From NCBI GenBank assembly GCA_021824575.1, contig JAKAKJ010000016.1, forward strand, positions 62,001-126,000: a stretch of 64,000 nucleotides of DNA, written 5' to 3'. Source of the stretch: Chloroflexota bacterium (GTDB lineage Bacteria > Chloroflexota > Anaerolineae > Anaerolineales > Villigracilaceae). The notes beneath the pieces were generated by a model that did no database searches, was not told the origin of the DNA, and worked only from the letters and a program-made list of their open reading frames with translations. Positions 1 to 64,000 of the stretch are shown here, piece by piece; position 1 is the stretch's first letter, and each line of letters starts with the position of its first letter. A program made the translations under genes and the position numbers.

Positions 1-337
1 CCGGCATCTTCTCTATTATGGGCGCGTCTATGATGAGGAGCTTCGAAAACAGATCGGCTATCTCGTGGATATTACAGCACAAGGCCTGATGCTTCTCAGC
101 GAAGAACCGGTCCGCGTCGGAGAAACGCGCAAACTAAAACTCGAGATCACCAATGACGTGGATGACCGCCCCTACCTGACTTTCGCGGCGAAAAGCATCT
201 GGTGCGAACCGGACATTTCACCCGATCACTACACGACCGGTTTCGAGATTTTAGAGCTAAAGCCTTCGGACGCACAAATTATCAACAATATTGTCCGGAT
301 CTACGGTTTCCGAGACAACAAAAATCGGGCGGAATAA
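1..337 (+). CDS. PilZ-domain protein, 5'-truncated by the window
   Basis: The reading frame is open from base 2 to the TAA at 335-337, so the first codons lie outside the window; the internal GTG at 65 is probably not the true start. The visible ~111 residues fit the end of a PilZ domain: basic residues (LRKQ), then LVDITAQGLML, matching the family's D-x-S-x-x-G strand region, followed by beta strands. PilZ domains usually bind cyclic di-GMP and control motility or polysaccharide output. The first Arg box is only partly visible, so binding cannot be judged. It converges on the histidine kinase gene, with a shared hairpin terminator between them. Confidence 0.7.
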   Translation, partial: RHLLYYGRVYDEELRKQIGYLVDITAQGLMLLSEEPVRVGETRKLKLEITNDVDDRPYLTFAAKSIWCEPDISPDHYTTGFEILELKPSDAQIINNIVRIYGFRDNKNRAE

Positions 338-351
338 ATCCACCCGATTTT
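321..351. terminator. Bidirectional hairpin terminator between convergent genes
   Basis: AAAATCGGG (321-329) pairs with CCCGATTTT (343-351). The stem has A and T runs at its ends, so it can serve both the PilZ gene, whose stop it almost touches, and the minus-strand kinase gene ending at 373. Confidence 0.7.
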
Positions 352-372
352 CTTATCTCTTCTCTTCACATC

Positions 373-1413
373 TCACGCGTGCGCTGGAACGGTAAAGACG
401 ATGCGCGCACCTTTTCCAGCCGAGCTATCCACTTCAAATTTGCCGCCCAGCATTTCGGTGCGTTCACGGATCAGCTTCAAACCAAGGCTGTTCCCGCTGC
501 GAATCACTTCGGGGTCAAAACCTTTTCCATTGTCATCCACACTCACCCGTACCAAATCGTTGCCCATATCCACGAGAATCTTAATCATGGTTGCCTGGCT
601 GTGTCTGGCTGCGTTGCCCATCAATTCCTGGAGGGAGCGAAAGATCATCACTTCACGATAAGGCTCCAGACGATGTTCAGCGCCGGTTAAAGTCAGGCTG
701 ACATCAAGACCGGTTTGTTCTTTGAACGCATCCACATATTTCTTGATCGTCGGAAGCAGTCCAAGATCATCAAGGCTCATGGGCCGCAGTTCGAAAATAA
801 AATTCCGCATCTTTTGGAATGTGCCCATCGCCGATGTCTTGAGATTGCTCAATTCCTCTTTGGCTTGCGACGCATCAATGTCAAGCAGGCGCATGGCAAT
901 TTCCGTCTGCAAAATGAAATTGGACATGGCCTGCGCAGGTCCGTCGTGCATCTGACGTGAAAGCCGCTGGCGCTCCGCCTCTTGCGCGTTGACGATCATT
1001 TCCATCCCAGATGAGACGCTCTTTCCTTCGTTCGAAGCCGCGCCGCCGCCGGGTCCGGACGGAGCCGCACCCATTTGTTCCAAAGCGGCCTTGTATTTTT
1101 CCAGATGGCCCTTATCGCTCTGCAGTTTTTCCAGCTGGCCGCGCATTACGAACAGACGCTGCTGCGCGTCCAGTGCGGAGTCATAGGCCATGCGAATCTC
1201 TTCGGCGGGGGTTGTCCCAATCTGGTTTTGCATCTGTTGAAGGTGAGTCGTGATGGCTGAATTGCGCTGTGTCAACTTGCCAAGCTCGACCTGGCTCTGC
1301 TCGATCATTAAAGTTATTTCGCGCAAGGCGCGTTGCGTCTCTTCCAATTCTGACGCAACATCCAACTCCTGACCCAATACTTTTTCCTCATCCATGTTGT
1401 TCTGCTCAATCAT
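373..1413 (-). CDS. Sensor histidine kinase, DegS/NarX (HisKA_3) type
   Basis: A 346-aa soluble kinase. Residues ~15-115 are charged, heptad-like and probably coiled coil. A HisKA_3 dimerisation/phosphoacceptor domain follows, with His156 in LSRQMHDGPAQ, then a HATPase_c domain with the N box (ELMGNAARHS) and G box (DDNGKGFDP, GNSLGLKLIRER). No transmembrane segment is visible, so it should sense a cytoplasmic signal through the coiled coil, as DegS does. Its start overlaps the response-regulator stop by 8 nt, implying translational coupling and a cognate pair. The ligand is unknown. Confidence 0.9.
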   Translation of the reverse strand: MIEQNNMDEEKVLGQELDVASELEETQRALREITLMIEQSQVELGKLTQRNSAITTHLQQMQNQIGTTPAEEIRMAYDSALDAQQRLFVMRGQLEKLQSDKGHLEKYKAALEQMGAAPSGPGGGAASNEGKSVSSGMEMIVNAQEAERQRLSRQMHDGPAQAMSNFILQTEIAMRLLDIDASQAKEELSNLKTSAMGTFQKMRNFIFELRPMSLDDLGLLPTIKKYVDAFKEQTGLDVSLTLTGAEHRLEPYREVMIFRSLQELMGNAARHSQATMIKILVDMGNDLVRVSVDDNGKGFDPEVIRSGNSLGLKLIRERTEMLGGKFEVDSSAGKGARIVFTVPAHA

Positions 1414-2107
1414 TAGATTTAGAATCCGAGTGCTTCAACTGCACCCAGCCATGTTTCAAAGCATAGACCACTGCCTGCGTGCGGTCCTCAACGCCAAATT
1501 TTCTTAATATCGAAGTGACGTGATTCTTGACTGTCTGGTGGCTGATGCCGAGCAAGCCGGCAATTTCCTTGTTGCTCAGGCCGCGCACCACGCATTCGAG
1601 CACTTCCATTTCCCGTTCAGATAACGGATGAAACGGGCTGCCTGGCTCGCTGTACGAACGCCGCGCCCCCTCGATTTGCTCCTCGATCCAGGTTTGCAAT
1701 TCGCGGCGCGTCATGGCCTTCGAGTCAAATACATATTTTCCGCCCGCCACATCGCGGACGATACGCATCAGGTTTTTGGGTTCGATATCCTTGGCGCAAT
1801 AAGCCGCCGCGCCCGCCATCGCCGCGTGAAGCGCCTGTTCGATATCGTCATAGCCGGTCATCAGCACCACGCGGCTGGACAATTTTTCCTGCGTAACTTG
1901 ATAAGTGATTTGCTGCCCGTTCATCCCCGGCAGATTGACATCCAACAGCGTGACCGCGGGCTTTAGCGAACGGATCAAATCCAACGCCTGGTCGCCGCTG
2001 GAAGCCTGTCCGAGCACCTTCATGTCTGGCTCGAGCGACAACGAATCCGAAACGCCTTGACGAAAAAGCGGATGGTCGTCAATGATAAGCACAGTTATTT
2101 TATTCAT
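1406..2107 (-). CDS. Response regulator, NarL/FixJ (DegU-like) family
   Basis: A 233-aa protein with an N-terminal receiver domain (acidic pocket IIDDHP at residues 9-13, phosphoacceptor Asp56 in LLDVNLPG, conserved KDIEP lysine) and a C-terminal LuxR-type HTH (LSEREMEVLECVVRGLSNKEIAGLL). The ATG at 2107 is preferred because an AGG/CGGA stretch precedes it; an in-frame GTG at 2122 has no ribosome site. It is transcribed first in a two-gene operon with the DegS-like kinase. Upstream lie two perfect AACCAT-C-ATGGTT palindromes that may be its own binding sites. Confidence 0.93.
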   Translation of the reverse strand: MNKITVLIIDDHPLFRQGVSDSLSLEPDMKVLGQASSGDQALDLIRSLKPAVTLLDVNLPGMNGQQITYQVTQEKLSSRVVLMTGYDDIEQALHAAMAGAAAYCAKDIEPKNLMRIVRDVAGGKYVFDSKAMTRRELQTWIEEQIEGARRSYSEPGSPFHPLSEREMEVLECVVRGLSNKEIAGLLGISHQTVKNHVTSILRKFGVEDRTQAVVYALKHGWVQLKHSDSKSND

Positions 2108-2163
2108 TCCGGGCCTGATCACTTGGTTTGGCTGAGTATAGCATAGACATATAACACGATTTT

Positions 2164-2225
2164 AACCGATTATGGATTTACCTTACAAAACCATCATGGT
2201 TTGGTAACACAGAACCATCATGGTT
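2164..2225. promoter_or_regulatory. Tandem palindromes upstream of the response regulator
   Basis: AACCATCATGGTT occurs at 2189-2201 and again at 2213-2225, exactly 24 bp apart; each is a perfect 6-bp inverted repeat around one base. The following GG(T/C)AACACAG is also repeated. A degenerate third unit (AACC-GATT-ATGG) begins at 2164, again about 25 bp away. The array sits 57-118 bp upstream of the response-regulator start, a reasonable location for activator or autoregulator sites. Confidence 0.6.
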
Positions 2226-2244
2226 CGGCAACACAGAATCGCCA

Positions 2245-3735
2245 TTAAGGACGACTCCAACGATAGACGGTCATATTCTTTTCGCCGATTTCCGGCGCAA
2301 ATTTTCCTCCACTGGTGAAGACCGGCACAGCCTCACGCGTCAATTCCGGATAAAAGGCCGGGAACGCGATTAAATAGTCTGCGCCTCTCTGATTAAGAAA
2401 CTCTGCCAGGCGTGTTTCGTCGCGCATGAATGGCACGACTTCCGGCGAAACCAACCCCGCCAGATCAATCAGCGGGTGATGGTCGAAATAGCCGAGCGCG
2501 CCGATATCGTGTGCGGCGATGACAGCATTTGGCGGCAGATTCGCCGCAACCCATTTGGCTGTCTCGACCATTTCAGATTCGATCAAACCGACATCCTCAC
2601 CATACGAACGCGCTCCAAGCACAAGAAACAACGCCGATACCATCACAAGACACAATTGCCATGCTGTTTGAATAAACCAATGATTTCGCCCAAAAAGATT
2701 CGACTTCCAAAATTCCAGGATTGCCAGCAAGCCGAACAAAAAGAAAATTGGCATGGCGGGCATGAGATAACGTCCATGCTGATAGGCGGGCAAACGCAGA
2801 ATATAAAGAAGCAGATAGCCTCCGCACCATAACATAGCCGCTATTGTTGCCCACGCACGGCGGCGAACAGCAAGCACAACATATCCGATCACGCCCGGAA
2901 ATAAAACCACGCTCGGCCCGGTTAGCAACTGAACCAGCAAAACGGACAATCTATAAAAAATCGGCTCAGCTTGCCACGATGCATATTCCGTTTGCTTGGC
3001 ATAAAAAGTGTTCGGCATCGGCGTGCCGGAAAGCCAAAGATTGAAAAGCAAATAAGGCACGAACAACGATCCGAAACCGATCAAATAAAGAACAAGAGCG
3101 CGGCCCTTTTCATTCCATGATTTTTCGACAAAATAAATTGTCAATGCAACGGGGCCAAGCAGAGTCAAACCGTCAGGGCGCACCCAAACGCTGACGCCGG
3201 TCAGCAGGCCCAAAGTCAGGTAACGACGCGAACCGGTTATTATCATGACGAGAACAGCCGTCACAAGTAACGCGTGGAGCAGTGTCTCCATCCCAGACAT
3301 CGCCGCCCAAAGCATGTGCCATTCGACCGCAAAGAACAATCCGATCCACGGCAAGCGCGGATGATATGTCGGAAATAATTTGCGCGCGGTCTTCTCGGAA
3401 AGCGCAGCCAGGCCGAAAAGAGTCAAGCTGCCAAGAAAATACGTCCAGAAATAAGGCGCGAGGTGAAGCCAATATCCAATGGCGAGCAAAAACGTCCAAA
3501 GCGGCGCGGTCGAACCGGCGGACGGACGGCCAAGCTGGAAGGCCCATTGACCGTACACCGCGAGGTTGCGCGCGTAGGTTTGATGGATCCATGAATCGTC
3601 AAGCGGAAAGCCAATCCGATAAATCAACGCACTGGCAATCAAATACGCTCCCGCGCCGATCACAACCGCCAGCGCAAGGATAGCAAGATCACGTCTGGAA
3701 AGCTCAGGGCTGGACTTTGAAGATTCGCGTTCCAC
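2245..3735 (-). CDS. GT-C fold membrane glycosyltransferase-like protein
   Basis: A 496-aa polytopic membrane protein with roughly 10-12 hydrophobic segments and a short C-terminal soluble tail. The first outer loop has FPLDDSWIHQTYARNL; an acidic pair after TM1 is the usual catalytic signature of GT-C enzymes using polyprenyl-phosphate sugars. The tail (AKWVAANLPPNAVIAAHDIG) resembles the tails of related proteins in this window. It starts with GTG at 3735, inside the previous gene (32-nt overlap), so it is the last member of a three-gene operon. Donor and acceptor cannot be predicted. Confidence 0.75.
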   Translation of the reverse strand: MERESSKSSPELSRRDLAILALAVVIGAGAYLIASALIYRIGFPLDDSWIHQTYARNLAVYGQWAFQLGRPSAGSTAPLWTFLLAIGYWLHLAPYFWTYFLGSLTLFGLAALSEKTARKLFPTYHPRLPWIGLFFAVEWHMLWAAMSGMETLLHALLVTAVLVMIITGSRRYLTLGLLTGVSVWVRPDGLTLLGPVALTIYFVEKSWNEKGRALVLYLIGFGSLFVPYLLFNLWLSGTPMPNTFYAKQTEYASWQAEPIFYRLSVLLVQLLTGPSVVLFPGVIGYVVLAVRRRAWATIAAMLWCGGYLLLYILRLPAYQHGRYLMPAMPIFFLFGLLAILEFWKSNLFGRNHWFIQTAWQLCLVMVSALFLVLGARSYGEDVGLIESEMVETAKWVAANLPPNAVIAAHDIGALGYFDHHPLIDLAGLVSPEVVPFMRDETRLAEFLNQRGADYLIAFPAFYPELTREAVPVFTSGGKFAPEIGEKNMTVYRWSRP

Positions 3736-5239
3736 TCAACTCACCTAGAAATCGAAACTGCTGGCTGTTTCCATTATCGTACACGGATTTGATCGGGCCG
3801 GCCACGCCCGCGGATTCAAGCACGAGATATTTGGCGTGATAACGCATCGCGGCGTTGTACATCGCGGCCTCATCGCTATACGGAACAACAATCGCCGGAT
3901 GGCCCGTCATCAAATAATATCCGGGCGGATTGCGAACCATCACGATGTCGCCGGGCTGGATTCCATTTTGTTCAAGGAACGCTTCGACCTTTGGGTAGTT
4001 CTGTTCACCTTCGCCCCAGCCGGGCAGAACGCGGATGTAAATGATGACGCCGGTCATTAGAATTGCAATCCCAACCAGCGCGGCGCGGAATATTTTGAAG
4101 GCATCCGGCGTGAACCAATTGCGGCGACGCGCCGCGGTGATAACAGATTCCAATCCGAGCGGAGCCATCGCCCACCAAAGCGGCTGGAGTGCCGAACCCG
4201 AATGGAAAAAACCACCGCGCGCCCCGGCAAACGGAAAAATAATCGTCATCACGAAAAGCAGTCCAAGCCAACCCAACGCACCGAGGCGCACACGTTCATC
4301 TTTGCGATATTGCCACAAGCCGATCAGGATAAACGGGAAAAGAAATATCCCACCCTGTGCGGCAAAGGCGTTCAACAGATTCCAGCGCAAAGCAAAAAGA
4401 TAATTGGAGAAGATTTGATTCCAACCTTGCGCGAGCCAGGCTTGCATCGTCAATTGATTAGCAGGATAAATAAAAGTTTGGTCGTAATTGGTAAGCCACA
4501 ACAAATAATTTCCGCCAGGAGCAAGAAGCGTTCCATAAACCGAATAATTCCGCCAGAACCATGGACCCATGATGAGCAGGAATCCAGCCAGGGCGAGGAG
4601 AAAGTTGATCGAAGCGGCGCCAGCTTTTTTGTCCAGGATGAAGCGGTAAAGGATCAGGAGAAAAGCAAGTCCAAACCAGAGCAATCCATCACTGCGCGCC
4701 AGAGTCAAAAGTCCGGCCAGTAACCCCAAAACAAAATATTCATATTTTTTGTGCGAGCCGACGGTCAAAAAGTAAAGTCCGCCCAACACGAGGTACGGAC
4801 CGTAATTGTCGGTGACCGGCAAAAACGGGGCATAATACATCGAGAAGACCGCCAGCAAGCCGGAGACAAAAGCCAGATCACGGCGTTTGGAAAAATTGTA
4901 TGCGAGTGCGGTGGTCACGACCGGAACAAGCGCTGCCAACAACAAAAAGCCGAGACGGCCCGCGTTGTACGTGGTTTGACGCGTCAGCCACATCCCCGCC
5001 GCGGCAACAATGGACGAGAGCGGCATCCAATACGCGTGTGATGGATGCGGCAAGCCTTGCGGGTTATCAAGATAATTCCACAAATATGGTTCGGTGAAAC
5101 CTTTGCCTTGCGCGAGTTGAACACCGCCCGCAAAGTAATAATCAGAATCTAGATATCCGGGGAAATGTTGAAATTGCGCCACGCAAAACGCAAGAAGAAA
5201 TCCAAGGACTGCGAGCAGGAGATAATTGCGCCAGTTCAT
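3704..5239 (-). CDS. GT-C fold membrane glycosyltransferase-like protein
   Basis: A 511-aa multi-pass protein. The ATG at 5239 (MNWRNYLLLAVLG) is chosen because it begins a membrane anchor and lies 11 nt after the upstream stop; the longer open frame to 5458 would lie inside the neighbouring gene. The first outer loop contains FPGYLDSDYYFAGGVQLAQG, with the acidic motif expected of GT-C enzymes. The C-terminus is soluble (VEAFLEQNGIQPGDIVMVRN). It probably acts in cell-surface glycan or glycolipid synthesis with its two neighbours. Confidence 0.72.
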   Translation of the reverse strand: MNWRNYLLLAVLGFLLAFCVAQFQHFPGYLDSDYYFAGGVQLAQGKGFTEPYLWNYLDNPQGLPHPSHAYWMPLSSIVAAAGMWLTRQTTYNAGRLGFLLLAALVPVVTTALAYNFSKRRDLAFVSGLLAVFSMYYAPFLPVTDNYGPYLVLGGLYFLTVGSHKKYEYFVLGLLAGLLTLARSDGLLWFGLAFLLILYRFILDKKAGAASINFLLALAGFLLIMGPWFWRNYSVYGTLLAPGGNYLLWLTNYDQTFIYPANQLTMQAWLAQGWNQIFSNYLFALRWNLLNAFAAQGGIFLFPFILIGLWQYRKDERVRLGALGWLGLLFVMTIIFPFAGARGGFFHSGSALQPLWWAMAPLGLESVITAARRRNWFTPDAFKIFRAALVGIAILMTGVIIYIRVLPGWGEGEQNYPKVEAFLEQNGIQPGDIVMVRNPPGYYLMTGHPAIVVPYSDEAAMYNAAMRYHAKYLVLESAGVAGPIKSVYDNGNSQQFRFLGELSGTRIFKVQP

Positions 5240-5250
5240 TTCATCAACAA

Positions 5251-6603
5251 TCAACCGGGATTGGTGCGCACATGATCGAGCCATGTACGCGGCGGACGGA
5301 TGAACCACCAGCGAGTCCAATACAAGCCGAGGATCGTAAAGACCGGGAAGAAAAGAAAAAGATAATCCCACGAACGCTGATCGTTCAACAAAAACCAGCG
5401 TACGAAAAATCCCCATGGCAGAAGCAAAGCAATCAACAACAATAACAAAGCCAGCCAATTCCCCGCGCGCCAGCGATTGACGGTCGCGGCGAGGATCAAC
5501 GCAAGAGACGGAAACAAAACGACCAGATTGGTCATGTCAGTGCGGAAGCCAATAAGCGGAGTAGCTGCCAGCGTGAGACAAGCCGTCCAAACGAAGTGCC
5601 GGAGATCGGGAGTCCGAGCGAGAAGCCATTCGTACACAAGCACGATAATGACAAATGCGCTCACGACGCGTGAAATCAGAACCCCATTTGATGGCGAGAG
5701 CTGCGCGAAGGCTTCACCGGTTGCGATTCCAAAGCCCGAACGAATTGCGCCGATAGTCGCGGTGATGAAGGACAAAAGCCATCCCGGATAAATCAGGAAC
5801 GAAAGAATCATAAGAATAGCCAGCAACATGCCGAAACCATTCCAGACGCGCGAACGCTTGTCCGCGGAAATCTTCAAGAACATCAAAAGGACGAACGACA
5901 AACTCACTTCCCAATAAAATAACGAGAAGACCAGGAGTGCGCCGGTTAATTCATCTTGCCCTGTTAAGTAAGTGTATAGAATGCCAATAAAAAGAAGCGT
6001 CAACAAAATTACCGGAGAGCCTTCCAACAAAGAGTCGACAGAATAAAAAGTGAAAAGTGAAAGCAATATATACAAGATAAGCAAAAAGCGAGGCGGACGC
6101 CATTCGATCATCCGCAGGCTGAGAATGGCTGTCGCAACCAACGCGGCTTCGGACAAAAACATCCAAATGCCGCGCGCGGCCACCGGATCGGAGATCAGGG
6201 CAAATGGAAAATAAAATGGCATGAGAAAAAATGGAATGGTCAGAAAATACGGATTTTCGCCGGGCTGTGCGGCGCGTCCATATACCATTTGCTGTGTCTG
6301 AACTGCAACCGAAACACTATAAGGATTTATCTGCCCAAGCAGGGCTGTGGTTGATACGGCAGATCTCTGTCCAAAATTCAAGAACAAGCTATCAATAAAG
6401 CTCGCCAACTTGCCTGCTATCTCAAGGAGGATATCGCGCGCGCCCTGCCACGCGACGAAAAAACCGCCTCCGCCGCGGATGGTGCGGCTGAGTCCCAAAT
6501 TGACGCCGACCAGCACGCTGACAACGATCAGCGTAACGACGCCGATGAGCAGCAATATCCTGATCTCCTGCGAAGTCAAGCCGCGTTGTTTTTGAAATTT
6601 CAC
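5251..6603 (-). CDS. GT87-like (DUF2029-type) membrane protein
   Basis: A 450-aa integral membrane protein with about 11 hydrophobic segments, a short basic N-terminus and a C-terminal WTRWWFIRPP tail. The loop NPYSVSVAVQTQQMVYG followed by NPYFLTIPFFLMPFYFPFAL resembles polyprenol-phosphate-mannose dependent GT87/DUF2029 proteins, where the N-P-Y segment follows the first outer loop. It is first of three adjacent GT-C type genes and lies 13 nt downstream of the lipid kinase gene, so it may share that transcript. Family assignment is from motif memory only. Confidence 0.65.
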   Translation of the reverse strand: MKFQKQRGLTSQEIRILLLIGVVTLIVVSVLVGVNLGLSRTIRGGGGFFVAWQGARDILLEIAGKLASFIDSLFLNFGQRSAVSTTALLGQINPYSVSVAVQTQQMVYGRAAQPGENPYFLTIPFFLMPFYFPFALISDPVAARGIWMFLSEAALVATAILSLRMIEWRPPRFLLILYILLSLFTFYSVDSLLEGSPVILLTLLFIGILYTYLTGQDELTGALLVFSLFYWEVSLSFVLLMFLKISADKRSRVWNGFGMLLAILMILSFLIYPGWLLSFITATIGAIRSGFGIATGEAFAQLSPSNGVLISRVVSAFVIIVLVYEWLLARTPDLRHFVWTACLTLAATPLIGFRTDMTNLVVLFPSLALILAATVNRWRAGNWLALLLLLIALLLPWGFFVRWFLLNDQRSWDYLFLFFPVFTILGLYWTRWWFIRPPRTWLDHVRTNPG

Positions 6604-6616
6604 TGTCCCGCCATTA

Positions 6617-7519
6617 TCATCGAGTCAACACCGGCACTGCGCCGGGGAAGATTTGATAATCAAAATCAGTCAGCCAATTATCGAACAATTCGCCATCAGT
6701 ATGCGCAGGAGATGGTTTATCGAGATGAATTGTCAGGCGCGTGCAATGAACTTCGCGCATTCCATCCATTTCAACATAACTGCCTTTATCTTCGTTGAAG
6801 GCACGCGGCAACGCGCCGAAAAGTCCGAGGCGGGTTCCGCGATAACCGAAAGCCAGAGTCAACCTTCCGTCGAATGGATCGGCGTGCGGCGTCATGAAAA
6901 ATCCGCCGGTGCGACGGCCATTTCCAACCGAGACCAATGAAAGCGGGCCATTGAATTCGCCGCCGTCCCATTTAAGTTCGCCCTGCCATTCGGGTTTATC
7001 CATGATTGCCCACACCGCGGCAACCAAATAACGAGCCATGCCTTTGATCCAATGAATACGCTCGTGCTTGGTCGTAACATACGGTTCGAGACCGCCGGCA
7101 GAATTGTTTACAAAGAAACGCTCATTACATTTACAAAGGTCAACCAATTTCGCATTACCAGCAGCAATTACTTTTGCAGCTTCATTCAAATCCAATGGCA
7201 GGCCAAGGGCAAAAGCAAAATCATTGGCGGAGCCTAAAGGGATGATTCCAAGCGCGACAGGGAATTTATCCCTGCCGTTCCAATGGCGCGCGATGCCATT
7301 GACCACTTCGCCAATGGAGCCGTCGCCACCTGCAACCACAATGGTGGAAAAACCCTGTTTAACGGCATCCGCCGCGAGGTCCACGAGATGATCGGGGTGT
7401 TCGGAAACGGATAAGTCAAAATCCACACCAGCAGCCTTGAGCGCCGCATCCGCTTCGGGCCAGCGTTTCTGTGCGTTCCAGCGATTCGAGTAGGGGTTCA
7501 GCAATACTTTGATGTTCAT
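6617..7519 (-). CDS. YegS/DagK-type lipid kinase
   Basis: A 300-aa diacylglycerol-kinase catalytic domain protein. It opens with the NPYSN motif and carries the nucleotide-binding VVAGGDGSIGEVVNG and GIIPLGSANDFA motifs, followed by the C-terminal beta-sandwich ending LSKPSPAHTDGEL-like (THTDGE equivalent). The family phosphorylates diacylglycerol or related lipids with ATP. The ATG at 7519 is preferred because GAGGG is six bases upstream; the ATG at 7525 abuts it. Neighbours are membrane glycosyltransferase-like genes, so a role in membrane lipid or glycolipid supply is plausible. Confidence 0.9.
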   Translation of the reverse strand: MNIKVLLNPYSNRWNAQKRWPEADAALKAAGVDFDLSVSEHPDHLVDLAADAVKQGFSTIVVAGGDGSIGEVVNGIARHWNGRDKFPVALGIIPLGSANDFAFALGLPLDLNEAAKVIAAGNAKLVDLCKCNERFFVNNSAGGLEPYVTTKHERIHWIKGMARYLVAAVWAIMDKPEWQGELKWDGGEFNGPLSLVSVGNGRRTGGFFMTPHADPFDGRLTLAFGYRGTRLGLFGALPRAFNEDKGSYVEMDGMREVHCTRLTIHLDKPSPAHTDGELFDNWLTDFDYQIFPGAVPVLTR

Positions 7520-7528
7520 CCTCATCCC

Positions 7529-8410
7529 TCAAAATTTTGTTGTTACAATTTTACCTGATGAATTCCATTCCTTGAATTGCGAAAGCAGAACAGCAAACAA
7601 AATCAAGCCGCAACCGATTATTTGAATCCACGCAAGTTTCTCGCCGAGGATGAGCCAGCCCGAAATTACAGAGAAAACCGATTCGAGTCCCAGAATGAGT
7701 GCAGCATCGGTTGGAGGCGTATGCCTCTGTGCCCAGACCTGCAACGTGTAAGCAATCCCCAATGAAAATACGGCCGTATAAACGATGGCTCCTATCAGCG
7801 GCAAATTGTTGACGGATTGAAAAGGCTCGACGAAGACTCCGATGCCAAAATTGAGGAGTCCACAGATTGCCAGCTGCCCCACCGAGAACGACATCGCTTC
7901 GTACCGCGACGCGAACTTTCCCAGCACGATGACATGGAATGCCCAAAACAACGCGCCGATCAATTCCAGCGCATCGCCCGCGTGGACCTCGAGCTTGCCG
8001 CCCGTCGAAAGAAGGAACGCGCCAACCGCAGCCAATCCAACCGCAACGACCGCCAGCCAACGCGGTTTCTCTTTCCAAAATAGAAACAGCACGATGGGAA
8101 TCAAAACTACATACAAGCTGGTGATAAAGCCCGCGTTGCCGGCTGTTGTGTAAACGACGCCGGCTTGTTGCAATGCGCTTCCGACGAATAGCAAAAAACC
8201 TGCAACGAGCATCCATTTATATTGCTCGCGCGGTATTTTGTTTATCGGATTACGAAGCGTGAACGGCAAAACAATGATCGCGGCCAGAAGATAACGAAAA
8301 CCATTGAACAAATAAACAGACTCCTGCTGTCCCGCGATGCGTTGAGCAACAAAGGCCGTGCCCCAAATAACGGACACAAGAAAGAGAGTCAGATCAGCTT
8401 TCAGGCGCAT
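7529..8410 (-). CDS. EamA/DMT-family transporter
   Basis: A 293-aa protein with ten hydrophobic helices in two EamA repeats. Each repeat has typical features: WGTAFVAQRIAG in helix 1, a short helix pair with a GALFWAFHVIVLGKFASRYEA linker, and LGLESVFSVISGWLILGEKLAWIQIIGCGLI near the end, the classical E-x-x-x-x-x-x-G-W-L-x-L-G-E motif. The family exports metabolites such as amino acids or nucleosides; the substrate cannot be deduced. It is the promoter-proximal gene of the minus-strand run and diverges from the MoxR gene. Confidence 0.88.
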   Translation of the reverse strand: MRLKADLTLFLVSVIWGTAFVAQRIAGQQESVYLFNGFRYLLAAIIVLPFTLRNPINKIPREQYKWMLVAGFLLFVGSALQQAGVVYTTAGNAGFITSLYVVLIPIVLFLFWKEKPRWLAVVAVGLAAVGAFLLSTGGKLEVHAGDALELIGALFWAFHVIVLGKFASRYEAMSFSVGQLAICGLLNFGIGVFVEPFQSVNNLPLIGAIVYTAVFSLGIAYTLQVWAQRHTPPTDAALILGLESVFSVISGWLILGEKLAWIQIIGCGLILFAVLLSQFKEWNSSGKIVTTKF

Positions 8411-8573
8411 GGTTTTATAAAATTCCTCGCATGTCCGCCAATGATAGCAGAGAAAAAGAAGCGGCTTAACGATGAGGAAAGTTGTTTGTTGTGAAGAAAG
8501 GAACCAGCGTTCTTAATTTTTGTTAATATCATGACATCCAAAAAGGGTATACTAATTGGAACTACAGGTAAAT

Positions 8574-9539
8574 ATGACCAACTCATTTGCATCCACAGAT
8601 TCTGTGAAATCTGCTCTGTCCGCGCAGAAATATATCGCCTCGGATGAAATCGCGACCATCGTCTATCTTGCCCAGAAGCTGGAAAAGCCGCTTCTGACGG
8701 AAGGTCCCGCAGGTGTCGGAAAAACCGAGTTGGCAAAAGCCATCGCGGGCGCGACCGGGCGCGAACTCATCCGTTTGCAATGCTACGAGGGTCTGGACGA
8801 GTCCAAGGCGTTGTACGAGTGGGAATATTCCAAGCAGCTGCTCTACACCCAATTGTTGCGCGACAAATTGAATGACACGCTCGGCAAAGCGGATTCGCTC
8901 GCCGAAGCCGCGGACCGATTGGCAAACGAAGAAGATATTTTCTTCTCGGATCGTTTCCTGCTTCAACGCCCTTTACTGCGTGCAATTTTATGCGATGCGC
9001 CAACCGTTTTGCTGATTGATGAAATTGACCGCGCTGATGCGGAGTTCGAAGCCTTTCTGCTCGAAGTGTTGAGCGATTTTCAAGTCAGCGTGCCCGAACT
9101 TGGAACATTGACCGCCAAATATAAACCATTTGTTGTGCTGACATCCAACAACACGCGCGAATTATCCGAAGCACTGAAGCGGCGATGTTTATATTTGTTT
9201 ATTGATTATCCATCGCTCGAAGAAGAATTAGCTGTCGTGCGTTTGAAAGTGCCTGAACTGAATCCGAAGCTGGCGCGACAGGCTGTGGAGTTTGTCCAGA
9301 AATTACGCAAGACCGATATGCGTAAATCACCGTCCATCAGCGAGACATTGGATTGGGCAAACGCGTTGGTTTCGCTCAACGCGAAGAATATTGACAAGGA
9401 AACTTTGGAAGATACGATCTCCGTTTTGTTGAAGCACGAAGCGGATTTGCAAAAAGCAAAACGACAAATTATCAATCCGCCACCACCGCCGACGTCGCGG
9501 CCGCGGCCGGATGATTTCGGAAGGTTCTCAGGCAACTAA
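8574..9539 (+). CDS. MoxR-type AAA+ ATPase
   Basis: A 321-aa AAA+ protein with Walker A GPAGVGKTELAKA (residues 44-56), the MoxR-typical RLQCYEGLDESKALYEWEY, Walker B TVLLIDEIDRAD, sensor 1 FVVLTSNNTRELSEALKRRC and a C-terminal lid. It resembles CoxD-like chaperones that work with a VWA partner. The ATG at 8574 is used (ACAGG upstream) rather than the TTG at 8556. A -10-like TATACT lies at 8548-8553. The following gene encodes a VWA protein, the usual partner, so the pair probably remodels or matures a metalloenzyme or membrane complex not present here. Confidence 0.9.
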   Translation: MTNSFASTDSVKSALSAQKYIASDEIATIVYLAQKLEKPLLTEGPAGVGKTELAKAIAGATGRELIRLQCYEGLDESKALYEWEYSKQLLYTQLLRDKLNDTLGKADSLAEAADRLANEEDIFFSDRFLLQRPLLRAILCDAPTVLLIDEIDRADAEFEAFLLEVLSDFQVSVPELGTLTAKYKPFVVLTSNNTRELSEALKRRCLYLFIDYPSLEEELAVVRLKVPELNPKLARQAVEFVQKLRKTDMRKSPSISETLDWANALVSLNAKNIDKETLEDTISVLLKHEADLQKAKRQIINPPPPPTSRPRPDDFGRFSGN

Positions 9540-9650
9540 ACACAAAGGCCACGAACGGCACAAAGTTTTTCAACGCGAAGAGCGCAAAGACCGCGAAGAC
9601 TTTAAAAGATTCTCCTGGCGTTCTTGGCGGGCTTCGCGGTTCAAAAAAGG
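9540..9650. repeat. Dispersed-type GCGAAG/GGCGTT repeat between moxR and VWA genes
   Basis: This spacer begins with a degenerate tandem (CACAAAGGC / CACGAACGG / CACAAAG), continues with CGCGAAGAGCGCAAAGACCGCGAAG and ends with the roughly inverse CTGGCGTTCTTGGCGGGC-TTCGCGGTT. Transcribed, the halves could form a long imperfect hairpin. The style matches noncoding repeats found in many environmental bacterial genomes, but only one copy is visible here. Confidence 0.5.
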
Positions 9651-9658
9651 ATTGAGTT

Positions 9659-11035
9659 ATGGAATCCCGCATCTTGCAGTTAATCACAGCGTTACGCGCC
9701 AGCGGGGTGCGCGTGTCACTCGCTGAAAGCAGTGAAGCATTTTCCGCCGTTGATTTAATGGGGATTCAAGACCGCGAACATTTCCGACTGTCGCTGCGCT
9801 CGACGCTGATCAAAGATGTGCGCGACCTCCCGGTTTTCGACAAACTATTTCCGTTGTTCTTCGGACAAGGTCAACCGCCGATGATGGGTGGTAATCCGAT
9901 GGATGACATGACGCCCGAAGAAGCTCAGACGCTGGCGAATGCCTTGCGTCAATTCACGGATCAACTTCGTCAGCGGATGGAAAGGCTGATGAACGGTGAG
10001 CCGCTCACCAAGTCCGAGTTGGAAGCCCTGGCGCAGATGGTCGGATTGAATCAAACAGACGATCTGCGTTATCAAAATTGGATGGCGCAACGCATGATGC
10101 GTGCACTGGCTTTCCCCGAAGTCCAGGAGGCGCTGCGCGAATTGATGGAACAACTCCAGCAAATGGGCATGAACAAGGAACGCGTCGAGCAACTGCGAGA
10201 ACTCGTCCAACAGAATTTGCAGGGTATGCAGGAACAGATCAATCAATTTGCAGGCCAGCGCATCGCCGAGAATTTGAGCGAACAAAAACCAAACGAAAAT
10301 ATAGACGGCTTGATGAATCGACCGTTCAATGCGCTGTCCGACGCCGATAAAAAACTTCTCCAACGCGAAGTGAAGAGATTGGCCGCCATGCTGCGCACGC
10401 GCATCGCGCTTCGTCAAAAACGTGCCAAGAGCGGACAGCTTGATCCGAAGGCAACCATACGCGCCAATCTTAAATATCAAGGCGTGCCGATGGAGATCAA
10501 ATACCGCGACCGCGTCCGCAAACCGAAGCTCGTCGTCATTTGCGACATCAGCACCTCGATGCGTTTCTGCTCCGAGTTGATGCTGAGTTTTTTGTTTGCG
10601 CTTCAGGGACAGGTTCGCAAGACGAATGCCTTCGCGTTCATTGACCACCTCGAATATATTTCGGATGAATTCACCGGCTCCAACGCGGACGAGGCAATTG
10701 CTTCCGTTTTATGGCACATGCCCAGCGGATACTACAATACCGACCTTGGCTGGTCACTGAATGATTTCAACAACGAGTACATGGATACGCTCAACGGTCA
10801 GACAACACTCATTGTTGTCGGCGACGGGCGCAACAATTACAATGATCCGCGCCTCGATATCTTTTCGCTGATGTCCCGCCGCGCGGCGCGGACGATTTGG
10901 TTGAATCCCGAACCTCCCTACCTGTGGCACGGTGACAGTGACATGCCGAAGTACGCGGCACTATGCAGTAATGTGTTGAAGGTCAGCAACTTGAAAGAGT
11001 TGACAGAGGCGGTAGATCAATTGCTGTCGGGATAA
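9659..11035 (+). CDS. VWA-domain protein, CoxE-like partner of MoxR
   Basis: A 458-aa soluble protein. The N-terminal ~60 residues (RILQLITALRASGVRVSLAES) match the start of CoxE-like VWA proteins. A Gln/Met-rich helical region (~150-250) follows, then a C-terminal VWA domain with the MIDAS motif: VVICDISTSM (D-x-S-x-S), a threonine-containing loop, and VVGDGRNNYND. RBS AAAGGA precedes the ATG. It lies 119 nt after the MoxR gene with no promoter recognised between, supporting a MoxR-VWA chaperone pair. The client is unknown. Confidence 0.88.
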   Translation: MESRILQLITALRASGVRVSLAESSEAFSAVDLMGIQDREHFRLSLRSTLIKDVRDLPVFDKLFPLFFGQGQPPMMGGNPMDDMTPEEAQTLANALRQFTDQLRQRMERLMNGEPLTKSELEALAQMVGLNQTDDLRYQNWMAQRMMRALAFPEVQEALRELMEQLQQMGMNKERVEQLRELVQQNLQGMQEQINQFAGQRIAENLSEQKPNENIDGLMNRPFNALSDADKKLLQREVKRLAAMLRTRIALRQKRAKSGQLDPKATIRANLKYQGVPMEIKYRDRVRKPKLVVICDISTSMRFCSELMLSFLFALQGQVRKTNAFAFIDHLEYISDEFTGSNADEAIASVLWHMPSGYYNTDLGWSLNDFNNEYMDTLNGQTTLIVVGDGRNNYNDPRLDIFSLMSRRAARTIWLNPEPPYLWHGDSDMPKYAALCSNVLKVSNLKELTEAVDQLLSG

Positions 11036-11068
11036 ATTCTATTAGCGGGCGAAGCAAACTGGGACAAC

Positions 11069-12142
11069 ATGGCAAAGCACCTTCCATTTTCAAGAGACAA
11101 ACTCATTCGTCTGAGACTCCAAAATCAGCAGATAGCCGCGACAAAATTTGATCGAGCCGAGGATGTTGTCAGATGGATGGGAGCGGTCCAAGCCCAGGAT
11201 TTCGCGGCAGCAAAATGGGCGGTCGGACAGCGCACCAAAGGCGCGACCGACGCGATGATCGAGCAGGTTTTTGCAGATGGAAAAATCCTGCGGACGCACG
11301 TTATGCGTCTCACGTGGCATTTCGTCGCGCCGGAAGATATCCGCTGGCTGTTGAAGTTGACCGCGCCGCACGTCAACGCCGCAAGCGCCTATCAATATCG
11401 CAGGCTTGAATTGGACTCGGATGTATTCAAACGAAGCAACGCCGTCATCGAAAAAGCACTGCAGGACGGAAATCAATTAGCGCGTGACGAATTAGGATTG
11501 GCGTTGAAAAAAGCTGGCATCCCCGCAATTGATTTGCGGTTGACTTATATCGTCATGCGCGCTGAATTGGACGGCCTCATTTGCAGCGGCGCGAGACGCG
11601 GCAAACAGTTCACCTATGCTCTGCTGGACGAACACGTGTCGAAAACAAGAATCTTGACGCGCGAAGAATCATTAGCCGAATTGACCGCGCGCTATTTTAG
11701 GAGTCACGGCCCGGCAACTTTGCGGGATTTTGCTTGGTGGTCGGGGCTGACGATGGCCAACGCAAAAGCGGGATTGGAAATGGTCAAGTCGCAATTCACG
11801 CAAGAAACTATGGACGATCAAACATATTGGCTCAACGATTCAAATTTATCTGAAAAAGAAGTCTCGCCAACTGTTTTTTTGTTGTCAAATTATGATGAAT
11901 ACATCGTCGGATATGCTGACCGCAGCGCGATCTTCGACGCGTCACACATCGAGAAGTTGGACTCACGAAGTAACTCTTTATTCATGCGCACCATTGTCGT
12001 CAACGGCCAGATCGCGGGCACATGGAAACGAACGATAAAAGCAAAGACGGTTGAGATTGAACTAAATCCATTCAAGCCGCTGACAGAGGAAGAAAAGCAG
12101 GCTCTGAGCGAAGCCATAGAGAAATACGGGGGGGGTCCTTAA
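11069..12142 (+). CDS. AlkZ-like winged-helix protein (HTH_42), putative DNA glycosylase
   Basis: A 357-aa member of the HTH_42/YcaQ family. The N-terminus carries GAVQAQDFAAAKWAV: residues 41-43 (Q-A-Q) correspond to the Q-x-Q catalytic motif of AlkZ, which unhooks bulky DNA lesions and interstrand crosslinks. Further family features are LRTHVMRLTWHFVAPEDIRWLL and the C-terminal FLLSNYDEYIVGYADRS. It begins 33 nt after the VWA gene and may be cotranscribed. Family membership is clear; glycosylase activity is inferred from the retained Q-x-Q pair. Confidence 0.82.
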   Translation: MAKHLPFSRDKLIRLRLQNQQIAATKFDRAEDVVRWMGAVQAQDFAAAKWAVGQRTKGATDAMIEQVFADGKILRTHVMRLTWHFVAPEDIRWLLKLTAPHVNAASAYQYRRLELDSDVFKRSNAVIEKALQDGNQLARDELGLALKKAGIPAIDLRLTYIVMRAELDGLICSGARRGKQFTYALLDEHVSKTRILTREESLAELTARYFRSHGPATLRDFAWWSGLTMANAKAGLEMVKSQFTQETMDDQTYWLNDSNLSEKEVSPTVFLLSNYDEYIVGYADRSAIFDASHIEKLDSRSNSLFMRTIVVNGQIAGTWKRTIKAKTVEIELNPFKPLTEEEKQALSEAIEKYGGGP

Positions 12143-12269
12143 ATTACAAACCACGACAATTTAATTTCAGAGGACCTTCCTTACAGTACTCGTTTTAGGC
12201 AAACAAACGCCGAACATTCGGGGAGGAGAAATTTAGAGAGAGATGGGCCAAGATGACATTCCATCCAAC

Positions 12270-12298
12270 TTGACATCTCCCCTAAATTGGTTTATTAT
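12270..12298 (+). promoter_or_regulatory. Sigma70-type promoter of the ABC/regulator operon
   Basis: TTGACA (12270-12275), exactly 17 nt, then TATTAT (12293-12298), upstream of the membrane-protein gene starting at 12325. Confidence 0.85.
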
Positions 12299-12311
12299 AT
12301 AAACTAGTTTA
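12283..12311. promoter_or_regulatory. Paired TAAA-N4-TTTA operators on the 12.3 kb promoter
   Basis: TAAATTGGTTTA (12283-12294) lies in the promoter spacer and the perfect palindrome TAAACTAGTTTA (12300-12311) lies immediately after the -10 box. Centres are 17 bp apart. The positions suit repression, most simply by the winged-helix regulator encoded in the same operon. Confidence 0.6.
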
Positions 12312-12324
12312 CAAAAGGAACAAA

Positions 12325-13065
12325 ATGAATACACAAATTGACAATGCTATCAAACGCGTTCGCGGCTATTGGTTCATTGATGGATTCACCGAAATGGCCA
12401 TAGGCGGATTTTTCATCCTCCTGGCAGCGCTTCTCCTTCTTAGCGGAAGCGCGTCACCAGCCACATTCTCATCCTGGTTTCTATCTGTGGCAGGCGAAAT
12501 TTCCATCGCAAAATTTATTGGCATTGTGACAGGAATCCTGCTCTTGTGGTGGCTGAAAGACCACTTCACCTACCCGCGAACAGGCTTCGTGCGCGGCAAG
12601 CGAATCACCGCAGTGCAAATATTGGTGATCATCAGGAATATCCTTCTCTTCCTGCTTGTGCCAATCCTTGGGTTGTTAGCCGCGTCTTTGTTTGCACTCT
12701 CAGCAAGCAGCGTTTTAGCATCCATACCAGTCTGGTTCCCCATCGGAATAAGTTTCATCTGGGCGGTTTTCTTTGCGTTGGGCGGTAGATGGATGGACTT
12801 GCGCCGTTTCCCGGTTTTGGGCGGTCTGATTTTGCTGACCGGAATAGCGATTGGCACCTGGCAGCTTGCAATCGGTTTGCCAACTTTTCCAGCGAACATT
12901 CAACCGAGCATTTCGCAGCCTTTTGTTATAGAAATCGTCAATCGCACTTTGGCAAGTCTTGGCTTTTTAGTCCTGATCTCCGGCATAATTTTGACAATCT
13001 CCGGTTTCATCATATTCCTGCGTTATCGAAAAGAAAATCCATCACCCTACGCGGAGGGTGTATGA
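12325..13065 (+). CDS. Hypothetical five- to six-TM membrane protein
   Basis: A 246-aa very hydrophobic protein with a short soluble N-terminus (IDNAIKRVRGYWFIDGFTEMAIGG) and about five or six transmembrane helices. I do not recognise a catalytic family. It is first in an operon whose next genes encode a winged-helix regulator (ATGA overlap) and an ABC exporter, an arrangement common for drug- or peptide-responsive ABC systems. It might be an accessory membrane sensor or immunity-like protein, but that is inference from position only. Confidence 0.7.
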   Translation: MNTQIDNAIKRVRGYWFIDGFTEMAIGGFFILLAALLLLSGSASPATFSSWFLSVAGEISIAKFIGIVTGILLLWWLKDHFTYPRTGFVRGKRITAVQILVIIRNILLFLLVPILGLLAASLFALSASSVLASIPVWFPIGISFIWAVFFALGGRWMDLRRFPVLGGLILLTGIAIGTWQLAIGLPTFPANIQPSISQPFVIEIVNRTLASLGFLVLISGIILTISGFIIFLRYRKENPSPYAEGV

Positions 13066-13361
13066 GCCGTCCACTGCAAACCATCTCCACATTGGACCGC
13101 GTCATCCACGAACCGGCGCGCTTGATGCTCGTGGCTCTGCTCTCTTCGGTCGAGTCCGCGGACTTTCTTTTTCTCCTCAAGGAAAGTAAATTGACCAAAG
13201 GCAATCTATCCGTGCAATTATCGCGGCTCGAGGAAGCAGGTTATGTGGAAATCGAAAAAACGTTTCGAGGAAAAATCCCACACACCGAGTACCGGCTGAC
13301 AAAAAAAGGAAAATCCGCTTTCAGCCAGTATCGGAAAAGTCTTGGTTCGATTCTCGAATAG
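13062..13361 (+). CDS. Winged-helix transcriptional regulator (HTH_34-like)
   Basis: A 99-aa single-domain regulator: LDRVIHEPARLMLVALLSSV, a recognition region LTKGNLSVQLSRLEEAGYVEIEK and wing FRGKIPHTEYRLTKKGKSAF. This is the small MarR/ArsR-related winged helix that often regulates ABC-2 exporters. The ATG overlaps the previous stop (ATGA) and has GGAGG upstream. It probably autoregulates the operon through the TAAA-N4-TTTA palindromes at the promoter, a testable inference. Confidence 0.88.
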   Translation: MSRPLQTISTLDRVIHEPARLMLVALLSSVESADFLFLLKESKLTKGNLSVQLSRLEEAGYVEIEKTFRGKIPHTEYRLTKKGKSAFSQYRKSLGSILE

Positions 13362-13372
13362 GAAAGACAGAG

Positions 13373-14281
13373 ATGGAATTCGCAATTGAAACCAACGGAT
13401 TGACCAAACGCTTTGGCAATGTGATCGCGGTTGATTCAGTTGACCTGCGCGTCAAGCGCGGCGAGATTTACGGCTTCCTGGGCCTCAACGGCGCAGGCAA
13501 AACCACAACCATCCGCGCTTTGTTGGGTATGATCCGCCCGAGCGAAGGAAATGTCCAAGTGCTGGAGCAGGTTGTCGGCCCGAATGGACGCGGACCGTGG
13601 GCGAAGGTCGGGCACCTCGTCGAGAATCCATCTGCATATCCCGAATTATCCGTTCGTGAAAACCTGGATATCGCGCGGCGATTGCATCGAATAGAAAATC
13701 AAAGCGTCGTGAATGAAATCATCGAACGCCTCGGCATCGCCTCGTACGCGGACCGGAAAGCGGGTACGCTTTCGACGGGCAATCTTCAACGCCTTGGGCT
13801 GGCACGCGCATTACTGCATGATCCCGAACTTCTGCTGCTCGATGAGCCTGCCAATGGACTCGACCCCGCGGGCGTGGTTGAAATTCGTGAACTGTTACGC
13901 GATTTGAGTCAGAAACAAGGCGTGACCGTGTTCATGTCAAGCCACATTCTGACCGAGGTGGATCGGCTTGCCACGCGCATCGGCATTATTCACAAAGGAA
14001 AATTGATCGAAGAATTGGACGCAGATAAACTGGAACGGCTGCGGGCAAAATATCTTTTAATCAAAGCGCATAATGTAAACGCGGCGCGCAACGCGTTGAA
14101 AAGCGCAGGTTACACGATCTTATCCAGTCACGACAACGAAATTCGTCTCAACGATCTGCGTGCCGTCGCCGCGCCCGACGAAGTTGCGCAGGTCCTTGTT
14201 CGCGCCGGTGTGCCGCCGACACACCTTGCCGTTGAACAGGAAAATCTTGAGGATCATTTTTTGAGATTGACATCACAATAG
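13373..14281 (+). CDS. ABC exporter ATP-binding protein (BcrA-like)
   Basis: A 302-aa ATPase with Walker A GLNGAGKTTT (~residues 38-47), a signature LSTGNLQRLGLARAL (a variant of LSGGQ), Walker B LLLLDEPANGLDP and the switch His in MSSHILTEVDRLA. The C-terminal ~80 residues form the extension typical of bacitracin/lantibiotic-type exporters. It partners with the permease encoded 27 nt downstream. Cargo is unknown; the local regulator suggests inducible export or antibiotic defence. Confidence 0.92.
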   Translation: MEFAIETNGLTKRFGNVIAVDSVDLRVKRGEIYGFLGLNGAGKTTTIRALLGMIRPSEGNVQVLEQVVGPNGRGPWAKVGHLVENPSAYPELSVRENLDIARRLHRIENQSVVNEIIERLGIASYADRKAGTLSTGNLQRLGLARALLHDPELLLLDEPANGLDPAGVVEIRELLRDLSQKQGVTVFMSSHILTEVDRLATRIGIIHKGKLIEELDADKLERLRAKYLLIKAHNVNAARNALKSAGYTILSSHDNEIRLNDLRAVAAPDEVAQVLVRAGVPPTHLAVEQENLEDHFLRLTSQ

Positions 14282-14308
14282 TATTTTGTGCCATTTTGGA
14301 GAATCAAA

Positions 14309-15097
14309 ATGAGCAATTTTTCTTCCGCACTTTGGGCTGAGATGCTTAAGATGTTTCGCTCGAAAGTTCCGCTCTTCACCGCCATTGGGTTTTCGATGGC
14401 GCCGCTGGCCGGCGGACTATTCATGATCATTTTGAAAGATCCCGAAGCAGCAAAATCCCTGGGATTGATCACTACAAAAGCTCAGCTTCTAACAGGCACG
14501 GCTGATTGGCCTTCTTTCATGGGTTTCATGGCACAGGCAGTTGCTGCAGGCAGCATGATCCTCTTCTCCATCATTACCATCTGGGTATTCGGCCGTGAGT
14601 TTTCCGATCACACCGTCAAAGAACTGCTGGCACTGCCTACATCGCGCGAGGCGATCATCGCTGCCAAATTCATTGTGCTTTCAATTTGGTCGCTGGTGAT
14701 CACATTGCTTATCTTTGGTGAAGGTCTTATCGTTGGCATACTGGTCGTGATTCCCGGCTGGTCAATTGACTTATTGCAAACCTCACTCGTGGATATTTTA
14801 GGCGGAGCCGCACTGACTCTTCCATTGATGTCGTTTGTGGCTTTACTCGCCAGCAGCGGGCGCGGGTACATGCCCGCATTCGGCTGGACAATTCTGACAC
14901 TGTTCATGGCAAACCTCTCGGCAATCCTGGTTTGGGGCGACTGGTTCCCGTGGGCTATTCCCGGATTGTTCAGCGGAGTCGCAGGCCCGCGCACCGAAAC
15001 GCTGGGAACTCATAGTTACATTTTGCTTCTCATCACCAGCATCATCGGAATCGTTGCCACGTTTTGGTGGTGGCGCAGCGCCGACCAGACGCGGTAA
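14309..15097 (+). CDS. ABC-2 type permease
   Basis: A 262-aa permease with six hydrophobic helices. LWAEMLKMFRSKVPLFTAIGF is the coupling helix region and FGREFSDHTVKELLALPTSRE is the characteristic cytoplasmic loop of BcrB-like ABC-2 permeases. ATG 14309 is chosen because GGAG lies eight bases upstream; the GTG at 14288 lacks a site. It forms the exporter with the preceding ATPase. Confidence 0.88.
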   Translation: MSNFSSALWAEMLKMFRSKVPLFTAIGFSMAPLAGGLFMIILKDPEAAKSLGLITTKAQLLTGTADWPSFMGFMAQAVAAGSMILFSIITIWVFGREFSDHTVKELLALPTSREAIIAAKFIVLSIWSLVITLLIFGEGLIVGILVVIPGWSIDLLQTSLVDILGGAALTLPLMSFVALLASSGRGYMPAFGWTILTLFMANLSAILVWGDWFPWAIPGLFSGVAGPRTETLGTHSYILLLITSIIGIVATFWWWRSADQTR

Positions 15098-15106
15098 ACT
15101 TGACAC

Positions 15107-15532
15107 GTGCCCCTCTCCGCCATCTACTCGAAGATATTCATCGTTCCTCAATCCGCCATTGACGAGAATGGACACGTCAACAATGTGGCATACGTTCAAT
15201 GGATGCAGGATATCGCAGTTGAACACTACTCGTCCATTGGCGGAATCGAAGCGCAAGGCACAAATGCCACATGGGTCGTGCGCGAACACAGGATCGAATA
15301 TCTGCTTCCAGCATTCGCAGGCGAAGAGATCGAAATCAAAACATGGATCGAAAACGTTCGCCGCGTGCGTTCATTGAGAAAATACGAATTCATCCGCAAA
15401 TCGGATGGCAGAGTTCTGGTCAGAGGCGAAACCGATTGGGTCCTCGTTGACACAAAAGACGGGCGGCCAATGGCTGTCCCTGAAAAAGTAATCAGCGTTT
15501 TCTCCGCTAATAACGAGAAGTCACAATCATGA
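15107..15532 (+). CDS. Acyl-CoA thioesterase, 4HBT/YbgC-FadM hot-dog family
   Basis: A 141-aa hot-dog protein. The segment AIDENGHVNNVAYVQWMQD contains the family's D-x-x-G-H-V-N-N-x-x-Y motif, in which the Asp is catalytic in 4-hydroxybenzoyl-CoA thioesterase relatives. The start is GTG at 15107, nine bases after the permease stop, and its stop overlaps the next ATG (ATGA). It should hydrolyse a cytoplasmic acyl-CoA; no link to the ABC genes is evident beyond co-orientation. Confidence 0.88.
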   Translation: MPLSAIYSKIFIVPQSAIDENGHVNNVAYVQWMQDIAVEHYSSIGGIEAQGTNATWVVREHRIEYLLPAFAGEEIEIKTWIENVRRVRSLRKYEFIRKSDGRVLVRGETDWVLVDTKDGRPMAVPEKVISVFSANNEKSQS

Positions 15533-15789
15533 CGACCCGAATCTATTGTCCCAAGTGTGGCTTTGAGCCGCCCCCCAACCTCCGCTGGATTTGCCTGCCC
15601 GGATGCAGGCACAAATGGAATACATTCGCGACACACGGCATTTGTCCGCGCTGCGGCAAGATGTGGCGCGAAACCCAATGTCCGCACTGCAAATTGTGGT
15701 CACTGCTCGATGATTGGTATCATGATGACGGGCCAATGCAGCACGAAGAAATTCAGGTAAACCGCGAGATCGAAATCGAAAAAACATGA
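15529..15789 (+). CDS. Small multi-zinc-ribbon protein
   Basis: An 86-aa protein with four paired cysteine motifs: YCPKCG, ICLPGC, ICPRCG and QCPHCK, enough for two zinc ribbons. The C-terminus is acidic. It overlaps the thioesterase gene by four bases and is followed by a strong terminator, so it is the last gene of the operon. Its function is unknown; such ribbons mediate protein or nucleic-acid contacts. Confidence 0.75.
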   Translation: MTTRIYCPKCGFEPPPNLRWICLPGCRHKWNTFATHGICPRCGKMWRETQCPHCKLWSLLDDWYHDDGPMQHEEIQVNREIEIEKT

Positions 15790-15792
15790 AAC

Positions 15793-15826
15793 AAAAAAAC
15801 TGCGCCCGCTGGAGCGCAGTTTTTTT
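15793..15826 (+). terminator. Rho-independent terminator
   Basis: CTGCGC / GCGCAG stem with an eight-base loop, flanked by seven A and seven T residues. The A/T symmetry lets it also serve the opposing lipoprotein gene ending at 15843. Confidence 0.92.
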
Positions 15827-15842
15827 GTGAACAGTATCCTGC

Positions 15843-16262
15843 TTATTGGACAGAAAAATCCTGTTCGCCGATCTTCGCACCATTCATGTAAACTTCGACC
15901 TTGTAATTTCCGGTCGGCCAGCCGCCATTGTTTGTCAATTGGAAGTAAATCTGGGAAACACCGGACTCGTAAGTGTAATTCGTGGTTTGGAATGGTGTGC
16001 TTGCATCCTGCCCGGACACATTCAGCGCATACCACTTGGCTTCGAATTGCGTGCCAGTTGGAATATCGCTCACACTGAAGAACACATAGAAATCCTGGTT
16101 GGCCGAATACGTGGAAGTGGATGTGCCGCCAGTATTATCGGTGGCCATATAAAAATTCGACGCAGTCGGCGTTCCTCCGATCAGGCTCGAAATCGAACAC
16201 GCCAGCGTTGACAGGATCAGCACCGCAACAACCAACAGCGCAAAAGGCTTATAGGTTTTCAT
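15843..16262 (-). CDS. Secreted lipoprotein, hypothetical
   Basis: A 139-aa protein with a signal peptide (MKTYKPFALLVVAVLILS) and lipobox STLAC, giving a predicted lipidated Cys22. The mature part is beta-rich (FYVFFSVSDIPTGTQFEAKW, GNYKVEVYMNGAKIGEQDF), like an Ig-type or CARDB-like module. It stands alone, convergent with the zinc-ribbon gene. Function is unknown; an extracytoplasmic ligand or scaffold role is only a guess. Confidence 0.75.
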   Translation of the reverse strand: MKTYKPFALLVVAVLILSTLACSISSLIGGTPTASNFYMATDNTGGTSTSTYSANQDFYVFFSVSDIPTGTQFEAKWYALNVSGQDASTPFQTTNYTYESGVSQIYFQLTNNGGWPTGNYKVEVYMNGAKIGEQDFSVQ

Positions 16263-16351
16263 TTCGTATCTCCTCTGTATTTGGTCTTTGCATTACAATC
16301 GTTGCGAATCATTATAGCTCAAGGCCGATACTGTGGAATGGGATAACCTTC

Positions 16352-17083
16352 CTACTGATCCAACACTTCGATATAGATGCGTTTGTTGATGGCGCCTTTG
16401 CTTTTGTAATCCGCAACGCGCATCTTCCCGACTTCTGCCGTGTTCTTTACGTGCGTCCCGCCGTCGGCTTGCAAATCGAGGCCGACGATCTCGACCGTGC
16501 GGACTTGCTGGATTCCTTCAGGCAGCAGATTGATCTTGGTGCGGATCAAGTCCGGGATTTGGAAGGCTTCTTCGCGCGGCAGGATTTTTACCCGCACGTC
16601 GCGTCCAGCCTGGACTTCGCGGTTGACTGCCGCTTCGATGACAGATACCAACTCCTTTTGCAGCCGCTCAAACTCGAAGTCCATGCGGCCTTTGAGCGGC
16701 TCCATGTCTCCGCCGGTGACTTGCGCGCCGTAATCGCGGAAGACGGTCCCGCACAAAATGTGCATGGCCGTGTGCGTCCGCATCAATTTGTAGCGGCGAT
16801 CCCAATCAATCGCGCCGTGGACGGTCGAACCGACTGCAGGCAACTCGCCATCGAGGATGTGCAAGACCTCGTCGCCAACTTTCTTAACCTTCATAACATT
16901 CAAACCCTTCGACAAGCTCAGGGCCTCGCCTGCCAGCGTCCCGACATCGTTGGGCTGTCCGCCGCCGCCAGGGTAGAAAGCTGTCCGGTCGAGGGCGACC
17001 GCTTTTTCATCCGGAAAAGACGCGGTGACGATTGCATCGAATTCTTTTAAGTAGCTGTCCGTCTGATAAAGAAGTTCGGTCAT
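16352..17083 (-). CDS. alaX: Alanyl-tRNA editing protein AlaX (AlaX-M type)
   Basis: A 243-aa trans-editing factor that deacylates mischarged Ser- or Gly-tRNAAla. It has TAFYPGGGGQPNDVG, the zinc-binding H-T-A-M-H-I-L (H-x-x-x-H) and GGTHVKNTAEVG of the AlaRS editing domain. ATG 17083 is chosen for its GGAGGC ribosome site, not the longer frame to 17134. An oddity is the segment EALSLSKG: it is encoded by a CCCTTCGACAAGCTCAGGG element (16905-16923), a repeat-like sequence inserted in frame in a surface region before the HTAMH motif. Confidence 0.9.
   Translation of the reverse strand: MTELLYQTDSYLKEFDAIVTASFPDEKAVALDRTAFYPGGGGQPNDVGTLAGEALSLSKGLNVMKVKKVGDEVLHILDGELPAVGSTVHGAIDWDRRYKLMRTHTAMHILCGTVFRDYGAQVTGGDMEPLKGRMDFEFERLQKELVSVIEAAVNREVQAGRDVRVKILPREEAFQIPDLIRTKINLLPEGIQQVRTVEIVGLDLQADGGTHVKNTAEVGKMRVADYKSKGAINKRIYIEVLDQ
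16905..16923. repeat. CCCTTCGACAAGCTCAGGG repeat element inside alaX
   Basis: A 19-bp element, translated in frame as ALSLSKG on the minus strand. A related variant (CCTTCGACT ... CGCTCAGGGTGA) lies intergenically at 45280-45326. Confidence 0.6.
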
Positions 17084-17195
17084 GAAAGCCTCCAAGTTTC
17101 CAAATAGTTTACAACAAAAGGGCTCGAAGGACAATTCGGCAACGAAATTTTCGCAGAGGTGTTTGTATGACTATAAATGTCCCACAGGAGGTTGA

Positions 17196-17690
17196 ATGGC
17201 AGCCAGAATTAATTTTAATGGCCAGGAATACAACAGTCCCGATGAAATGCCGCCGCAAGTGCGCCAACTGTACGAGCGAGCCATTGCAAGTCTGTCCCAG
17301 AGTCAACAGGGAACTTTATCATCTCCAAAGATCAACATCAAAGTGAAGACCAACTTGCGTTTCAAGTACAACGGGCAGATCTACAACAGCCTCGATGAAC
17401 TGCCGCCTGATGTGCGGGACAAATATGCCAATATTGCAAATCAAGTGGATAAAGATCATGATGGAGTGCCAGATTTTTTGGAAGGAAAAGGCGGCGCACC
17501 CCTAAATTTATCCAATGCAAATTCAAGTGATGCTTTTGTCCCATCCGCGCCCATCGCGCCGCTGACTCCGACGAGTCCCGTCATCGCATCGGATCGCCCT
17601 GCAACGCGTTTGTTGATCGTCGCCGGCGCAATCATTGTGTTGCTTTTATTTGCGGTGATCATAATGGCGGGTTATATTTATTTGCATTGA
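17196..17690 (+). CDS. Tail-anchored protein with duplicated N-terminal motif
   Basis: A 164-aa protein. Residues ~4-30 (INFNGQEYNSPDEMPPQVRQLYERA) and ~50-77 (FKYNGQIYNSLDELPPDVRDKYANI) are clear copies of the same ~25-residue unit. A D-x-D-x-D-like DKDHDGVPDFLEGKGG segment follows, similar to a calcium-binding loop, then a Ser/Pro-rich stretch and one C-terminal transmembrane helix. An AGGAGG ribosome site precedes the ATG. I do not recognise the family; it is probably a membrane-tethered cytoplasmic protein. Confidence 0.75.
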   Translation: MAARINFNGQEYNSPDEMPPQVRQLYERAIASLSQSQQGTLSSPKINIKVKTNLRFKYNGQIYNSLDELPPDVRDKYANIANQVDKDHDGVPDFLEGKGGAPLNLSNANSSDAFVPSAPIAPLTPTSPVIASDRPATRLLIVAGAIIVLLLFAVIIMAGYIYLH

Positions 17691-17723
17691 AAATTAGCGT
17701 TTGATTAGAGTTTCATTACCTAC

Positions 17724-17752
17724 TTGACGTTAACCATTGAATTTTGTATAGT
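17724..17752 (+). promoter_or_regulatory. Sigma70-type promoter of the Gld-like ABC operon
   Basis: TTGACG (17724-17729), 17 nt, TATAGT (17747-17752), about 90 nt before the ATPase start. Confidence 0.82.
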
Positions 17753-17769
17753 AATCACGGCAAGAATTC

Positions 17770-17806
17770 AAAGGGCACTGCGGCCCACAGGCGCTGTGCC
17801 TTTTGT
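17770..17806 (+). terminator. Terminator-like hairpin in the 5' leader (possible attenuator)
   Basis: AAAGGGCAC (17770-17778) can pair with GTGCCTTT (17796-17803) with one bulged G, followed by a T-rich run. It lies between the promoter and the first gene, so read-through must be permitted in some condition. Confidence 0.5.
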
Positions 17807-17840
17807 TTCGTTTATTTCATTTTATGTTCAAGGAGTGTCG

Positions 17841-18779
17841 ATGATTCGAGTAGAGGGTCTTACCAAAGACTATGGCGAACGCCGCGCCATCTCGAACCTG
17901 AACTTTGAAGCAAAGCAGGGAGAGATCGTGGGCTTCCTCGGCCCCAATGGTGCAGGCAAGACGACCACCATGCGTATTTTGACGGGCTACATGCCGCCCA
18001 CTGAAGGCACGGCAACGGTTGCGGGATATGACATCTTATCCGAGTCGCTGGAGGTTCGCAAACGCGTCGGATATCTGCCGGAGACAGTTCCACTATACAC
18101 AGACATGACTGCCTTTGAGTATCTCAAGTTCATGGCTGACTTACGCAAGATTCCGAACTCCGCCGACCGCGCGTTTGAAGTCCTGGAAATGGTTGGCTTG
18201 GACAAGCGCGCCGAAAGCCACATCGGAAATCTATCCAAAGGCATGAAACAGAGGGTCGGCCTGGCCCAGGCGTTGATCCATTCGCCCGAAGTTTTGATCC
18301 TGGACGAACCAACGATTGGACTCGATCCAGCGCAAGTTGTCGAAGTCCGCAACCTGATCCGCGAGATAGGAAAGCAGCGCACGGTGATGCTTTCAACGCA
18401 CGTTCTTTCGGAAGCTCAGCAAGTTTGCGATCGTGTCTTGATCATCAACAAAGGCAAAATCGTCGCCGAGGATACGCCGGAAAACCTGCAGGCGCGACTC
18501 GTCGGTTCGGAACGCGCCGCTCTGCGCGTCCGCGGTGATGCGGATGGCTTGAGCAAACTGATTGGGAAGATCAAAGGCGTGCAAAACATCCACACCGCGC
18601 CCGATGGTTCCGTCGAATTCCAATTCGCGCCCGGACAGGATGTGCGTCCTGAAGTTGCGAAGGCCGTTATTAATGGTGGTTACGAATTGCTCGAACTGCG
18701 CCCGGTCGGCATGAGCCTTGAGGAAATCTTCCTCGAGCTGACGCGCGAAGACAATACCGGACGCCGCAAGGAGAAATAG
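17841..18779 (+). CDS. ABC transporter ATPase, GldA/NosF-like
   Basis: A 312-aa ATPase with Walker A GPNGAGKTTTMRIL, signature LSKGMKQRVGLAQALIH, Walker B VLILDEPTIGLDP and MLSTHVLSEAQQ. ATG 17841 has AAGGAG upstream; the longer open frame starts inside the promoter. It is followed by a permease, a GldG-like protein and a DUF4340 protein in one tight operon. That set is found in many bacteria including non-gliders, so gliding is not implied; export or remodelling of an envelope component is likely. Confidence 0.92.
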   Translation: MIRVEGLTKDYGERRAISNLNFEAKQGEIVGFLGPNGAGKTTTMRILTGYMPPTEGTATVAGYDILSESLEVRKRVGYLPETVPLYTDMTAFEYLKFMADLRKIPNSADRAFEVLEMVGLDKRAESHIGNLSKGMKQRVGLAQALIHSPEVLILDEPTIGLDPAQVVEVRNLIREIGKQRTVMLSTHVLSEAQQVCDRVLIINKGKIVAEDTPENLQARLVGSERAALRVRGDADGLSKLIGKIKGVQNIHTAPDGSVEFQFAPGQDVRPEVAKAVINGGYELLELRPVGMSLEEIFLELTREDNTGRRKEK

Positions 18780-18781
18780 AG

Positions 18782-19540
18782 ATGAGAAACATTTGGGTGA
18801 TCGCACGCCGCGAATACAACCACTTCTTTGCCAGCCCCATTGCTTACGTAGTGTCCTTTGTCATCCTATTGACATTGGGCATTATTTTTGGTTTGACCAT
18901 TTTGATCTATTCGCAGAATTCGCTGAACGGCGGCTTTGGCGGGCCTCCCCCCGCACCGGATATCAGCGGCATCACCGGCACGTATGTATTTTTGCTTGTT
19001 CTGACAGTCCCCGCGTTGACCATGCGTCTGGTTGCGGACGAAACCCGCATGGGCACGATGGAACTCCTTCTGACCGCTCCCGTTCGCGATTGGGAATTGG
19101 TGGTTGGCAAATGGCTGGGCAGTTTCCTCTTCATGCTGACCCTGATTGCCGTGACCTTGATTTATCCGCTTGTGTTGAATAGTCTTGAAACGCCCGGCAT
19201 TGATCAGAGCCAGATGATGACGGCTTACCTCGGAATGATTTTGGCAACGGCCGCGTTCCTGGCAGTCGGCGTCGGTGTGTCATCACTGTTCTCGAATCAG
19301 TTTGCCGCTTTCTTCGTCACGCTGGCGGTCTTCGTCATCCTGTGGTGGCTCGTGGGATTCCCCGCGCAATACGTGCAGTCTGGCGGCGATATTTTCACGT
19401 ATCTCAGCATGCAAGACCATTTTTCGAATTCGCTGAACACCGGCGTCATTAACCTATCAGACATCGTTTACTTTCTGAGCCTTATCGCGCTGGGCCTGTT
19501 CACAGGTTCAGCCGCGGTTGAAGCCCGGAGGTGGAGCTAA
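18782..19540 (+). CDS. ABC-2 permease, GldF-like
   Basis: A 252-aa six-helix permease. It begins RNIWVIARREYNHFFASPIAYVV, the typical amphipathic start of this family, and has a Gly/Pro-rich loop after TM1-2 (GGFGGPPPAPD) and the LVADETRMGTMELLLTAPV cytoplasmic motif. It lies two bases after the ATPase stop and shares one base with the next gene (TAATG), implying coupled translation of a complex. Confidence 0.9.
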   Translation: MRNIWVIARREYNHFFASPIAYVVSFVILLTLGIIFGLTILIYSQNSLNGGFGGPPPAPDISGITGTYVFLLVLTVPALTMRLVADETRMGTMELLLTAPVRDWELVVGKWLGSFLFMLTLIAVTLIYPLVLNSLETPGIDQSQMMTAYLGMILATAAFLAVGVGVSSLFSNQFAAFFVTLAVFVILWWLVGFPAQYVQSGGDIFTYLSMQDHFSNSLNTGVINLSDIVYFLSLIALGLFTGSAAVEARRWS

Positions 19541-21135
19541 TGAAGAACAAGAACACTCCGGCTCGTTATGCGATCATCGGCCTGATTATTGCCATCGTGG
19601 CTTGTGTTGCCACCGGCCTGCTTGCACTTGTCAAAGGGACAATCGCGCTTCAGTTATACACACCGGCCAATCCAAACACGATCAATATCGCGCTGGAAGT
19701 CAGCGCGGGCTTGCTGGTTTTGGGACTCGCCGCCTACGCCATTCTCAATCCCGAAGGCACGCGCCGCTTCCTGACCGGACGGCAGGCGCGCTACGGTTCG
19801 AATACTTTGATCATGTCCCTGGCCTTTGCCGGCATCATCATCGTTGCCAACTGGCTGGCGTTCCAAAATCCAAAATCATGGGACCTGACTCAGGACAAAT
19901 CTCACACGCTCGCGCCTGAGTCGATTCAAACGCTGGCTGCGCTGCCCGAAAAAGTCACAGCCATCGCCTTCTATTCCACGCAGACGCCGATTGACACAGC
20001 CCAGCAGCTGCTCAACAATTACAAAGCGGCCAGCAACGGCAAATTCGATTTCCGCTTCGTGGACCCGAACGCCAATCCGGTGTTGGCACATCAATATGGC
20101 ATCACCGGCGACGGCAAGATCGTCCTGACAATGGGTAAAGCATCCGAGACTGCCAGCTCCGCAACGGAGAGTGATATTGATCAGGCACTGATCCGTTTGA
20201 TCAGCCCGGAAACGCGCGTCGTTTATTTCCTGACCGGTCATGGCGAACCTGACATCAACGGGACCGACAACACAGCTATGTCTACGGCGCGCACCACATT
20301 GGAGAACAGGAGTTACACGGTCAAGACTTTGAATCTGGCTGCGACCAATAGCATTCCAGCCGATGCGAAGGCCATTGTGATTGCCGGCCCGAAGAATCCG
20401 CTTCTGCCCCAGGAAGTCACTTTGTTAAAGCAATATGTTGACAAGGGCGGCGGATTGATCGTCATGGAGGACCCGACCGTCTTCACAAACTTTGGAACGA
20501 ACGCCGATCCATTGGCAGATTATTTGAAAACCGACTGGGGCATTACGCTGGACAACGATGTAATCATTGATCAAACCAGCAACCAGCCCTTGTATGCCAT
20601 TGCGTCCAGCTACAATACTTCCAGCCCGATCACACAAAACACAACCACCATCACGGTCATGCCCGGAGCGCGCAGCCTGACGCTGGCCAAGACTCCGCCG
20701 CAAAATGTAACTGACACAGCGCTGATCATGACCTCGCAGCAAGCGTGGGGCGAGACGGATCTTGAGAAAATCAAGAATAATCAGCAAATCAGTTTCGATC
20801 AGGCAACCGACATCGCCGGCCCTCTAACGCTGGCGGCTTCGGGCGAGAATACAACCACCACCGGGCACGTTGTGGTATTCGGCAACTCTGTCTTTGCCAC
20901 CGATCAGGGTTTTAACTCCTACGCCAATGGCGATATTTTCACCAGTTCGGTGGACTGGGTGGCACAGGAAAAGAACCTGGTACAAATCACGCCCCATCCC
21001 ACCATCACGCGCACGTTCAACGTTCCCAGCCAGCTTACATTTATCATCATCCTGCTTGGCTCGGTAATCGTAATCCCCGGCCTGGTTGTCGTGGCCGGCA
21101 TCTCCACATGGCTGACACGCCGCAGACGAGGGTAA
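19540..21135 (+). CDS. GldG-like ABC-associated protein
   Basis: A 531-aa protein with two or three N-terminal helices, a large extracytoplasmic domain and a C-terminal helix ending WLTRRRRG. The domain shows GldG-family features: DLTQDKSHTLAPESIQTLA, VVYFLTGHGEPDINGT, and a glutamine-amidotransferase-like strand GGGLIVMEDP. Start ATG 19540 follows GGAGGTGGAG. It should sit on the permease and bind the exported or sensed envelope substrate. Confidence 0.88.
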   Translation: MKNKNTPARYAIIGLIIAIVACVATGLLALVKGTIALQLYTPANPNTINIALEVSAGLLVLGLAAYAILNPEGTRRFLTGRQARYGSNTLIMSLAFAGIIIVANWLAFQNPKSWDLTQDKSHTLAPESIQTLAALPEKVTAIAFYSTQTPIDTAQQLLNNYKAASNGKFDFRFVDPNANPVLAHQYGITGDGKIVLTMGKASETASSATESDIDQALIRLISPETRVVYFLTGHGEPDINGTDNTAMSTARTTLENRSYTVKTLNLAATNSIPADAKAIVIAGPKNPLLPQEVTLLKQYVDKGGGLIVMEDPTVFTNFGTNADPLADYLKTDWGITLDNDVIIDQTSNQPLYAIASSYNTSSPITQNTTTITVMPGARSLTLAKTPPQNVTDTALIMTSQQAWGETDLEKIKNNQQISFDQATDIAGPLTLAASGENTTTTGHVVVFGNSVFATDQGFNSYANGDIFTSSVDWVAQEKNLVQITPHPTITRTFNVPSQLTFIIILLGSVIVIPGLVVVAGISTWLTRRRRG

Positions 21136-21138
21136 AAA

Positions 21139-21867
21139 ATGATCCGTCGAAACACATGGATTTTGATCATTCTTTTCGCCGCTCTGGTTGGCGCTGCGAT
21201 CTATCTGCAAAATCAAAAGACGAAGCAGGCTGCTTCTGCCACACCAACCAGTTCTTCGGCATTCGTATTCAACACAGCGACAGATGGCAACCCGACTGAC
21301 ATCAAGATCGAATCTTCGACCGGGGTGACCGTTGAAATCGCCCGCGACTCAAGCGGTTCCTGGACGGTAAAATCTCCTATAGCGATGGGAGCGAATCAAG
21401 CCGGAGCCGAGGCGGCCGCGACACAGGTTGGCGCGTTACGCGTCCTCGGCGATTTCCAGCTTGGCCCGGATATCGTCGGCCTGGATAAACCGTCCTACAC
21501 AATCACGATCGTTTTCTCCGGCGGCAAGACACACAAGCTTCTCGTCGGCTCAGTCAACCCGATCCAAACCGGATATTACACTCAGTTGGACGGCGGCAAG
21601 ACTCAAGTCGTAGATAAACCGGGACTCGATTCCCTGCTTGGCATCGTCACCAATCCGCCCTACGCGCAAACGCTGACGCCAACAGTGACCCCGACTGTCT
21701 TTGTCCCACTTCCGGCAACCGAGACTCCAACCATAGCACCCGCCGAAACGACCACACCGCTTCCTTCGACAGAAACGCCATCAGCGCCTGGAACAGCGAC
21801 CACTCCTGCCCCGTCCACGACTGAAACGCCATCTGCGGCTTCGATAACGGCAACCGCCACCCCGTAA
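21139..21867 (+). CDS. DUF4340 protein with Thr/Pro-rich tail
   Basis: A 242-aa protein with one N-terminal transmembrane anchor (WILIILFAALVGAAIYLQ), then a DUF4340-like extracytoplasmic domain (SSTGVTVEIARDSSGSWTVKSP, LDKPSYTITIVFSGGKTHKLLVG), and a ~65-residue low-complexity tail of TETP/SAPGTAT repeats. The tail may be a flexible linker or O-glycosylated stalk. It is last in the Gld-like operon, three bases after the GldG stop, and probably completes the periplasmic face of that complex. Confidence 0.82.
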   Translation: MIRRNTWILIILFAALVGAAIYLQNQKTKQAASATPTSSSAFVFNTATDGNPTDIKIESSTGVTVEIARDSSGSWTVKSPIAMGANQAGAEAAATQVGALRVLGDFQLGPDIVGLDKPSYTITIVFSGGKTHKLLVGSVNPIQTGYYTQLDGGKTQVVDKPGLDSLLGIVTNPPYAQTLTPTVTPTVFVPLPATETPTIAPAETTTPLPSTETPSAPGTATTPAPSTTETPSAASITATATP

Positions 21868-21936
21868 GGGAGGCCGCGAGGAAAGCGTCTTGTCTATAGA
21901 ACTAAATTGCAGAATACAACCAAAACGAAGAAAGTA

Positions 21937-21965
21937 TTGATTTTCGCATCGAAAAAGTGTATTCT
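21937..21965 (+). promoter_or_regulatory. Promoter of the sigma-factor gene
   Basis: TTGATT (21937-21942), 17 nt, TATTCT (21960-21965), 39 bp before the ATG. Confidence 0.7.
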
Positions 21966-22003
21966 GAATTGAGCCAAAATTCATAACCTCACTGGAAGAA
22001 AGA

Positions 22004-23215
22004 ATGGATGTAGAGAAAATCATTATCGGTGACGAGGAAGAAGAATATCCTGCCATTGCGCGTTTAATCGAGTTGGGACGCCAGAAATCCTACGTCACCC
22101 TCGATGATATTTTGCATTTCTTCCCCGAAGCTGAACAAGACGTTGAACAACTTGAGGAAGCCTTCTCGGCGCTTCTAAGTGCGGGGATTCCCTTTGTGGA
22201 AGATACCACGCCTGGCGAGCCAACCGAGGACGAACTGGCCGCGGTTGAAGAAACCGAGGCCGAGCCTGAACCTGATCTTTCGCTCGATGATTATCTCGCC
22301 AACATTGATACTGACGACACGATTGGCCTTTACCTGAAGGAAGTCAGCCGCGTGCCGCTGCTCAATGCGTCGGAAGAAGTTGCCTTGGCCCAGCGCATCG
22401 AACGCGGACGCACGGCGCGCGAGGAACTTGCCAAAGGCAGCGTGAGCCCTCGGCGCCGTTCCGACCTACGCAAACTCATTGAAGACGGCTGGGCCGCCCG
22501 CGAGCATTTGATCACAGCAAACTCACGCCTCGTGATCTCGGTCGCAAAGAAATACATGGGACGCGGTGTACCATTCCTCGATTTAATTCAGGAAGGTAAT
22601 ATCGGCCTGATCCGCGCCACAAAGAAATTCGATTATCGCCGCGGCCACAAGTTTTCAACCTACGCAACATGGTGGATTCGCCAAGCCGTGACGCGCGCCA
22701 TTGCCGATCAAGGGCGCACGATCCGCGTGCCCGTTCACATGGGCGACCAGATCAATAAATTGTTGCGTGTCCAACACCAGTTGACTCAGCGTCTCGGACG
22801 CGAACCCAGCGTGGAGGAACTGGCAGAGGCGTTGGATGTGCCGCCGAAAAAAGTTGAGAACATGATTCAAGTGGCACGCCGTCCGCTCTCGCTCGAAACA
22901 CCCACGGACGACGAAGAGGATTCCGTTTTAGGCGATTTTATCGAAGACGACGAGGCGCCTCCGCCCGACGACACTGCCACGTACAATCTTCTGCGCGAAC
23001 ATCTCGGTGAAGTGTTGAACGGTTTGCCGCCGCGTGAAGTCCGCATTTTGCAATTACGTTATGGCCTGCTCGACGGACAGGCTTACACACTCGAGGAAGT
23101 GGGCCGCAAAATGGGCGTGACGCGCGAGCGCGTACGCCAGATCGAAGCGCAGGCACTCAGCCGTCTGCGCCATCCGTCCATTCGGCGTAAGCTGCGGGAT
23201 TACCTGGGCGAATAA
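22004..23215 (+). CDS. rpoD: Housekeeping RNA polymerase sigma factor (RpoD/SigA)
   Basis: A 403-aa sigma70. It has a short acidic N-terminus, region 1.2 (DTIGLYLKEVSRVPLLNASEEV), region 2 (LRKLIEDGWAAREHLITANS, then LIQEGNIGLIRATKKFDYRRGHKFSTYATWWIRQAV for core binding and -10 melting), region 3, and region 4.2 HTH (TLEEVGRKMGVTRERVRQIE). The complete 2.3-2.4 aromatic set and RPLSLETP segment mark a group 1 or close group 2 factor. Promoters in this window with TTGAC-N17-TAT spacing agree with such a factor. A strong terminator follows. Confidence 0.95.
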   Translation: MDVEKIIIGDEEEEYPAIARLIELGRQKSYVTLDDILHFFPEAEQDVEQLEEAFSALLSAGIPFVEDTTPGEPTEDELAAVEETEAEPEPDLSLDDYLANIDTDDTIGLYLKEVSRVPLLNASEEVALAQRIERGRTAREELAKGSVSPRRRSDLRKLIEDGWAAREHLITANSRLVISVAKKYMGRGVPFLDLIQEGNIGLIRATKKFDYRRGHKFSTYATWWIRQAVTRAIADQGRTIRVPVHMGDQINKLLRVQHQLTQRLGREPSVEELAEALDVPPKKVENMIQVARRPLSLETPTDDEEDSVLGDFIEDDEAPPPDDTATYNLLREHLGEVLNGLPPREVRILQLRYGLLDGQAYTLEEVGRKMGVTRERVRQIEAQALSRLRHPSIRRKLRDYLGE

Positions 23216-23227
23216 AATTACTCCTTC

Positions 23228-23266
23228 AAAAAGCGGCACGACCAAAATCGTGCCGCTTTTTGTTTT
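23228..23266 (+). terminator. Rho-independent terminator of rpoD
   Basis: AAAAAGCGGCACGA (23228-23241) pairs perfectly with TCGTGCCGCTTTTT (23248-23261), followed by GTTTT. Confidence 0.95.
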
Positions 23267-23321
23267 CTTGCATTTGCATAAAAAAACATTTCGTCAATAA
23301 ATATTTGTGTACAATCAAATC

Positions 23322-24836
23322 ATGCTTAATACAACAAGCAGATCAAAGCTTGCACTTGCGGGAATTCTAGTTCTAGCCACAATCACTCGATTATTAGGTA
23401 TCATTTCGCGCCCGATTTGGTACGATGAAGCATTTACAATTCTGTTTTCCGAAAAGGGGCCGGAAGCAATGCTTCGCGGAACGCTTGGTTTTGCAGGAGT
23501 GGGAGGAGCAGAACCTCATCCAATTGGCTATTACATCATCGTCTGGTTATGGATGAACATCTTTGGAGAATCACTTTTCTCGGTACGGATGATTTCTGTT
23601 CTCGCCGGGTTGGGAATAGTCTGTCTGGTTTATCTAATCAGCCGCGAACTTTTTGATGCCAGGCTTGCTCGAATCGCAATGCTCTTCGCGGCTTTGGCTC
23701 CATTTCAGATCCATTATTCGCAAGAAATCCGAATGTATTCATGGATGGCAATGTGGCTGCTCCTCGCCACATATGCATACGTTCGCGGCGCAAAAACACG
23801 GGCATGGTATTGGTGGCTCGTATTTGCCGTCTCGGCTGCATTAGCACAGTACATGCAAAACCTTGCAGCCTTCTATCTCGTTACCCTGGCTTTCTCGCCC
23901 ATTCTACAAAAAGATTGGCGGACGGTCAGATCTGTTTTTGCGGCAGGTGCGGGTGCCATTATTTTGTATCTACCCTGGCTGGTCAAACTTCCAAGCCAAT
24001 TTGAAAAGATTTCGCAATCCTATTGGGTCACGCAACCTTCGTCCTCGCGGTTATTTACGCTTCTGCTTGTATTCGTGACGAATCTGCCGCTGCCCGATAG
24101 TTGGTTAACGCCCGCTTTGTTCATCGCGCTGATGGTTGTTGCCATTGGATGTTATCAGACATTTTGCACGATAAGAGCGCGAGCACAAGCCGCATCGGGC
24201 GGATTGTGGATTCTGTATTTATCCTTTGCGCCTCCACTTCTCCTCTTCCTTTTCTCACAATGGAAGCCGGTATACATTGAAAGAGTCCTCCTTCCTTCTG
24301 GGGCCACGTTTCTGATCTGGCTGGCGTGGGCATTAACATCCACAAAGTTGCCGCGTCTGGTCGGCAATCTCGCGTTGGGTCTACTGGCAATTGCCTCGTT
24401 TCTCGGCATTTATCAACACGTGACCTATTCTGGCTTTCCGTATGGAAATTTTCAAGCGCTCGATAACACGCTGCAAATGTACGCCGGGCCCGGAGATGTG
24501 ATCGTGCACTCAAACAAGTTGTCTTTGCTCCCGTCAATTTACTACGACCGGATGCTTCCGCAAGTCTATATTACCGATCCGCCGGGAAGCCCGGAAGATA
24601 CATTAGCACCTGCCGCACAAGAAGTGTTGGGTGTGAATGCCAAAGCAAACATCCAATCTGCTGTCGGCAACGCAACGCAAATTTTCTATATCATCTATCA
24701 GGAATCAATTGACGAATACCGCACAGCGGGTTATGCAACTCACCCCGATCTTGCATACCTGACCTCACACTATGACCTTGCAGGGGAAGACACCTGGAAC
24801 GGACTTCTTTTATATCGCTTTTCAAGGAAACCTTGA
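23322..24836 (+). CDS. GT39/ArnT-like membrane glycosyltransferase
   Basis: A 504-aa protein with ~11 helices. After TM1 comes ISRPIWYDEAFTILFS, whose D-E pair matches the catalytic acidic motif of PMT/ArnT-like enzymes, then HPIGYYIIVWLWMNIFGESLFSVR, a strong GT39 signature. The C-terminal ~90 residues are soluble. ATG 23322 is chosen over an upstream GTG. It opens a cluster of four GT-C genes whose ends overlap by 1-4 bases, implying one transcript. Substrate unknown; likely surface glycan or protein glycosylation. Confidence 0.85.
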   Translation: MLNTTSRSKLALAGILVLATITRLLGIISRPIWYDEAFTILFSEKGPEAMLRGTLGFAGVGGAEPHPIGYYIIVWLWMNIFGESLFSVRMISVLAGLGIVCLVYLISRELFDARLARIAMLFAALAPFQIHYSQEIRMYSWMAMWLLLATYAYVRGAKTRAWYWWLVFAVSAALAQYMQNLAAFYLVTLAFSPILQKDWRTVRSVFAAGAGAIILYLPWLVKLPSQFEKISQSYWVTQPSSSRLFTLLLVFVTNLPLPDSWLTPALFIALMVVAIGCYQTFCTIRARAQAASGGLWILYLSFAPPLLLFLFSQWKPVYIERVLLPSGATFLIWLAWALTSTKLPRLVGNLALGLLAIASFLGIYQHVTYSGFPYGNFQALDNTLQMYAGPGDVIVHSNKLSLLPSIYYDRMLPQVYITDPPGSPEDTLAPAAQEVLGVNAKANIQSAVGNATQIFYIIYQESIDEYRTAGYATHPDLAYLTSHYDLAGEDTWNGLLLYRFSRKP

Positions 24837-26410
24837 TGCAATACAAGAAGGAAGTTTTATGGGTTGCGATTGTCACAACTTTAATTCTGGTTTGGGGATC
24901 AATTCCGACGTGGGTGGGATTCTCGTCTGCGACGCCTGATATGCATTTTAGGGGAACCTATTTCGACCCACAGGATTATGCTGTTGATCTCTCCATGATG
25001 CGCTCTGGAATGTCAGGGGAGTGGGCATATCAATTCCGGTTTACAGCCGAGCCGCCTCATCCGGCTTATGTAAGGATGTTTTATATTGTCCTCGGTCATA
25101 TCAGTAATTGGATTAGATTACCGCCAGAGACCACACAGGAACTTGCGCGCTGGTTATTCGGCTTTGCGGCCTTGTTTGCCATCTACGCATTGTTTCGTCG
25201 AATCTTCCCAAATTTATTTTGGACACGAACTGCTTTCCTGCTGGCCTGCATGGGTTCAGGAATCGGTTGGATTCAGCTTATCTTTCACTGGACGCCGGGC
25301 CCAATTACCCCCATTGATTTCTGGCTGATTGACGCATACATCTTTTTCAGCCTGTCCCTTTTTCCGCATTTCGCCTTCGCAATAGCAGGAATGTGTTTAG
25401 CGACGATCTTATGGCTGGAATATCTCAAAAAGCCGCGCCTGCAATATATAATTTGGATCGCGCTCATAGCCATTCTGGTTCAACTCACAAATCCAATCGC
25501 GTTTGCGGTCGTGGACGTTGGATTTCTCACGGCAATGCTTTTCAATTGGTGGCAGAATCAAAAAGTTCGTTGGGGGGACCTTCCGGCTCTAGTAACATTG
25601 GCAATCGCGCAAACGCCGTTGTTCATCTATAATCTCGTCGTGCTTACTCGTGATCCGCTATGGAGTCAGTACACGTTCCAGAATCAAACACTATCGCCGC
25701 CTCCGATTTATTATCTGTGGGGCTTTGCATTGCTTTGGCCCTTTGTTCTAATTGGTATCGTAATCGCGTTTCGAGAAAAGCGTCCCGCGCTTGGAGCAGC
25801 GACATTCTGGACAGTAGCGGCATTCTCATTGGCATACGCGCCATTCCCAATTCAACGCCGCTTTCTTTTGGGAATTACGATTCCGATTGCATTGTTATCC
25901 GCTTGGGGTTTGGTGAGACTCTTCGAGGCAATCGCCGCCCGAAATCCGGGGCTGAAGCAATGGCGTCTGGCACTGGTTATGTTGTTCGTTTCCTTTGCTT
26001 CGATCTCGACAATTTATTTGAGTCTGGGACGATCCGTTTATTTGCAAACGCATCCGGCAGCGTTTTTCTATCCGGCTGGAATTGATAATGCCGCGCAATG
26101 GCTGGAAAACCATGCACAACCAAACGATATTGCGTTGGCATCAGAACAAACGGCGCAGGTGATCGCTCAAAAGACAGATTTGCGTGTTTATTTCGGACAT
26201 GAAATGGAAACGTTGAATTACGCCGGCAAACAAAAACTCGTCACGTCATTCTATAAGGGACAGGAGCCGGTTAGTTGGATAAAAAGCACGCCAATCAAAT
26301 GGGTCATCTATGGGCCGCTTGAGCGCGAGATCAACCCGAATTTCCTTCCGGGCCAGAATCTCGCGCTCATTTATAACCAGGACGATGTTCAAATCTTTCA
26401 AGTGAAATGA
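24836..26410 (+). CDS. GT-C fold membrane protein
   Basis: A 524-aa multi-pass protein overlapping the previous stop by one base (TGATG). The first outer loop is long (FRGTYFDPQDYAVDLSMMRSG, then PHPAYVRMFYIVLGHISNWI) with acidic residues where GT-C enzymes place their catalytic Asp. The C-terminal soluble segment (AQWLENHAQPNDIALASEQT) resembles the tails of neighbouring paralogues. It is the second gene in the four-gene run. Exact family and sugar are unclear. Confidence 0.72.
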   Translation: MQYKKEVLWVAIVTTLILVWGSIPTWVGFSSATPDMHFRGTYFDPQDYAVDLSMMRSGMSGEWAYQFRFTAEPPHPAYVRMFYIVLGHISNWIRLPPETTQELARWLFGFAALFAIYALFRRIFPNLFWTRTAFLLACMGSGIGWIQLIFHWTPGPITPIDFWLIDAYIFFSLSLFPHFAFAIAGMCLATILWLEYLKKPRLQYIIWIALIAILVQLTNPIAFAVVDVGFLTAMLFNWWQNQKVRWGDLPALVTLAIAQTPLFIYNLVVLTRDPLWSQYTFQNQTLSPPPIYYLWGFALLWPFVLIGIVIAFREKRPALGAATFWTVAAFSLAYAPFPIQRRFLLGITIPIALLSAWGLVRLFEAIAARNPGLKQWRLALVMLFVSFASISTIYLSLGRSVYLQTHPAAFFYPAGIDNAAQWLENHAQPNDIALASEQTAQVIAQKTDLRVYFGHEMETLNYAGKQKLVTSFYKGQEPVSWIKSTPIKWVIYGPLEREINPNFLPGQNLALIYNQDDVQIFQVK

Positions 26411-27891
26411 TGCAACGACCGGGAACTCTCAACGCTTTCATACTGCCTCGCTTGCGCGATATTATATTCATTATTGTTTTTATCGGTGCACTGGCGCTTG
26501 GACCGCGCATGTTGAACACGGACAGCGACATTGGGCGCGACCTGACGCTCGGACAATTTATTCTCAACACACATCAGATCCCGACTCGCGACCTGCTCTC
26601 GTTTACCAAAGCGAATCAACCCCGACCGCCTTACGAATGGTTGGCGCAGGTTTTATTCGCCACAGCGTATCGCCTGCTGAATTTGGATGGCGTCGTATTG
26701 CTGACCGCAATCATCCTTGCATGGACCTTCGCGTTCGTTTACCAGGAAAGCACTCAACAAAGCATAGTTCCGCTTTTATCTCTGAGCATCACATTGTGGG
26801 CCGCTATCGCTTCAAGCATCCATTGGTTAACGCGTCCGCATATTTTTTCCTTTCTGTTTTTGGCAATTTGGATCCATTTGCTGGAGCGAATCCGGACAAG
26901 CAAAACTGTTCGACTGTGGCTGCTTCCGCTTTTGATGCTGGTCTGGGCCAACACACACGGCGGTTTTGTTTTCGGATTTTTATCTCTTGGCGCATATCTA
27001 GCGGGATGGCTGATAGATTATTGGAGAAAATCAACAGCATTAAAAATTGGCAAAAGCTTTTTGATTGTTGGAACAACATCATTGATCGCGAGCATCATCA
27101 CCCCGGACTTTTGGCATAACTGGGATGCGGTTTTCCGCAACAACAGCACATATATTTTGAGCCGCACCGCTGAGACAATGCCTCCCAATTTTGCGACGCC
27201 TGCCATTTGGCCTTTTGCTGGTTTATTGGCATTGACGCTGGTTCTATTCCTCCTGAATTGGAGGCAGGCCGCATCAAGCCATTTCTTTCTGCTGGCAGGA
27301 CTTGCATTCGCGAGTTTACTGATAGCGCGAAATATTCCTTTGTTCGCAATTGCCGCGGCCCCGATCTTAAGCGAATGGGCCGCTAAAATGACCGGCGCGA
27401 TTTCTTGTTGGACAAAAACCGAAGAAGCTTTCATGAAAATCGAAGAAACGCTGCGTGGATCTTTATGGCCGCTTTTGATCGTTGTGACAGCAACAGCATT
27501 TTTCGTTTACTATAAAACAACAAGCAAAGTTTCATTCTATCAATTCAGCAGGCAAGTTTTTCCTGTCCAGGCGGTTGATTGGATCGAAACGCACCCGATC
27601 AATGGAAACATGTTCAACGATTCAAATTGGGGCGGGTATTTGCTTTACCGGCTTTGGCCGAGCCAAAGCGTTTTCGTGGACAGTCAGAGCGATTTCTATG
27701 GCGAAACATTCATGCGGCAGTATTCGAGTATTTATAGCGGCGAGTCCAATTGGGATACGGAACTGGCCCAATATAAGGTGGGCTGGGTCATCGTCCCACG
27801 CGAAGCGAGTTTGGCTAAAGCGGCGAGCCAAAGCACAGACTGGCAAGCCGCATATCAAGATTCTGTCGCGATCATTTTCGAGCGGAAATAA
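26407..27891 (+). CDS. GT-C-like membrane protein
   Basis: A 494-aa protein with ~10 helices, starting at an ATGA overlap. The outer loop NTDSDIGRDLTLGQFILNTH carries D-x-D and R-D residues; RPPYEWLAQVLFATAYRLL and RPHIFSFLFLAIWIHLLER follow, a pattern I associate with uncharacterised polytopic glycosyltransferase-like proteins. A soluble tail (GNMFNDSNWGGYLLYRLWP, SVFVDSQSDFYGE) ends the protein. It is third in the cluster. Confidence 0.68.
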   Translation: MMQRPGTLNAFILPRLRDIIFIIVFIGALALGPRMLNTDSDIGRDLTLGQFILNTHQIPTRDLLSFTKANQPRPPYEWLAQVLFATAYRLLNLDGVVLLTAIILAWTFAFVYQESTQQSIVPLLSLSITLWAAIASSIHWLTRPHIFSFLFLAIWIHLLERIRTSKTVRLWLLPLLMLVWANTHGGFVFGFLSLGAYLAGWLIDYWRKSTALKIGKSFLIVGTTSLIASIITPDFWHNWDAVFRNNSTYILSRTAETMPPNFATPAIWPFAGLLALTLVLFLLNWRQAASSHFFLLAGLAFASLLIARNIPLFAIAAAPILSEWAAKMTGAISCWTKTEEAFMKIEETLRGSLWPLLIVVTATAFFVYYKTTSKVSFYQFSRQVFPVQAVDWIETHPINGNMFNDSNWGGYLLYRLWPSQSVFVDSQSDFYGETFMRQYSSIYSGESNWDTELAQYKVGWVIVPREASLAKAASQSTDWQAAYQDSVAIIFERK

Positions 27892-27894
27892 TTC

Positions 27895-29442
27895 ATGGAA
27901 CATTCCCAACACCCCCGCACTAGAACGTTTTTCTTTGCCGCAATCACAACGCTGGTTGGTTTGCTTGTTAGATTGGCAATTCCACTCACAGCATCCTTCC
28001 CGTTGAACGACGGCGGATTGTTCTACGCGATGATCCGCGACATCCAACAAAGCAACTATGTTTTTCCGGCGACCATCAGTTACAACCACGCGTCCATTCC
28101 ATTTGCATATCCCCCACTGGCTTTGTATCTGGCAGCTTTTATTTCAAGTATGTTCCATCTCGATCTATTGACTCTGTTGCGCGTCATACCGCCTGTTGTA
28201 AGCGCCGCGGCAATCCCGGTCTTTTATTTTCTCGCACTGGACTTGCTTCAATCTGAAACTAGTGCCGCATTGGCAGCTTTGATCTTTGCGTTGACGCCGC
28301 GCATCTTCGAATGGCAGATCATGGGCGGAGGTATTACCCGTTCTTTTGGATTTCTATTCTGCCTTTTGAAGTTATACAGCGTCCAAAAGCTTTATGTAAC
28401 GAAATCCAATCGCTTCGTAGCCCGGACTTCGGTCTTCGGCGCGTTGGTCATCCTTTCCCACCCGGAAGCCGTTCTGCAAACCGCGCTCGCAGGGCTGATC
28501 ATCTATCTATTTGCCGACCACTCTAAAGGCGGATTGATCCGTTCGCTGGTTGTTTCGTTATTGGCATTACTGTTGTCCGCTCCGTGGTGGCTGACTGTTT
28601 TATACGCACATGGCTTTGCGCCGTTCCTCGCGGCATTGTCGGCTGCGCGGCAAGATAGCCCAAACTTTTTCTTGAGAATTTTTTTCACGTTTCAATTTGA
28701 ACTGACCAGCGAACCTTATTTGCCATTCGTCGCCATATTTGCGGTGATTGGATTCTTTCAAAGTCTTGGCAGTAAAAAATATCTTTTCCCGGTTTGGATG
28801 TTGGCGGCGTATCTCATCGAACCGCGCAGCGGATCGCTTTACATGATGCTGCCGCTATCTATCCTGGCGGCAATGGGTCTGCATCAAATTTTGAAATTCA
28901 TCCAAAACCACAATGAATCGGAAACAACCTCATGGTTCAGAAACCGAACTTCGCAATGGTTCTTTGGCTTCATCGTACTATATCTAATCGCTGGCGCGTA
29001 TGCTGATGAATATATGATATTTACTCAATACACGCTGACCAATTCCCAAGTCCAGGCTATGAATTGGATTCACAATAACACCCCGCCGAATAGCCAATTT
29101 GTTGTGGTTAGCAACCGCAACGCATTGGCCGACCCAGCCTCGGACTGGTTCCCAGCGTTGACAGATCGAACAAGCCTGGCAACTGTTTTCGGCTATGAAT
29201 GGATCAACGGCAATCAGTTTGAAGGGCGCATTCAAAAATATACAGCTTTACAGAACTGCATCAATCAAGACGCAACTTGTCTTGATGCATGGATGCAGAA
29301 ATACAGAATTGCTTATCAGTATATTTTCATCACTCATTCCCCGTCGGATATTCCGCCGCTTGGAAGAAACTTACTACAGTCAAATCATTATCAACTTGCC
29401 TATCAAACAACGGACGCGCTCCTGCTCGAACGCGTCCCATGA
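27895..29442 (+). CDS. GT-C fold membrane glycosyltransferase-like protein
   Basis: A 515-aa polytopic protein, starting three bases after the previous stop. FPLNDGGLFYAMIRDIQQS follows TM1, with Asp in the catalytic position; ASIPFAYPPLALYLAAFI resembles the GT39 H/Y-P-P segment. The C-terminal tail (MNWIHNNTPPNSQFVVVSNRN) is the same kind of soluble end seen in the sister genes. It is last in the cluster and faces the oxidase operon with only 28 bp between. Confidence 0.75.
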   Translation: MEHSQHPRTRTFFFAAITTLVGLLVRLAIPLTASFPLNDGGLFYAMIRDIQQSNYVFPATISYNHASIPFAYPPLALYLAAFISSMFHLDLLTLLRVIPPVVSAAAIPVFYFLALDLLQSETSAALAALIFALTPRIFEWQIMGGGITRSFGFLFCLLKLYSVQKLYVTKSNRFVARTSVFGALVILSHPEAVLQTALAGLIIYLFADHSKGGLIRSLVVSLLALLLSAPWWLTVLYAHGFAPFLAALSAARQDSPNFFLRIFFTFQFELTSEPYLPFVAIFAVIGFFQSLGSKKYLFPVWMLAAYLIEPRSGSLYMMLPLSILAAMGLHQILKFIQNHNESETTSWFRNRTSQWFFGFIVLYLIAGAYADEYMIFTQYTLTNSQVQAMNWIHNNTPPNSQFVVVSNRNALADPASDWFPALTDRTSLATVFGYEWINGNQFEGRIQKYTALQNCINQDATCLDAWMQKYRIAYQYIFITHSPSDIPPLGRNLLQSNHYQLAYQTTDALLLERVP

Positions 29443-29470
29443 TCGCATTATTTATTTCCAATGCAATTCT

Positions 29471-30787
29471 TCAAACCACCGCATCAAGCATCAGTGCGAG
29501 AAAAATAAACGCCAGATACATACTCGTCCAGCGATACATCGTCCAGGCCACCTTATTGCCGGGAATCGTCCAGACGCGCCACGCGGCGTAAATCAACAAA
29601 AGCCCAAGGACAATTGCGGACACGAGATAAACTGTCCCGGTGGCTTTGATAATTGGAAGTAAAAGTGATACGCCAACCAGAACAAACGTGTAGATCAAAA
29701 TTTGCAAACGAGTTTCTCTTTCGCCTTTGACCACCGGCAGCATCGGCACGCCTGCTCGTTCATAGTCGTTCTTGCGGACAATCGCCAGCGCCCAGAAATG
29801 CGGCGGAGTCCACATGAAAATGATGAGAAACAGAATCCAAGCGGCGAGGCTGAGATGACCGGCCGCCGCGGCCCATCCAACCATCGGCGGGATGGCTCCC
29901 GCGCCGCCCCCGATCACAATGTTTTGGACTGTGGCCTTCTTCAACAGGACGCTGTAAAAAATCACGTAATAGAAAATGCCGGCAAGTGAGAGCAAAGCCG
30001 CAGTCAAATTAACCAAGCCCGCCAGAATATAATAACTGATCAAACACAACGCAAGTCCATACGACAAACCTTCAGGTGCGGACATGCGTCCAGCCGCAAG
30101 CGGACGCTTTGAAGTCCGCTGCATTTTCTTATCGAGCTCGCGGTCAATGTATTGATTCAAAGCTGAGGAGCCGCCAGCCGCCAGCGCGCCGCCCAACATC
30201 GTCCAAAATGCGAGTGCAGGCGAAGGCCACGCTTTGCCTCCCGCGACCAAACCGCCGAATGTAGTCAGAAGCAACAATGCCACAATCAATGGTTTGCTCA
30301 ACACGAAGAAATCGCTGGCGCGCTGACGAAATGGATTCTCTGGAAAAGCTTTGCCATCACGCGCCAACATACCGGACGCCAACACTAATACCAATAATGA
30401 AATCCAAAGCAAGACAGCGGTCAGCGTGTGCAAGACAACCAAGTGCATCGGGAAATCTTTTGCCACCTGCATCGCGCCGACGAAAGCCTGTCCAAAAAAC
30501 AAAATGGCTGTGACTGTTGTTAACGGCAATAAAATGGATTCATCGCGTTGTTCGCGCCACGCTTTGACAAAAAGCCAGATCATCAAAATGGCCGAGATGC
30601 CTGCCAGCATCATGTGAACAAATTTGAGCCAGCCCAAAGAACCAGCCGGGATGCAAAATGGCCAGCCCGAACAAGTCAGTGCCGCGCCGGTTACCGTGAC
30701 AACGCGTCCCGCAATCGTCAGCAGCAACACGGAACCCAAAACCGTCCACGTCAAGCGGGTAAACGAGGAAGAAAAAGAGTATTTCAT
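29471..30787 (-). CDS. ctaB: Half-size CtaA domain fused to CtaB heme O synthase
   Basis: A 438-aa fusion. Residues ~1-150 have four helices like one half of heme A synthase: GRVVTVTGAALTCSGWPFC with the conserved Cys pair, and two His (FVHMMLAGI, LVVLHTLTAVLLW) at heme-ligand positions. Residues ~155-438 are protoheme IX farnesyltransferase, with both Asp-rich sites (NQYIDRELDKKMQRTSKRPL; YERAGVPMLPVVKGERET). In the CtaA half the usual E-x-x-H before the first His reads K-F-V-H, so the catalytic Glu is missing. ATG 30787 overlaps SURF1 by four bases. It supplies heme O, perhaps heme A, to the oxidase. Confidence 0.9.
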   Translation of the reverse strand: MKYSFSSSFTRLTWTVLGSVLLLTIAGRVVTVTGAALTCSGWPFCIPAGSLGWLKFVHMMLAGISAILMIWLFVKAWREQRDESILLPLTTVTAILFFGQAFVGAMQVAKDFPMHLVVLHTLTAVLLWISLLVLVLASGMLARDGKAFPENPFRQRASDFFVLSKPLIVALLLLTTFGGLVAGGKAWPSPALAFWTMLGGALAAGGSSALNQYIDRELDKKMQRTSKRPLAAGRMSAPEGLSYGLALCLISYYILAGLVNLTAALLSLAGIFYYVIFYSVLLKKATVQNIVIGGGAGAIPPMVGWAAAAGHLSLAAWILFLIIFMWTPPHFWALAIVRKNDYERAGVPMLPVVKGERETRLQILIYTFVLVGVSLLLPIIKATGTVYLVSAIVLGLLLIYAAWRVWTIPGNKVAWTMYRWTSMYLAFIFLALMLDAVV

Positions 30788-31524
30788 GTCTTCTTCCTTA
30801 ATTCCTTTCTCCACAAATAGTAAGCATATCCGGCGATGAAAAGAATCGAAAACGAAAACCATTGAATTGCATAATTCAAATTCGTCGAACCGCCTGAAAG
30901 ATCCAAAGTCTCAAGGATCGGGATTGGCGGTTCGGTGATGGATGGATTGGGAACGATCTGAACATATACCGGCAAAAGCGGATACGGGATTTGTTTGCTG
31001 AGACGATCCATGTTGACATAAATCCAAAAATCAAGCCGCGTTTGATTCGGTGTCAACGTCGGATCAGCATCGGACCCGGGAGTGGATTCCGTTTGCCCGA
31101 GGCGGATGATTCCGCGGATGGTCACCTGCCCCGGCTGATCGTATTTGCGCCAGTCGGCGGGCGTGGAATTGCCATCCGATGGAATCCAGCCTCGATCAAC
31201 GAGAACCGCCTTCCCATCCGCAAGCAGAAGCGGGGTGAGCAAATGATATCCGGGTTGAACATCGTTGTATTGATTCCGTATCGCGACTTGATCCTGAAAA
31301 TCGTAGGTTCCAGTGACCGTCGCCGCGCGGTATTCCATCGTTGTCAAATCAACTGTCGTCGGCTGTGAAAGATCAATCGGCGGCATGGCCTGGATGGCGC
31401 GAATCCGATTGGTGAAAGAACTTTCTTCAGAGAGCCGGCTCAACTGCCAAAATCCCAAACGGATGCAAACCGCCGCAATAATCAAGATCAAAAGCGTTGC
31501 CCACCACCAACGACGGCTGAACAT
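30784..31524 (-). CDS. SURF1-family oxidase assembly protein
   Basis: A 246-aa protein with an N-terminal helix (WWWATLLILIIAAVCIRLGFWQLSRL, the family's G-x-W-Q-x-x-R), a central beta domain with GTYDFQDQVAIRNQY and KAVLVDRGWIP, and a C-terminal helix (NYAIQWFSFSILFIAGYAYYLW). SURF1 helps insert heme a into oxidase subunit I. ATG 31524 is chosen to avoid overlap with the upstream gene. It lies between the cupredoxin-like gene and the heme synthase fusion in the oxidase operon. Confidence 0.92.
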   Translation of the reverse strand: MFSRRWWWATLLILIIAAVCIRLGFWQLSRLSEESSFTNRIRAIQAMPPIDLSQPTTVDLTTMEYRAATVTGTYDFQDQVAIRNQYNDVQPGYHLLTPLLLADGKAVLVDRGWIPSDGNSTPADWRKYDQPGQVTIRGIIRLGQTESTPGSDADPTLTPNQTRLDFWIYVNMDRLSKQIPYPLLPVYVQIVPNPSITEPPIPILETLDLSGGSTNLNYAIQWFSFSILFIAGYAYYLWRKELRKKT

Positions 31525-31535
31525 CAATTTCAAAA

Positions 31536-32036
31536 TCAAGCCGCGGACTCCTTCTTCTTCTTCACAGGCCACAAGACAAAACTAAATACAGCCAGCAGCA
31601 TGCCCATCGGAAGCCCGCCAAATAAAATGGCGGATAAACGCGTGCCCATATCCAGGGCTTCGGTCACATCTATGCCGAAGACTTTGGTCGGAACAAAGGA
31701 ACACTCAAAGGCATACTTCTGCGAAACATTCAATGGCATGCTGGCCGAGGTGCCCGGCGGAATGAACAAAGGCCCAAGTTGATGTTGGACGGAATCCTCG
31801 TTCTTGACCACCAGCGTATCACCCACGACAAACTCCATGTTCGCAGGAATAGACGGGGGCTGTTGCCCTTGTGCGACTTCCTGGGCTGTCCCCGGCGGAA
31901 TCACCAACGTGATACGTTCTGGCGGCCTGGTAATGTGCGGCAGAAACATAAAAGGAATCTCAGCCAGCAGAGAACCAAACACAAGCCCCGCAACAAGGAA
32001 AATCAGGAAGCGTTTTATGATCAGGCTCTTGGACAT
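31536..32036 (-). CDS. Cupredoxin-like membrane protein of the oxidase operon
   Basis: A 166-aa protein with one helix at each end and a ~90-residue outer beta domain. It contains VGDTLVVKNEDSVQHQLGPLFIPPG and KYAFECSFVP: a His in the position of the first cupredoxin ligand and a Cys in the C-terminal ligand loop. I infer a copper-binding or copper-passing role in CuA/CuB assembly; the full H-C-H-M ligand set is not visible. It overlaps the SCO stop by one base and precedes SURF1. Confidence 0.65.
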   Translation of the reverse strand: MSKSLIIKRFLIFLVAGLVFGSLLAEIPFMFLPHITRPPERITLVIPPGTAQEVAQGQQPPSIPANMEFVVGDTLVVKNEDSVQHQLGPLFIPPGTSASMPLNVSQKYAFECSFVPTKVFGIDVTEALDMGTRLSAILFGGLPMGMLLAVFSFVLWPVKKKKESAA

Positions 32037-32617
32037 CAATTGCCTTTCAACAAGGTTTGAACGTCGTCAGCCACATCCTGCGGATTCATTTGGGGGCCAA
32101 TAAAAGTGAGACGGAAATTTCCATTTTGATCAATCACGTAAAGGAATGTAGTGTGAGTCTCGCCATTACTTTCAACCGCCACACCATAGTCGCTATAAAC
32201 TTGCTGCAATTCATCGGGGGTTCCGGTCAAGCCGAGGAAAGCGGGATTGAATTGCGTCACGTATTTTTTCATCTGCGCGGGATTGTCGCGAGCCGGATCG
32301 GTTGTCACCATCAGCACCTGCACATTACTCGAGGCCTTACCGAGAATATCGAAAGTCTGCTTGAGTTTAGCCATGGTCAACGGACATTCGTCCGTGCAGT
32401 TGGTAAAGCCAAAATACAACAGCACGACTTTCCCGCGCTGACTGCTCAACGTAAACGGCTGGTTATTGCTGTCGGTTAACTTGATCTCCGCGGCAGGGGC
32501 AGGCGGGTCAATCACTGAGCCATGAAATGAAGGCTTTCTGGTTACATACAAAATTCCCGCCGCCAGAGATAGCAGAGCCAGAAGAGCGATTCCTCCCCAA
32601 ACGAGTTTCCGTTCCAT
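32036..32617 (-). CDS. SCO1/SenC copper chaperone
   Basis: A 193-aa membrane-anchored thioredoxin-fold protein. N-terminal helix LLALLSLAAGILYVTR, then VVLLYFGFTNCTDECPLTMAKLK with the C-x-x-x-C-P copper site and the distal His in GETHTTFLYVID. SCO proteins deliver copper to the CuA centre of subunit II or reduce its cysteines. It starts the assembly-gene half of the operon, just after a terminator-like hairpin. Confidence 0.95.
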   Translation of the reverse strand: MERKLVWGGIALLALLSLAAGILYVTRKPSFHGSVIDPPAPAAEIKLTDSNNQPFTLSSQRGKVVLLYFGFTNCTDECPLTMAKLKQTFDILGKASSNVQVLMVTTDPARDNPAQMKKYVTQFNPAFLGLTGTPDELQQVYSDYGVAVESNGETHTTFLYVIDQNGNFRLTFIGPQMNPQDVADDVQTLLKGN

Positions 32618-32640
32618 TCATCCAACCTTTCTCTCCTCGT

Positions 32641-32672
32641 AAAAAAGCCTGGGCGACCGAGCGGGCCGCCCA
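32641..32672 (-). terminator. Terminator-like hairpin inside the oxidase operon
   Basis: On the minus strand TGGGCG (32672-32667) pairs with CGCCCA (32655-32650), followed by GGC and six T (32646-32641). It separates structural subunit genes from assembly genes and could reduce expression of the latter. Confidence 0.7.
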
Positions 32673-32696
32673 TATTGTATGACCGCAAATTTAGAT

Positions 32697-33464
32697 TTAG
32701 ATTAGCTTTCCAATCAAATACAGCGCCGGGTAGAAGAAGATCCAAACAACATCCACAAAGTGCCAATAAATCGCAGCTGCCTCAACGCCCCAATGTTTTT
32801 CCGGGGAGTAAATTCCGCGCGAGCCGTTTCGCAGAACGATGGACAAAAAGATGACGCCGGTCAAAACATGGAAGGCGTGCATGCCGGTCATCATGAAGAA
32901 GATCGCGCCCGCCGCGCTCGCGGACGGCGTAACGCCCGCCCTTATGGCGTTCGGCCACTCGACCCCAAGCACTCCCGCCAAAAAACCGACTCCCAGGATG
33001 AGCGTCGCCACAATGCCAATGATGAAACCCTTGCGGTCGCCATGCTCCATCGAGGCTTCAGCGCGGTTCATGAAGAACGATGAAAGCAGCAGCACACTGG
33101 TGACCGTCAGGCCAAGCAGCTGGTTGAGATCGGGACGCGTCAAGCCGAGCAAGTTGAAACGGCTGACAAACAGACCGCCAAAGACAAATGTGTCCGAAAG
33201 CAAAAAGAGCCACAAACCCAGCCGGCGGGTGTTCAGTTTGTATTCATAACTATGCCGGTCCAGTTGTTCGTCCTTGGTGTTCAATTTGTAAATGTGCATG
33301 TAATAGTACATCACCAGCGCAACCTTGACCACGGCAATGATCGCCAGCAAAACAACAGCGCCAACGGCTACCGCCACAAAGAATTCAAGCGCAGTCAGAA
33401 CTGCCAGGAAAATGAAAATGATCATTCCCTGGCGAAAGACTTCAGTTTTATTCGAATGTTCCAT
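32697..33464 (-). CDS. ctaE: Cytochrome c oxidase subunit IV-III fusion
   Basis: A 255-aa fusion. Residues ~1-65 with two helices (FRQGMIIFIFLAVLTALEF, KVALVMYYYMHIYKL) match bacterial COX4. Residues ~80-255 are a five-helix subunit III: RRLGLWLFLLSDTFVFGGLF, MHAFHVLTGVIFL and HWGVEAAAIYWHFVDVVWIFFYPALYL. ATG 33464 has GAGGA about ten bases upstream. Subunit III stabilises the subunit I core. Bacillus keeps IV as a separate CtaF protein, so the join is notable. Confidence 0.9.
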   Translation of the reverse strand: MEHSNKTEVFRQGMIIFIFLAVLTALEFFVAVAVGAVVLLAIIAVVKVALVMYYYMHIYKLNTKDEQLDRHSYEYKLNTRRLGLWLFLLSDTFVFGGLFVSRFNLLGLTRPDLNQLLGLTVTSVLLLSSFFMNRAEASMEHGDRKGFIIGIVATLILGVGFLAGVLGVEWPNAIRAGVTPSASAAGAIFFMMTGMHAFHVLTGVIFLSIVLRNGSRGIYSPEKHWGVEAAAIYWHFVDVVWIFFYPALYLIGKLI

Positions 33465-33488
33465 GGAAAACAATTCCTCGATTCAGCT

Positions 33489-35348
33489 TTAGTGTTTTGT
33501 GCTCTGACCGCCATCTGCAAAGCGGACGTAAACCGATCCCGGCAAACCATAATCGTAAGGCTCGCCGACAACTTCAAAAGGAATATCATAGTTGTGTACT
33601 GGCATCGGCGAAGGAACCTGCCATTCTGGCGAGCGGGAATTCCATACATTACCGGTGGCCGTTTCGCCATGCTTCAGGCTCATGTAAAGGTTATAGAGGA
33701 AAATCGCAATGGAGATGGCGATCAAATATCCGGCAATGGTCATGATCAAATGATAATTATCGAAGCCCAGCGCGGGGTCATAATCGGCCACGCGGCGGCG
33801 CATGCCCAACAAACCGACGCGCATCATCAAAAGTGTGAGCGTCAGGAACGCAGGTGTCATGAGCCAGAAATGGATTTTGCCAAGAGTCTCGTTCATCCGT
33901 TTTCCGGTTGCCTTAGGGAACCAGTAATAGATTGCGGCAAAGAACGGGAAAACGTATCCGCCAAACATCGTATCGTGGAAATGTCCCACGATCCAATACG
34001 TGTCATGCAGATGCAAATCGGTAGCCACGGTCGCATTCGGAGGGCCTGAAAGACCACCCAACAAAAAGACAACGATTCCGCCAACCACGAAAAGCATCGG
34101 CGTAGGCGTTTCGACCTTCCCCTTCCAAAGTGTAGCCACCCACGAAAAGAATTTGACTCCGGTTGGCACTGCGACCAGTAACGTGCTATACATGAACGGC
34201 ACGCGCAGATACTCGTTCATACCAGATGTAAACATGTGGTGCGCCCAAACGAGGAAACCCACCAGCGCAATTCCCAGCGATGACATCGCGACAAAGCGAT
34301 AGCCAAAGAGCGGCTTGCGAACAAAGACCGGCATCAATTCTGAAATAAGACCAAGGCCGGGAAGCACGAAGACATACACTGCGGGATGTGAATAGAACCA
34401 GAACAAGTGCTGGAAAAGAATCGGGTTGCCGCCTTTGGCCGGATCGAAGAAGCCCATTCCCAACAAACGCTGGAACATCACCATTTGGAATGCCAGACCG
34501 ATTAATTGTGTGGCCGTCAAAGTAATGATGGAAGTGGCGATCGCAGCCCAAATGAAAATAGGCATACGAAATGCAGTCATGCCCTTGGTACGCATCCGCA
34601 AAACCGTTGCGATCAGATTCAATCCGCCAAGAATGGACGACCAACCTGCAACAGCCACGCCCATGAAGAACATCTGCATCCCAACGGGCGCACGCGCCGA
34701 AAGCGGCGGATATCCCGTCCAGCCGGTGTCAAACCCGCCAAGCGCCAGTGTTGAAAGCAGCAGAATTGCGGCAGGAGGAACGACCCAGAAAGAAAAAGCA
34801 TTCAACCGCGGAAACGACATATCGTCCGCGCCGATCATCATCGGCACAAGATAATTCATCACGCCCGCCACCCCGACAAGAATGCCGACGATCATCACAA
34901 TTCCATGCAGGCTCATGAACGTGTTGTATTCCTGAAGCGTCAAGATCTGCAAGCCCGAATGCGCCAGTTCGGTTCGGAAGATCATGGCAAACACGCCGCC
35001 TATGCACATCAGGATCAATGCCGTGACCGTATATTGGATTCCGATTACTTTATGATCGAGCGAAACATTCAAATACTTTTCCCAGCCGGGCGGATCTTCG
35101 CGATGTTCAGGGGTTTCTTCGCCCTTGGCCCATTTGAACCAATCGCTCATTGCACCGGTTCCCGCCACAAAAGAAATGGCGCCCACGAGCGCGCCGAACA
35201 CCCAGGCAGGTTCGGTGAAGAAGAATTGATCAAACGGATTCATTCCCATGAGAAATCGAATCCCGGTGACAAACAAAGCACCCAGCAGCCAGCCAATTGC
35301 CTGCCAGAGCAGCCCGCGCACTAAAGCAGAAGTCAGGAATTTTTTCAT
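33489..35348 (-). CDS. ctaD: Cytochrome c oxidase subunit I, A2 type
   Basis: A 619-aa heme-copper oxidase core. The low-spin heme His lies in MSLHGIVMIVG. WFYSHPAVYVFVLPG has the CuB His and cross-linked Tyr, and its Y-S before HP with Ala for the usual Glu marks the A2 subfamily (YS motif instead of D-channel Glu). WAHHMFTSG supplies two CuB His and HDTYWIVGHFHDTMFG the heme ligands. ATG 35348 has GGAG upstream. It reduces O2 to water with proton pumping in the inner membrane. Confidence 0.96.
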   Translation of the reverse strand: MKKFLTSALVRGLLWQAIGWLLGALFVTGIRFLMGMNPFDQFFFTEPAWVFGALVGAISFVAGTGAMSDWFKWAKGEETPEHREDPPGWEKYLNVSLDHKVIGIQYTVTALILMCIGGVFAMIFRTELAHSGLQILTLQEYNTFMSLHGIVMIVGILVGVAGVMNYLVPMMIGADDMSFPRLNAFSFWVVPPAAILLLSTLALGGFDTGWTGYPPLSARAPVGMQMFFMGVAVAGWSSILGGLNLIATVLRMRTKGMTAFRMPIFIWAAIATSIITLTATQLIGLAFQMVMFQRLLGMGFFDPAKGGNPILFQHLFWFYSHPAVYVFVLPGLGLISELMPVFVRKPLFGYRFVAMSSLGIALVGFLVWAHHMFTSGMNEYLRVPFMYSTLLVAVPTGVKFFSWVATLWKGKVETPTPMLFVVGGIVVFLLGGLSGPPNATVATDLHLHDTYWIVGHFHDTMFGGYVFPFFAAIYYWFPKATGKRMNETLGKIHFWLMTPAFLTLTLLMMRVGLLGMRRRVADYDPALGFDNYHLIMTIAGYLIAISIAIFLYNLYMSLKHGETATGNVWNSRSPEWQVPSPMPVHNYDIPFEVVGEPYDYGLPGSVYVRFADGGQSTKH

Positions 35349-35364
35349 AAACTTCTCCACACCA

Positions 35365-36378
35365 TCACTTTAACGTTTCAATATAGGAGACAATGTCGTT
35401 GATTTGTGATTGCGTCAATACTGTCCCAAACGTTTTCGGCATCACATTGTCCGGGAAGCCGTTCACGACCTTGGCGCTCGGACTGACAATCGACTCGACC
35501 AAATAAGCTTGATCCGCGGTCACCGTTCTCCCATCGGACAATTTGACTTGAGACTGATAAAGTCCCTGCCAGGTCGGGCCAACAAGTTTGCTGCCATCCG
35601 TCGAATGGCAGCCCAGACAGCCATACTTTGAGACCAACAATTTACCGTTTGCAGGTCCGCCGGCGGCAGCGGCAGCTTGTGCGGCGGTAACTTGCGATTG
35701 AACCCAGGCATCGTAATCGGCCTGTGAAGTCACAATCACAGGTGCAGTCATGTACGAATGAGATGTGCCGCATAATTGAGAGCACATCACTGTGTAGTTC
35801 CCGATGAGAATCGGTGTGATGCGATAGTTGGTCACGCGGCCCGGCAAAATATCCTGACGGATGCGAAACTGGGGAACCCAAAAGGCATGGATCACATCCA
35901 GCGAGGTCATATTCAAGACAACCTGGCGGTTAACCGGCAAGTGCAATTCGTTGGATGTAAATCCTTCAGGGTAGTCAAACTGCCACGACCATTGACGCGC
36001 AGTTACGCTGATCTCCAACGCGTTGGGATCAACCGCCATTGTCTCGCCGAGGGAATAAGCGCCGAGATAGGCAAAGACCAGCACCGTTATCAGCGGAATA
36101 ACCGTCCATGTAATTTCAAGCTTTGTATTACCTTCGATATATTCCCCATCCGAGGTATCCCCTTTTTTTCTTCTAAAAACGATCAAACCGTAGACCAAAG
36201 GAACGATGATCAGTGCAAAAAGGAAGCACATGACTACAAAGTCAAGATTCCACATCCAGTCTACTACGATGGATTGTGCGCTGGCCTCGACTGGCATCAA
36301 TTTAAGGGCGGTCAGCCCAAAATAAGTTGCCAGAAATACAATAATCACCAGCACGCCGACAATCACAAAATGTCGCAT
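35365..36378 (-). CDS. ctaC: Cytochrome c oxidase subunit II with fused cytochrome c (caa3)
   Basis: A 337-aa protein with two N-terminal helices, a CuA domain and a C-terminal cytochrome c. CuA ligands lie in VMCSQLCGTSHSYM (C-x-x-x-C, H, M) and an upstream His in SLDVIHAFWVPQF. The cytochrome c has CLGCHSTDG (CxxCH) and a likely distal Met near NVMPKTFG. The fused heme makes this a caa3-type oxidase that takes electrons from a soluble or membrane cytochrome. It is first in the operon, with GGAGAG before the ATG. Confidence 0.95.
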   Translation of the reverse strand: MRHFVIVGVLVIIVFLATYFGLTALKLMPVEASAQSIVVDWMWNLDFVVMCFLFALIIVPLVYGLIVFRRKKGDTSDGEYIEGNTKLEITWTVIPLITVLVFAYLGAYSLGETMAVDPNALEISVTARQWSWQFDYPEGFTSNELHLPVNRQVVLNMTSLDVIHAFWVPQFRIRQDILPGRVTNYRITPILIGNYTVMCSQLCGTSHSYMTAPVIVTSQADYDAWVQSQVTAAQAAAAAGGPANGKLLVSKYGCLGCHSTDGSKLVGPTWQGLYQSQVKLSDGRTVTADQAYLVESIVSPSAKVVNGFPDNVMPKTFGTVLTQSQINDIVSYIETLK

Positions 36379-36546
36379 ACGCTCTCTCTCCTGAACTTTG
36401 GTCTTTACGCGCTTTGTCCCGGCGCGCTATCTCCCTTGTCCCACAACAATCGGTTCGTTGTAAAACAAGGGGCGGGTCTGGATCGTATACCAATAAAAAA
36501 TAAAAGCTACAACCGCTAAAGTAAGCTCGGAACCTGCCAAGCTCCT

Positions 36547-36575
36547 AATTTACCAAATAATACCAAATTTGTCAC
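36547..36575 (-). promoter_or_regulatory. Candidate promoter of the oxidase operon with tandem TACCAAAT
   Basis: On the minus strand GTGACA (36575-36570), 17 nt, TAAATT (36552-36547). On the plus strand TACCAAAT occurs at 36551-36558 and 36561-36568, one helical turn apart, covering the spacer; a regulator bound there would block polymerase. Confidence 0.5.
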
Positions 36576-36602
36576 GCTTATTCGGAAAGTTTGGTCATAA
36601 TT

Positions 36603-36633
36603 GAATAGCCGCCAAAAATTTTGGCGGCTATTC
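36603..36633. terminator. Long perfect hairpin after the peroxiredoxin gene
   Basis: GAATAGCCGCCAAAA (36603-36617) and TTTTGGCGGCTATTC (36619-36633) are perfect inverse complements around one base. It ends 11 bp from the minus-strand peroxiredoxin stop and probably terminates it, although no T run follows on that strand. Confidence 0.65.
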
Positions 36634-36643
36634 GGTGGGAAAA

Positions 36644-37108
36644 TCATATGGTTTTCAAGGCATTTAAGACTTCTGGGCTGTGCTCGGCGGGACGGACATT
36701 TTCAAACACACGCGCGACGTTCCCCTTTGCGTCAATCAGGAACGTAGTGCGCAACACGCCTTCATACTCGCGGCCCATGAATTTCTTTGGCCCCCAAACG
36801 CCATACGCGTCGCAAATCTTGTGATCATCATCTGCAAGCAATGGAAACGGCAATTGATATTTGGATTTAAACTTGAGATGCGACTCAACCGAATCAGGAC
36901 TCACGCCAAGAATAGTAACACCTGCCTTTTGATAGGCAGAATAATCATCCCGAAAATTACAGGCTTCCGTGGTGCAGCCCGGCGTGTCGTCTTTCGGATA
37001 AAAATACAGGATAACCGGCTTGCCGCGGAAATCTGATAAGCGGCGGTGTGCGCCAGAGTCATCCAACAAGTTGAATTCGGGGGCGGGTTTCCCAGCAGCA
37101 ATTGGCAT
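36644..37108 (-). CDS. bcp: Thioredoxin-dependent peroxiredoxin, BCP/PrxQ type
   Basis: A 154-aa peroxiredoxin with ILYFYPKDDTPGCTTEACNFRDDY; the peroxidatic Cys is in PGCTTE and a resolving Cys five residues later (EAC), the PrxQ arrangement. It reduces H2O2 and organic peroxides using thioredoxin. ATG 37108 (MPIAAGKPAPEF) has AAAGGAG at good spacing; two earlier in-frame ATGs are possible. Position upstream of the oxidase operon fits oxidative-stress protection, although a hairpin separates them. Confidence 0.93.
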   Translation of the reverse strand: MPIAAGKPAPEFNLLDDSGAHRRLSDFRGKPVILYFYPKDDTPGCTTEACNFRDDYSAYQKAGVTILGVSPDSVESHLKFKSKYQLPFPLLADDDHKICDAYGVWGPKKFMGREYEGVLRTTFLIDAKGNVARVFENVRPAEHSPEVLNALKTI

Positions 37109-37274
37109 AACCATCTTCTCCTTTGGCGCTCTCATTCTATCGCACTAAAATTAAACAAATTTAATCTATTCCGATTAACCTTAATTGCCTAACAAACATA
37201 CCTTGCTCAAGCCGTCGAGAGCATAAATTTATAAGTTGATCATAGTTAACCTAAATAAGATGTTGGTTACAAAT

Positions 37275-39758
37275 TTACCCTTCTCCCTTTGCCGACCTTT
37301 CTCTCATCCATTCCACTAGCCGATAGCGTAAAACCTTTCCAATGAATGTCCTTGGGAAATCATCCATGAAAATGACGAAGCGCGGCACAAGATCAGGAGG
37401 CAATCGGCGCCTGCAATATGCAATGATTGATTCGGGGGTTGGTCTCTCGCGATCTGCAATGACAAATGCAAATGGATGACCTGCCACAGCCGTGACCGCG
37501 ACTTCTTTTACTTGCGGAATTTCATAGATCACTTCCTCGACATCGCGCGGAAAGGCTGGCTTGCCCTTGGTGTGCGAAGCGTACCACATATCGGCTTTGC
37601 GGGCGATGATACGAAAATATCCATCTTCATCGCGCTGCGCCACATCGCCCGTCAGCAGCCACCCATCTTCGGTGAGAACTTCTTTTGTAGCTTCGGGATT
37701 TTTCCAGTAGCCTTTCATAATCTGTGGACCGCGGACAGCAAGCTCACCGATTTGACCCGGACCAACTTCTTTTCTTCCTTTGACCAAATCAACCACCGCG
37801 GCTTCTGTGGACGGGAGCGGGATTCCGATGCTGCCAACTTTTCCCTGCCCTCCAAGCGGATTCGCGTGAGTCACCGGCGACGCCTCGGTCAGCCCATAAC
37901 CTTCGACAAGGCGGCCTTTTGTTAATTTCTCGAAAGCCTCCTGCACTTCAACCGGCAGCGGCGCTGACCCGCTGATGCAAGCCTTGATGGATCGGATTCC
38001 ATATTTTCGCACGCCGCGAAAATTGTTGATGGCGACATACATATTTGGCACGCCGGTAAAGATTGTGGGCTTATACTTTTTGATTGCTTTGAGGGCATCC
38101 AAAACCTGGAACTGCGATTTGAGAATCATCGCCGCGCCGAGCGCCACCGGAACATTCATGGCAGTGGTCAAGCCATAACTGTGGAAGACTGGTACTACAC
38201 ATAAAAATCGTTCTTTGCCTTCTTTTGCATCCGGCAGCCAGTGACGGGTTTGAAGCGCATTCGCAACCAAGTTGCGATGCGTTAACATCACGCCTTTTGC
38301 GGGACCCGTTGTTCCGCCTGTATATAAGATGGCGGCTAGATCTTCGGGCAAGACTTCCACCGTCGGAGATTTATCGCTTCGACCATCGAGCAAGCGATTC
38401 CATCGTAATTCATTGCCGACATGAAAACCTCGGTTTCGCCAGCGCGAGATCAAATATTTTGGCAGGGACAAATATTCAGCGGGGTCAGTCAACACAATAT
38501 GCGGTACGCCGCTCCCCTTCTGGATTTGACTCGCAAGCCCGGCCCACATCGAAAGCGTGACCAGCACACTCGCGTCCGCGTCCTTGACCTGGCGGATCAC
38601 TTCCTCCGGCTCGATCATCGGCGGGATGAAGACCGCGGTCGCGCCGGCCTTGAGCGTGCCATAAAAACCGATAACGACTTGCGGCGTATTCGGTAATAAC
38701 ACAACCACGCGCGCACCTTTGCCAACGCCAAGTGATTGGAGTGCGTTGGCAAAACGATTTGCCTCATGATTTACAAAGCGATACGAATGCCGGCTTCCTT
38801 CAAAAAAGATGGCTGGATGCAATGGAAACCGCCTGACCGATGAGCGCAACAAATGATGCAGTGGAATATTTGGAATCGCCGTTGTATAGGGCACGCCCGG
38901 CTCATATTGCGTCAGCCACGGACGCGCTTTTCTCAAGGGGTCGCGTCCGCCGATTCGTTTACGGACGACCGATGATGTATCGCGCCACGAACGCTGGCCT
39001 TTATCTTCAAGAAATCTCTCGATGGCGCGATCCACTGCTTCGCGACGTTCGAGCATCACCATGTGCCCCGAAACACCGATGTCAACATCCTGCGCGTTGG
39101 GAATCGCGCGGGTCACATTTTCAAAAAAGGCGGTTTCAAAAACCTGATCGCGATGTCCGCGGACAACCAGCGTCGGAACTGTCAGCGCCGCAAATTTGTC
39201 CCAGCCCTTCCACCCCGACAGATTATGGACATAAAACGGCTTGAGCGCGTGCGGCGGGGCCGATAACCATTTGCGCGTGAACAAGCCGACGATTCGCAAG
39301 AGCCAGTTCGGCAAAGCCAGTCCAAGCCGGAACATCGGCTGCAATTTGAATTCTCCCGGTGTTGCAATCAAAATCAGGCGTTCGACGCGCTCAGGATGCG
39401 CGACAGCATAATCCGTTGCAATCGCGCCGCCAAACGAATGACCGATCAAAATAAATTTGCCAGTGACTTTTAAAACGTCCAACGCAGATTCGAGATCGGC
39501 TTGGATTTGAGTCATCTCGTAGCCGCGCGAAGGCTTATCGGAAAGACCGTGCCCGCGCAAGTCGAGGGCGATGACGCGGTTTTCCATCGCGAATTTTTGC
39601 AATTGATATTGCCATTGTTCAGCTTGTCCGCCAAAGCCGTGCAGAAAAACAAAAGTCCGCTGGGGGTGATCAGGCGAAACGTCAATCGCCGAGAGCCGCA
39701 CAAGCGGATTGGATGAGACACGCACTTCACGCCGATAGAGATCGAGGTCAATATCCAT
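37275..39758 (-). CDS. Alpha/beta-hydrolase fused to acyl-CoA ligase (FadD-like)
   Basis: An 827-aa two-domain protein. Residues ~25-265 are an alpha/beta hydrolase: FVFLHGFGGQAEQWQYQL (oxyanion HG), nucleophile elbow GHSFGG, and a late His in GVSGHMVMLERREAV. Residues ~310-820 are an AMP-forming ligase: ILYTGGTTGPAKGVMLTH, GYGLTEASPVTHANP, LLTGDVAQRDEDGYF and terminal Lys in RTFIGKVLR. The A8 hinge is altered (ARKADMWYASHTKGKPAFPRDVE). It may release a fatty acid from an ester and activate it to acyl-CoA. No operon partner. Confidence 0.9.
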   Translation of the reverse strand: MDIDLDLYRREVRVSSNPLVRLSAIDVSPDHPQRTFVFLHGFGGQAEQWQYQLQKFAMENRVIALDLRGHGLSDKPSRGYEMTQIQADLESALDVLKVTGKFILIGHSFGGAIATDYAVAHPERVERLILIATPGEFKLQPMFRLGLALPNWLLRIVGLFTRKWLSAPPHALKPFYVHNLSGWKGWDKFAALTVPTLVVRGHRDQVFETAFFENVTRAIPNAQDVDIGVSGHMVMLERREAVDRAIERFLEDKGQRSWRDTSSVVRKRIGGRDPLRKARPWLTQYEPGVPYTTAIPNIPLHHLLRSSVRRFPLHPAIFFEGSRHSYRFVNHEANRFANALQSLGVGKGARVVVLLPNTPQVVIGFYGTLKAGATAVFIPPMIEPEEVIRQVKDADASVLVTLSMWAGLASQIQKGSGVPHIVLTDPAEYLSLPKYLISRWRNRGFHVGNELRWNRLLDGRSDKSPTVEVLPEDLAAILYTGGTTGPAKGVMLTHRNLVANALQTRHWLPDAKEGKERFLCVVPVFHSYGLTTAMNVPVALGAAMILKSQFQVLDALKAIKKYKPTIFTGVPNMYVAINNFRGVRKYGIRSIKACISGSAPLPVEVQEAFEKLTKGRLVEGYGLTEASPVTHANPLGGQGKVGSIGIPLPSTEAAVVDLVKGRKEVGPGQIGELAVRGPQIMKGYWKNPEATKEVLTEDGWLLTGDVAQRDEDGYFRIIARKADMWYASHTKGKPAFPRDVEEVIYEIPQVKEVAVTAVAGHPFAFVIADRERPTPESIIAYCRRRLPPDLVPRFVIFMDDFPRTFIGKVLRYRLVEWMRERSAKGEG

Positions 39759-39893
39759 AAGCCACCCGTTTATACCCTGATTGTTCTTGGCCCTGTATCC
39801 ATTTGAGAAGTTTACATGAGAGAGAGGCGGATGTCAATTTTCTCATGTATACTCTAGTGAATAATTTCATTTTACGGGATCGTATAACACCTT

Positions 39894-39935
39894 GCTCTCG
39901 GCGGCGTCCCCGCCGCCGAGGACGGCGGCTGGAGC
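39894..39935. repeat. GC-rich three-arm repeat element, copy A
   Basis: GCTCTCG, then GGCGGCG-TCCC-CGCCGCC (perfect hairpin), GAGGA, CGGCGGC and GGAGC. It sits just before the kinase-like gene and its terminal GGAGC may supply the ribosome site. Copy B is at 60342-60383. Confidence 0.65.
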
Positions 39936-39943
39936 TAACAACG

Positions 39944-40576
39944 ATGGGAAACAAACTTTGTCCAAAGATCATTCTCGAAGGCACGCGCCTGACGTTTAAA
40001 ACCGAGATCGCATTCGAACTCAACGAGCATCCGCGCATCGTCGGCCCGCGTAAATATCGCTATCACTCGCCGTTGATTTCCGCGGAATGGTGCTCGTTCA
40101 CGAATTATCCATGGGGACGCGGACCGATCAACTTTGAGCCGCAGGAAGAATCACTTGCAATCGAAACATATCGAACGTGGGCGCACATGTTTGAGTTGCA
40201 AAAATATTATTCATGGATCGTGGACCGCTTCCACATTTCGACACAGGCATATCAAAAGCAGACTTACGGCAAAGATTATGATTTCCGCTGGCTCGAAGAA
40301 AAGTTAGTGGCGTTGAACTTTCGACTCGTCTTTTGCACGCGTTCACCCGAATCGTTTGAAGCTGCACGCGCCGAACGGTTAAAAGTCTCTGGCAATCCAT
40401 CGCAATACAATGATCTGACTCCGTTCATCCGCGAGCAGGAATTGATGCGCGAACTGATTGCTAAATCCCAACTACAAAGCTTGACGCTGGATGTTTCAGA
40501 TAATGACATTCACACCGCGGTCGAACGCGTCGCAGATTGGATGGAAGGATGCGGCGGATTGTATATGAAGGATTAG
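39944..40576 (+). CDS. Thymidylate-kinase-like protein with altered P-loop
   Basis: A 210-aa protein. The start PKIILEGTRLTFKTEIAFEL resembles a nucleotide-kinase P-loop, but the usual G-K-[ST] is F-K-T. VDRFHISTQAYQ matches the D-R-x-x-x-S-T-x-A-Y-Q substrate helix of dTMP kinases, and the rest keeps a similar helical order with a probable LID region. It may be a divergent nucleotide or deoxynucleoside kinase or an inactive relative. ATG 39944 has GGAG upstream from the repeat element. Its last ~20 codons recur at 44856-44921. Confidence 0.65.
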   Translation: MGNKLCPKIILEGTRLTFKTEIAFELNEHPRIVGPRKYRYHSPLISAEWCSFTNYPWGRGPINFEPQEESLAIETYRTWAHMFELQKYYSWIVDRFHISTQAYQKQTYGKDYDFRWLEEKLVALNFRLVFCTRSPESFEAARAERLKVSGNPSQYNDLTPFIREQELMRELIAKSQLQSLTLDVSDNDIHTAVERVADWMEGCGGLYMKD

Positions 40577-40612
40577 GTGTTCACTTCGCTGCTATCTGGG
40601 TCGGAGCATAAG

Positions 40613-42994
40613 TCAGCTGAAAATTCCTTCAATGGCTCGCGGAAGGATCTCTTCCTTCGCCCATTTCCGGCCAGTTTCCCAGGCAGTTTGCCATTTGCTT
40701 TTCTCCAACTTTAAGTGGGTCAGTGCGATGCGAGATGTATTTAATTCAATATAGAATGGGACGAATACTACTCCTGAATATTCTTCGAGAGATTTGATCG
40801 CGCCATAAATTTCCACCGCGCGCCGCAATGATTTTTGATCGTTTCCCGGTTCTAGAGTCAAGTATCCAGCTAATGTTGAAAGATAGTACAACAATCTGCG
40901 CACATGCCGGCCTGCAATATCCTTTGCAAGTTGCAACTGGTGTCGTGCTTCGCCGTAATCCTCATTGGCCAGAGCAATTTCTGCCAAATCAGTCATGCAC
41001 ACTGCCAAAAAGATGATGTCCTTATCCTGCAAATAAGCTAAAGCGGTCGTAAACCGTGACTGCGCCTGACTATGATTCCCTAAAGCTAATTCAATTTCAC
41101 CCAGCTGCGCTGACGGTACGCCGGGGTTGAATATTGCGGGGTGGGCAAGAGACAAATCAAAGCACTCACTCAATGCGTCATATGCTTCATGATACTTACC
41201 TTGTTCAATAAAGATTCTGCCCTGCAGATTCAGCAACAGCGGGTAAGTATCATTCAATTGATTGGACTTCGCGATCTCTAATGCTTCATTGGTCAATGAC
41301 AAAGCAAAGTCAAAACGATGTTGTTGCCATGCCAGGGTAGCAGCCCTTTCAAGAAATTCGATTCGCAGCTTGCCGTCAGCTTTGTCCGGCATCAATAATA
41401 CTTGCTGAATCAACTCCACACTCTCGCGCAGATAACCTACATATTCCCATATCTTGCCCAAATCTATTGCCAATGAAAGCACCAGATTTACATCGCCCGC
41501 CGAGACTGCCCAACGAAGCGCTTGATGAAGATTACCAGCATGAATTTGGAAGAATCGTCCGAAATTTATTTTTACCGAACCATTCAATGCGTTATTGAGT
41601 AAGGAATGATAGTATTTTGCATGTCTTGACGCGACATCCGATCGGTCTATCGGTGTTGCTTGAAGCAACGCGAATTCATGAACAATTTCCAACATGCGCC
41701 AGTAGAGACGTCCGTCAATCTGACTTTGTTGGAGAAGAGAGTGATCTGTCAGGTATTCCAACTCAATGCGAGCGCGGCTTGCATCAATCCCATTTTCACC
41801 ACAGATGACTGCCGCAGCTTCCTCTTCAAACCCACCAGCGAAAACTCCGAGTCGACGGAAAAATGTCTGCCGTTCTTGTGTGAGAAGCGTATAGCTCCAA
41901 GCAATGACATTTTCCAGGGTTTGCTGCCGGAGCGGTAAATCACGCGCAGGATGATTAATGTGCTTCAGCCAATTCGTTTCATTTTCGGGACGAAGGATTT
42001 CAGCCAGTTCAGTTAAACTCATATGACGGAGTGATGCCGCAGCCAATTCAAGTGCCAGTGGAACGCCATCCATTCGAGTGCATATATCTACAATGGCTTC
42101 AGCATTTTCCCCGCTGATCTTGAATCCGGTTTGGAGTTGCCTTGCTCTGGCAACAAAGAGCTGCACGGCTTCAAACTGCATAAGAGATTCAGACGACTTG
42201 GCAGCGCTCTTCGGTGGTATGGAGAGGGTCGGTACATAATACTTGTATTCCCCATAAATATTCAACGGGACCCGGCTGGTAACCAAGGTTTTTATTTTGG
42301 GGCAGCCTTTTAGCAAGGCGGCTACATCTCCTGCCGCGTCCTCCACCTGCTCAAAATTGTCCAATACAAGCAATAATTCTTTTTCTTTCAATCCGATCGT
42401 TAGTTGTTCAAGGTTTGCGGATTGGGGTAGATCGAAATAGCGGAAGGTTCTGCCAATGGCGGGCAAAACAAAATCAGCTTCGCTGACAACCGAAAGGTCC
42501 ACGAACCAGACCCCGTCGCGGAAATGAGGTAAAGCTTGCTCGCCGCAATGAATACTCAGGCGCGTCTTCCCAATTCCCGGGGGGCCAATCAGTGTTATCC
42601 AGCGAACGTCAGCACTGGTGATTGATTCGAGAACAGATGAAATGTCTCGTGTGCGATCAATCAAGGAAGTCAGAAAAGCAGGGATGTTATTCGATGAAGT
42701 AGCAGCATGAAATGAATCTGATATTTTGGCTGTTGCAGGAATAGGCGAGAACAATTCCGCATCAGGGAGGATATGGCGCGCAAACTGAACGAAAGCCTTT
42801 TTCTCAGCATCGGGGATACGCAATTCTTTCGCAAGCAACTCAGTCAACTGCAGCGAAGGTTTACGTTCATCGGCCTCGATCTTCCGGATCGCTGCTTCTG
42901 AACAACCCGCACGTTGAGCTAATTCAGCTTGGGTCAGATCCAATTCCCGACGACGGCGTCTTATCCAGGTTCCAAATGAACCCAATTCATTCAT
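40613..42994 (-). CDS. XRE-HTH / NB-ARC STAND ATPase / TPR regulator
   Basis: A 793-aa signal-transduction ATPase. Residues ~8-62 are an XRE HTH (LTQAELAQRAGCSEAAIRKIE). Residues ~100-400 are NB-ARC-like: Walker A LIGPPGIGKTRLS, Walker B LLLVLDNFEQVEDA, sensor TLVTSRVPLNI and GVPLALELAAASL. The C-terminal ~400 residues are TPR-like helical repeats. Such proteins oligomerise on ligand binding and activate transcription. It diverges from a lipoprotein gene across a 17-bp palindrome. ATG 42994 is preferred over TTG 42997. Confidence 0.88.
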   Translation of the reverse strand: MNELGSFGTWIRRRRRELDLTQAELAQRAGCSEAAIRKIEADERKPSLQLTELLAKELRIPDAEKKAFVQFARHILPDAELFSPIPATAKISDSFHAATSSNNIPAFLTSLIDRTRDISSVLESITSADVRWITLIGPPGIGKTRLSIHCGEQALPHFRDGVWFVDLSVVSEADFVLPAIGRTFRYFDLPQSANLEQLTIGLKEKELLLVLDNFEQVEDAAGDVAALLKGCPKIKTLVTSRVPLNIYGEYKYYVPTLSIPPKSAAKSSESLMQFEAVQLFVARARQLQTGFKISGENAEAIVDICTRMDGVPLALELAAASLRHMSLTELAEILRPENETNWLKHINHPARDLPLRQQTLENVIAWSYTLLTQERQTFFRRLGVFAGGFEEEAAAVICGENGIDASRARIELEYLTDHSLLQQSQIDGRLYWRMLEIVHEFALLQATPIDRSDVASRHAKYYHSLLNNALNGSVKINFGRFFQIHAGNLHQALRWAVSAGDVNLVLSLAIDLGKIWEYVGYLRESVELIQQVLLMPDKADGKLRIEFLERAATLAWQQHRFDFALSLTNEALEIAKSNQLNDTYPLLLNLQGRIFIEQGKYHEAYDALSECFDLSLAHPAIFNPGVPSAQLGEIELALGNHSQAQSRFTTALAYLQDKDIIFLAVCMTDLAEIALANEDYGEARHQLQLAKDIAGRHVRRLLYYLSTLAGYLTLEPGNDQKSLRRAVEIYGAIKSLEEYSGVVFVPFYIELNTSRIALTHLKLEKSKWQTAWETGRKWAKEEILPRAIEGIFS

Positions 42995-43024
42995 CAAGTA
43001 TCGTCTTCTTTTGTAACGCTTTTT

Positions 43025-43041
43025 GTCACGCTGAGCGTGAC
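43025..43041. promoter_or_regulatory. 17-bp palindrome between divergent regulator and lipoprotein
   Basis: GTCACGCT-G-AGCGTGAC is a perfect inverted repeat; a related GTAACGCT half-site lies just upstream. It overlaps a weak -35 (GTGACC 43037-43042, N17, TGCTAT 43060-43065) for the lipoprotein gene. Candidate binding site for the XRE domain, though repeats of similar wording occur as dispersed elements elsewhere. Confidence 0.5.
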
Positions 43042-43120
43042 CACTCTATACAACCGTTTTGCTATCATGCCTCAATCCAAGAGCAAATGCCAATTCAATT
43101 ATAAAAGGAGATTCAACAAT

Positions 43121-44053
43121 ATGAAAACACGTTCTTTAGTAATATCCATCATTTTGCTAGTGGCTGCACTTCTGGCCAGTTGCGCCCCAGCGACTTCTAC
43201 AACCGCTACCCCAAACCCGGCACCAATCGTTCAATCTCAATCAATGCCATCTTCTGGCGATGCGATTAGTGTTGTGAAAGCATATATGGATACCGCCAAC
43301 ACTGGCGACTTTAACAAAACCCTTGCATTCTATGCCGATGATGCCGTGGTTTACAATCCATTGGGTGTTTTTGTTGGAAAAGATGAAATTTCCAAGTGGC
43401 TGACGGTCGACGTCAAGACCACACGTGTCCAACCCGCAAATGTTCAGATGAAAGGTGGTCTGGTAGTTGTTACCGGCATGGTTTCTCTGGATCGCTTCCA
43501 GAAAGCAGGCATTGGCGATGTTGCATTTAGCGCCGATTACATAGTGCAGGGAGGCAAGGTCCGTTTCTTTTCCCCAACTGTGCAATTGACACCCGATCAA
43601 CAATCCAAGATGAAAGCAGCGCAAGCGGATGCTCCTGCGCCCCCCACTCCAGCAGTCAATCCCGAAGATGTTGCCAAGGCTTATGTGAATGCTGCTAATA
43701 GCGGCGACTTCAACAAGGCGCTTTCATTCTACGCTGACGATGCAGCCGCGCTGGTCATGAATAATGCGCTTCTGCTCAGCGGTAAGGATCAAATTTCCAA
43801 GTGGCTGCAGAACGATGTGCAAACCACCCGCGCGACTTCGCAGGATTGGAAAGTGAGCGGGAATGTCGTTATCAATACCGGTGTGGTTTCCCTCGCCCGT
43901 TTTACCCAATTGGGCATTAGCCAAGTGCAATATCAATCAGTCTATGTTGTGGAAAACGGAAAGATCCGCCTCTTCTGGCCAACCTTGATATTGACTCCTG
44001 AACAACAAGCCATAATACAAGCTGCTAAACCCACACCAACCAAGGCTCCATAA
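43121..44053 (+). CDS. Lipoprotein with two SnoaL/NTF2-like domains
   Basis: A 310-aa lipoprotein. Signal peptide SLVISIILLVAALLASC gives lipobox LLASC; a Thr/Pro linker follows. Two homologous ~120-residue modules come next, each with AYxxxANxGDFNKxLxFYADDA, GKDxISKWL and VSLARFxxxGI, the nuclear-transport-factor-2-like SnoaL fold, plus a Pro-rich end. These domains often bind small hydrophobic ligands extracytoplasmically. RBS AAAAGGAG. It is divergent from the STAND regulator and possibly controlled by it. Confidence 0.85.
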   Translation: MKTRSLVISIILLVAALLASCAPATSTTATPNPAPIVQSQSMPSSGDAISVVKAYMDTANTGDFNKTLAFYADDAVVYNPLGVFVGKDEISKWLTVDVKTTRVQPANVQMKGGLVVVTGMVSLDRFQKAGIGDVAFSADYIVQGGKVRFFSPTVQLTPDQQSKMKAAQADAPAPPTPAVNPEDVAKAYVNAANSGDFNKALSFYADDAAALVMNNALLLSGKDQISKWLQNDVQTTRATSQDWKVSGNVVINTGVVSLARFTQLGISQVQYQSVYVVENGKIRLFWPTLILTPEQQAIIQAAKPTPTKAP

Positions 44054-44108
44054 CTTGGATCGTCAATTAAGAACAGTAAGCAAGTGAGATTTGAAGATAA
44101 TATTGCAA

Positions 44109-44144
44109 GTATCCCCAACCCCAGGAATTGATGGTTGGGGATAC
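44109..44144 (+). terminator. Perfect 12-bp hairpin between two lipoprotein genes
   Basis: GTATCCCCAACC (44109-44120) and GGTTGGGGATAC (44133-44144) around a 12-base loop; no T run follows, so it is a terminator-like or RNA-stabilising structure. Confidence 0.6.
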
Positions 44145-44208
44145 CGTTAAACGAATTCTCTTCTATGCTTCAGGAGCTTGTTACCTTACCTTTCGAAAGG
44201 TTGTCAAG

Positions 44209-44769
44209 ATGCGTAGATTCATTTTAGGAATGTTGTTTGTGATTATTCTAAGCGGGTGCAGCGGAATAGGTCTTGCAGCACCAACCTCAACCGACATACC
44301 TGACTCCACCACATCAAGCCGTCCCACCTTCACGCCAGACCCCGCGCAGAATCTGACCAGTGCTTGCTTCGGCAGTTCTCTTCCCACTTTCACTGATTAT
44401 GCTACATGGACAAAAGTTAACCCTAGGCCGATTCAGGGACATTCAGTATATGTCAACATCTATGTGAATGACTTGGCGAGGGATACCTACATTTCAGCTT
44501 CTGGAAAGAAATTTCCCACCTGTGCGACCATTGTCAAGGCACATTTGGCAGGTGCGAATTCAACTGAGGTCACTGCGCTGACGGTGATGGTGAAAATGCC
44601 TGCGGGGTACGACCCCGAAAATAATGATTGGTGGTGGGCCATGTACGACTCAACCGGTAAATTAGCGGAGTCGAGCGGCAAACTGCTGGCGTGCAGTTCG
44701 TGTCACCAGCCAGCTGCGAATTCAGATTTTGTCTTTTCGGAAAAAGTGATGGAAGAATCCAAGCCATAG
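44209..44769 (+). CDS. Lipoprotein with cytochrome P460-type heme domain
   Basis: A 186-aa lipoprotein: signal peptide with lipobox ILSGC, Thr/Pro linker, then a domain with FPTCATIVKAHL, ALTVMVKMPAGYDPENNDWWW and a C-terminal LLACSSCHQPAANSDFVFSE. The CxxCH, close to the end after the W-rich strand, matches cytochrome P460-family proteins (c-type heme, in known members oxidising hydroxylamine or binding NO). The specific role is unknown. ATG 44209 follows GAAAGG. It is downstream of the SnoaL lipoprotein, with a hairpin between. Confidence 0.8.
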   Translation: MRRFILGMLFVIILSGCSGIGLAAPTSTDIPDSTTSSRPTFTPDPAQNLTSACFGSSLPTFTDYATWTKVNPRPIQGHSVYVNIYVNDLARDTYISASGKKFPTCATIVKAHLAGANSTEVTALTVMVKMPAGYDPENNDWWWAMYDSTGKLAESSGKLLACSSCHQPAANSDFVFSEKVMEESKP

Positions 44770-44855
44770 AAACAACAATTACATAAGGATAACTTGTCTC
44801 TTCTCGAAGCTCAGCACCTAAATCGCATTTCTCAGCGCCGGGCAAGTCATGTAAT

Positions 44856-44921
44856 ACCGCCGCGGTCGAGCGCGTCGCCGATTGGATGGAACAGTCAAAC
44901 GGTTTGTTCATGCCGGATTAA
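44856..44921 (+). pseudogene. Relic of the 3' end of a dTMP-kinase-like gene
   Basis: In one frame these bases read TAAVERVADWMEQSNGLFMPD-stop, against TAVERVADWMEGCGGLYMKD-stop at the end of the 39944-40576 gene. A shared stretch of ~33 nt has only two mismatches. Upstream of 44856 the similarity ends and no start or kinase sequence is present, so this is a 3' fragment only. Confidence 0.75.
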
Positions 44922-44961
44922 TGTTAAGCGTTATAATCAATACAGAGAAAGCGAGGTCCTT

Positions 44962-45189
44962 ATGGCTGAAAAAACAACTCGACGCAAACCGTTTGAAGAC
45001 AAGATTCCCGAGGAGACGCGTGAACATATGCGCGCGGCGCGCGAAGAGATGCGCGAGAGCATCAAAGGCTTATTCCCGCCTGAGTTCATCGAGCATCGCC
45101 GCAATGCCCGCAAGGAAATGCTCCTCGCCTGGCGCAGTATGATTGATCACGCGCTCGAACACATGGAAGAAAAAAGCAAGAAAGCATAA
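44962..45189 (+). CDS. Small charged helical protein
   Basis: A 75-aa protein starting MAEKTTRRKPFEDKIPEETR and rich in Arg/Glu; residues ~18-70 look like one or two amphipathic helices (EHMRAAREEMRESIKGLFP, EHRRNARKEMLLAWRSMID). ATG 44962 has GCGAGG upstream. No known domain recognised. It follows directly after the kinase-like relic, so in an ancestor it may have been the kinase gene's neighbour. A terminator follows. Confidence 0.7.
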   Translation: MAEKTTRRKPFEDKIPEETREHMRAAREEMRESIKGLFPPEFIEHRRNARKEMLLAWRSMIDHALEHMEEKSKKA

Positions 45190-45194
45190 CGATA

Positions 45195-45224
45195 AAACTG
45201 CTCCGCTGAACGGCGGGGCAGTTT
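45195..45224 (+). terminator. Hairpin terminator
   Basis: AAACTGC-(T)-CCGC pairs with GGCGG-(G)-GCAGTTT, just after the stop at 45189; a short GTTT run follows. Confidence 0.7.
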
Positions 45225-45269
45225 GTTTATGATCCTATCGCGTTGAGTGGAGGTCGAGTATCGAGGCTG

Positions 45270-45336
45270 AAGTCGAAACGTCCTTCGACTGCCGCCTCGC
45301 TCGCGCTCAGCGTCCGCTCAGGGTGATCATCGTTTC
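45270..45336. repeat. CCTTCGACT...CGCTCAGGGTGA repeat-like element
   Basis: CGAAACG ... CGTTTC ends flank CCTTCGACTGCCGCC, TCGCTCGCGCTCAGCG and CCGCTCAGGGTGATCA. The wording resembles the element inside alaX at 16905 and the common CTTCGAC/GCTCAGGG repeat type of environmental genomes. It abuts the stop of the minus-strand UbiB-like gene. Confidence 0.5.
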
Positions 45337-47029
45337 AATGCCGGGGAGAATGGCCGTGCGCAAAGAACGCAGTCCAGATCAAAGCCAGGAAAGAGAATCC
45401 CCAGAAGAGATAACTGAGCGGAAAATCATTGGCATTATGAAGTAAGACTCCGCTCAACAAAAACACAGCAAAGATCAGCGCGCCTGCGACGCGATTCATC
45501 GCGCCTTCCACATACGAAAGATGGAGGTTCACCCGCGGCATATTGACATTCAGTTCGCCGCGCTCCAATTGCGTCAACACCCGGCTTGACTGTGCGGGCA
45601 GCGCGATCAGTTCCTTGATCAAATCTCCAATTTCATCCAGCCAAACTTCCCAGCCCGTGCCGACCTCGTCCGCGACCAGCTTTTGCGCGTAAGGTGCGAT
45701 CTCCTCCCAAACATTGAAATCGGGATCAAGCCCGGTACACATGCCCGACAGAATCGCGACCGTCCGCCCCAACAACAAAAGGTTATGCGGTAATTGAAAA
45801 GGCATTTCGTACATCAAGTCACGGAATTGATGAGCAAAATCGCGCATCTCGCGGTGGTTGATTTTCCGCAATTCGCTCATGGACATTCCCCAGAAGCGTT
45901 CGAACAACTGCGTTTCGGCCTGCTCCAGCAATTTTGTGTCCGCACTGGGAAGTAAAACGCCCATCGTTTTATACGACTTCACGACGCGCGTCGCGTCACG
46001 CGTGCCAATGCCGATCAACATTTCGCGCAATCCATCACGCAGATTTTCGGGCACATCGCCGACCATTCCAAAGTCCACGAACGTAAGCTGCCAGCTTGCC
46101 TTCTTTCTTTTTGCCGTTGCAGGCAGCGGCGTAACGAATAAATTTCCGGGATGCGGATCGGCGTGAAAAAAACCATCTTCGAAAATTTGCTTGAGATAGG
46201 TATCGAGCAGAACCGCGGCGACATCCGCGCGGTCAATGCCCGCCGCGGTGATGTCATCATAATCGGTGATCTTGATGGCAAAAACATTTTCGAGCGTGAG
46301 GGCGCGTTTTGTGGTATGGCTCCAAACGACGCGCGGCACATGCACGCGTCTGCGGTTTGCAAAATTTTTGCTGAATGTTTCGGCGTTCCTGCCTTCGGCC
46401 AGATAATCAATTTCATTCTGCACGGTCGCCGCCAACTCTTCGATCAGTGCGGGCACATCGACGCGCTTGCGGATGGGTTCGTAATACATCAACCAGCCGC
46501 CGACTCGTCGCAGCGCGGAAAAATCCACGTCAATCAATTGATCAATGAATGGACGCTGGATTTTGACAACGACCTCGCGAAACGCGTCCGCCTCCGGCGC
46601 GTCGGATCGCAAGCGGGCGCGGTGAACCTGTCCAAGTGAGGCGGCCGCCAGCGGTTCCGGTTCGAAGCGCTCGAACTTTTCTTCGAGCGGCATCCCGAAT
46701 TCAGCTTCGGCCAATTTGCGGATCGCATTGAAATCCTCAGCCGGGACTTCATCCTGCAAACCGGAAAGTTCTTCCGTAATCTCAGCGGGCAAAACATCGA
46801 GCCGCGCCGAAAGGAACTGACCCACTTTAATCATCACGCCGCCCATGCGGATGGCCAGTGCGCGAAAGCGTGACGCAATATCTTTATAACGAGTCGAACG
46901 CGTACGTCGCGCCAGACCGCGAAAGCCAATACGCGGCAAAACGATATCCCAGTAAACCACGCTGATAATCGTGCGAGCGAAGAAAGTCATGATGTGACGA
47001 TAGCGAGCGCGTAACCGTGACGACTGCAT
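45335..47029 (-). CDS. ABC1/UbiB-family atypical kinase
   Basis: A 564-aa membrane-associated atypical kinase. It has the KxGQ motif in IKVGQFLSARLDVLPAEITEEL, AAASLGQVHRARL (A-rich loop replacing the P-loop), VVVKIQRP, catalytic FFHADPHPGNLFV and DFGMVG, then two C-terminal helices. The family supports ubiquinone or other isoprenoid-lipid metabolism in bacteria, probably via ATPase activity. ATG 47029 has GGAGG nearby. It may relate to the menaquinone-type metabolism implied by the MenA-like gene at the window end. Confidence 0.93.
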   Translation of the reverse strand: MQSSRLRARYRHIMTFFARTIISVVYWDIVLPRIGFRGLARRTRSTRYKDIASRFRALAIRMGGVMIKVGQFLSARLDVLPAEITEELSGLQDEVPAEDFNAIRKLAEAEFGMPLEEKFERFEPEPLAAASLGQVHRARLRSDAPEADAFREVVVKIQRPFIDQLIDVDFSALRRVGGWLMYYEPIRKRVDVPALIEELAATVQNEIDYLAEGRNAETFSKNFANRRRVHVPRVVWSHTTKRALTLENVFAIKITDYDDITAAGIDRADVAAVLLDTYLKQIFEDGFFHADPHPGNLFVTPLPATAKRKKASWQLTFVDFGMVGDVPENLRDGLREMLIGIGTRDATRVVKSYKTMGVLLPSADTKLLEQAETQLFERFWGMSMSELRKINHREMRDFAHQFRDLMYEMPFQLPHNLLLLGRTVAILSGMCTGLDPDFNVWEEIAPYAQKLVADEVGTGWEVWLDEIGDLIKELIALPAQSSRVLTQLERGELNVNMPRVNLHLSYVEGAMNRVAGALIFAVFLLSGVLLHNANDFPLSYLFWGFSFLALIWTAFFAHGHSPRH

Positions 47030-47132
47030 GAATAGTTCCTCCGCAAATGATTGTATCACCTGAAAAATGTTGTCGAGGTAAAATCATGAAAAGACTATCT
47101 ATTGGATTGGTTGGCAGGAAAGAGTTAATGGT

Positions 47133-47546
47133 ATGAATAAACAGGTAAAACGAATTCAGAAACCTCGCTGCTTTTTGGTTTACGCCTTGGCGCCGGAGGA
47201 GTTGCCAGCCCACGAAGCGAATCTTGTCTTCAATGATTTCATCGGCGATAAGTCTCTGCCTTTGGCAATTTACCATGATCATTTCATTGGTGAACCGGGT
47301 GGACTTGCGATCTTTTATGTGGAGGATCAAAAACAACGCGACGCGCTTCTCGCTCAAAACCATCTGAAAGGCTGGCATGTTGAATACCAGCCGCTGATTT
47401 TCTCATTCAGTCCATCCGCTTTTGATGAACAAATAGCTTTTACACTGAAAGCGTATCGAGATACCGACTGGAGCATTTTGCAAAAAGACAAACGTCCCTC
47501 TTATGGCAATCCCGCCCATGAAGCCGAGACGGCACAGGAAGAATAA
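47133..47546 (+). CDS. Conserved hypothetical protein
   Basis: A 137-aa soluble protein: KPRCFLVYALAPEELPAHEANLVFNDFIGD, HDHFIGEPGGLAIFYVEDQKQRDALL, and YQPLIFSFSPSAFDEQIAFTL. The alternation of strands and helices suggests a small alpha/beta fold such as a ferredoxin-like domain. No catalytic motif recognised. It diverges from the UbiB-like gene and runs with the DUF1992 gene 14 nt downstream. RBS GGAAAGAG. Confidence 0.65.
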   Translation: MNKQVKRIQKPRCFLVYALAPEELPAHEANLVFNDFIGDKSLPLAIYHDHFIGEPGGLAIFYVEDQKQRDALLAQNHLKGWHVEYQPLIFSFSPSAFDEQIAFTLKAYRDTDWSILQKDKRPSYGNPAHEAETAQEE

Positions 47547-47560
47547 ATCTAACAAGAGTT

Positions 47561-47920
47561 ATGTCGCCATTTGAAAAAGCCGCTGAGAAAATGATCCGCG
47601 AGGCGATGGAGCGCGGTGAATTCGATCATCTCTCGGGCAAGGGCAAGCCGATTGATTTGACCGCGTATTTCGACACGCCGGAGGAAGTCCGGCTCGCATA
47701 TTCGATTTTGAAGAACGCCGGGATGGTGCCGCGTGAAGCGGAGTTGCTCAAAGAGATTGCCGAGCTAAGGCAAATGGAGTCCGCTTTGGTCGAGGAAAAG
47801 ACACTTGCACCTGGCGCAAGTGCAGGTGAGCGGCTCGAAATCCGCAAAGAGATCGAAAAGAAACAGATTGAGTTCAGCCTGATGATGGAGCGCAATCACC
47901 GGTCCGCCAAAAAGCGTTAA
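47561..47920 (+). CDS. DUF1992 (DnaJC28-like) protein
   Basis: A 119-aa protein whose first 70 residues match DUF1992: IREAMERGEFDHLSGKGKPIDL, then RLAYSILKNAGMVPREAELLKEIAELR. The remainder is a charged helix. The domain occurs in bacteria alone and in eukaryotic DnaJC28; its molecular role is unknown. Its stop is followed directly by the promoter of the RNase J transcription unit. Confidence 0.88.
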   Translation: MSPFEKAAEKMIREAMERGEFDHLSGKGKPIDLTAYFDTPEEVRLAYSILKNAGMVPREAELLKEIAELRQMESALVEEKTLAPGASAGERLEIRKEIEKKQIEFSLMMERNHRSAKKR

Positions 47921-47942
47921 CAAAACTTTTACGCACCCTGCT

Positions 47943-47971
47943 TTGACAAAAGCCTCCTCCCCTGCTATACT
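47943..47971 (+). promoter_or_regulatory. Strong sigma70-type promoter of the RNase J leader
   Basis: TTGACA (47943-47948), 17 nt, TATACT (47966-47971). Predicted transcription start near 47978. Confidence 0.9.
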
Positions 47972-47977
47972 TTCTGC

Positions 47978-48107
47978 CGTTGGATATTGACTTTCATGGC
48001 GCTGAGCCGGTAGAACGCCGGCACCTTCGGGCGCCATTTGCTTGCAAGACAATTGCATGTGTGGCATCACAGCCCCGCGGGAGTCTTGAGTTCCCTCGGG
48101 CATTTTT
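47978..48107 (+). ncRNA. Structured ~130-nt leader or small RNA ending in a terminator
   Basis: After the promoter come ATGGCGC (47996-48002)/GCGCCAT (48031-48037) enclosing GCCGG (48006-48010)/CCGGC (48018-48022), then a second domain and a GC-rich terminator-like stem (48072-48101) followed by five T. RNase J begins 77 nt later. It is either an independent small RNA or an attenuating leader. It does not match a riboswitch class I can recall. Confidence 0.6.
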
Positions 48108-48183
48108 GTACATATCGAAAGTGACCTTAACCGCCATTGGCGGATAAAAATCATTTAATCAAGTGAGGAAAAAATAAACTTGT

Positions 48184-49830
48184 ATGAGTAAGCACGGAAA
48201 AAAATTAAAGATCATTCCCCTGGGCGGGCTTGGGGAAGTCGGCAAGAACATGATGGCCTACGAATATGACAATCAGATTCTGATCGTGGACACCGGCATC
48301 ATGTTTCCCGAAAACGACATGCTCGGCGTTGATTACATCATCCCCGATTATGAATATTTACGCAACCGCGCCGGCCAAGTGGTGGGCATTGTCATCACGC
48401 ACGGACACGAAGATCACATCGGCGCGATTCACCATGTTTTGAATGACATCCACGCGCCAGTTTATGCCACGCCATTGACACGCGGCCTGATCGAAGTCAA
48501 GCTGGCACGCAATGGCGCATCGGAGAAGGCGGAGCTGAACACAGTTGAGGCGGGAAAGTCGGTCGAGATCGGCCCATTCAAGATTGAATTCTTCCACATC
48601 TGTCATTCGATTCCTGACTCGGTAGGGCTTGGCATCACCACACCCGCCGGGTTTATCGTCCACATGAGCGACTTCAAGTTCGACCACACACCGGTGGATG
48701 GCTGGCCGACCGATTACGCCAAACTGGCCGAGTTCGGAAATCGCGGTGTGGACTTATTGCTTTCTGATTCAACGAATGCGGAACGCCCCGGCTGGACGCC
48801 GTCCGAGATGATCATCGGCCCGGCTTTTGATAAAGTTTTTGCGGAAGCAAAAGGCCGCGTCATTGTTGCGACGTTCGCATCGCTGATCTCACGCATTCAA
48901 CAGGTCGCTGACGCGGCTTCCAAAAACGGCCGCAAGATGGCGCTGGCGGGTCCGAGCATGATTGACAACGTCAAGATTGCGCGCAAGCTGGGTTATCTTG
49001 ACATTCCTGATGAATTGCTTGTGCCGCTGGACCAGGCATTGAATATGCAAAATCACAAAGTGGCAATCATGTGCACCGGCTCGCAGGGTGAGCCATCGTC
49101 GGTGGTTGGGCGTCTCTCGACCGGCACAAATCGCCAATTCGATCTCAAAGAAGGTGACACGATTGTGCTTTCATCGCACCCGATTCCAGGCAACGAAGAA
49201 AGCATCAGCAAAACGATCAACCGCCTGCTTCGGCGCGGCGCCGCGGTTATTTATGATGGCATTGCGCCTGTCCATGTTTCCGGCCACGCCAGTCAGGAAG
49301 AACAAAAACTCCTGATCAATCTCGTCCAGCCAAAACACTTCATGCCGATCCACGGCGAACTGCGCCAACTGATGCGGCATGCTGATCTCGCAAAACAGGT
49401 CGGCATTCCCGAAGAAAACATCATTGTTGTTGAAAACGGACAAGTTGTCGAACTGGCAGGCAACAAAATCAAACTTGGCGAACGAATCCCCGGCGGCTAC
49501 ATTTTTGTTGACGGCGAATCCATCGGCGACATTGACCACGGCGTGATGCGCGAGCGCGAGATGCTGGCACGTAACGGCATTTTGCTGATTGACGTCAATA
49601 TTGATCAATCCACCGGTCACCTGCTCCACGAGCCTGAGATCATCACGCGCGGTTTTGTCTCTCCCGGAGATGCCGAAGCGCTCATCCCTGAAGTCCGCAA
49701 GCGCGTGGTGGAAGCCGTTGATGGCGGCGGATTCGATAACGAAAAAGAAATTGTCACCGCCGTGAAATCATATCTGCACGAAGAGACCAAACGCAGGCCA
49801 ATGATATTTGTGACAATGAATAGAACGTAG
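48184..49830 (+). CDS. rnj: Ribonuclease J
   Basis: A 548-aa metallo-beta-lactamase/beta-CASP ribonuclease. Zinc motif HGHEDHIGAIHHVL (His73, His75, Asp77, His78), GHASQEEQKLL in beta-CASP, FMPIHGELRQLMRHADLA, and a C-terminal domain. It has 5'-3' exonuclease and endonuclease activity in mRNA decay and rRNA maturation. ATG 48184 has GTGAGGAA about 14 bases upstream, slightly far. Its own leader carries a terminator and a short palindrome, so autoregulation by RNA processing is possible. Confidence 0.95.
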   Translation: MSKHGKKLKIIPLGGLGEVGKNMMAYEYDNQILIVDTGIMFPENDMLGVDYIIPDYEYLRNRAGQVVGIVITHGHEDHIGAIHHVLNDIHAPVYATPLTRGLIEVKLARNGASEKAELNTVEAGKSVEIGPFKIEFFHICHSIPDSVGLGITTPAGFIVHMSDFKFDHTPVDGWPTDYAKLAEFGNRGVDLLLSDSTNAERPGWTPSEMIIGPAFDKVFAEAKGRVIVATFASLISRIQQVADAASKNGRKMALAGPSMIDNVKIARKLGYLDIPDELLVPLDQALNMQNHKVAIMCTGSQGEPSSVVGRLSTGTNRQFDLKEGDTIVLSSHPIPGNEESISKTINRLLRRGAAVIYDGIAPVHVSGHASQEEQKLLINLVQPKHFMPIHGELRQLMRHADLAKQVGIPEENIIVVENGQVVELAGNKIKLGERIPGGYIFVDGESIGDIDHGVMREREMLARNGILLIDVNIDQSTGHLLHEPEIITRGFVSPGDAEALIPEVRKRVVEAVDGGGFDNEKEIVTAVKSYLHEETKRRPMIFVTMNRT

Positions 49831-49837
49831 AACAAAG

Positions 49838-49866
49838 CCGCCCGTAATTACGGGCGGTTATTTTTT
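49838..49866. terminator. Terminator after RNase J
   Basis: CCGCCCGTAA and TTACGGGCGG form a perfect 20-bp inverted repeat, followed by TTA and six T. It lies at the stop of both convergent genes. Confidence 0.9.
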
Positions 49867-50395
49867 ATGCGAGTGCCGCCCTTTTCATAGGCAACCATTT
49901 GTTGATGAAATAAGCCAACAACGCGACGACTTCCCAATAGATTGCATATTCAAAGAACGCAAAGATAAAAATCGAGATTGCGTTTACATTTTGAAACATT
50001 GGAATATCTAGAATATGCATCCTGTAAATCGCCAATAAATGTTCGGGAACAGATTCAAGCGCACCAAGCAAACAAAAATTGATTATCACATTTCCCGGCA
50101 TATGCAAGGCCAGCCAGCGCAAGCCAAGTCCAACAACGATGTAAAACAATGCCGCAAGCGGAGTCAACCAACTGACATATGTCGGCGCAAAATATTTGTA
50201 ATATGAATCCCAATAAAACATATGCAGAACGAGAGCAAACACTCCCCAAAACAATCCGGACGCCAAAGCAAATATCCACCATCGAATTTCGCGAAAGCGG
50301 AGAGGCTTTACGCGCCATGCCAGAACGGAAACAATACCGATAGCAAGCACAGCGGAAATTAAAATGGAAGGCCACACGCTCAACTTCTCTTCCAC
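49865..50395 (-). CDS. Hypothetical five-TM membrane protein
   Basis: A 176-aa protein with about five transmembrane helices and short loops (RVKPLRFREIRWW, HMFYWDSYYKYFAPTYVSW, SVPEHLLAIYRMHILDIP). No recognised family, although ALESVPEHLLAIYR and FFEYAIYWEVVALLAYF might be conserved elements. The 5' end overlaps the Pcm gene by 16 nt, so it is translated from the same transcript. Confidence 0.6.
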   Translation of the reverse strand: MEEKLSVWPSILISAVLAIGIVSVLAWRVKPLRFREIRWWIFALASGLFWGVFALVLHMFYWDSYYKYFAPTYVSWLTPLAALFYIVVGLGLRWLALHMPGNVIINFCLLGALESVPEHLLAIYRMHILDIPMFQNVNAISIFIFAFFEYAIYWEVVALLAYFINKWLPMKRAALA

Positions 50396-51048
50396 CCATA
50401 TTTTCCGCGCAGCGGGACAAACGCCACGCCGGTGACGACGCGGCGATCATACTCATTACCGCGGCATTTCCACACTTCCAACAATTGAAAACCTTGTGCG
50501 CCCACTGGCAAGACCAAGTACCCGCCATCAGTCAATTGCTCGAGCAATGGGTTTGGCGCCTCAGGAGCAGATGCCGCCACAATGATCCCCGCATACGGCG
50601 CAAACTCCCTCCAGCCCAGCGAACCGTCGCCGATACACACACGCACATTGACATATCCAAGTTCGGCTAATGTTTTTTGGGCGCGGTTTGCCAGCTCAGG
50701 AATAAATTCGATTGTGTAAACTTCCCTTGCCAGTTGTGACAGAATCGCTGCCTGATATCCAGACCCCGTCCCCACTTCCAAAACGCGTTCGCTCCCGCCC
50801 AATTCCACAAGACTGGTCATCAACGCAACAATATAAGGCTGTGAAATGGTTTGTCCTAAGCCAATTGGAAGAGCGCAGTCATCGTATGCTGCGTATCGCA
50901 GTTCGTTTGGCACGAACAGATGTCGCGGCACCTTCTCGAACGCCGTCAATAGACGCGGCTCACGCAGGCCGCGGCGGATGATTTGTCTCTCGACCATCTG
51001 ATGCCGCTCCAGCGCATACTCACGAGGCTCCGCAAGCCTTACCTTCAT
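50380..51048 (-). CDS. pcm: Protein-L-isoaspartate O-methyltransferase
   Basis: A 222-aa SAM-dependent methyltransferase that repairs isoaspartyl residues. It has GLGQTISQPYIVALM (the family's active-site loop), SAM motif I VLEVGTGSGYQAAIL and YTIEFIPELANRAQ, then the conserved LPVGAQGFQLLEVW. ATG 51048 shares one base with the MutY stop, so it is coupled to mutY. Both genes are maintenance functions. Confidence 0.94.
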   Translation of the reverse strand: MKVRLAEPREYALERHQMVERQIIRRGLREPRLLTAFEKVPRHLFVPNELRYAAYDDCALPIGLGQTISQPYIVALMTSLVELGGSERVLEVGTGSGYQAAILSQLAREVYTIEFIPELANRAQKTLAELGYVNVRVCIGDGSLGWREFAPYAGIIVAASAPEAPNPLLEQLTDGGYLVLPVGAQGFQLLEVWKCRGNEYDRRVVTGVAFVPLRGKYGWKRS

Positions 51049-52082
51049 CAATTCAATTGTCGCGCAATTTGCCTGTCAATTCTACCCATCGGGTAATCTT
51101 CCAACTCCCCCACCCTGACCCATTTTAAATTCTGATTTTCAGGCATTGAAACCAATTCACATCGGAACGGATGAGTTGCGACGCTGAAATGGCTATAAGC
51201 GTGCTCAACGATTTCCAACGCTTCTTTCCTTCGGACTTTCAAACGGGTCGCCGTTTGGATGGTTTTCGCCAACTCTTTAGCCGGGTCGCCGTTAACTCTC
51301 GCATTTGGAAATTCCCACATTCCGCCCAGCAATCCCTTTGACGGACGCTTTGCCAATAAGACGCGTCCGTTCTTTTCGATCACGGCTGCGGCGTGGATAT
51401 AATGCGGCGTCTTTTTCTTTGGCTTCATGACCGGGCGTTTTTCCTGAATCCCAAGTTCATGCGCCTTGCATAAACACATGACCGGGCAAATCAAACAGTG
51501 TGGATTCTTCGGCAAACAAGTCGTGGCACCCAAATCCATCAATGCCTGATTGTAGTTGCCTGCTTCACCTTTGGGTAAATGTTTGGCAGCCAACTCCCAC
51601 AAAATCTTTTCGCCCGCCCGAGAATCGGCTGGCTCACTTACATCAAAGACGCGTGCCAAAACGCGTCGAATGTTGCCATCCAACGTTGGCTCGTCCATGC
51701 CGAATGCCATCGAAGCAATTGCGCCGACAGTGTAGCGTCCGATGCCGGGCAGTTCGCGGAGCGCGTCAAGGTCGTGCGGTAATTCGCCGTTGTATTGTTC
51801 AATAACGATCTTCGCGGCTTGGTGCAAATTGCGGGCGCGGGAATAATATCCAAGCCCTTCCCAAAGATTCAAAACATCCTGCTCGGATGATTGGGCCAAA
51901 GCCTTTACCGTCGGAAAACGTTTTATCCATTTTTCAAAATATGGAATGACCGTCTCGACGCGCGTCTGCTGGAGCATGATCTCCGAGACCCACACTGCGT
52001 ATGAGTCACGATGTCCGCGCCAGGGCAGAGTCCGGCCATTTTGGCGGTACCAGTTTAGAAGTCGAGATGTGAAGCGAGACAT
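51048..52082 (-). CDS. mutY: A/G-specific adenine DNA glycosylase MutY
   Basis: A 344-aa glycosylase that removes A opposite 8-oxoG. SEIMLQQTRVETVIPYF contains the catalytic Glu region, LPGIGRYTVGAIASMAFG is the helix-hairpin-helix with downstream catalytic Asp (LDGNIRRVLAR), and CLPKNPHCLICPVMCLC gives the C-x6-C-x2-C-x5-C 4Fe-4S cluster. A C-terminal NUDIX-like MutT domain (RPSKGLLGGMWEFPNARV) recognises 8-oxoG. It is downstream of the large GT-C gene by one base. Confidence 0.96.
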   Translation of the reverse strand: MSRFTSRLLNWYRQNGRTLPWRGHRDSYAVWVSEIMLQQTRVETVIPYFEKWIKRFPTVKALAQSSEQDVLNLWEGLGYYSRARNLHQAAKIVIEQYNGELPHDLDALRELPGIGRYTVGAIASMAFGMDEPTLDGNIRRVLARVFDVSEPADSRAGEKILWELAAKHLPKGEAGNYNQALMDLGATTCLPKNPHCLICPVMCLCKAHELGIQEKRPVMKPKKKTPHYIHAAAVIEKNGRVLLAKRPSKGLLGGMWEFPNARVNGDPAKELAKTIQTATRLKVRRKEALEIVEHAYSHFSVATHPFRCELVSMPENQNLKWVRVGELEDYPMGRIDRQIARQLN

Positions 52083-52083
52083 G

Positions 52084-54537
52084 TCAGGGCGAACAAGGCT
52101 GGGAAAGCGGCGCGCTCAAAAAAGCTGAGTTCGAATCTGGAAATAAAATCAGGCGAACATCAATGTAGTTTTGATTCTGGCAGCCTAAAACAATCGCGTC
52201 CGCGCCCTGCGGAAATGGGCTCGGAATATTTTTGGACTGGAAGACTGCATCATGACGGGTTTGATTGAGCAGCAAAAATCCCATCCGCGAAAAGTCGCGC
52301 ATGGCATAAGCGGGCCATGGATTTGTGGAAACCAGCCCATCGCCGCGAGAAAAGAAACGCGGATATAACACGCGGCCCATTTGTGCCGTCGCCTGCGATT
52401 GCACCATGAATTCAGAAATTTGAGATTGATCCACGCCAAGTTGTTTTACGGCTGATGAAGTTGAAAGTTCGGTTGCAAGCATCGCCGGAGTTTGATTCAC
52501 ATAACGCGGCGAAGCAGTGTCCTGCGCCAGCCACGGCAATGCACTGACAAGCGCAAAAGCTCCGGCGAGCAAAAATCCCTGTGCCCAATTTTTATTTTCG
52601 TGGTCAATCACCGCAAATGCCGGCATGAAGATTTTTTCTGCGTCTGCGCCAAAAGATAAAGCAATCATCGCAAAGATTTCTGCGACACCAATTCCGAGAT
52701 AAAAATACGCGATCCAATCCGCGGGCAAATCGTAGCGCCAGCCCGAGAAACGCGCAACGCCATTCGTCAGCGCATAACTCAACGAAAATACCAACGGCAA
52801 TAAGCCCGCCCACCTCAGCCGCTTCCACGATGCGCCAACGCCCAGTGCGATCAACGCAAAATAAAAGACAATGAGCAAAAGGTTATACCAGGCCAGCTTG
52901 CCATCCCAACCCATCCAGTAAAGGTTAAGAGGAGCGAACAGACCATTATATTTTTCGATCAACGGCAAAGCTAACATACCATCAATTTGCGTGGCAAAAG
53001 CATGTGTGGCAATAAAGCCAAGAACAAACTTTGGATCTTTGAGCGCAAAAGTGAACAAAATTCCAAACAGACTCTTACCTTGCAAGTCCACGCTCTGAAG
53101 ATCAAGATTGCCGGTATATTTGTATTGGCTGGCAATGACCCGATATTCAAACGGCGCGTCGAAGGTGATTTGGCCGCTTACCAAATAATTGTGTAAGAGC
53201 CATGGGAAGATTGAGGCAACTAAACCCAGAACAAAGAACGAAGAAAGAAGAAAGAAGGATTTTTTATTTTTCCATCCAAAAGCAAGAAACGCTAGAATAA
53301 GAATGAACGGCAGAATTAACAATGATTGCGTGCGGAGGAGCAACAACAACCCGAACATGCCTCCGGCAATGAATGCGCTCTTCCAATCTTTGCGTTCGAG
53401 CCAGCGCAATGCAAACAAACAAGCCAGTAAAATCAGCAGGAGCGTCGGCAGGTCAACCAATAAAGTCTTGGTATTCGATACGCGCGTTTGTGAAGAGATG
53501 AGCAGACCTGTCCATTCGCGGAAGATGACGAACAGCGCCGCGATCACACCGGCAGCGCGGCTGTACAATTTCTTCCCGAGATAATACATCGCAACCGGCA
53601 GCAACGCCAGGACGACCGTCTGCCCGGCAATGATCAAGTCATAACGCTGACCAAACAACACATGCAGAAATGCCAGCAATACAATGTAAAGCGGGCGCGT
53701 CGGAATGTCGCCTTGATACGGATAGCCGATCAACAGACTTTGCGCCATCGAGTCGTAGTAACCCGCGTCAGAATATGGGAACGGAATATTCGTCGGCGGG
53801 CTCATTGGCGCATAAAAGCTGCTCTGCATCACGCCAAGCGGAACGCTGAGCCAGATAATAATTGCAAAAAGAAACAGCGCGACCGGGACAATAAAATCAA
53901 GCGAACGAGCGCGCGCGGAAAGCGCAAAACACAAAACACAAAGTCCGCCGATGAGAGCAAGGGCGAATTGCCATCCAAGCAACGGAACGCCAGGTTCGCC
54001 CCAGTAAGCGCTATCGGGAGTCAGTCCAATGCGTGTGACGGCAACAAAGAGCAGAGCAAAAAGCAAAAGGCAAAACGCAATGAGGGAAGATTGGAAAATG
54101 GATTTGCGTTCGGCGAAGACCTTCCAGTTCAATCCGTAGCGCGCGGCGAGGCCGAATAGCGAAAATTCAAATGTCAGGAAAATCAAATAGAATAGAAGCG
54201 GGCTGAGGCGCTGGTAATACGAAAGGAGCAGATGCGGGTCAACGTGCTTCAGGTTGAGATAACGCAGCAGAAAAAGCGCGGCGGCTAAAGTCAAAGAAAG
54301 AAGCGCCGAGAAAATTATCAATGAGGGACGCGCCAAAGCATCCATTCGTCGCAGCGGGCGGACAGCCAGGAAAATCCCAAACACGAAAAACGCAAACAGC
54401 AGTCCGAGCAAAGCCAGGCGCGATAAAGAAAACGAACTGCCCTCGTGCGGTATCAAAATCAGCGCGAAGAAAGCGGCTCCCGCTTCGAGAGCCGCCAACA
54501 CAAAGAACCAACGCCAAAGAGATTGTTTTTGATTCAT
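52084..54537 (-). CDS. Large GT-C fold membrane glycosyltransferase-like protein
   Basis: An 817-aa protein with roughly 15-17 hydrophobic helices, much larger than the other GT-C proteins here because six or so extra helices precede the catalytic module. The core has IPFPYSDAGYYDSMAQSLL with D/Y residues in the first outer loop and RPLYIVLLAFLHVLFGQ. A soluble C-terminal ~130 residues ends with VILGCQNQNYIDVRLI-like strands. One base separates it from mutY, so readthrough is likely. Substrate unknown. Confidence 0.7.
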   Translation of the reverse strand: MNQKQSLWRWFFVLAALEAGAAFFALILIPHEGSSFSLSRLALLGLLFAFFVFGIFLAVRPLRRMDALARPSLIIFSALLSLTLAAALFLLRYLNLKHVDPHLLLSYYQRLSPLLFYLIFLTFEFSLFGLAARYGLNWKVFAERKSIFQSSLIAFCLLLFALLFVAVTRIGLTPDSAYWGEPGVPLLGWQFALALIGGLCVLCFALSARARSLDFIVPVALFLFAIIIWLSVPLGVMQSSFYAPMSPPTNIPFPYSDAGYYDSMAQSLLIGYPYQGDIPTRPLYIVLLAFLHVLFGQRYDLIIAGQTVVLALLPVAMYYLGKKLYSRAAGVIAALFVIFREWTGLLISSQTRVSNTKTLLVDLPTLLLILLACLFALRWLERKDWKSAFIAGGMFGLLLLLRTQSLLILPFILILAFLAFGWKNKKSFFLLSSFFVLGLVASIFPWLLHNYLVSGQITFDAPFEYRVIASQYKYTGNLDLQSVDLQGKSLFGILFTFALKDPKFVLGFIATHAFATQIDGMLALPLIEKYNGLFAPLNLYWMGWDGKLAWYNLLLIVFYFALIALGVGASWKRLRWAGLLPLVFSLSYALTNGVARFSGWRYDLPADWIAYFYLGIGVAEIFAMIALSFGADAEKIFMPAFAVIDHENKNWAQGFLLAGAFALVSALPWLAQDTASPRYVNQTPAMLATELSTSSAVKQLGVDQSQISEFMVQSQATAQMGRVLYPRFFSRGDGLVSTNPWPAYAMRDFSRMGFLLLNQTRHDAVFQSKNIPSPFPQGADAIVLGCQNQNYIDVRLILFPDSNSAFLSAPLSQPCSP

Positions 54538-54570
54538 GAAGAGACCGTCAAGTCAATCTGGTCCCGATAT

Positions 54571-54589
54571 GCGGCGTCTCTAGCGCCGC
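54571..54589. repeat. GCGGCG-TCTCTAG-CGCCGC hairpin
   Basis: A six-base GC stem with seven-base loop in the 66-bp gap between two minus-strand genes. Its GCGGCGTC start is worded like the three-arm elements at 39894 and 60342. It may terminate the 54604-54906 gene. Confidence 0.5.
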
Positions 54590-54603
54590 CGCTCGACCAT
54601 CTT

Positions 54604-54906
54604 CTAAAATTGAAAACCATTGCGCGCCGGGACAACCTTATAAGAGAAGTTATTGACAAAAGTCAACAGCCGGTTTTCCAGCGCCGCCCATTCTTTGGAA
54701 CCAAGAATTTCGCGAGCCTTTGGGGCAGTTTCCGCCAGCAAGCCAACCTGAATTTGTGGATACGTTCCGAAGACAGTCGCCCAGGCATCAACCGGTTGAA
54801 ACCCCAGGCGCTGAACGCCCGGCACCCATTCTCCGATCACGAACTCGAAATATTCCTGTTCGTGTTCGGCAGCGATATCCCAGGTCATGATCACTTTTAC
54901 AGACAC
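54604..54906 (-). CDS. Small dimeric alpha/beta-barrel-like protein
   Basis: A 100-aa protein: VKVIMTWDIAAEHEQEYFEFV, then RLGFQPVDAWATVFGTYPQIQVGLLAE and SKEWAALENRLLTFVNNFSYKVV. The pattern of strand-helix-strand with a final K/R-V-V strand resembles NIPSNAP/ABM-type dimeric barrel proteins. The GTG at 54906 keeps the first strand and lies four bases after the MBL stop; ATG 54888 is the alternative. Function unknown. Confidence 0.6.
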   Translation of the reverse strand: MSVKVIMTWDIAAEHEQEYFEFVIGEWVPGVQRLGFQPVDAWATVFGTYPQIQVGLLAETAPKAREILGSKEWAALENRLLTFVNNFSYKVVPARNGFQF

Positions 54907-54910
54907 GGTT

Positions 54911-55564
54911 CTACTCGCGTTGGTAATCCAAAACGAACACGCGTGTCTCATCGGGCAATCCCGAACGCGTGACCTTTAGCGACGGCTGGGTTTCCTGTTT
55001 GCCCAGTCCCATTTCTTTCAAAAATTTATTAAGCGAATCAAGCGACAGCTTTGTATCCGGCGTGGAATAGTGCATCGGCACAACGATATTCGGCTCGAGC
55101 ACGCTGATGACTTCCGCCGCCTTCGCCGCGTTGAGGCCTCCGCCGCCTCCCACCGGGACAAGCGCGACGTTTACCGTACCCAAAGCCTCGACCTCCGTTT
55201 GAGTCGGCACTTGAGTCAAATCACCAAGATGAGCAACTGTCAAACCGTCATAATCAAAAACATAAAGTGTGTTACGCACCTGCTCTTTGGATTTTTTCCC
55301 GCTTCCGCCGCCATCTGTCTGGACGCCGGTAATGAACACACCGCCAATTTCAAATTCTCCTGGCCCGGTGATGACATGCGACGTGCCCTTGACCGCGTCC
55401 GTGTTGTTGTGGCCAGACGCGTCGTGACTGACCGTTACAATATCCGCTTTGAGCTTGAGCGGGAAATAGCCAATTGATTTATTGTCAAACGGATCTGTCA
55501 CCACCGTTGCCATGTTGCGTTCCGTCAGGCGGAAACAGGAATGACCGTACCAGGTAATTTCCAT
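54911..55564 (-). CDS. MBL-fold protein with degenerate metal site
   Basis: A 217-aa Beta-lactamase_3 (UPF0173-type) protein: EITWYGHSCFRL, VTDPFDN, VITGPGEFEIGGVFITGV, VAHLGDLT and VPMHYSTPDTK. The usual metal-binding H-x-H-x-D-H is reduced to SHDASGH, with only the outer His retained. It may be non-catalytic, single-metal, or use other residues. ATG 55564 has GGAGG upstream and a TATAAT on the minus strand at 55590-55585. It lies just beyond the template repeat of the retroelement. Confidence 0.85.
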   Translation of the reverse strand: MEITWYGHSCFRLTERNMATVVTDPFDNKSIGYFPLKLKADIVTVSHDASGHNNTDAVKGTSHVITGPGEFEIGGVFITGVQTDGGGSGKKSKEQVRNTLYVFDYDGLTVAHLGDLTQVPTQTEVEALGTVNVALVPVGGGGGLNAAKAAEVISVLEPNIVVPMHYSTPDTKLSLDSLNKFLKEMGLGKQETQPSLKVTRSGLPDETRVFVLDYQRE

Positions 55565-55614
55565 GAAGAAGCCTCCGAGCGGCAATTATAACCGCAAAGG
55601 CAGACGATAATGAA

Positions 55615-55658
55615 TTCCCAATTGGACGGTCACATAAGGCTACTGGAACAATTGGGAA
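55615..55658. promoter_or_regulatory. 10-bp inverted repeat between TR and MBL gene
   Basis: TTCCCAATTG (55615-55624) and CAATTGGGAA (55649-55658) are perfect inverse complements 24 bases apart. It may end the retroelement transcript, structure the TR RNA, or be an operator for the MBL gene. Confidence 0.55.
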
Positions 55659-55777
55659 GTTTATATATTTGGCATGGATAAATCAATTCCATACCGGGCA
55701 GAGAGCCAGCCAATTTTGCCGCGATGTCCGACCGTAATCGGAGCACACTACTGGCATTCGACTTATCGCTTGTAAAA

Positions 55778-55897
55778 TTGTGGAGGGCGCACACCCGAAA
55801 ACCGATATTGTTGTTCCTGTTGTTCGGGTTATTGTTGTTGCGGTTCGCGACACGCGCGTTGTCTTCATTGTTGTTCCACGAGCCGCCGCGCAGAGCC
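55778..55897 (-). repeat. DGR template repeat (TR)
   Basis: A 120-bp copy of the end of the 57437-60286 gene. On the minus strand it reads as an Asn-codon-rich sequence ([18 protein letters not shown] and [11 protein letters not shown]) preceded by an in-frame TAG, so it is not translated in that frame. Against the VR it has 20 mismatches, all at minus-strand A (10 A-to-G, 6 A-to-T, 4 A-to-C in the VR); 16 A and all 84 other bases are identical. It starts 18 nt after the avd stop. This is the hallmark of adenine-specific mutagenic retrohoming. Confidence 0.97.
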
Positions 55898-55915
55898 TAT
55901 GGCTCTTGCCCAGAT

Positions 55916-56275
55916 TCACCGCTTTATTGGCGGAGTATCCCGATTTTGTTTCAGCCACGCGCCCAGCAGTCTGCCGATTTCTGACAAACTGCGAGCGGCG
56001 TGTTCATATTGTTTGAGCGTAAACAATTGGTTATCGCGTGCAAAGCGCACCCAGACTCGTAATTGCTCCAATTGGATATCCGCCGACTTTAATTTCTCGA
56101 CCCTGCTCATGCCCTGACTCTTGCCTGCGGCAACCAGCATATCTTGAAAATCGAGAGCAAGCCTTTGGACACGTTCGGCCAGCGTAAAGCGGTAGAGACG
56201 GGGAAATTTCTGCGCGTGTGGAATGAGCCACAACAAGAAATCATAGGTGCGAACGAAAAGCGGAGATTCATTCAT
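55916..56275 (-). CDS. avd: DGR accessory variability determinant (Avd-like)
   Basis: A 119-aa, basic, all-helical protein: SPLFVRTYDFLLWLIPHAQKF, LAERVQRLALDFQDMLVAAGK, ADIQLEQLRVWVRFARDNQLF and QYEHAARSLSEIGRLLGAWLKQ. This is the four-helix-bundle/S23-like pattern of Avd proteins, which form barrel-shaped pentamers that bind the reverse transcriptase and template RNA. ATG 56275 overlaps the RT stop by four bases (ATGA), ensuring coupled synthesis. Gene order RT-avd-TR differs from the avd-TR-RT order of the Bordetella phage element. Confidence 0.9.
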   Translation of the reverse strand: MNESPLFVRTYDFLLWLIPHAQKFPRLYRFTLAERVQRLALDFQDMLVAAGKSQGMSRVEKLKSADIQLEQLRVWVRFARDNQLFTLKQYEHAARSLSEIGRLLGAWLKQNRDTPPIKR

Positions 56276-57327
56276 AAAGCCACCCCGCCCAATATGGAAC
56301 GACGTAGTCCCCATGTGTCTCCATAACCCACATAATGGGTCCAGCTTTTTATGATCTGATCCAATTTTGAAATGTCCAACATACCTTCGGCGTATTTGTT
56401 CAACCGGTGCTGCAACTTTCGGCGGAAGTGAATGGCTTTACGCGTTTTGAGCAAACGATGATCGGAATAAACACGAAAGCCAAGAAAAGGAATGCCGGTT
56501 GAAGTTGGGAAAATCTGCGCACACTCTTCATGCAAGGTGAGCCGCAGCCCGGCAAGCTTTTGAATGATCTGCTTCCTCCAATGATCCAATTCGATTTTAC
56601 TGTCAGAGAAAAGTAGAAAATCATCCACGTAGCGAATATAAGCTTGACATTTTATCTGGCGTTTCACGTAATGGTCGAAATCGTTGAGATAGACGTTGGC
56701 CCAAAACTGGCTGGTGAGGTTGCCAATCGGAAGACCACGCGGACGATGCGCAGCAAACAAGTCATCGCCCGTGAAATAAGTCATCTCGTATTCTTCTGCC
56801 AAAACTCCCACGCCGCTTTTCAGAATCACTCCGCACAGCCATAAAACTTGTTCATCCTTGATGCGGCGCGAAAATTCAGCAATGAGGATGGCGTGGTCAA
56901 TGGACGGGAAGAATTGGCGCACATCGCATTGCAGGAAATATCTATATTTGCGGGCGAACTCCTGCGTGCGGTCCAGGGCGCGATGCGTACCCTTGCCGAC
57001 GCGATTGGCATACGTATCGTGGATAAAACGATTTTCCCAAATGGGCTCGATTACACGGCACAAGGCATGATGCACGACGCGGTCGCGAAACGGCGCGGCG
57101 GAGATCAGGCGTTTTTTGGGGTCGTGAATAAAAAAGCTGTGATATTCGCCCGGCTTATACGTAAAACTTTGCAGTTCAGCCTGCAGGGTGAGCAATTCAT
57201 CCTCTTGTACCCTTTCAAAACTGGCGGGCTGTGCCCTGCCGCGCTTGCCCTTGCGCGCTTTGCGATAGGCAAGATACAGGTTTTCAAAATCATATACTTG
57301 CGGGTAAAGATGTTTATAGGTTTTCAT
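56272..57327 (-). CDS. DGR reverse transcriptase
   Basis: A 351-aa group-II-intron/retron-like RT. Catalytic motifs: FLQCDVRQFFPSIDH (Asp135), GLPIGNLTSQFWANVYLN (residues 198-215; the (I)G-N/Q-x-T-S-Q segment typical of DGR and retron enzymes), YIRYVDDFLLF (YVDD 233-236) and FLGFRVYSDHRLL. No maturase or endonuclease domain, as expected for DGR enzymes. It should copy the TR RNA with errors at A. RBS AAAGGAG precedes ATG 57327. It lies 109 nt after the target gene, past a terminator, and overlaps avd. Confidence 0.96.
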   Translation of the reverse strand: MKTYKHLYPQVYDFENLYLAYRKARKGKRGRAQPASFERVQEDELLTLQAELQSFTYKPGEYHSFFIHDPKKRLISAAPFRDRVVHHALCRVIEPIWENRFIHDTYANRVGKGTHRALDRTQEFARKYRYFLQCDVRQFFPSIDHAILIAEFSRRIKDEQVLWLCGVILKSGVGVLAEEYEMTYFTGDDLFAAHRPRGLPIGNLTSQFWANVYLNDFDHYVKRQIKCQAYIRYVDDFLLFSDSKIELDHWRKQIIQKLAGLRLTLHEECAQIFPTSTGIPFLGFRVYSDHRLLKTRKAIHFRRKLQHRLNKYAEGMLDISKLDQIIKSWTHYVGYGDTWGLRRSILGGVAL

Positions 57328-57350
57328 TTCAACTCCTTTGAGAATTGTTT

Positions 57351-57374
57351 AAAAAATTCCCGCCTTACGGCGGG
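57351..57374 (-). terminator. Terminator of the DGR target gene
   Basis: On the minus strand CCCGCC-GTAA-GGCGGG (57374-57359) followed by AATTTTTT. It separates the target transcript from RT-avd-TR, although readthrough is possible. Confidence 0.8.
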
Positions 57375-57395
57375 AGGTTGCAAACACAGAACGCA

Positions 57396-57414
57396 CGCCC
57401 CGCAGAACGGGGCG
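57396..57414. other. Candidate DGR hairpin/cruciform downstream of VR
   Basis: CGCCCCG-CAGAA-CGGGGCG: a perfect seven-base GC-rich stem with five-base loop, 30 bp beyond the VR 3' end. In characterised DGRs a similar hairpin just after the VR stimulates retrohoming. Confidence 0.6.
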
Positions 57415-57436
57415 AACAGAAAAGCAGAAAACAAAA

Positions 57437-60286
57437 TCACCCGTTGGGGAGGGCGCACACCCGAAAACCGATACCGTTGAGCCTGAGGTCCGGGCTACTG
57501 CTGCTGCGGTCCGCGACACGCGCGCCGTCTACAAGGTTGAACCACGAGCCGCCGCGCAGAGCCAAGTAATTATATGACTTGCTTGAGTAGTTGGCTTGCC
57601 ACTCCCAAACATTGCCGCTCATGTCTAAAAGTTTATGCGGGCTGGCTCCCTGCGGGTACATCCATACCGGCGTGGTCTTGCCAATGCCGCTTTCACCGGT
57701 ATTGGCAAAGTTCGTAAGCTCTTTGCTGTCTTTGAGGAGTCCCCATGCGAAACGTTCCTTTGGTTGAATACCGCCAGCGGCAGTTTCCCATTCATTCTCT
57801 GTGGGCAGACGAATTTCGTTTGGCTTGGGCAAGCCTTGTTTTCCTTCTTCGAGTTGATCCCAATTCTCCAACAACCATCTGCAATAAGCGCTGGCTTCAT
57901 ACCATGAAATCCCAACCACAGGCGCGGCATGGTGTGCGTTCCCGAAGCGCGGGTCGCGCCAGTACCGAGGAAGAAGCACGCCATCTTCTTCCCGTTCCTG
58001 TTTTTGCAGCCAATCCCAGCCTTCACTGCCAAAGGTCTGTTTTGGCATGAGTTTGCTGTTCTCATCATATTTCGGGAAGTCCTTCCAGTATTCTTTGTTT
58101 GTAAAGTTTTCTGGTCTCAGGAAGCGCTCGTATTGAAAATTGGTCACCAGATATTTGGAGAGATAATATTTTTCGCCGGAGATGGGCAGGAAGGTGTGCA
58201 GGTCAGCAGGAATGTAACCTAATTCATCGAGTGTATCTGCGGCGGCGGCGCGTTCGCGTGGAGAAAGAGCGCCCTTCGTAACCAAAGAGAAAAGTCCTTT
58301 ACGTATTTTCGGCTCTGCGGAGGCTTTGTCTTGAAAATGATTGCGTTGATACAAGGCCAGCAGATCGCCGGAATACCAAAAGGCGCGCCAATCGGGATGC
58401 TCCGTTTTGGCAGGCAGGCGTTCCGGTGTCAGGGCAGACAATAAAGTTTCCATACGCTCGTGATCGTTCTCGGCAAAACATAGGTATTCGCCCAACAATA
58501 TCACCACTTCACGCCAGCGGTCATCTTTTTGAACCAAGTCACGCGTAAGCTTGCCAAAATTAGGGCGACGGGTAAGGTAGCGCGCCCCCAGGAATTCTTC
58601 AAAGGTAAGGTGAGGAAAGGCATAAACACGAAGAGGCGGGGTATCGGCTGGCGCATCCGGCACAGCCACCGAACCTTGCAACATCAACAACCCATTTGAA
58701 CTCTGGCAATAATCAAGAAAGGTTTGCACTTTCTCTTTCTTTGGGTCGGGAAAGTGCGCCCAGAGCACACTTGTCAATAAATCTTCCGTAACCAGGGCCG
58801 GGCCGCGCTTCTTATCGCCGTCAGGCTGGCGGCCTTCATGCGCCTTGAATGCGATCTCCCACAAGGCGCGATCCAGAATAGTTCGGTTAATTCCCAACTC
58901 GTCAATGATCGTGCGCTTTTGGGTTTGCTGGGATTGTCCCGAAACAGGGCGTTCCAATTCCCAACGCACGAGCAATAGATCCACGCAACGCTCATACACT
59001 TCTGCGCGTGAGTCGGGTAAATCGTTATAGTGCGTATGGACGACTGCCATCATGGTCAAAATGATCGGGAAGGGCGCGATCTCATGCAAGCGACGGCGGT
59101 CATCGGGCTGGAGCGAAGCCAGCAAACGCTCGCGCTTGTTTGCATAATCCGCTTTTCTGGCAGGCTCGATGCGGGCATGTTCATCATGCCATGCCCTGAC
59201 GAAGAATTCGATCTTTTTATCGTCGAGCAAGGCAAGGTCATGAGTTGACCAGCCGGTCAATTGCCAGCGCGGATCGTTGTGATACGAATAGGTTCTGCAC
59301 GTCACAAGAAAGCGATTGACCTGTTGTCGCTTATAGCGTTCCACAAAATCCTCCACCGATTGGATCACGATGGGGCGCAAATTCAAATCCGCCACTTCAT
59401 CCAGCCCATCAAAAAGCACAAGTCCGCCGCGCTTCTCCAGTTCACTTAGAATCTGGTCAGCAAAATCAGCCATGCGCTCATCGCTCTTGAGTGATTGAAC
59501 GATATAGTCTTCGACCAGTTTGGCGCTTCCTCGTTTACATTCCGCAGGAATGGTCTCGGCCATTCTTCCAAGCGAAACAATGACAGGTAAAACAGGTCCG
59601 CCCTGCCAGTCAGGTAAAAGGGTTTGGATGTTCCGGCTGCGATCCACTTCGGCCTGCGCCATTCGTAAAGCCAGGTAACGAACAAAGGTGGATTTTCCAG
59701 TACCCGGCAAGCCGAGCAAAACAATATGACGTTCAGTATCCGTTGATAATGCTTCCAACGCAGCCAGCGGACGGGTTTCTTCGCGGTTGATCAATTCCTG
59801 CAATCTTTCCTGCTCATCATCACCTGACGCTGGCTGCCGTGGTTTTGATTTTTTCTTTTTATCAACAACGGTGGTTGTATCCAGAGAGATATATAGAGAT
59901 TCAAGAGTCAAGCCGCCGCGTGTCGGGTCGGATGCCTGCGGGTCAATGCCCACCAAACGAAGGGTCCGGCAGTCAGCGATGACTGCATTCAAGTATCGTT
60001 CGCGCGCATTTTCAGGGTGCTTTATGGGGACATCGGCGGGAGGGCGGGTAACGCGTGACGAGCTCGATTCCGCAACTTCATTTTCTTTTGCCGGTTTTCG
60101 ATTTACAAATAATTGCAGAATAAAAATAATCATCGCCCCAATCGCCGCAATATATACCAGGGGCAGGAAACGATCTTCAATCCTGCTTCCGATCAGGGCA
60201 ATGACCGCAATCAATAAAATGGCAAACGCAAGAATGGCGGTTAACTTCCCCGCAAGCGTCTCGAAGAATTTCATCCATTGCTTCAT
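57437..60286 (-). CDS. DGR-diversified membrane NACHT NTPase with FGE/C-type-lectin domain
   Basis: A 949-aa protein. Residues ~14-62 form two transmembrane helices with a very short outer loop, so both termini should be cytoplasmic. Residues ~185-450 are a NACHT-type NTPase: Walker A GLPGTGKS (192-199), Walker B LVLFDGLDEV (289-298), and FLVTCRTYSY. A helical region (~450-695) ends in a HEAT-like LSPRERAAAADTLDELGY. Residues ~699-949 are an FGE-sulfatase/C-type-lectin fold (VVGISWYEASAYC, RLPTENEWE, GNVWEW, RGGSW, IGFRV). Residues ~908-948 are the VR. The FGE catalytic Cys pair is not seen, so it should bind a ligand. ATG 60286 has GGGAGG. Confidence 0.93.
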   Translation of the reverse strand: MKQWMKFFETLAGKLTAILAFAILLIAVIALIGSRIEDRFLPLVYIAAIGAMIIFILQLFVNRKPAKENEVAESSSSRVTRPPADVPIKHPENARERYLNAVIADCRTLRLVGIDPQASDPTRGGLTLESLYISLDTTTVVDKKKKSKPRQPASGDDEQERLQELINREETRPLAALEALSTDTERHIVLLGLPGTGKSTFVRYLALRMAQAEVDRSRNIQTLLPDWQGGPVLPVIVSLGRMAETIPAECKRGSAKLVEDYIVQSLKSDERMADFADQILSELEKRGGLVLFDGLDEVADLNLRPIVIQSVEDFVERYKRQQVNRFLVTCRTYSYHNDPRWQLTGWSTHDLALLDDKKIEFFVRAWHDEHARIEPARKADYANKRERLLASLQPDDRRRLHEIAPFPIILTMMAVVHTHYNDLPDSRAEVYERCVDLLLVRWELERPVSGQSQQTQKRTIIDELGINRTILDRALWEIAFKAHEGRQPDGDKKRGPALVTEDLLTSVLWAHFPDPKKEKVQTFLDYCQSSNGLLMLQGSVAVPDAPADTPPLRVYAFPHLTFEEFLGARYLTRRPNFGKLTRDLVQKDDRWREVVILLGEYLCFAENDHERMETLLSALTPERLPAKTEHPDWRAFWYSGDLLALYQRNHFQDKASAEPKIRKGLFSLVTKGALSPRERAAAADTLDELGYIPADLHTFLPISGEKYYLSKYLVTNFQYERFLRPENFTNKEYWKDFPKYDENSKLMPKQTFGSEGWDWLQKQEREEDGVLLPRYWRDPRFGNAHHAAPVVGISWYEASAYCRWLLENWDQLEEGKQGLPKPNEIRLPTENEWETAAGGIQPKERFAWGLLKDSKELTNFANTGESGIGKTTPVWMYPQGASPHKLLDMSGNVWEWQANYSSKSYNYLALRGGSWFNLVDGARVADRSSSSPDLRLNGIGFRVCALPNG
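57444..57563 (-). repeat. DGR variable repeat (VR)
   Basis: The last 40 codons of the NACHT-FGE gene. Compared with the TR-encoded residues, W-NNNEDN becomes W-FNLVDG, A-N becomes [14 protein letters not shown] becomes R-SSSS-P-DL-R-LNG, and H becomes P: 14 amino-acid changes, none disrupting the frame. The invariant framework (RGGSW, ARVA, IGFRV) is kept. The 3' end (ATCGG to CCCTCC) is unmutated and identical to the TR, as expected for the IMH initiation site. Confidence 0.97.
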
Positions 60287-60771
60287 AACCTGCCTCCCAA
60301 AATACATAGAATGAATTGGAGAAAATCAACAATCAAAAACCGCTCTCGTCGCCGTCCCCGGCGGCGAGGACGCCGCCCGGAGCAAACTTACAAGACAGGC
60401 TTTTGCAAGAGGTCCATGGAATGAATTGGAGAAAACAACAATCACCTTCGACCTTTTGGCAAGTATATCAGGATAACAAATAGTCTAATTGAATCATCGG
60501 CGATGATATCCTCAATCCTCAGGCAGGATCGAGTCGATCCTCGACGAGGTTTGACTCAATCTTCAGGCGGGTTTAAGACACTCATTGCTGGGAATTGGTT
60601 GAATCGACGGCGTCGATTCGTGAATTTTGACAAATTTGTAAAGCACAGCGCGCAATATTTTTTATATAATTTTTGCAGTCATCCGAAAATGGTGGGTAAT
60701 CATAGGTTTCGCGACAGACGGTTTCCCCCATTTACAGACGACAAATTCATCACATCTTGAGGAGGAAGGTC
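60287..60771. promoter_or_regulatory. Palindrome- and repeat-rich intergenic region, DGR target / HU-like gene
   Basis: A 485-bp gap without a gene. It holds a duplicated 26-27 bp sequence (60309-60335 and 60419-60444) flanking a GC-rich element, four odd-length perfect palindromes at 60493-60507, 60527-60539, 60539-60549 and 60601-60619, a 17-bp imperfect direct repeat (60511-60527, 60555-60571), and an AT-rich stretch with TATAAT at 60665-60670. A TTGACA at 60627 is too far from it (32 nt) for a normal promoter. Confidence 0.65.
60342..60383. repeat. GC-rich three-arm repeat element, copy B
   Basis: GCTCTCG, GTCGCCG-type arm, TCCC, CGGCGGCG-AGGA-CGCCGCC (perfect hairpin), GGAGC. Same 42-bp length and same joints as copy A (39894-39935), but the arms carry complementary bases. 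Confidence 0.65.
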
Positions 60772-61170
60772 ATGGCATCACGGATCAAGGCAATTGGAGC
60801 CTATCGTCCCCGCATCGAACAGGGCAATACCGTTCAAAAGGCCGAGCTGGTGCGCGGGTTGGCGCGCGCCACCAGTCTGAATGAAGGTGCAGTGGATCAG
60901 GTTATCAAGGAACTGCGCGACCAGATCATCGAATACAACCGCGCCGGGCGCGGAGTCAAGGTGGAGGGCCTTGGCACCTACACACCCAACATCGGTCTGG
61001 ACGGCAGTTTCGATCTGCAATACCGGGCAGATACCGCGCTGAACAACGGCCTCAATGTTCCGAACACTTTCTCGGGCACAATCATCAACCGTGAGAACAT
61101 CGGTAAGACCGGCGATCAATTGGTCGAGAAGTGGAACAGCGACCACCCGGACGATCTGGTCAGCGATTAG
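60772..61170 (+). CDS. HU/IHF-family-like DNA-binding protein
   Basis: A 132-aa protein. Residues ~20-75 resemble the HU helical body (VQKAELVRGLARATSLNEGAVDQVIKELRDQIIEYNRAGRGVKVEGLGTYTPNI), matching HU's A-x-x-x-x-(L/V)-x-G-x-x-V-x-(I/L)-x-G-(F/L)-G-T-F strand. The C-terminal half differs from canonical HU and is an oligomer-type domain. ATG 60772 has GAGGAGG. It may compact DNA or bind the palindromic region upstream. It diverges from the retroelement target gene. Confidence 0.82.
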   Translation: MASRIKAIGAYRPRIEQGNTVQKAELVRGLARATSLNEGAVDQVIKELRDQIIEYNRAGRGVKVEGLGTYTPNIGLDGSFDLQYRADTALNNGLNVPNTFSGTIINRENIGKTGDQLVEKWNSDHPDDLVSD

Positions 61171-61427
61171 CCGTTTCGGTTATCAACTGATCTTGAGAGA
61201 AAGGTATGCCGCATCCAAATTGGGTGCGGCATATTGAATTTTATGTGGTTGCGAGCCGCTTTTTCGAGCCCAGCGGGCATCGAAGCAATTTTCCCCACAA
61301 AAGGAGAAGCGTCAAATGTTGAGGATTGCTTCGAGAAAAGCTCCATTGCAATGATGTCCTCCCGAATATCCCACGCCGACAACTCCAAGCCTTATAATTC
61401 ATTATCCCCCGTCAAAGAGTAAAACCA
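61171..61427. repeat. Terminator plus relic repeat, no gene
   Basis: A terminator-like hairpin TATGCCGCA/TGCGGCATA (61205-61233) ends the HU-like gene. The rest contains TCGAAGCAAT (61280-61289) inverted to ATTGCTTCGA (61325-61334) and a TTGCGAGC...CGAAGCAATTTT string like the dispersed TTGCGAG/CGAAGCAATC repeat type. Short open frames on both strands here have no coding character. Confidence 0.5.
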
Positions 61428-62330
61428 ATGCCCAAAACAAAACTTGTTCCGATTCTCGAAGCAATCTTTACAACGGTCATTTGGGGCGGAACGTTCATCG
61501 CCACCAAAATCGCATTGCAGGAGGTTTCACCGGCTACCGTCGTGTGGCTGCGATTTGCAATGGGCGTTGTTATCCTTGGCGCGGCGGTTTTCATACGAAA
61601 AGAATTTGCCGTCCCTCAACGAAGCGAATGGGCATACTTTGCTCTGCTGGGATTCATTGGCGTGGCATTTCATCAATGGCTGCAAGCCAATGGCTTGCAA
61701 ACCGCACAGGCAACCACGACTGCATGGATTGTCGCATCCACGCCAGTATTCATCGCCCTGCTCGGTTGGCTGGTGTTGAAAGAAAAACCTGGCTGGTTAC
61801 GCATCGGCGGCATAGCCCTGGCAGCCATCGGCGTTTTGTTGATTGTCAGCAAAGGCAACATCGGCGCTTTGTTCACTGGACAGGAAGGCACAATCGGTGA
61901 TCTGCTGGTTTTGATCAGCGCGCCGAACTGGGCAGTTTATACAATACTTTCGCGACGCGAACTTGGAAACCATCCCGCAGCGCGCATGATGTTTTATGTC
62001 ATGTTATTAGGCTGGATTTTCACCGCCGTTTGGATTTTTGGTTTTGGCCCGGGGCTGAGCGAAATTGGTCATCTCGATCTAAAAGGCTGGAGTGCAATTC
62101 TTGTCCTTGGAATATTTGGTTCGGGCCTGGCGTACATTGCTTATTATGACGCCCTGCAAGTTTTACCCGCTTCGCAGCTCGGTGTGTTCCTCAACATCGA
62201 ACCGCTGGTTACTACACTGCTTGCCGCGCCTTTGCTTGGTGAACCCATTACCTTTATTGTTATTTTGGGCGGCGCGGTCATTTTGTTTGGAATCTACCTT
62301 GTCAATCGAAAGCCGATGAATACAAATTGA
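61428..62330 (+). CDS. EamA/DMT-family transporter
   Basis: A 300-aa ten-helix transporter of two EamA repeats: FTTVIWGGTFIATKIALQEVSP, WLRFAMG, GWLVLKEKPGWLRIGGIALAAIGVLLI in repeat 1; AVYTILSRRELGNH and FLNIEPLVTTLLAAPLLGEPITFIVILGGAVILFG in repeat 2. It is a second paralogue besides that at 7529-8410, with different sequence. Exported metabolite unknown. The jelly-roll-like gene follows four bases later. Confidence 0.88.
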   Translation: MPKTKLVPILEAIFTTVIWGGTFIATKIALQEVSPATVVWLRFAMGVVILGAAVFIRKEFAVPQRSEWAYFALLGFIGVAFHQWLQANGLQTAQATTTAWIVASTPVFIALLGWLVLKEKPGWLRIGGIALAAIGVLLIVSKGNIGALFTGQEGTIGDLLVLISAPNWAVYTILSRRELGNHPAARMMFYVMLLGWIFTAVWIFGFGPGLSEIGHLDLKGWSAILVLGIFGSGLAYIAYYDALQVLPASQLGVFLNIEPLVTTLLAAPLLGEPITFIVILGGAVILFGIYLVNRKPMNTN

Positions 62331-62334
62331 TTTT

Positions 62335-63090
62335 ATGCCTGACCACAATTTTTTGAATCTCAAACCTCGTTTATCGCGTGACGGAATCCTTGCACCGATT
62401 CAAAACGGCTGGCGTTTGATGATCCCAGCCGGACCAGCCGGACGATACCGATTGTCTCAATTGGACGACCACGCGCACATTCCACGCAAGATGTATCCGT
62501 GGCGTTCTCCCTTGACTTTGAGCCTGCGCGCCCGGACCAACGCTGTGTCTGCGCCTGGAACCTGGGGCTTCGGCCTGTGGAACGATCCCTTTGGATTTTC
62601 GTTCGGCCCCGGTGAAGGATTTTTTCATCTGCCCGCTCTGCCAAATGCAATTTGGTTTTTCTTCGCGTCACCAAAAAATTATCTTTCCTTTCGCGACGAC
62701 AAACCCGCACGAGGTTTCCTCGCGCAAGCTTTTAGCAGTCCAAATTTTCATCTGTCACTATTCCTCGGTGGACTCGTTTTGCCGTTTTCACGCAAAACGA
62801 CGCGGCGGTTGTTGAGCCGCGTGATCGAGGAAGACTCGGCAACCGTCAGCGTAGATGTGACTCAATGGCATGAATACCGCCTCGAGTGGAGTCCGACGCG
62901 GTCGCGACTTTGGGCGGATTCAGCAATCGTGTTGGATTCGCCCGTGAGTCCGCGTCCGCCGCTGGGCATCGTCCTCTGGATTGATAATCAATACGCGGCT
63001 TTTACTTCAGATGGAAAATTAAGATGGGGATTGGAGAAGAATGAAGAAAGTGCGTGGCTGGAAATCGAAAACATCGAAATAAAAATGTAG
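62335..63090 (+). CDS. Concanavalin/GH16-like jelly-roll protein
   Basis: A 251-aa beta-rich protein: GRYRLSQLDDHAHIPRKMYPWRSP, GTWGFGLWNDPFGFSFG, VDVTQWHEYRLEWSPTRSRLWADSAIV and PRPPLGIVLWIDNQYAAF. The order (W-x-E-Y-x-L-E-W-x-P then W-D-N-Q strand) resembles family 16 glycosidase/LamG-type sandwiches, but the E-x-D-x-x-E catalytic motif is not seen, so a binding role is as likely. No signal peptide visible. The stop TAG falls inside a 30-bp palindrome. Confidence 0.65.
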   Translation: MPDHNFLNLKPRLSRDGILAPIQNGWRLMIPAGPAGRYRLSQLDDHAHIPRKMYPWRSPLTLSLRARTNAVSAPGTWGFGLWNDPFGFSFGPGEGFFHLPALPNAIWFFFASPKNYLSFRDDKPARGFLAQAFSSPNFHLSLFLGGLVLPFSRKTTRRLLSRVIEEDSATVSVDVTQWHEYRLEWSPTRSRLWADSAIVLDSPVSPRPPLGIVLWIDNQYAAFTSDGKLRWGLEKNEESAWLEIENIEIKM

Positions 63091-63115
63091 CGGCAGGTTC
63101 GAACCTGCCGCTACA
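63086..63115. terminator. 30-bp perfect palindrome serving as bidirectional terminator
   Basis: TGTAGCGGCAGGTTC and GAACCTGCCGCTACA are exact inverse complements with no loop base, located between convergent genes and flanked by A and T-rich bases. The palindrome includes the stop codon of the plus-strand gene. Confidence 0.8.
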
Positions 63116-63120
63116 AATTT

Positions 63121-64000
63121 CTAGATTGGCCGCCAATACTGTAAAATGAATTGCGACGTAAATGGAATGACACGCAATATCGTGTCAATAATCAAACCTA
63201 AAATGAACAAGCCGCCAAAGTTGCGGTTATGGACAAAGCAAACCGCAGAGAACCACGTGGGCCAGGCGGGAAAACCTTCGGGCGGCGCCGCGGGTCTCGG
63301 TTTGCTTAAAACCTTGATCGCTGTAACAGCATCTTTGAATGCAAAGAAAACAATCAGCATGATCGGCGAGAAATACCGCGGCACAAAAACCAGATACACA
63401 ATCACAAGGTAAATGATAATCAAGGCGGCCTGATTAACGAAGCGGGCAAAGCGCTCACCAGCGCGGACCGGGAACGTACCGACACCTTTCTTCAAATCGT
63501 CATTGCGTTTATCAATATGTTTGCCAACATTGATGCTTGCCACGCTGAGTCCAAATGGGATACCCGCTAGCGCAACATATCCAAGGTTGGGCGTCACACC
63601 ACGCGCAAGAACAAAATAGACGCCCGCGATCATGATCGGCCCCCAGATCAGGAAGATTGCCAATTCGCCCAGTGCCCAATATTTCAAAGGCCATGTGTAA
63701 AACAACAACATCAGCGCTCCAAAGGCGAACAAGCCGATGACAACCGGATTGAAGCTGGTGTAGAACAACGCGTAGACGCCAGCCAGCGTCGCGATTACAC
63801 CGCTGACGACGAACCACTGGATTTGCTGACTCTTCGTCCAAAAGCCTTGAACTAGCGGATGCACACCATATTGCGTGCGAAAATAATTATCCTTGTCAAC
63901 GCCGCGGTTGAAATCTGTGTAATCATTGAGAAGATTATTGGTGCCATGCGCAATGAACAATCCGAGCGTCAGAACGATCCATGGAATCCAGGAAAAATAA
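63121..64000 (-). CDS. MenA/UbiA-type prenyltransferase, 5'-truncated
   Basis: The frame stays open to the window edge (in-frame residues ending IFSWIPWIVLTLG precede the TTG at 63960), so the N-terminus is missing. The first Asp motif is HGTNNLLNDYTDFNRGVD and the second is ASINVGKHIDKRNDDLKKGVGTFPVRAGE, both typical of UbiA enzymes, with N-x-x-x-D-x-x-D as in 1,4-dihydroxy-2-naphthoate prenyltransferase. It has about seven visible helices. It probably attaches the isoprenoid tail to a menaquinone precursor. Confidence 0.85.
   Translation of the reverse strand, partial: YFSWIPWIVLTLGLFIAHGTNNLLNDYTDFNRGVDKDNYFRTQYGVHPLVQGFWTKSQQIQWFVVSGVIATLAGVYALFYTSFNPVVIGLFAFGALMLLFYTWPLKYWALGELAIFLIWGPIMIAGVYFVLARGVTPNLGYVALAGIPFGLSVASINVGKHIDKRNDDLKKGVGTFPVRAGERFARFVNQAALIIIYLVIVYLVFVPRYFSPIMLIVFFAFKDAVTAIKVLSKPRPAAPPEGFPAWPTWFSAVCFVHNRNFGGLFILGLIIDTILRVIPFTSQFILQYWRPI

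Follow-up and report, generated by a model that had tools for sequence, protein, structure and literature searches.

In the diversity-generating retroelement (DGR) of the Bordetella phage BPP-1, composed of mtd, avd, the template repeat (TR), a spacer and brt, it is the spacer, folded and situated 3' of the TR, that recruits bRT-Avd (PMC12875486). Among cellular systems the clade-5 DGRs, e.g. that of Thiohalocapsa PB-PSB1, have STAND/NACHT targets with C-terminal CLec/FGE domains, their hosts include filamentous Chloroflexi, and action in trans was inferred where variable repeats (VRs) match a TR situated at a different locus (Dore et al. 2024, PMC10907252). VR genes distant from the reverse transcriptase (RT) were described in Treponema denticola (PMC4891356) and in cyanobacteria (PMC7517822), and in the VMAP ternary systems FGE-type sensors are tied to DGRs, with a TR that is nearby or elsewhere in the genome (PMC7159879). 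The authors of a large survey state that DGRs whose targets are remote escape their method (Roux et al., PMC8144416).

The window, i.e. the whole stretch of 64,000 nucleotides of a Chloroflexota bacterium analysed here, carries on its minus strand (the strand of every feature given below with coordinates) a complete DGR: RT, Avd, TR and a VR-bearing target are all present, as the earlier note had claimed. Taken alone, such an element is an already known kind of system. RT, Avd, TR and A-specific rewriting of the VR are common to BPP-1 and the window locus, but the gene order here is target-RT-Avd-TR, and a cellular protein of NACHT-like/FGE type takes the place of the tail protein as target.

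The RT (56272..57327, 351 aa, with IGNLTSQ and YVDD motifs) was characterized by domain search, PDB chain search, motif alignment and a tree, in which one branch with a support of 100/99 separated 23 DGR rows from 6 other RTs and the window RT was placed inside the DGR group. Its best PDB match was the BPP-1 bRT (8ub7_A, 1.4e-49), followed by a group II chain (2.6e-19). The sequence GLPIGNLTSQ is invariant across 16 RTs of the family, and we take the SQ motif to be the mark of a DGR RT. The accessory protein Avd (55916..56275, 119 aa) matched bAvd (3.4e-23) and NF033474 (101 bits, cut-off 80), both above the Pfam and NCBIfam cut-offs, as well as the PDB entries 4dwl and 8ub7_B; avd and the RT stop overlap by 4 bp. 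A second Avd-like match of 22% identity is situated on contig C93. Between target and RT a terminator-like hairpin with a T run (57358..57375) was found by consensus match only, 3 hairpins of this kind being found there vs 3.0 expected by chance, and a short hairpin, CCGC...GCGG, was noticed by eye and left unscored at the end of avd, upstream of the TR (55919..55933).

The TR (55778-55897) and the VR close to the end of the target gene (57444-57563) were also recovered by a repeat search (120 nt, 83%), and the recomputed alignment agreed with the earlier note in the coordinates and in every count: 20 mismatches over 120 gapless positions, each at one of the 36 template adenines, and identity at all 84 C, G and T. 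The exact hypergeometric probability of this pattern is 2.5e-13, still below the previous estimate of 1e-11. The changes are A>G in 10, A>T in 6 and A>C in 4 cases; 12 affect codon position 2, 8 position 1 and none position 3. Amino acids are altered in 14 of 39 codons while the ALRGGSW and IGFRVCAL framework is unchanged, and the A-only differences support, at the sequence level, the claim that the element has acted on this gene in the past. The 20th difference (57447 vs 55781) stands 27 nt past the 19th, adjoining the point where the homology stops on its 3' side; a single one of the 14 amino acid changes depends on it. An A-bias screen of the entire window yielded, besides TR/VR, a single further match, a 40-nt inverted repeat. 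The nearest relative has kept 116 of 120 TR sites, among them 36 of 36 adenines; an assembly break (NN) stands at its expected VR position, which is only a hint of activity. Assembly artefact was ruled out by the A-only pattern and by the same layout in many relatives.

The target (57437..60307, 956 aa, from ORF and domain search) possesses a C-terminal FGE-sulfatase domain (residues 712-950, 3.3e-32, above cut-off) and a NACHT/AAA-like NTPase region at about 181-346, where AAA_16 (31.3 bits) and NACHT (26.3 bits) were both just under and nSTAND3 (28.4 bits) just over the cut-off. The VR domain may have a C-type-lectin fold, in keeping with the FGE-sulfatase family match; the AlphaFold model (pLDDT 46) was too poor for use. 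Hydrophobic stretches were seen by eye at the N-terminus, and the listed start, 60307, is perhaps too early by 7 codons, a second ATG standing downstream. The target type would fit Roux clade 5 / Dore clade 5D; by analogy with these systems the protein is likely an immune sensor.

Three observations go beyond the earlier note: a structured RNA, a second TR/VR pair, which is outside the window to which that note was confined, and the recurrence of RT-less modules in relatives. Just 3' of the TR a structured RNA domain with a long terminal hairpin (55608..55762) was detected by a covariance model at 120 bits; no Rfam match was found at 55608-55762. In its alignment 92% of 1169 cells are paired, and 302 cells changed on both sides, as compared with 86.8 after shuffling and no more than 77 in slid controls. 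Of 80 related RT loci, 67 have the domain; the figure is 55 of 68 when the 12 loci holding a domain used in model building are set aside (two rows in the first alignment came from contigs L188 and L200). In 63 of the 67 the domain shares the strand of the RT and is no more than 1.5 kb away from it. It was found at 0 of 8 DGR loci outside this RT subclade (best 10.9 bits), and the model has no match in BPP-1. The available text on clade-5 DGRs mentions no conserved RNA domain (PMC10907252), and the VMAP systems, which are vWA-MoxR, differ from the window DGR in that no template RNA domain is described in the part seen (PMC7159879). No earlier report of the domain or of RT-less, TR-bearing modules was seen in the excerpts examined from open PMC papers, a set that did not include the BPP-1 structure papers.

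In the same genome (G000, 98% complete) the sole other above-chance match of the domain (108 bits; next E 0.14) belongs to contig C82 (L009), where a TIR-FGE gene, VR2, a TATAAT box, TR2 and the RNA domain were found. Of the 19 differences between TR2 and VR2, 18 are at A (P 3.9e-13); the odd one, a T to G change close to the 3' end, is the only difference among 93 non-A sites. Neither RT nor Avd gave a match over 40 aa in 15 kb, therefore C82 is not a complete DGR, though it may cooperate with one. Searches with TR1 and TR2 yielded above chance only VR1, VR2 and each other. Three RTs of the genome resemble the window RT, which alone carries the SQ motif; the other two are SP-type and group-II-like, and on this ground another RT driving C82 was ruled out, within a search that covered window-RT-like RTs only. 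The TATAAT box was not listed by a promoter scan, presumably because it has no -35 hexamer. A genome of the same genus without DGR RT or RNA match has the syntenic TIR-FGE gene with neither TR nor RNA. C82 is distant from the RT as are the VR genes of T. denticola (PMC4891356) and cyanobacteria (PMC7517822), but for those remote targets the excerpts describe no own TR or RNA domain; likewise, remote clade-5 targets rely on a TR situated at a different locus (PMC10907252), whereas a C82-type unit combines the RNA domain and a promoter-like box with a distinct TR of its own.

RT-less template-target modules with the RNA domain recur among relatives. The arrangement of TIR-FGE gene, 123-159 nt gap, TR and RNA without Avd is found in G000, G007, G004 and G011, and an exact TATAAT box just before the template is present at 8 of 20 RT-less vs 1 of 51 window-order loci (4 of 115 domains without upstream sequence were omitted from this scoring); L134, also a TIR-FGE module, lacks it. 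A DGR RT exists elsewhere in 11 of 16 genomes with an RT-less domain vs 30 of the 136 remaining genomes (Fisher p 2.7e-4, kinship uncorrected), the 16 being hand-picked with contig-end loci (e.g. G156:C3, G132:C198, G085:C6, G158:C19) omitted. Four of the 16 (L141, L145, L152, L156) have no TR/VR pair; for genomes with a pair the figures are 9 of 12 vs 32 of 140 (p 4.2e-4, kinship uncorrected). It counts against action in trans that in 5 of the 16 no intact DGR RT was found although one pair there looks fresh (L147, 19/19 at A). So does L154 (16/16 at A) of G156, a genome without any RT match that was excluded from the 16 on account of an RNA at a contig end. A folded tail on separate, enzyme-less units of template and target suggests that one enzyme can mutate genes elsewhere in the genome, and we lean towards the view that the RT-less modules are template RNAs which the one DGR RT of the genome copies in trans.

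The main rival to this view is that C82 and its kin are remnants of complete DGRs whose RT was recently lost or survives in other cells, without any action in trans. We regard it as possible, though rather unlikely. L149, with about 36 aa of the RT N-terminus between VR and TR, is plainly a module of this history; G011 has an RT fragment of 71-76 aa, G111 and G086 have short ones, and two pairs are decayed (L135, 15/27 at A; L137, 8/13). Furthermore, the C82 RNA differs in subtype from that of the window, its nearest RT-bearing kin being, with weak support, L092, L093, L159 and L160, and no RT of this subtype was found in G000. Dore et al. attributed two incomplete loci to structural variants with an intact RT, according to the excerpt (PMC10907252). 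Against RT loss, 7 of the 8 pairs that lack both RT and Avd showed no RT remnant, either in the VR-TR gap or within up to 1200 nt past the RNA (the contig of L154 ends there), the TIR-FGE layout recurs in four genomes, RT-less modules co-occur with an RT elsewhere, and the C82 pair is nearly free of non-A differences. Against the trans view, non-A mismatches are commoner in RT-less pairs of RT-bearing genomes (29/927) than in cis pairs (32/2564; rank test p 0.085), L135 and L137 contributing 17 of the 29. This comparison used pairs from a 75%-at-A screen, with L135 and L137 added; it omits L142 (14/14), L153 (17/20), L144 (11/11, next to an RT fragment), L262-L265, L267-L269, L271 and L273, and 6 of the cis loci (L080, L083, L090, L098, L160, L169) yielded no pair in the screen.

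It is improbable that the locus is an ordinary cis DGR whose 3' domain acts as a terminator, or as an element stabilizing the mRNA, and takes no part in reverse transcription. The strong hairpin at the domain end, and the position of the domain at the close of the operon in window-order loci, would suit such an element. However, the domain occurs in both gene orders, with the RT downstream in 31 of 115 distinct domains (from 57 of the 67 RT-locus matches, the 10 weakest omitted, plus 58 and 12 from two other searches), covarying helices are present also upstream of the terminal hairpin, and its position is that of the BPP-1 spacer reported to recruit bRT-Avd (PMC12875486). An inactive fossil, or plain duplication with biased drift, might be proposed on evidence from one genome, but it is very improbable in view of differences at 20 of 36 A vs 0 of 84 other sites, the open RT and Avd frames, and the conservation of all 36 TR adenines in a relative with an 87% identical RT gene.

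We consider it probable that the window DGR has a constant RNA domain serving other templates as well, C82 likely being copied in trans. The layout of the locus, the A-only differences, the placement of the RT and the covarying RNA domain are established by the analysis; the steps of transcription, binding, priming and homing, and the function as a sensor, are inferred by analogy with BPP-1 and with the clade-5 DGRs of multicellular bacteria. The target-RT-Avd-TR operon would give an RNA with the TR followed by the conserved folded 3' domain, the proposed handle for recruitment and priming; RT and Avd would bind it and prime cDNA at the TR 3' end, misincorporation would take place opposite A, and the mutated cDNA would replace the VR at the end of the NACHT-like/FGE sensor. 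Since the constant part is the domain and not the template, the same domain could serve other templates; in this manner the only DGR RT detected in the genome would probably copy TR2 of C82. Whether the template has become a separable, guide-like RNA gene, with a constant 3' handle, exchangeable TRs and, in one subtype, a promoter-like box, so that one RT-Avd diversifies NACHT-FGE, TIR-FGE and KAP-FGE genes in trans and RT-less modules persist or spread as units, we judge to be evenly balanced.

The covariance model of the RNA domain detects templates without an adjacent RT, offers direct access to the way RT and template recognize each other in a cellular DGR group, and makes trans diversification testable. 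If the trans reading is true, several immune-type sensors could be tuned by one enzyme in one bacterium.

The window does contain a genuine DGR, one that belongs to a known kind. All four parts that the earlier note had read from the minus strand could be mapped there, in the order target gene (60307-57437), RT (57327-56272), Avd (56275-55916) and TR (55897-55778). The end of the target gene aligned with the TR without gaps over 120 bases, and the adenine-only pattern claimed for the pair was confirmed: 20 of the 20 differences were at template A, the exact chance of all of them falling on the 36 A's of the TR being 2.5e-13. The VR changes were confined to codon positions 1 and 2, and the recount returned the same 14 altered residues (of 39). 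A 21-base direct repeat (95%; 60305-60325 and 60415-60435, 110 bases apart) has one copy at the target-gene start and the other a little upstream, and a divergent gene for an HU-type DNA-binding protein (60757-61170) lies upstream of the target gene. The nearest relative, G001, has the same operon (locus L080); its TR differs from that of the window at 4 of 120 sites, none of them A, and its RT gene is 87% identical. At the expected VR place (about 4960 in L080) the contig (G001:C169) has two N and then jumps to the RT leader; VR variability may have caused this assembly break, which is a hint only.

The C-terminus of the target is an FGE-sulfatase domain (3.3e-32), while in its NTPase region nSTAND3 scored just above and AAA_16 and NACHT just below the Pfam cut-offs. 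The Avd exceeded both curated cut-offs (Pfam, NCBIfam). The best solved chain for the RT was 8ub7_A of the BPP-1 DGR complex (1.4e-49; next chain 2.6e-19), and in a tree of 29 RTs it stood among the 23 DGR rows on one side of a branch with support 100/99. The best NCBIfam model was a group II RT/maturase, far under its cut-off. In PADLOC a general RT model ranked first (3.2e-50) and was followed by many DRT models; a defence RT reading was not adopted because Avd and the TR/VR pair are present. A contig with the title Anaerolineae bacterium isolate fen_1070 carries the closest RT (90%), and the nearest named relatives are mostly MAGs of Anaerolineae and other Chloroflexota.

A conserved stretch, the structured RNA domain (55608-55762, minus strand, in the window), emerged when the sequences that follow the TR at 16 loci were aligned. 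In a 25-sequence alignment, not fitted to a model, 19 of its 21 pairs had compensatory changes. In a 58-sequence alignment, which was fitted to the model and is thus biased toward structure, 92.0% of cells pair and 302 cells had both partners changed; shuffles gave 86.8 (sd 7.1) such cells and slid-partner controls 38-77. The window TR and domain folded alone were stabler than shuffles (z -2.5). Against Rfam the window stretch gave only chance matches, all outside the domain, and the domains of 8 related loci had no match at gathering scores. Of two search models, R2 found the domain at 67 of 80 RT loci (E up to 0.01); at 12 of these loci the domain had gone into the model, and 55 of the other 68 matched. 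Of the 67, 63 were on the RT strand: 34 followed the RT at up to 1.5 kb and 29 preceded it at up to 1 kb. By title the matching records include KSB1, Bacteroidales, Accumulibacter, Acidobacteria and Thiothrix, the last with its match 3 kb from the RT; most are MAG contigs, whose taxon is that of the title. At order level 44 of 301 genomes had the domain (R2, 1e-5), and at family level 54 of 152 (R1, 0.01). In eight DGR loci whose RTs fall in other branches (BPP-1, ANMV-1, three cyanobacteria, Prosthecochloris, Ideonella and a Bacteroides phage) the best score was only 10.9 bits; the domain therefore seems to be a feature of a single RT subclade. According to PMC12875486, the spacer 3' of the BPP-1 TR recruits bRT-Avd and primes cDNA; the domain occupies the same place and, by analogy, would recruit RT-Avd and prime cDNA as well. 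In an Ideonella plasmid locus (L292) one RT is flanked on each side by an annotated avd gene, and a further RT-domain gene comes next.

Searching the source genome (G000) with the window TR uncovered a third place, on contig C82 (L009, 8630-10562). Here the gene for a 483-aa TIR-FGE protein ends in a second VR, followed by 159 bases, a second TR, 52 bases and the RNA domain, with no RT or Avd match over 40 aa in the 15 kb fetched. Of 122 sites in the pair 19 differ: 18 are at A, and one, near the 3' end, is T to G; the two TRs are 74% alike over 102 bases. The stretch between VR and TR has a terminator-like hairpin and, 44 bases ahead of the TR, a TATAAT box; the neighbours include pantoate ligase and SSB genes. 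R1 detected just two RNA domains above chance in the genome, those of the window and C82. A syntenic gene in the same-genus G003 (protein 72%, flanks 79-82% identical) has no TR or RNA domain 3', and the G003 genome gave no RT match at 1e-30 and no RNA domain match; the unit was either lost in G003 or gained in G000. Elsewhere in G000 there is a weak second Avd-like protein (22% identity; L079 7313-7660, contig C93); the 8 kb fetched contain neither an RT nor an A-biased pair or RNA domain.

Besides L009, A-biased pairs with no RT or Avd match in the fetched locus were found in relatives at L134, L140 (a 5.6-kb contig), L146, L147, L148, L149 and L154 (contig stopping just past the RNA); Avd was kept and RT absent at L136, L139, L170 and the contig-end loci L142 and L153. 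The targets are TIR-FGE (L009, L134, L140, L147, L139), KAP-FGE (L146, L148) or NACHT-FGE (L149, L154, L136, L170) proteins. L267 carries a second A-biased repeat pair (10938-11615, 10/13 at A) in the same locus as its DGR. Most RT-less RNAs share one part of the RNA tree, weakly supported, with L092, L093, L159 and L160, loci in which the RT comes after the domain. The members of this part carry an exact TATAAT box whose position is nearly fixed, 38-47 bases ahead of the TR. The box accompanies 8 of 20 RT-less domains (lying upstream of the domain by 206-218 bases in six, 183 in L139 and 265 in L270), 2/7 near contig ends, 5/30 with RT after, 1/51 with RT before and 0/3 others; the shuffled expectation is 2.4%, and RT-less versus RT-before gives p 8.9e-5, uncorrected for kinship. 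In loci of the window order the template seems instead to come from the operon transcript.

The RT-less modules could be copied in trans by an RT elsewhere in the genome, or they may be leftovers of cognate-RT loss, which happens and is perhaps the whole story. In favour of trans copying, a DGR RT co-occurs with them, being present elsewhere in 11 of 16 genomes with an RT-less domain versus 30 of 136 others (p 2.7e-4), and in 9/12 versus 32/140 when only genomes with a TR/VR pair are counted (p 4.2e-4). However, no intact DGR RT was found in the other 5 of the 16, one of which has a fresh-looking pair (L147, 19/19 at A), nor any RT match in G156, outside the 16, where the L154 pair is 16/16 at A. 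The C82 RNA is of another subtype than that of the window, the one grouping with L092, L093, L159 and L160, and none of its usual RT type was found in G000; on the side of trans copying, the C82 pair differs at only 1 of 93 non-A sites. L149 (G106:C474) holds an RT N-terminal remnant of about 36 aa (7911-8159, minus) between VR and TR and is therefore a deletion product, its pair being 18/18 at A. Trans copying is further favoured in that no remnant was seen in 7 of the 8 modules, which are themselves the only null distribution, and that the TIR-FGE layout recurs in four genomes. The pairs of L135 and L137 are decayed, and no pair was recognisable at L141, L145, L152 and L156, nor at L143, which is close to a contig end, or L150, which has an RT fragment next to it. 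Non-A mismatches numbered 29/927 in RT-less pairs of RT-bearing genomes against 32/2564 in cis pairs, an excess due mostly to L135 and L137 (rank p 0.085).

Remote targets and trans action are already in print (PMC10907252), as are TRs elsewhere in the genome (PMC7159879). Among open PMC papers no earlier report of the RNA domain or of RT-less template modules was found, and it is the constant RNA domain together with these modules that are the interesting part.
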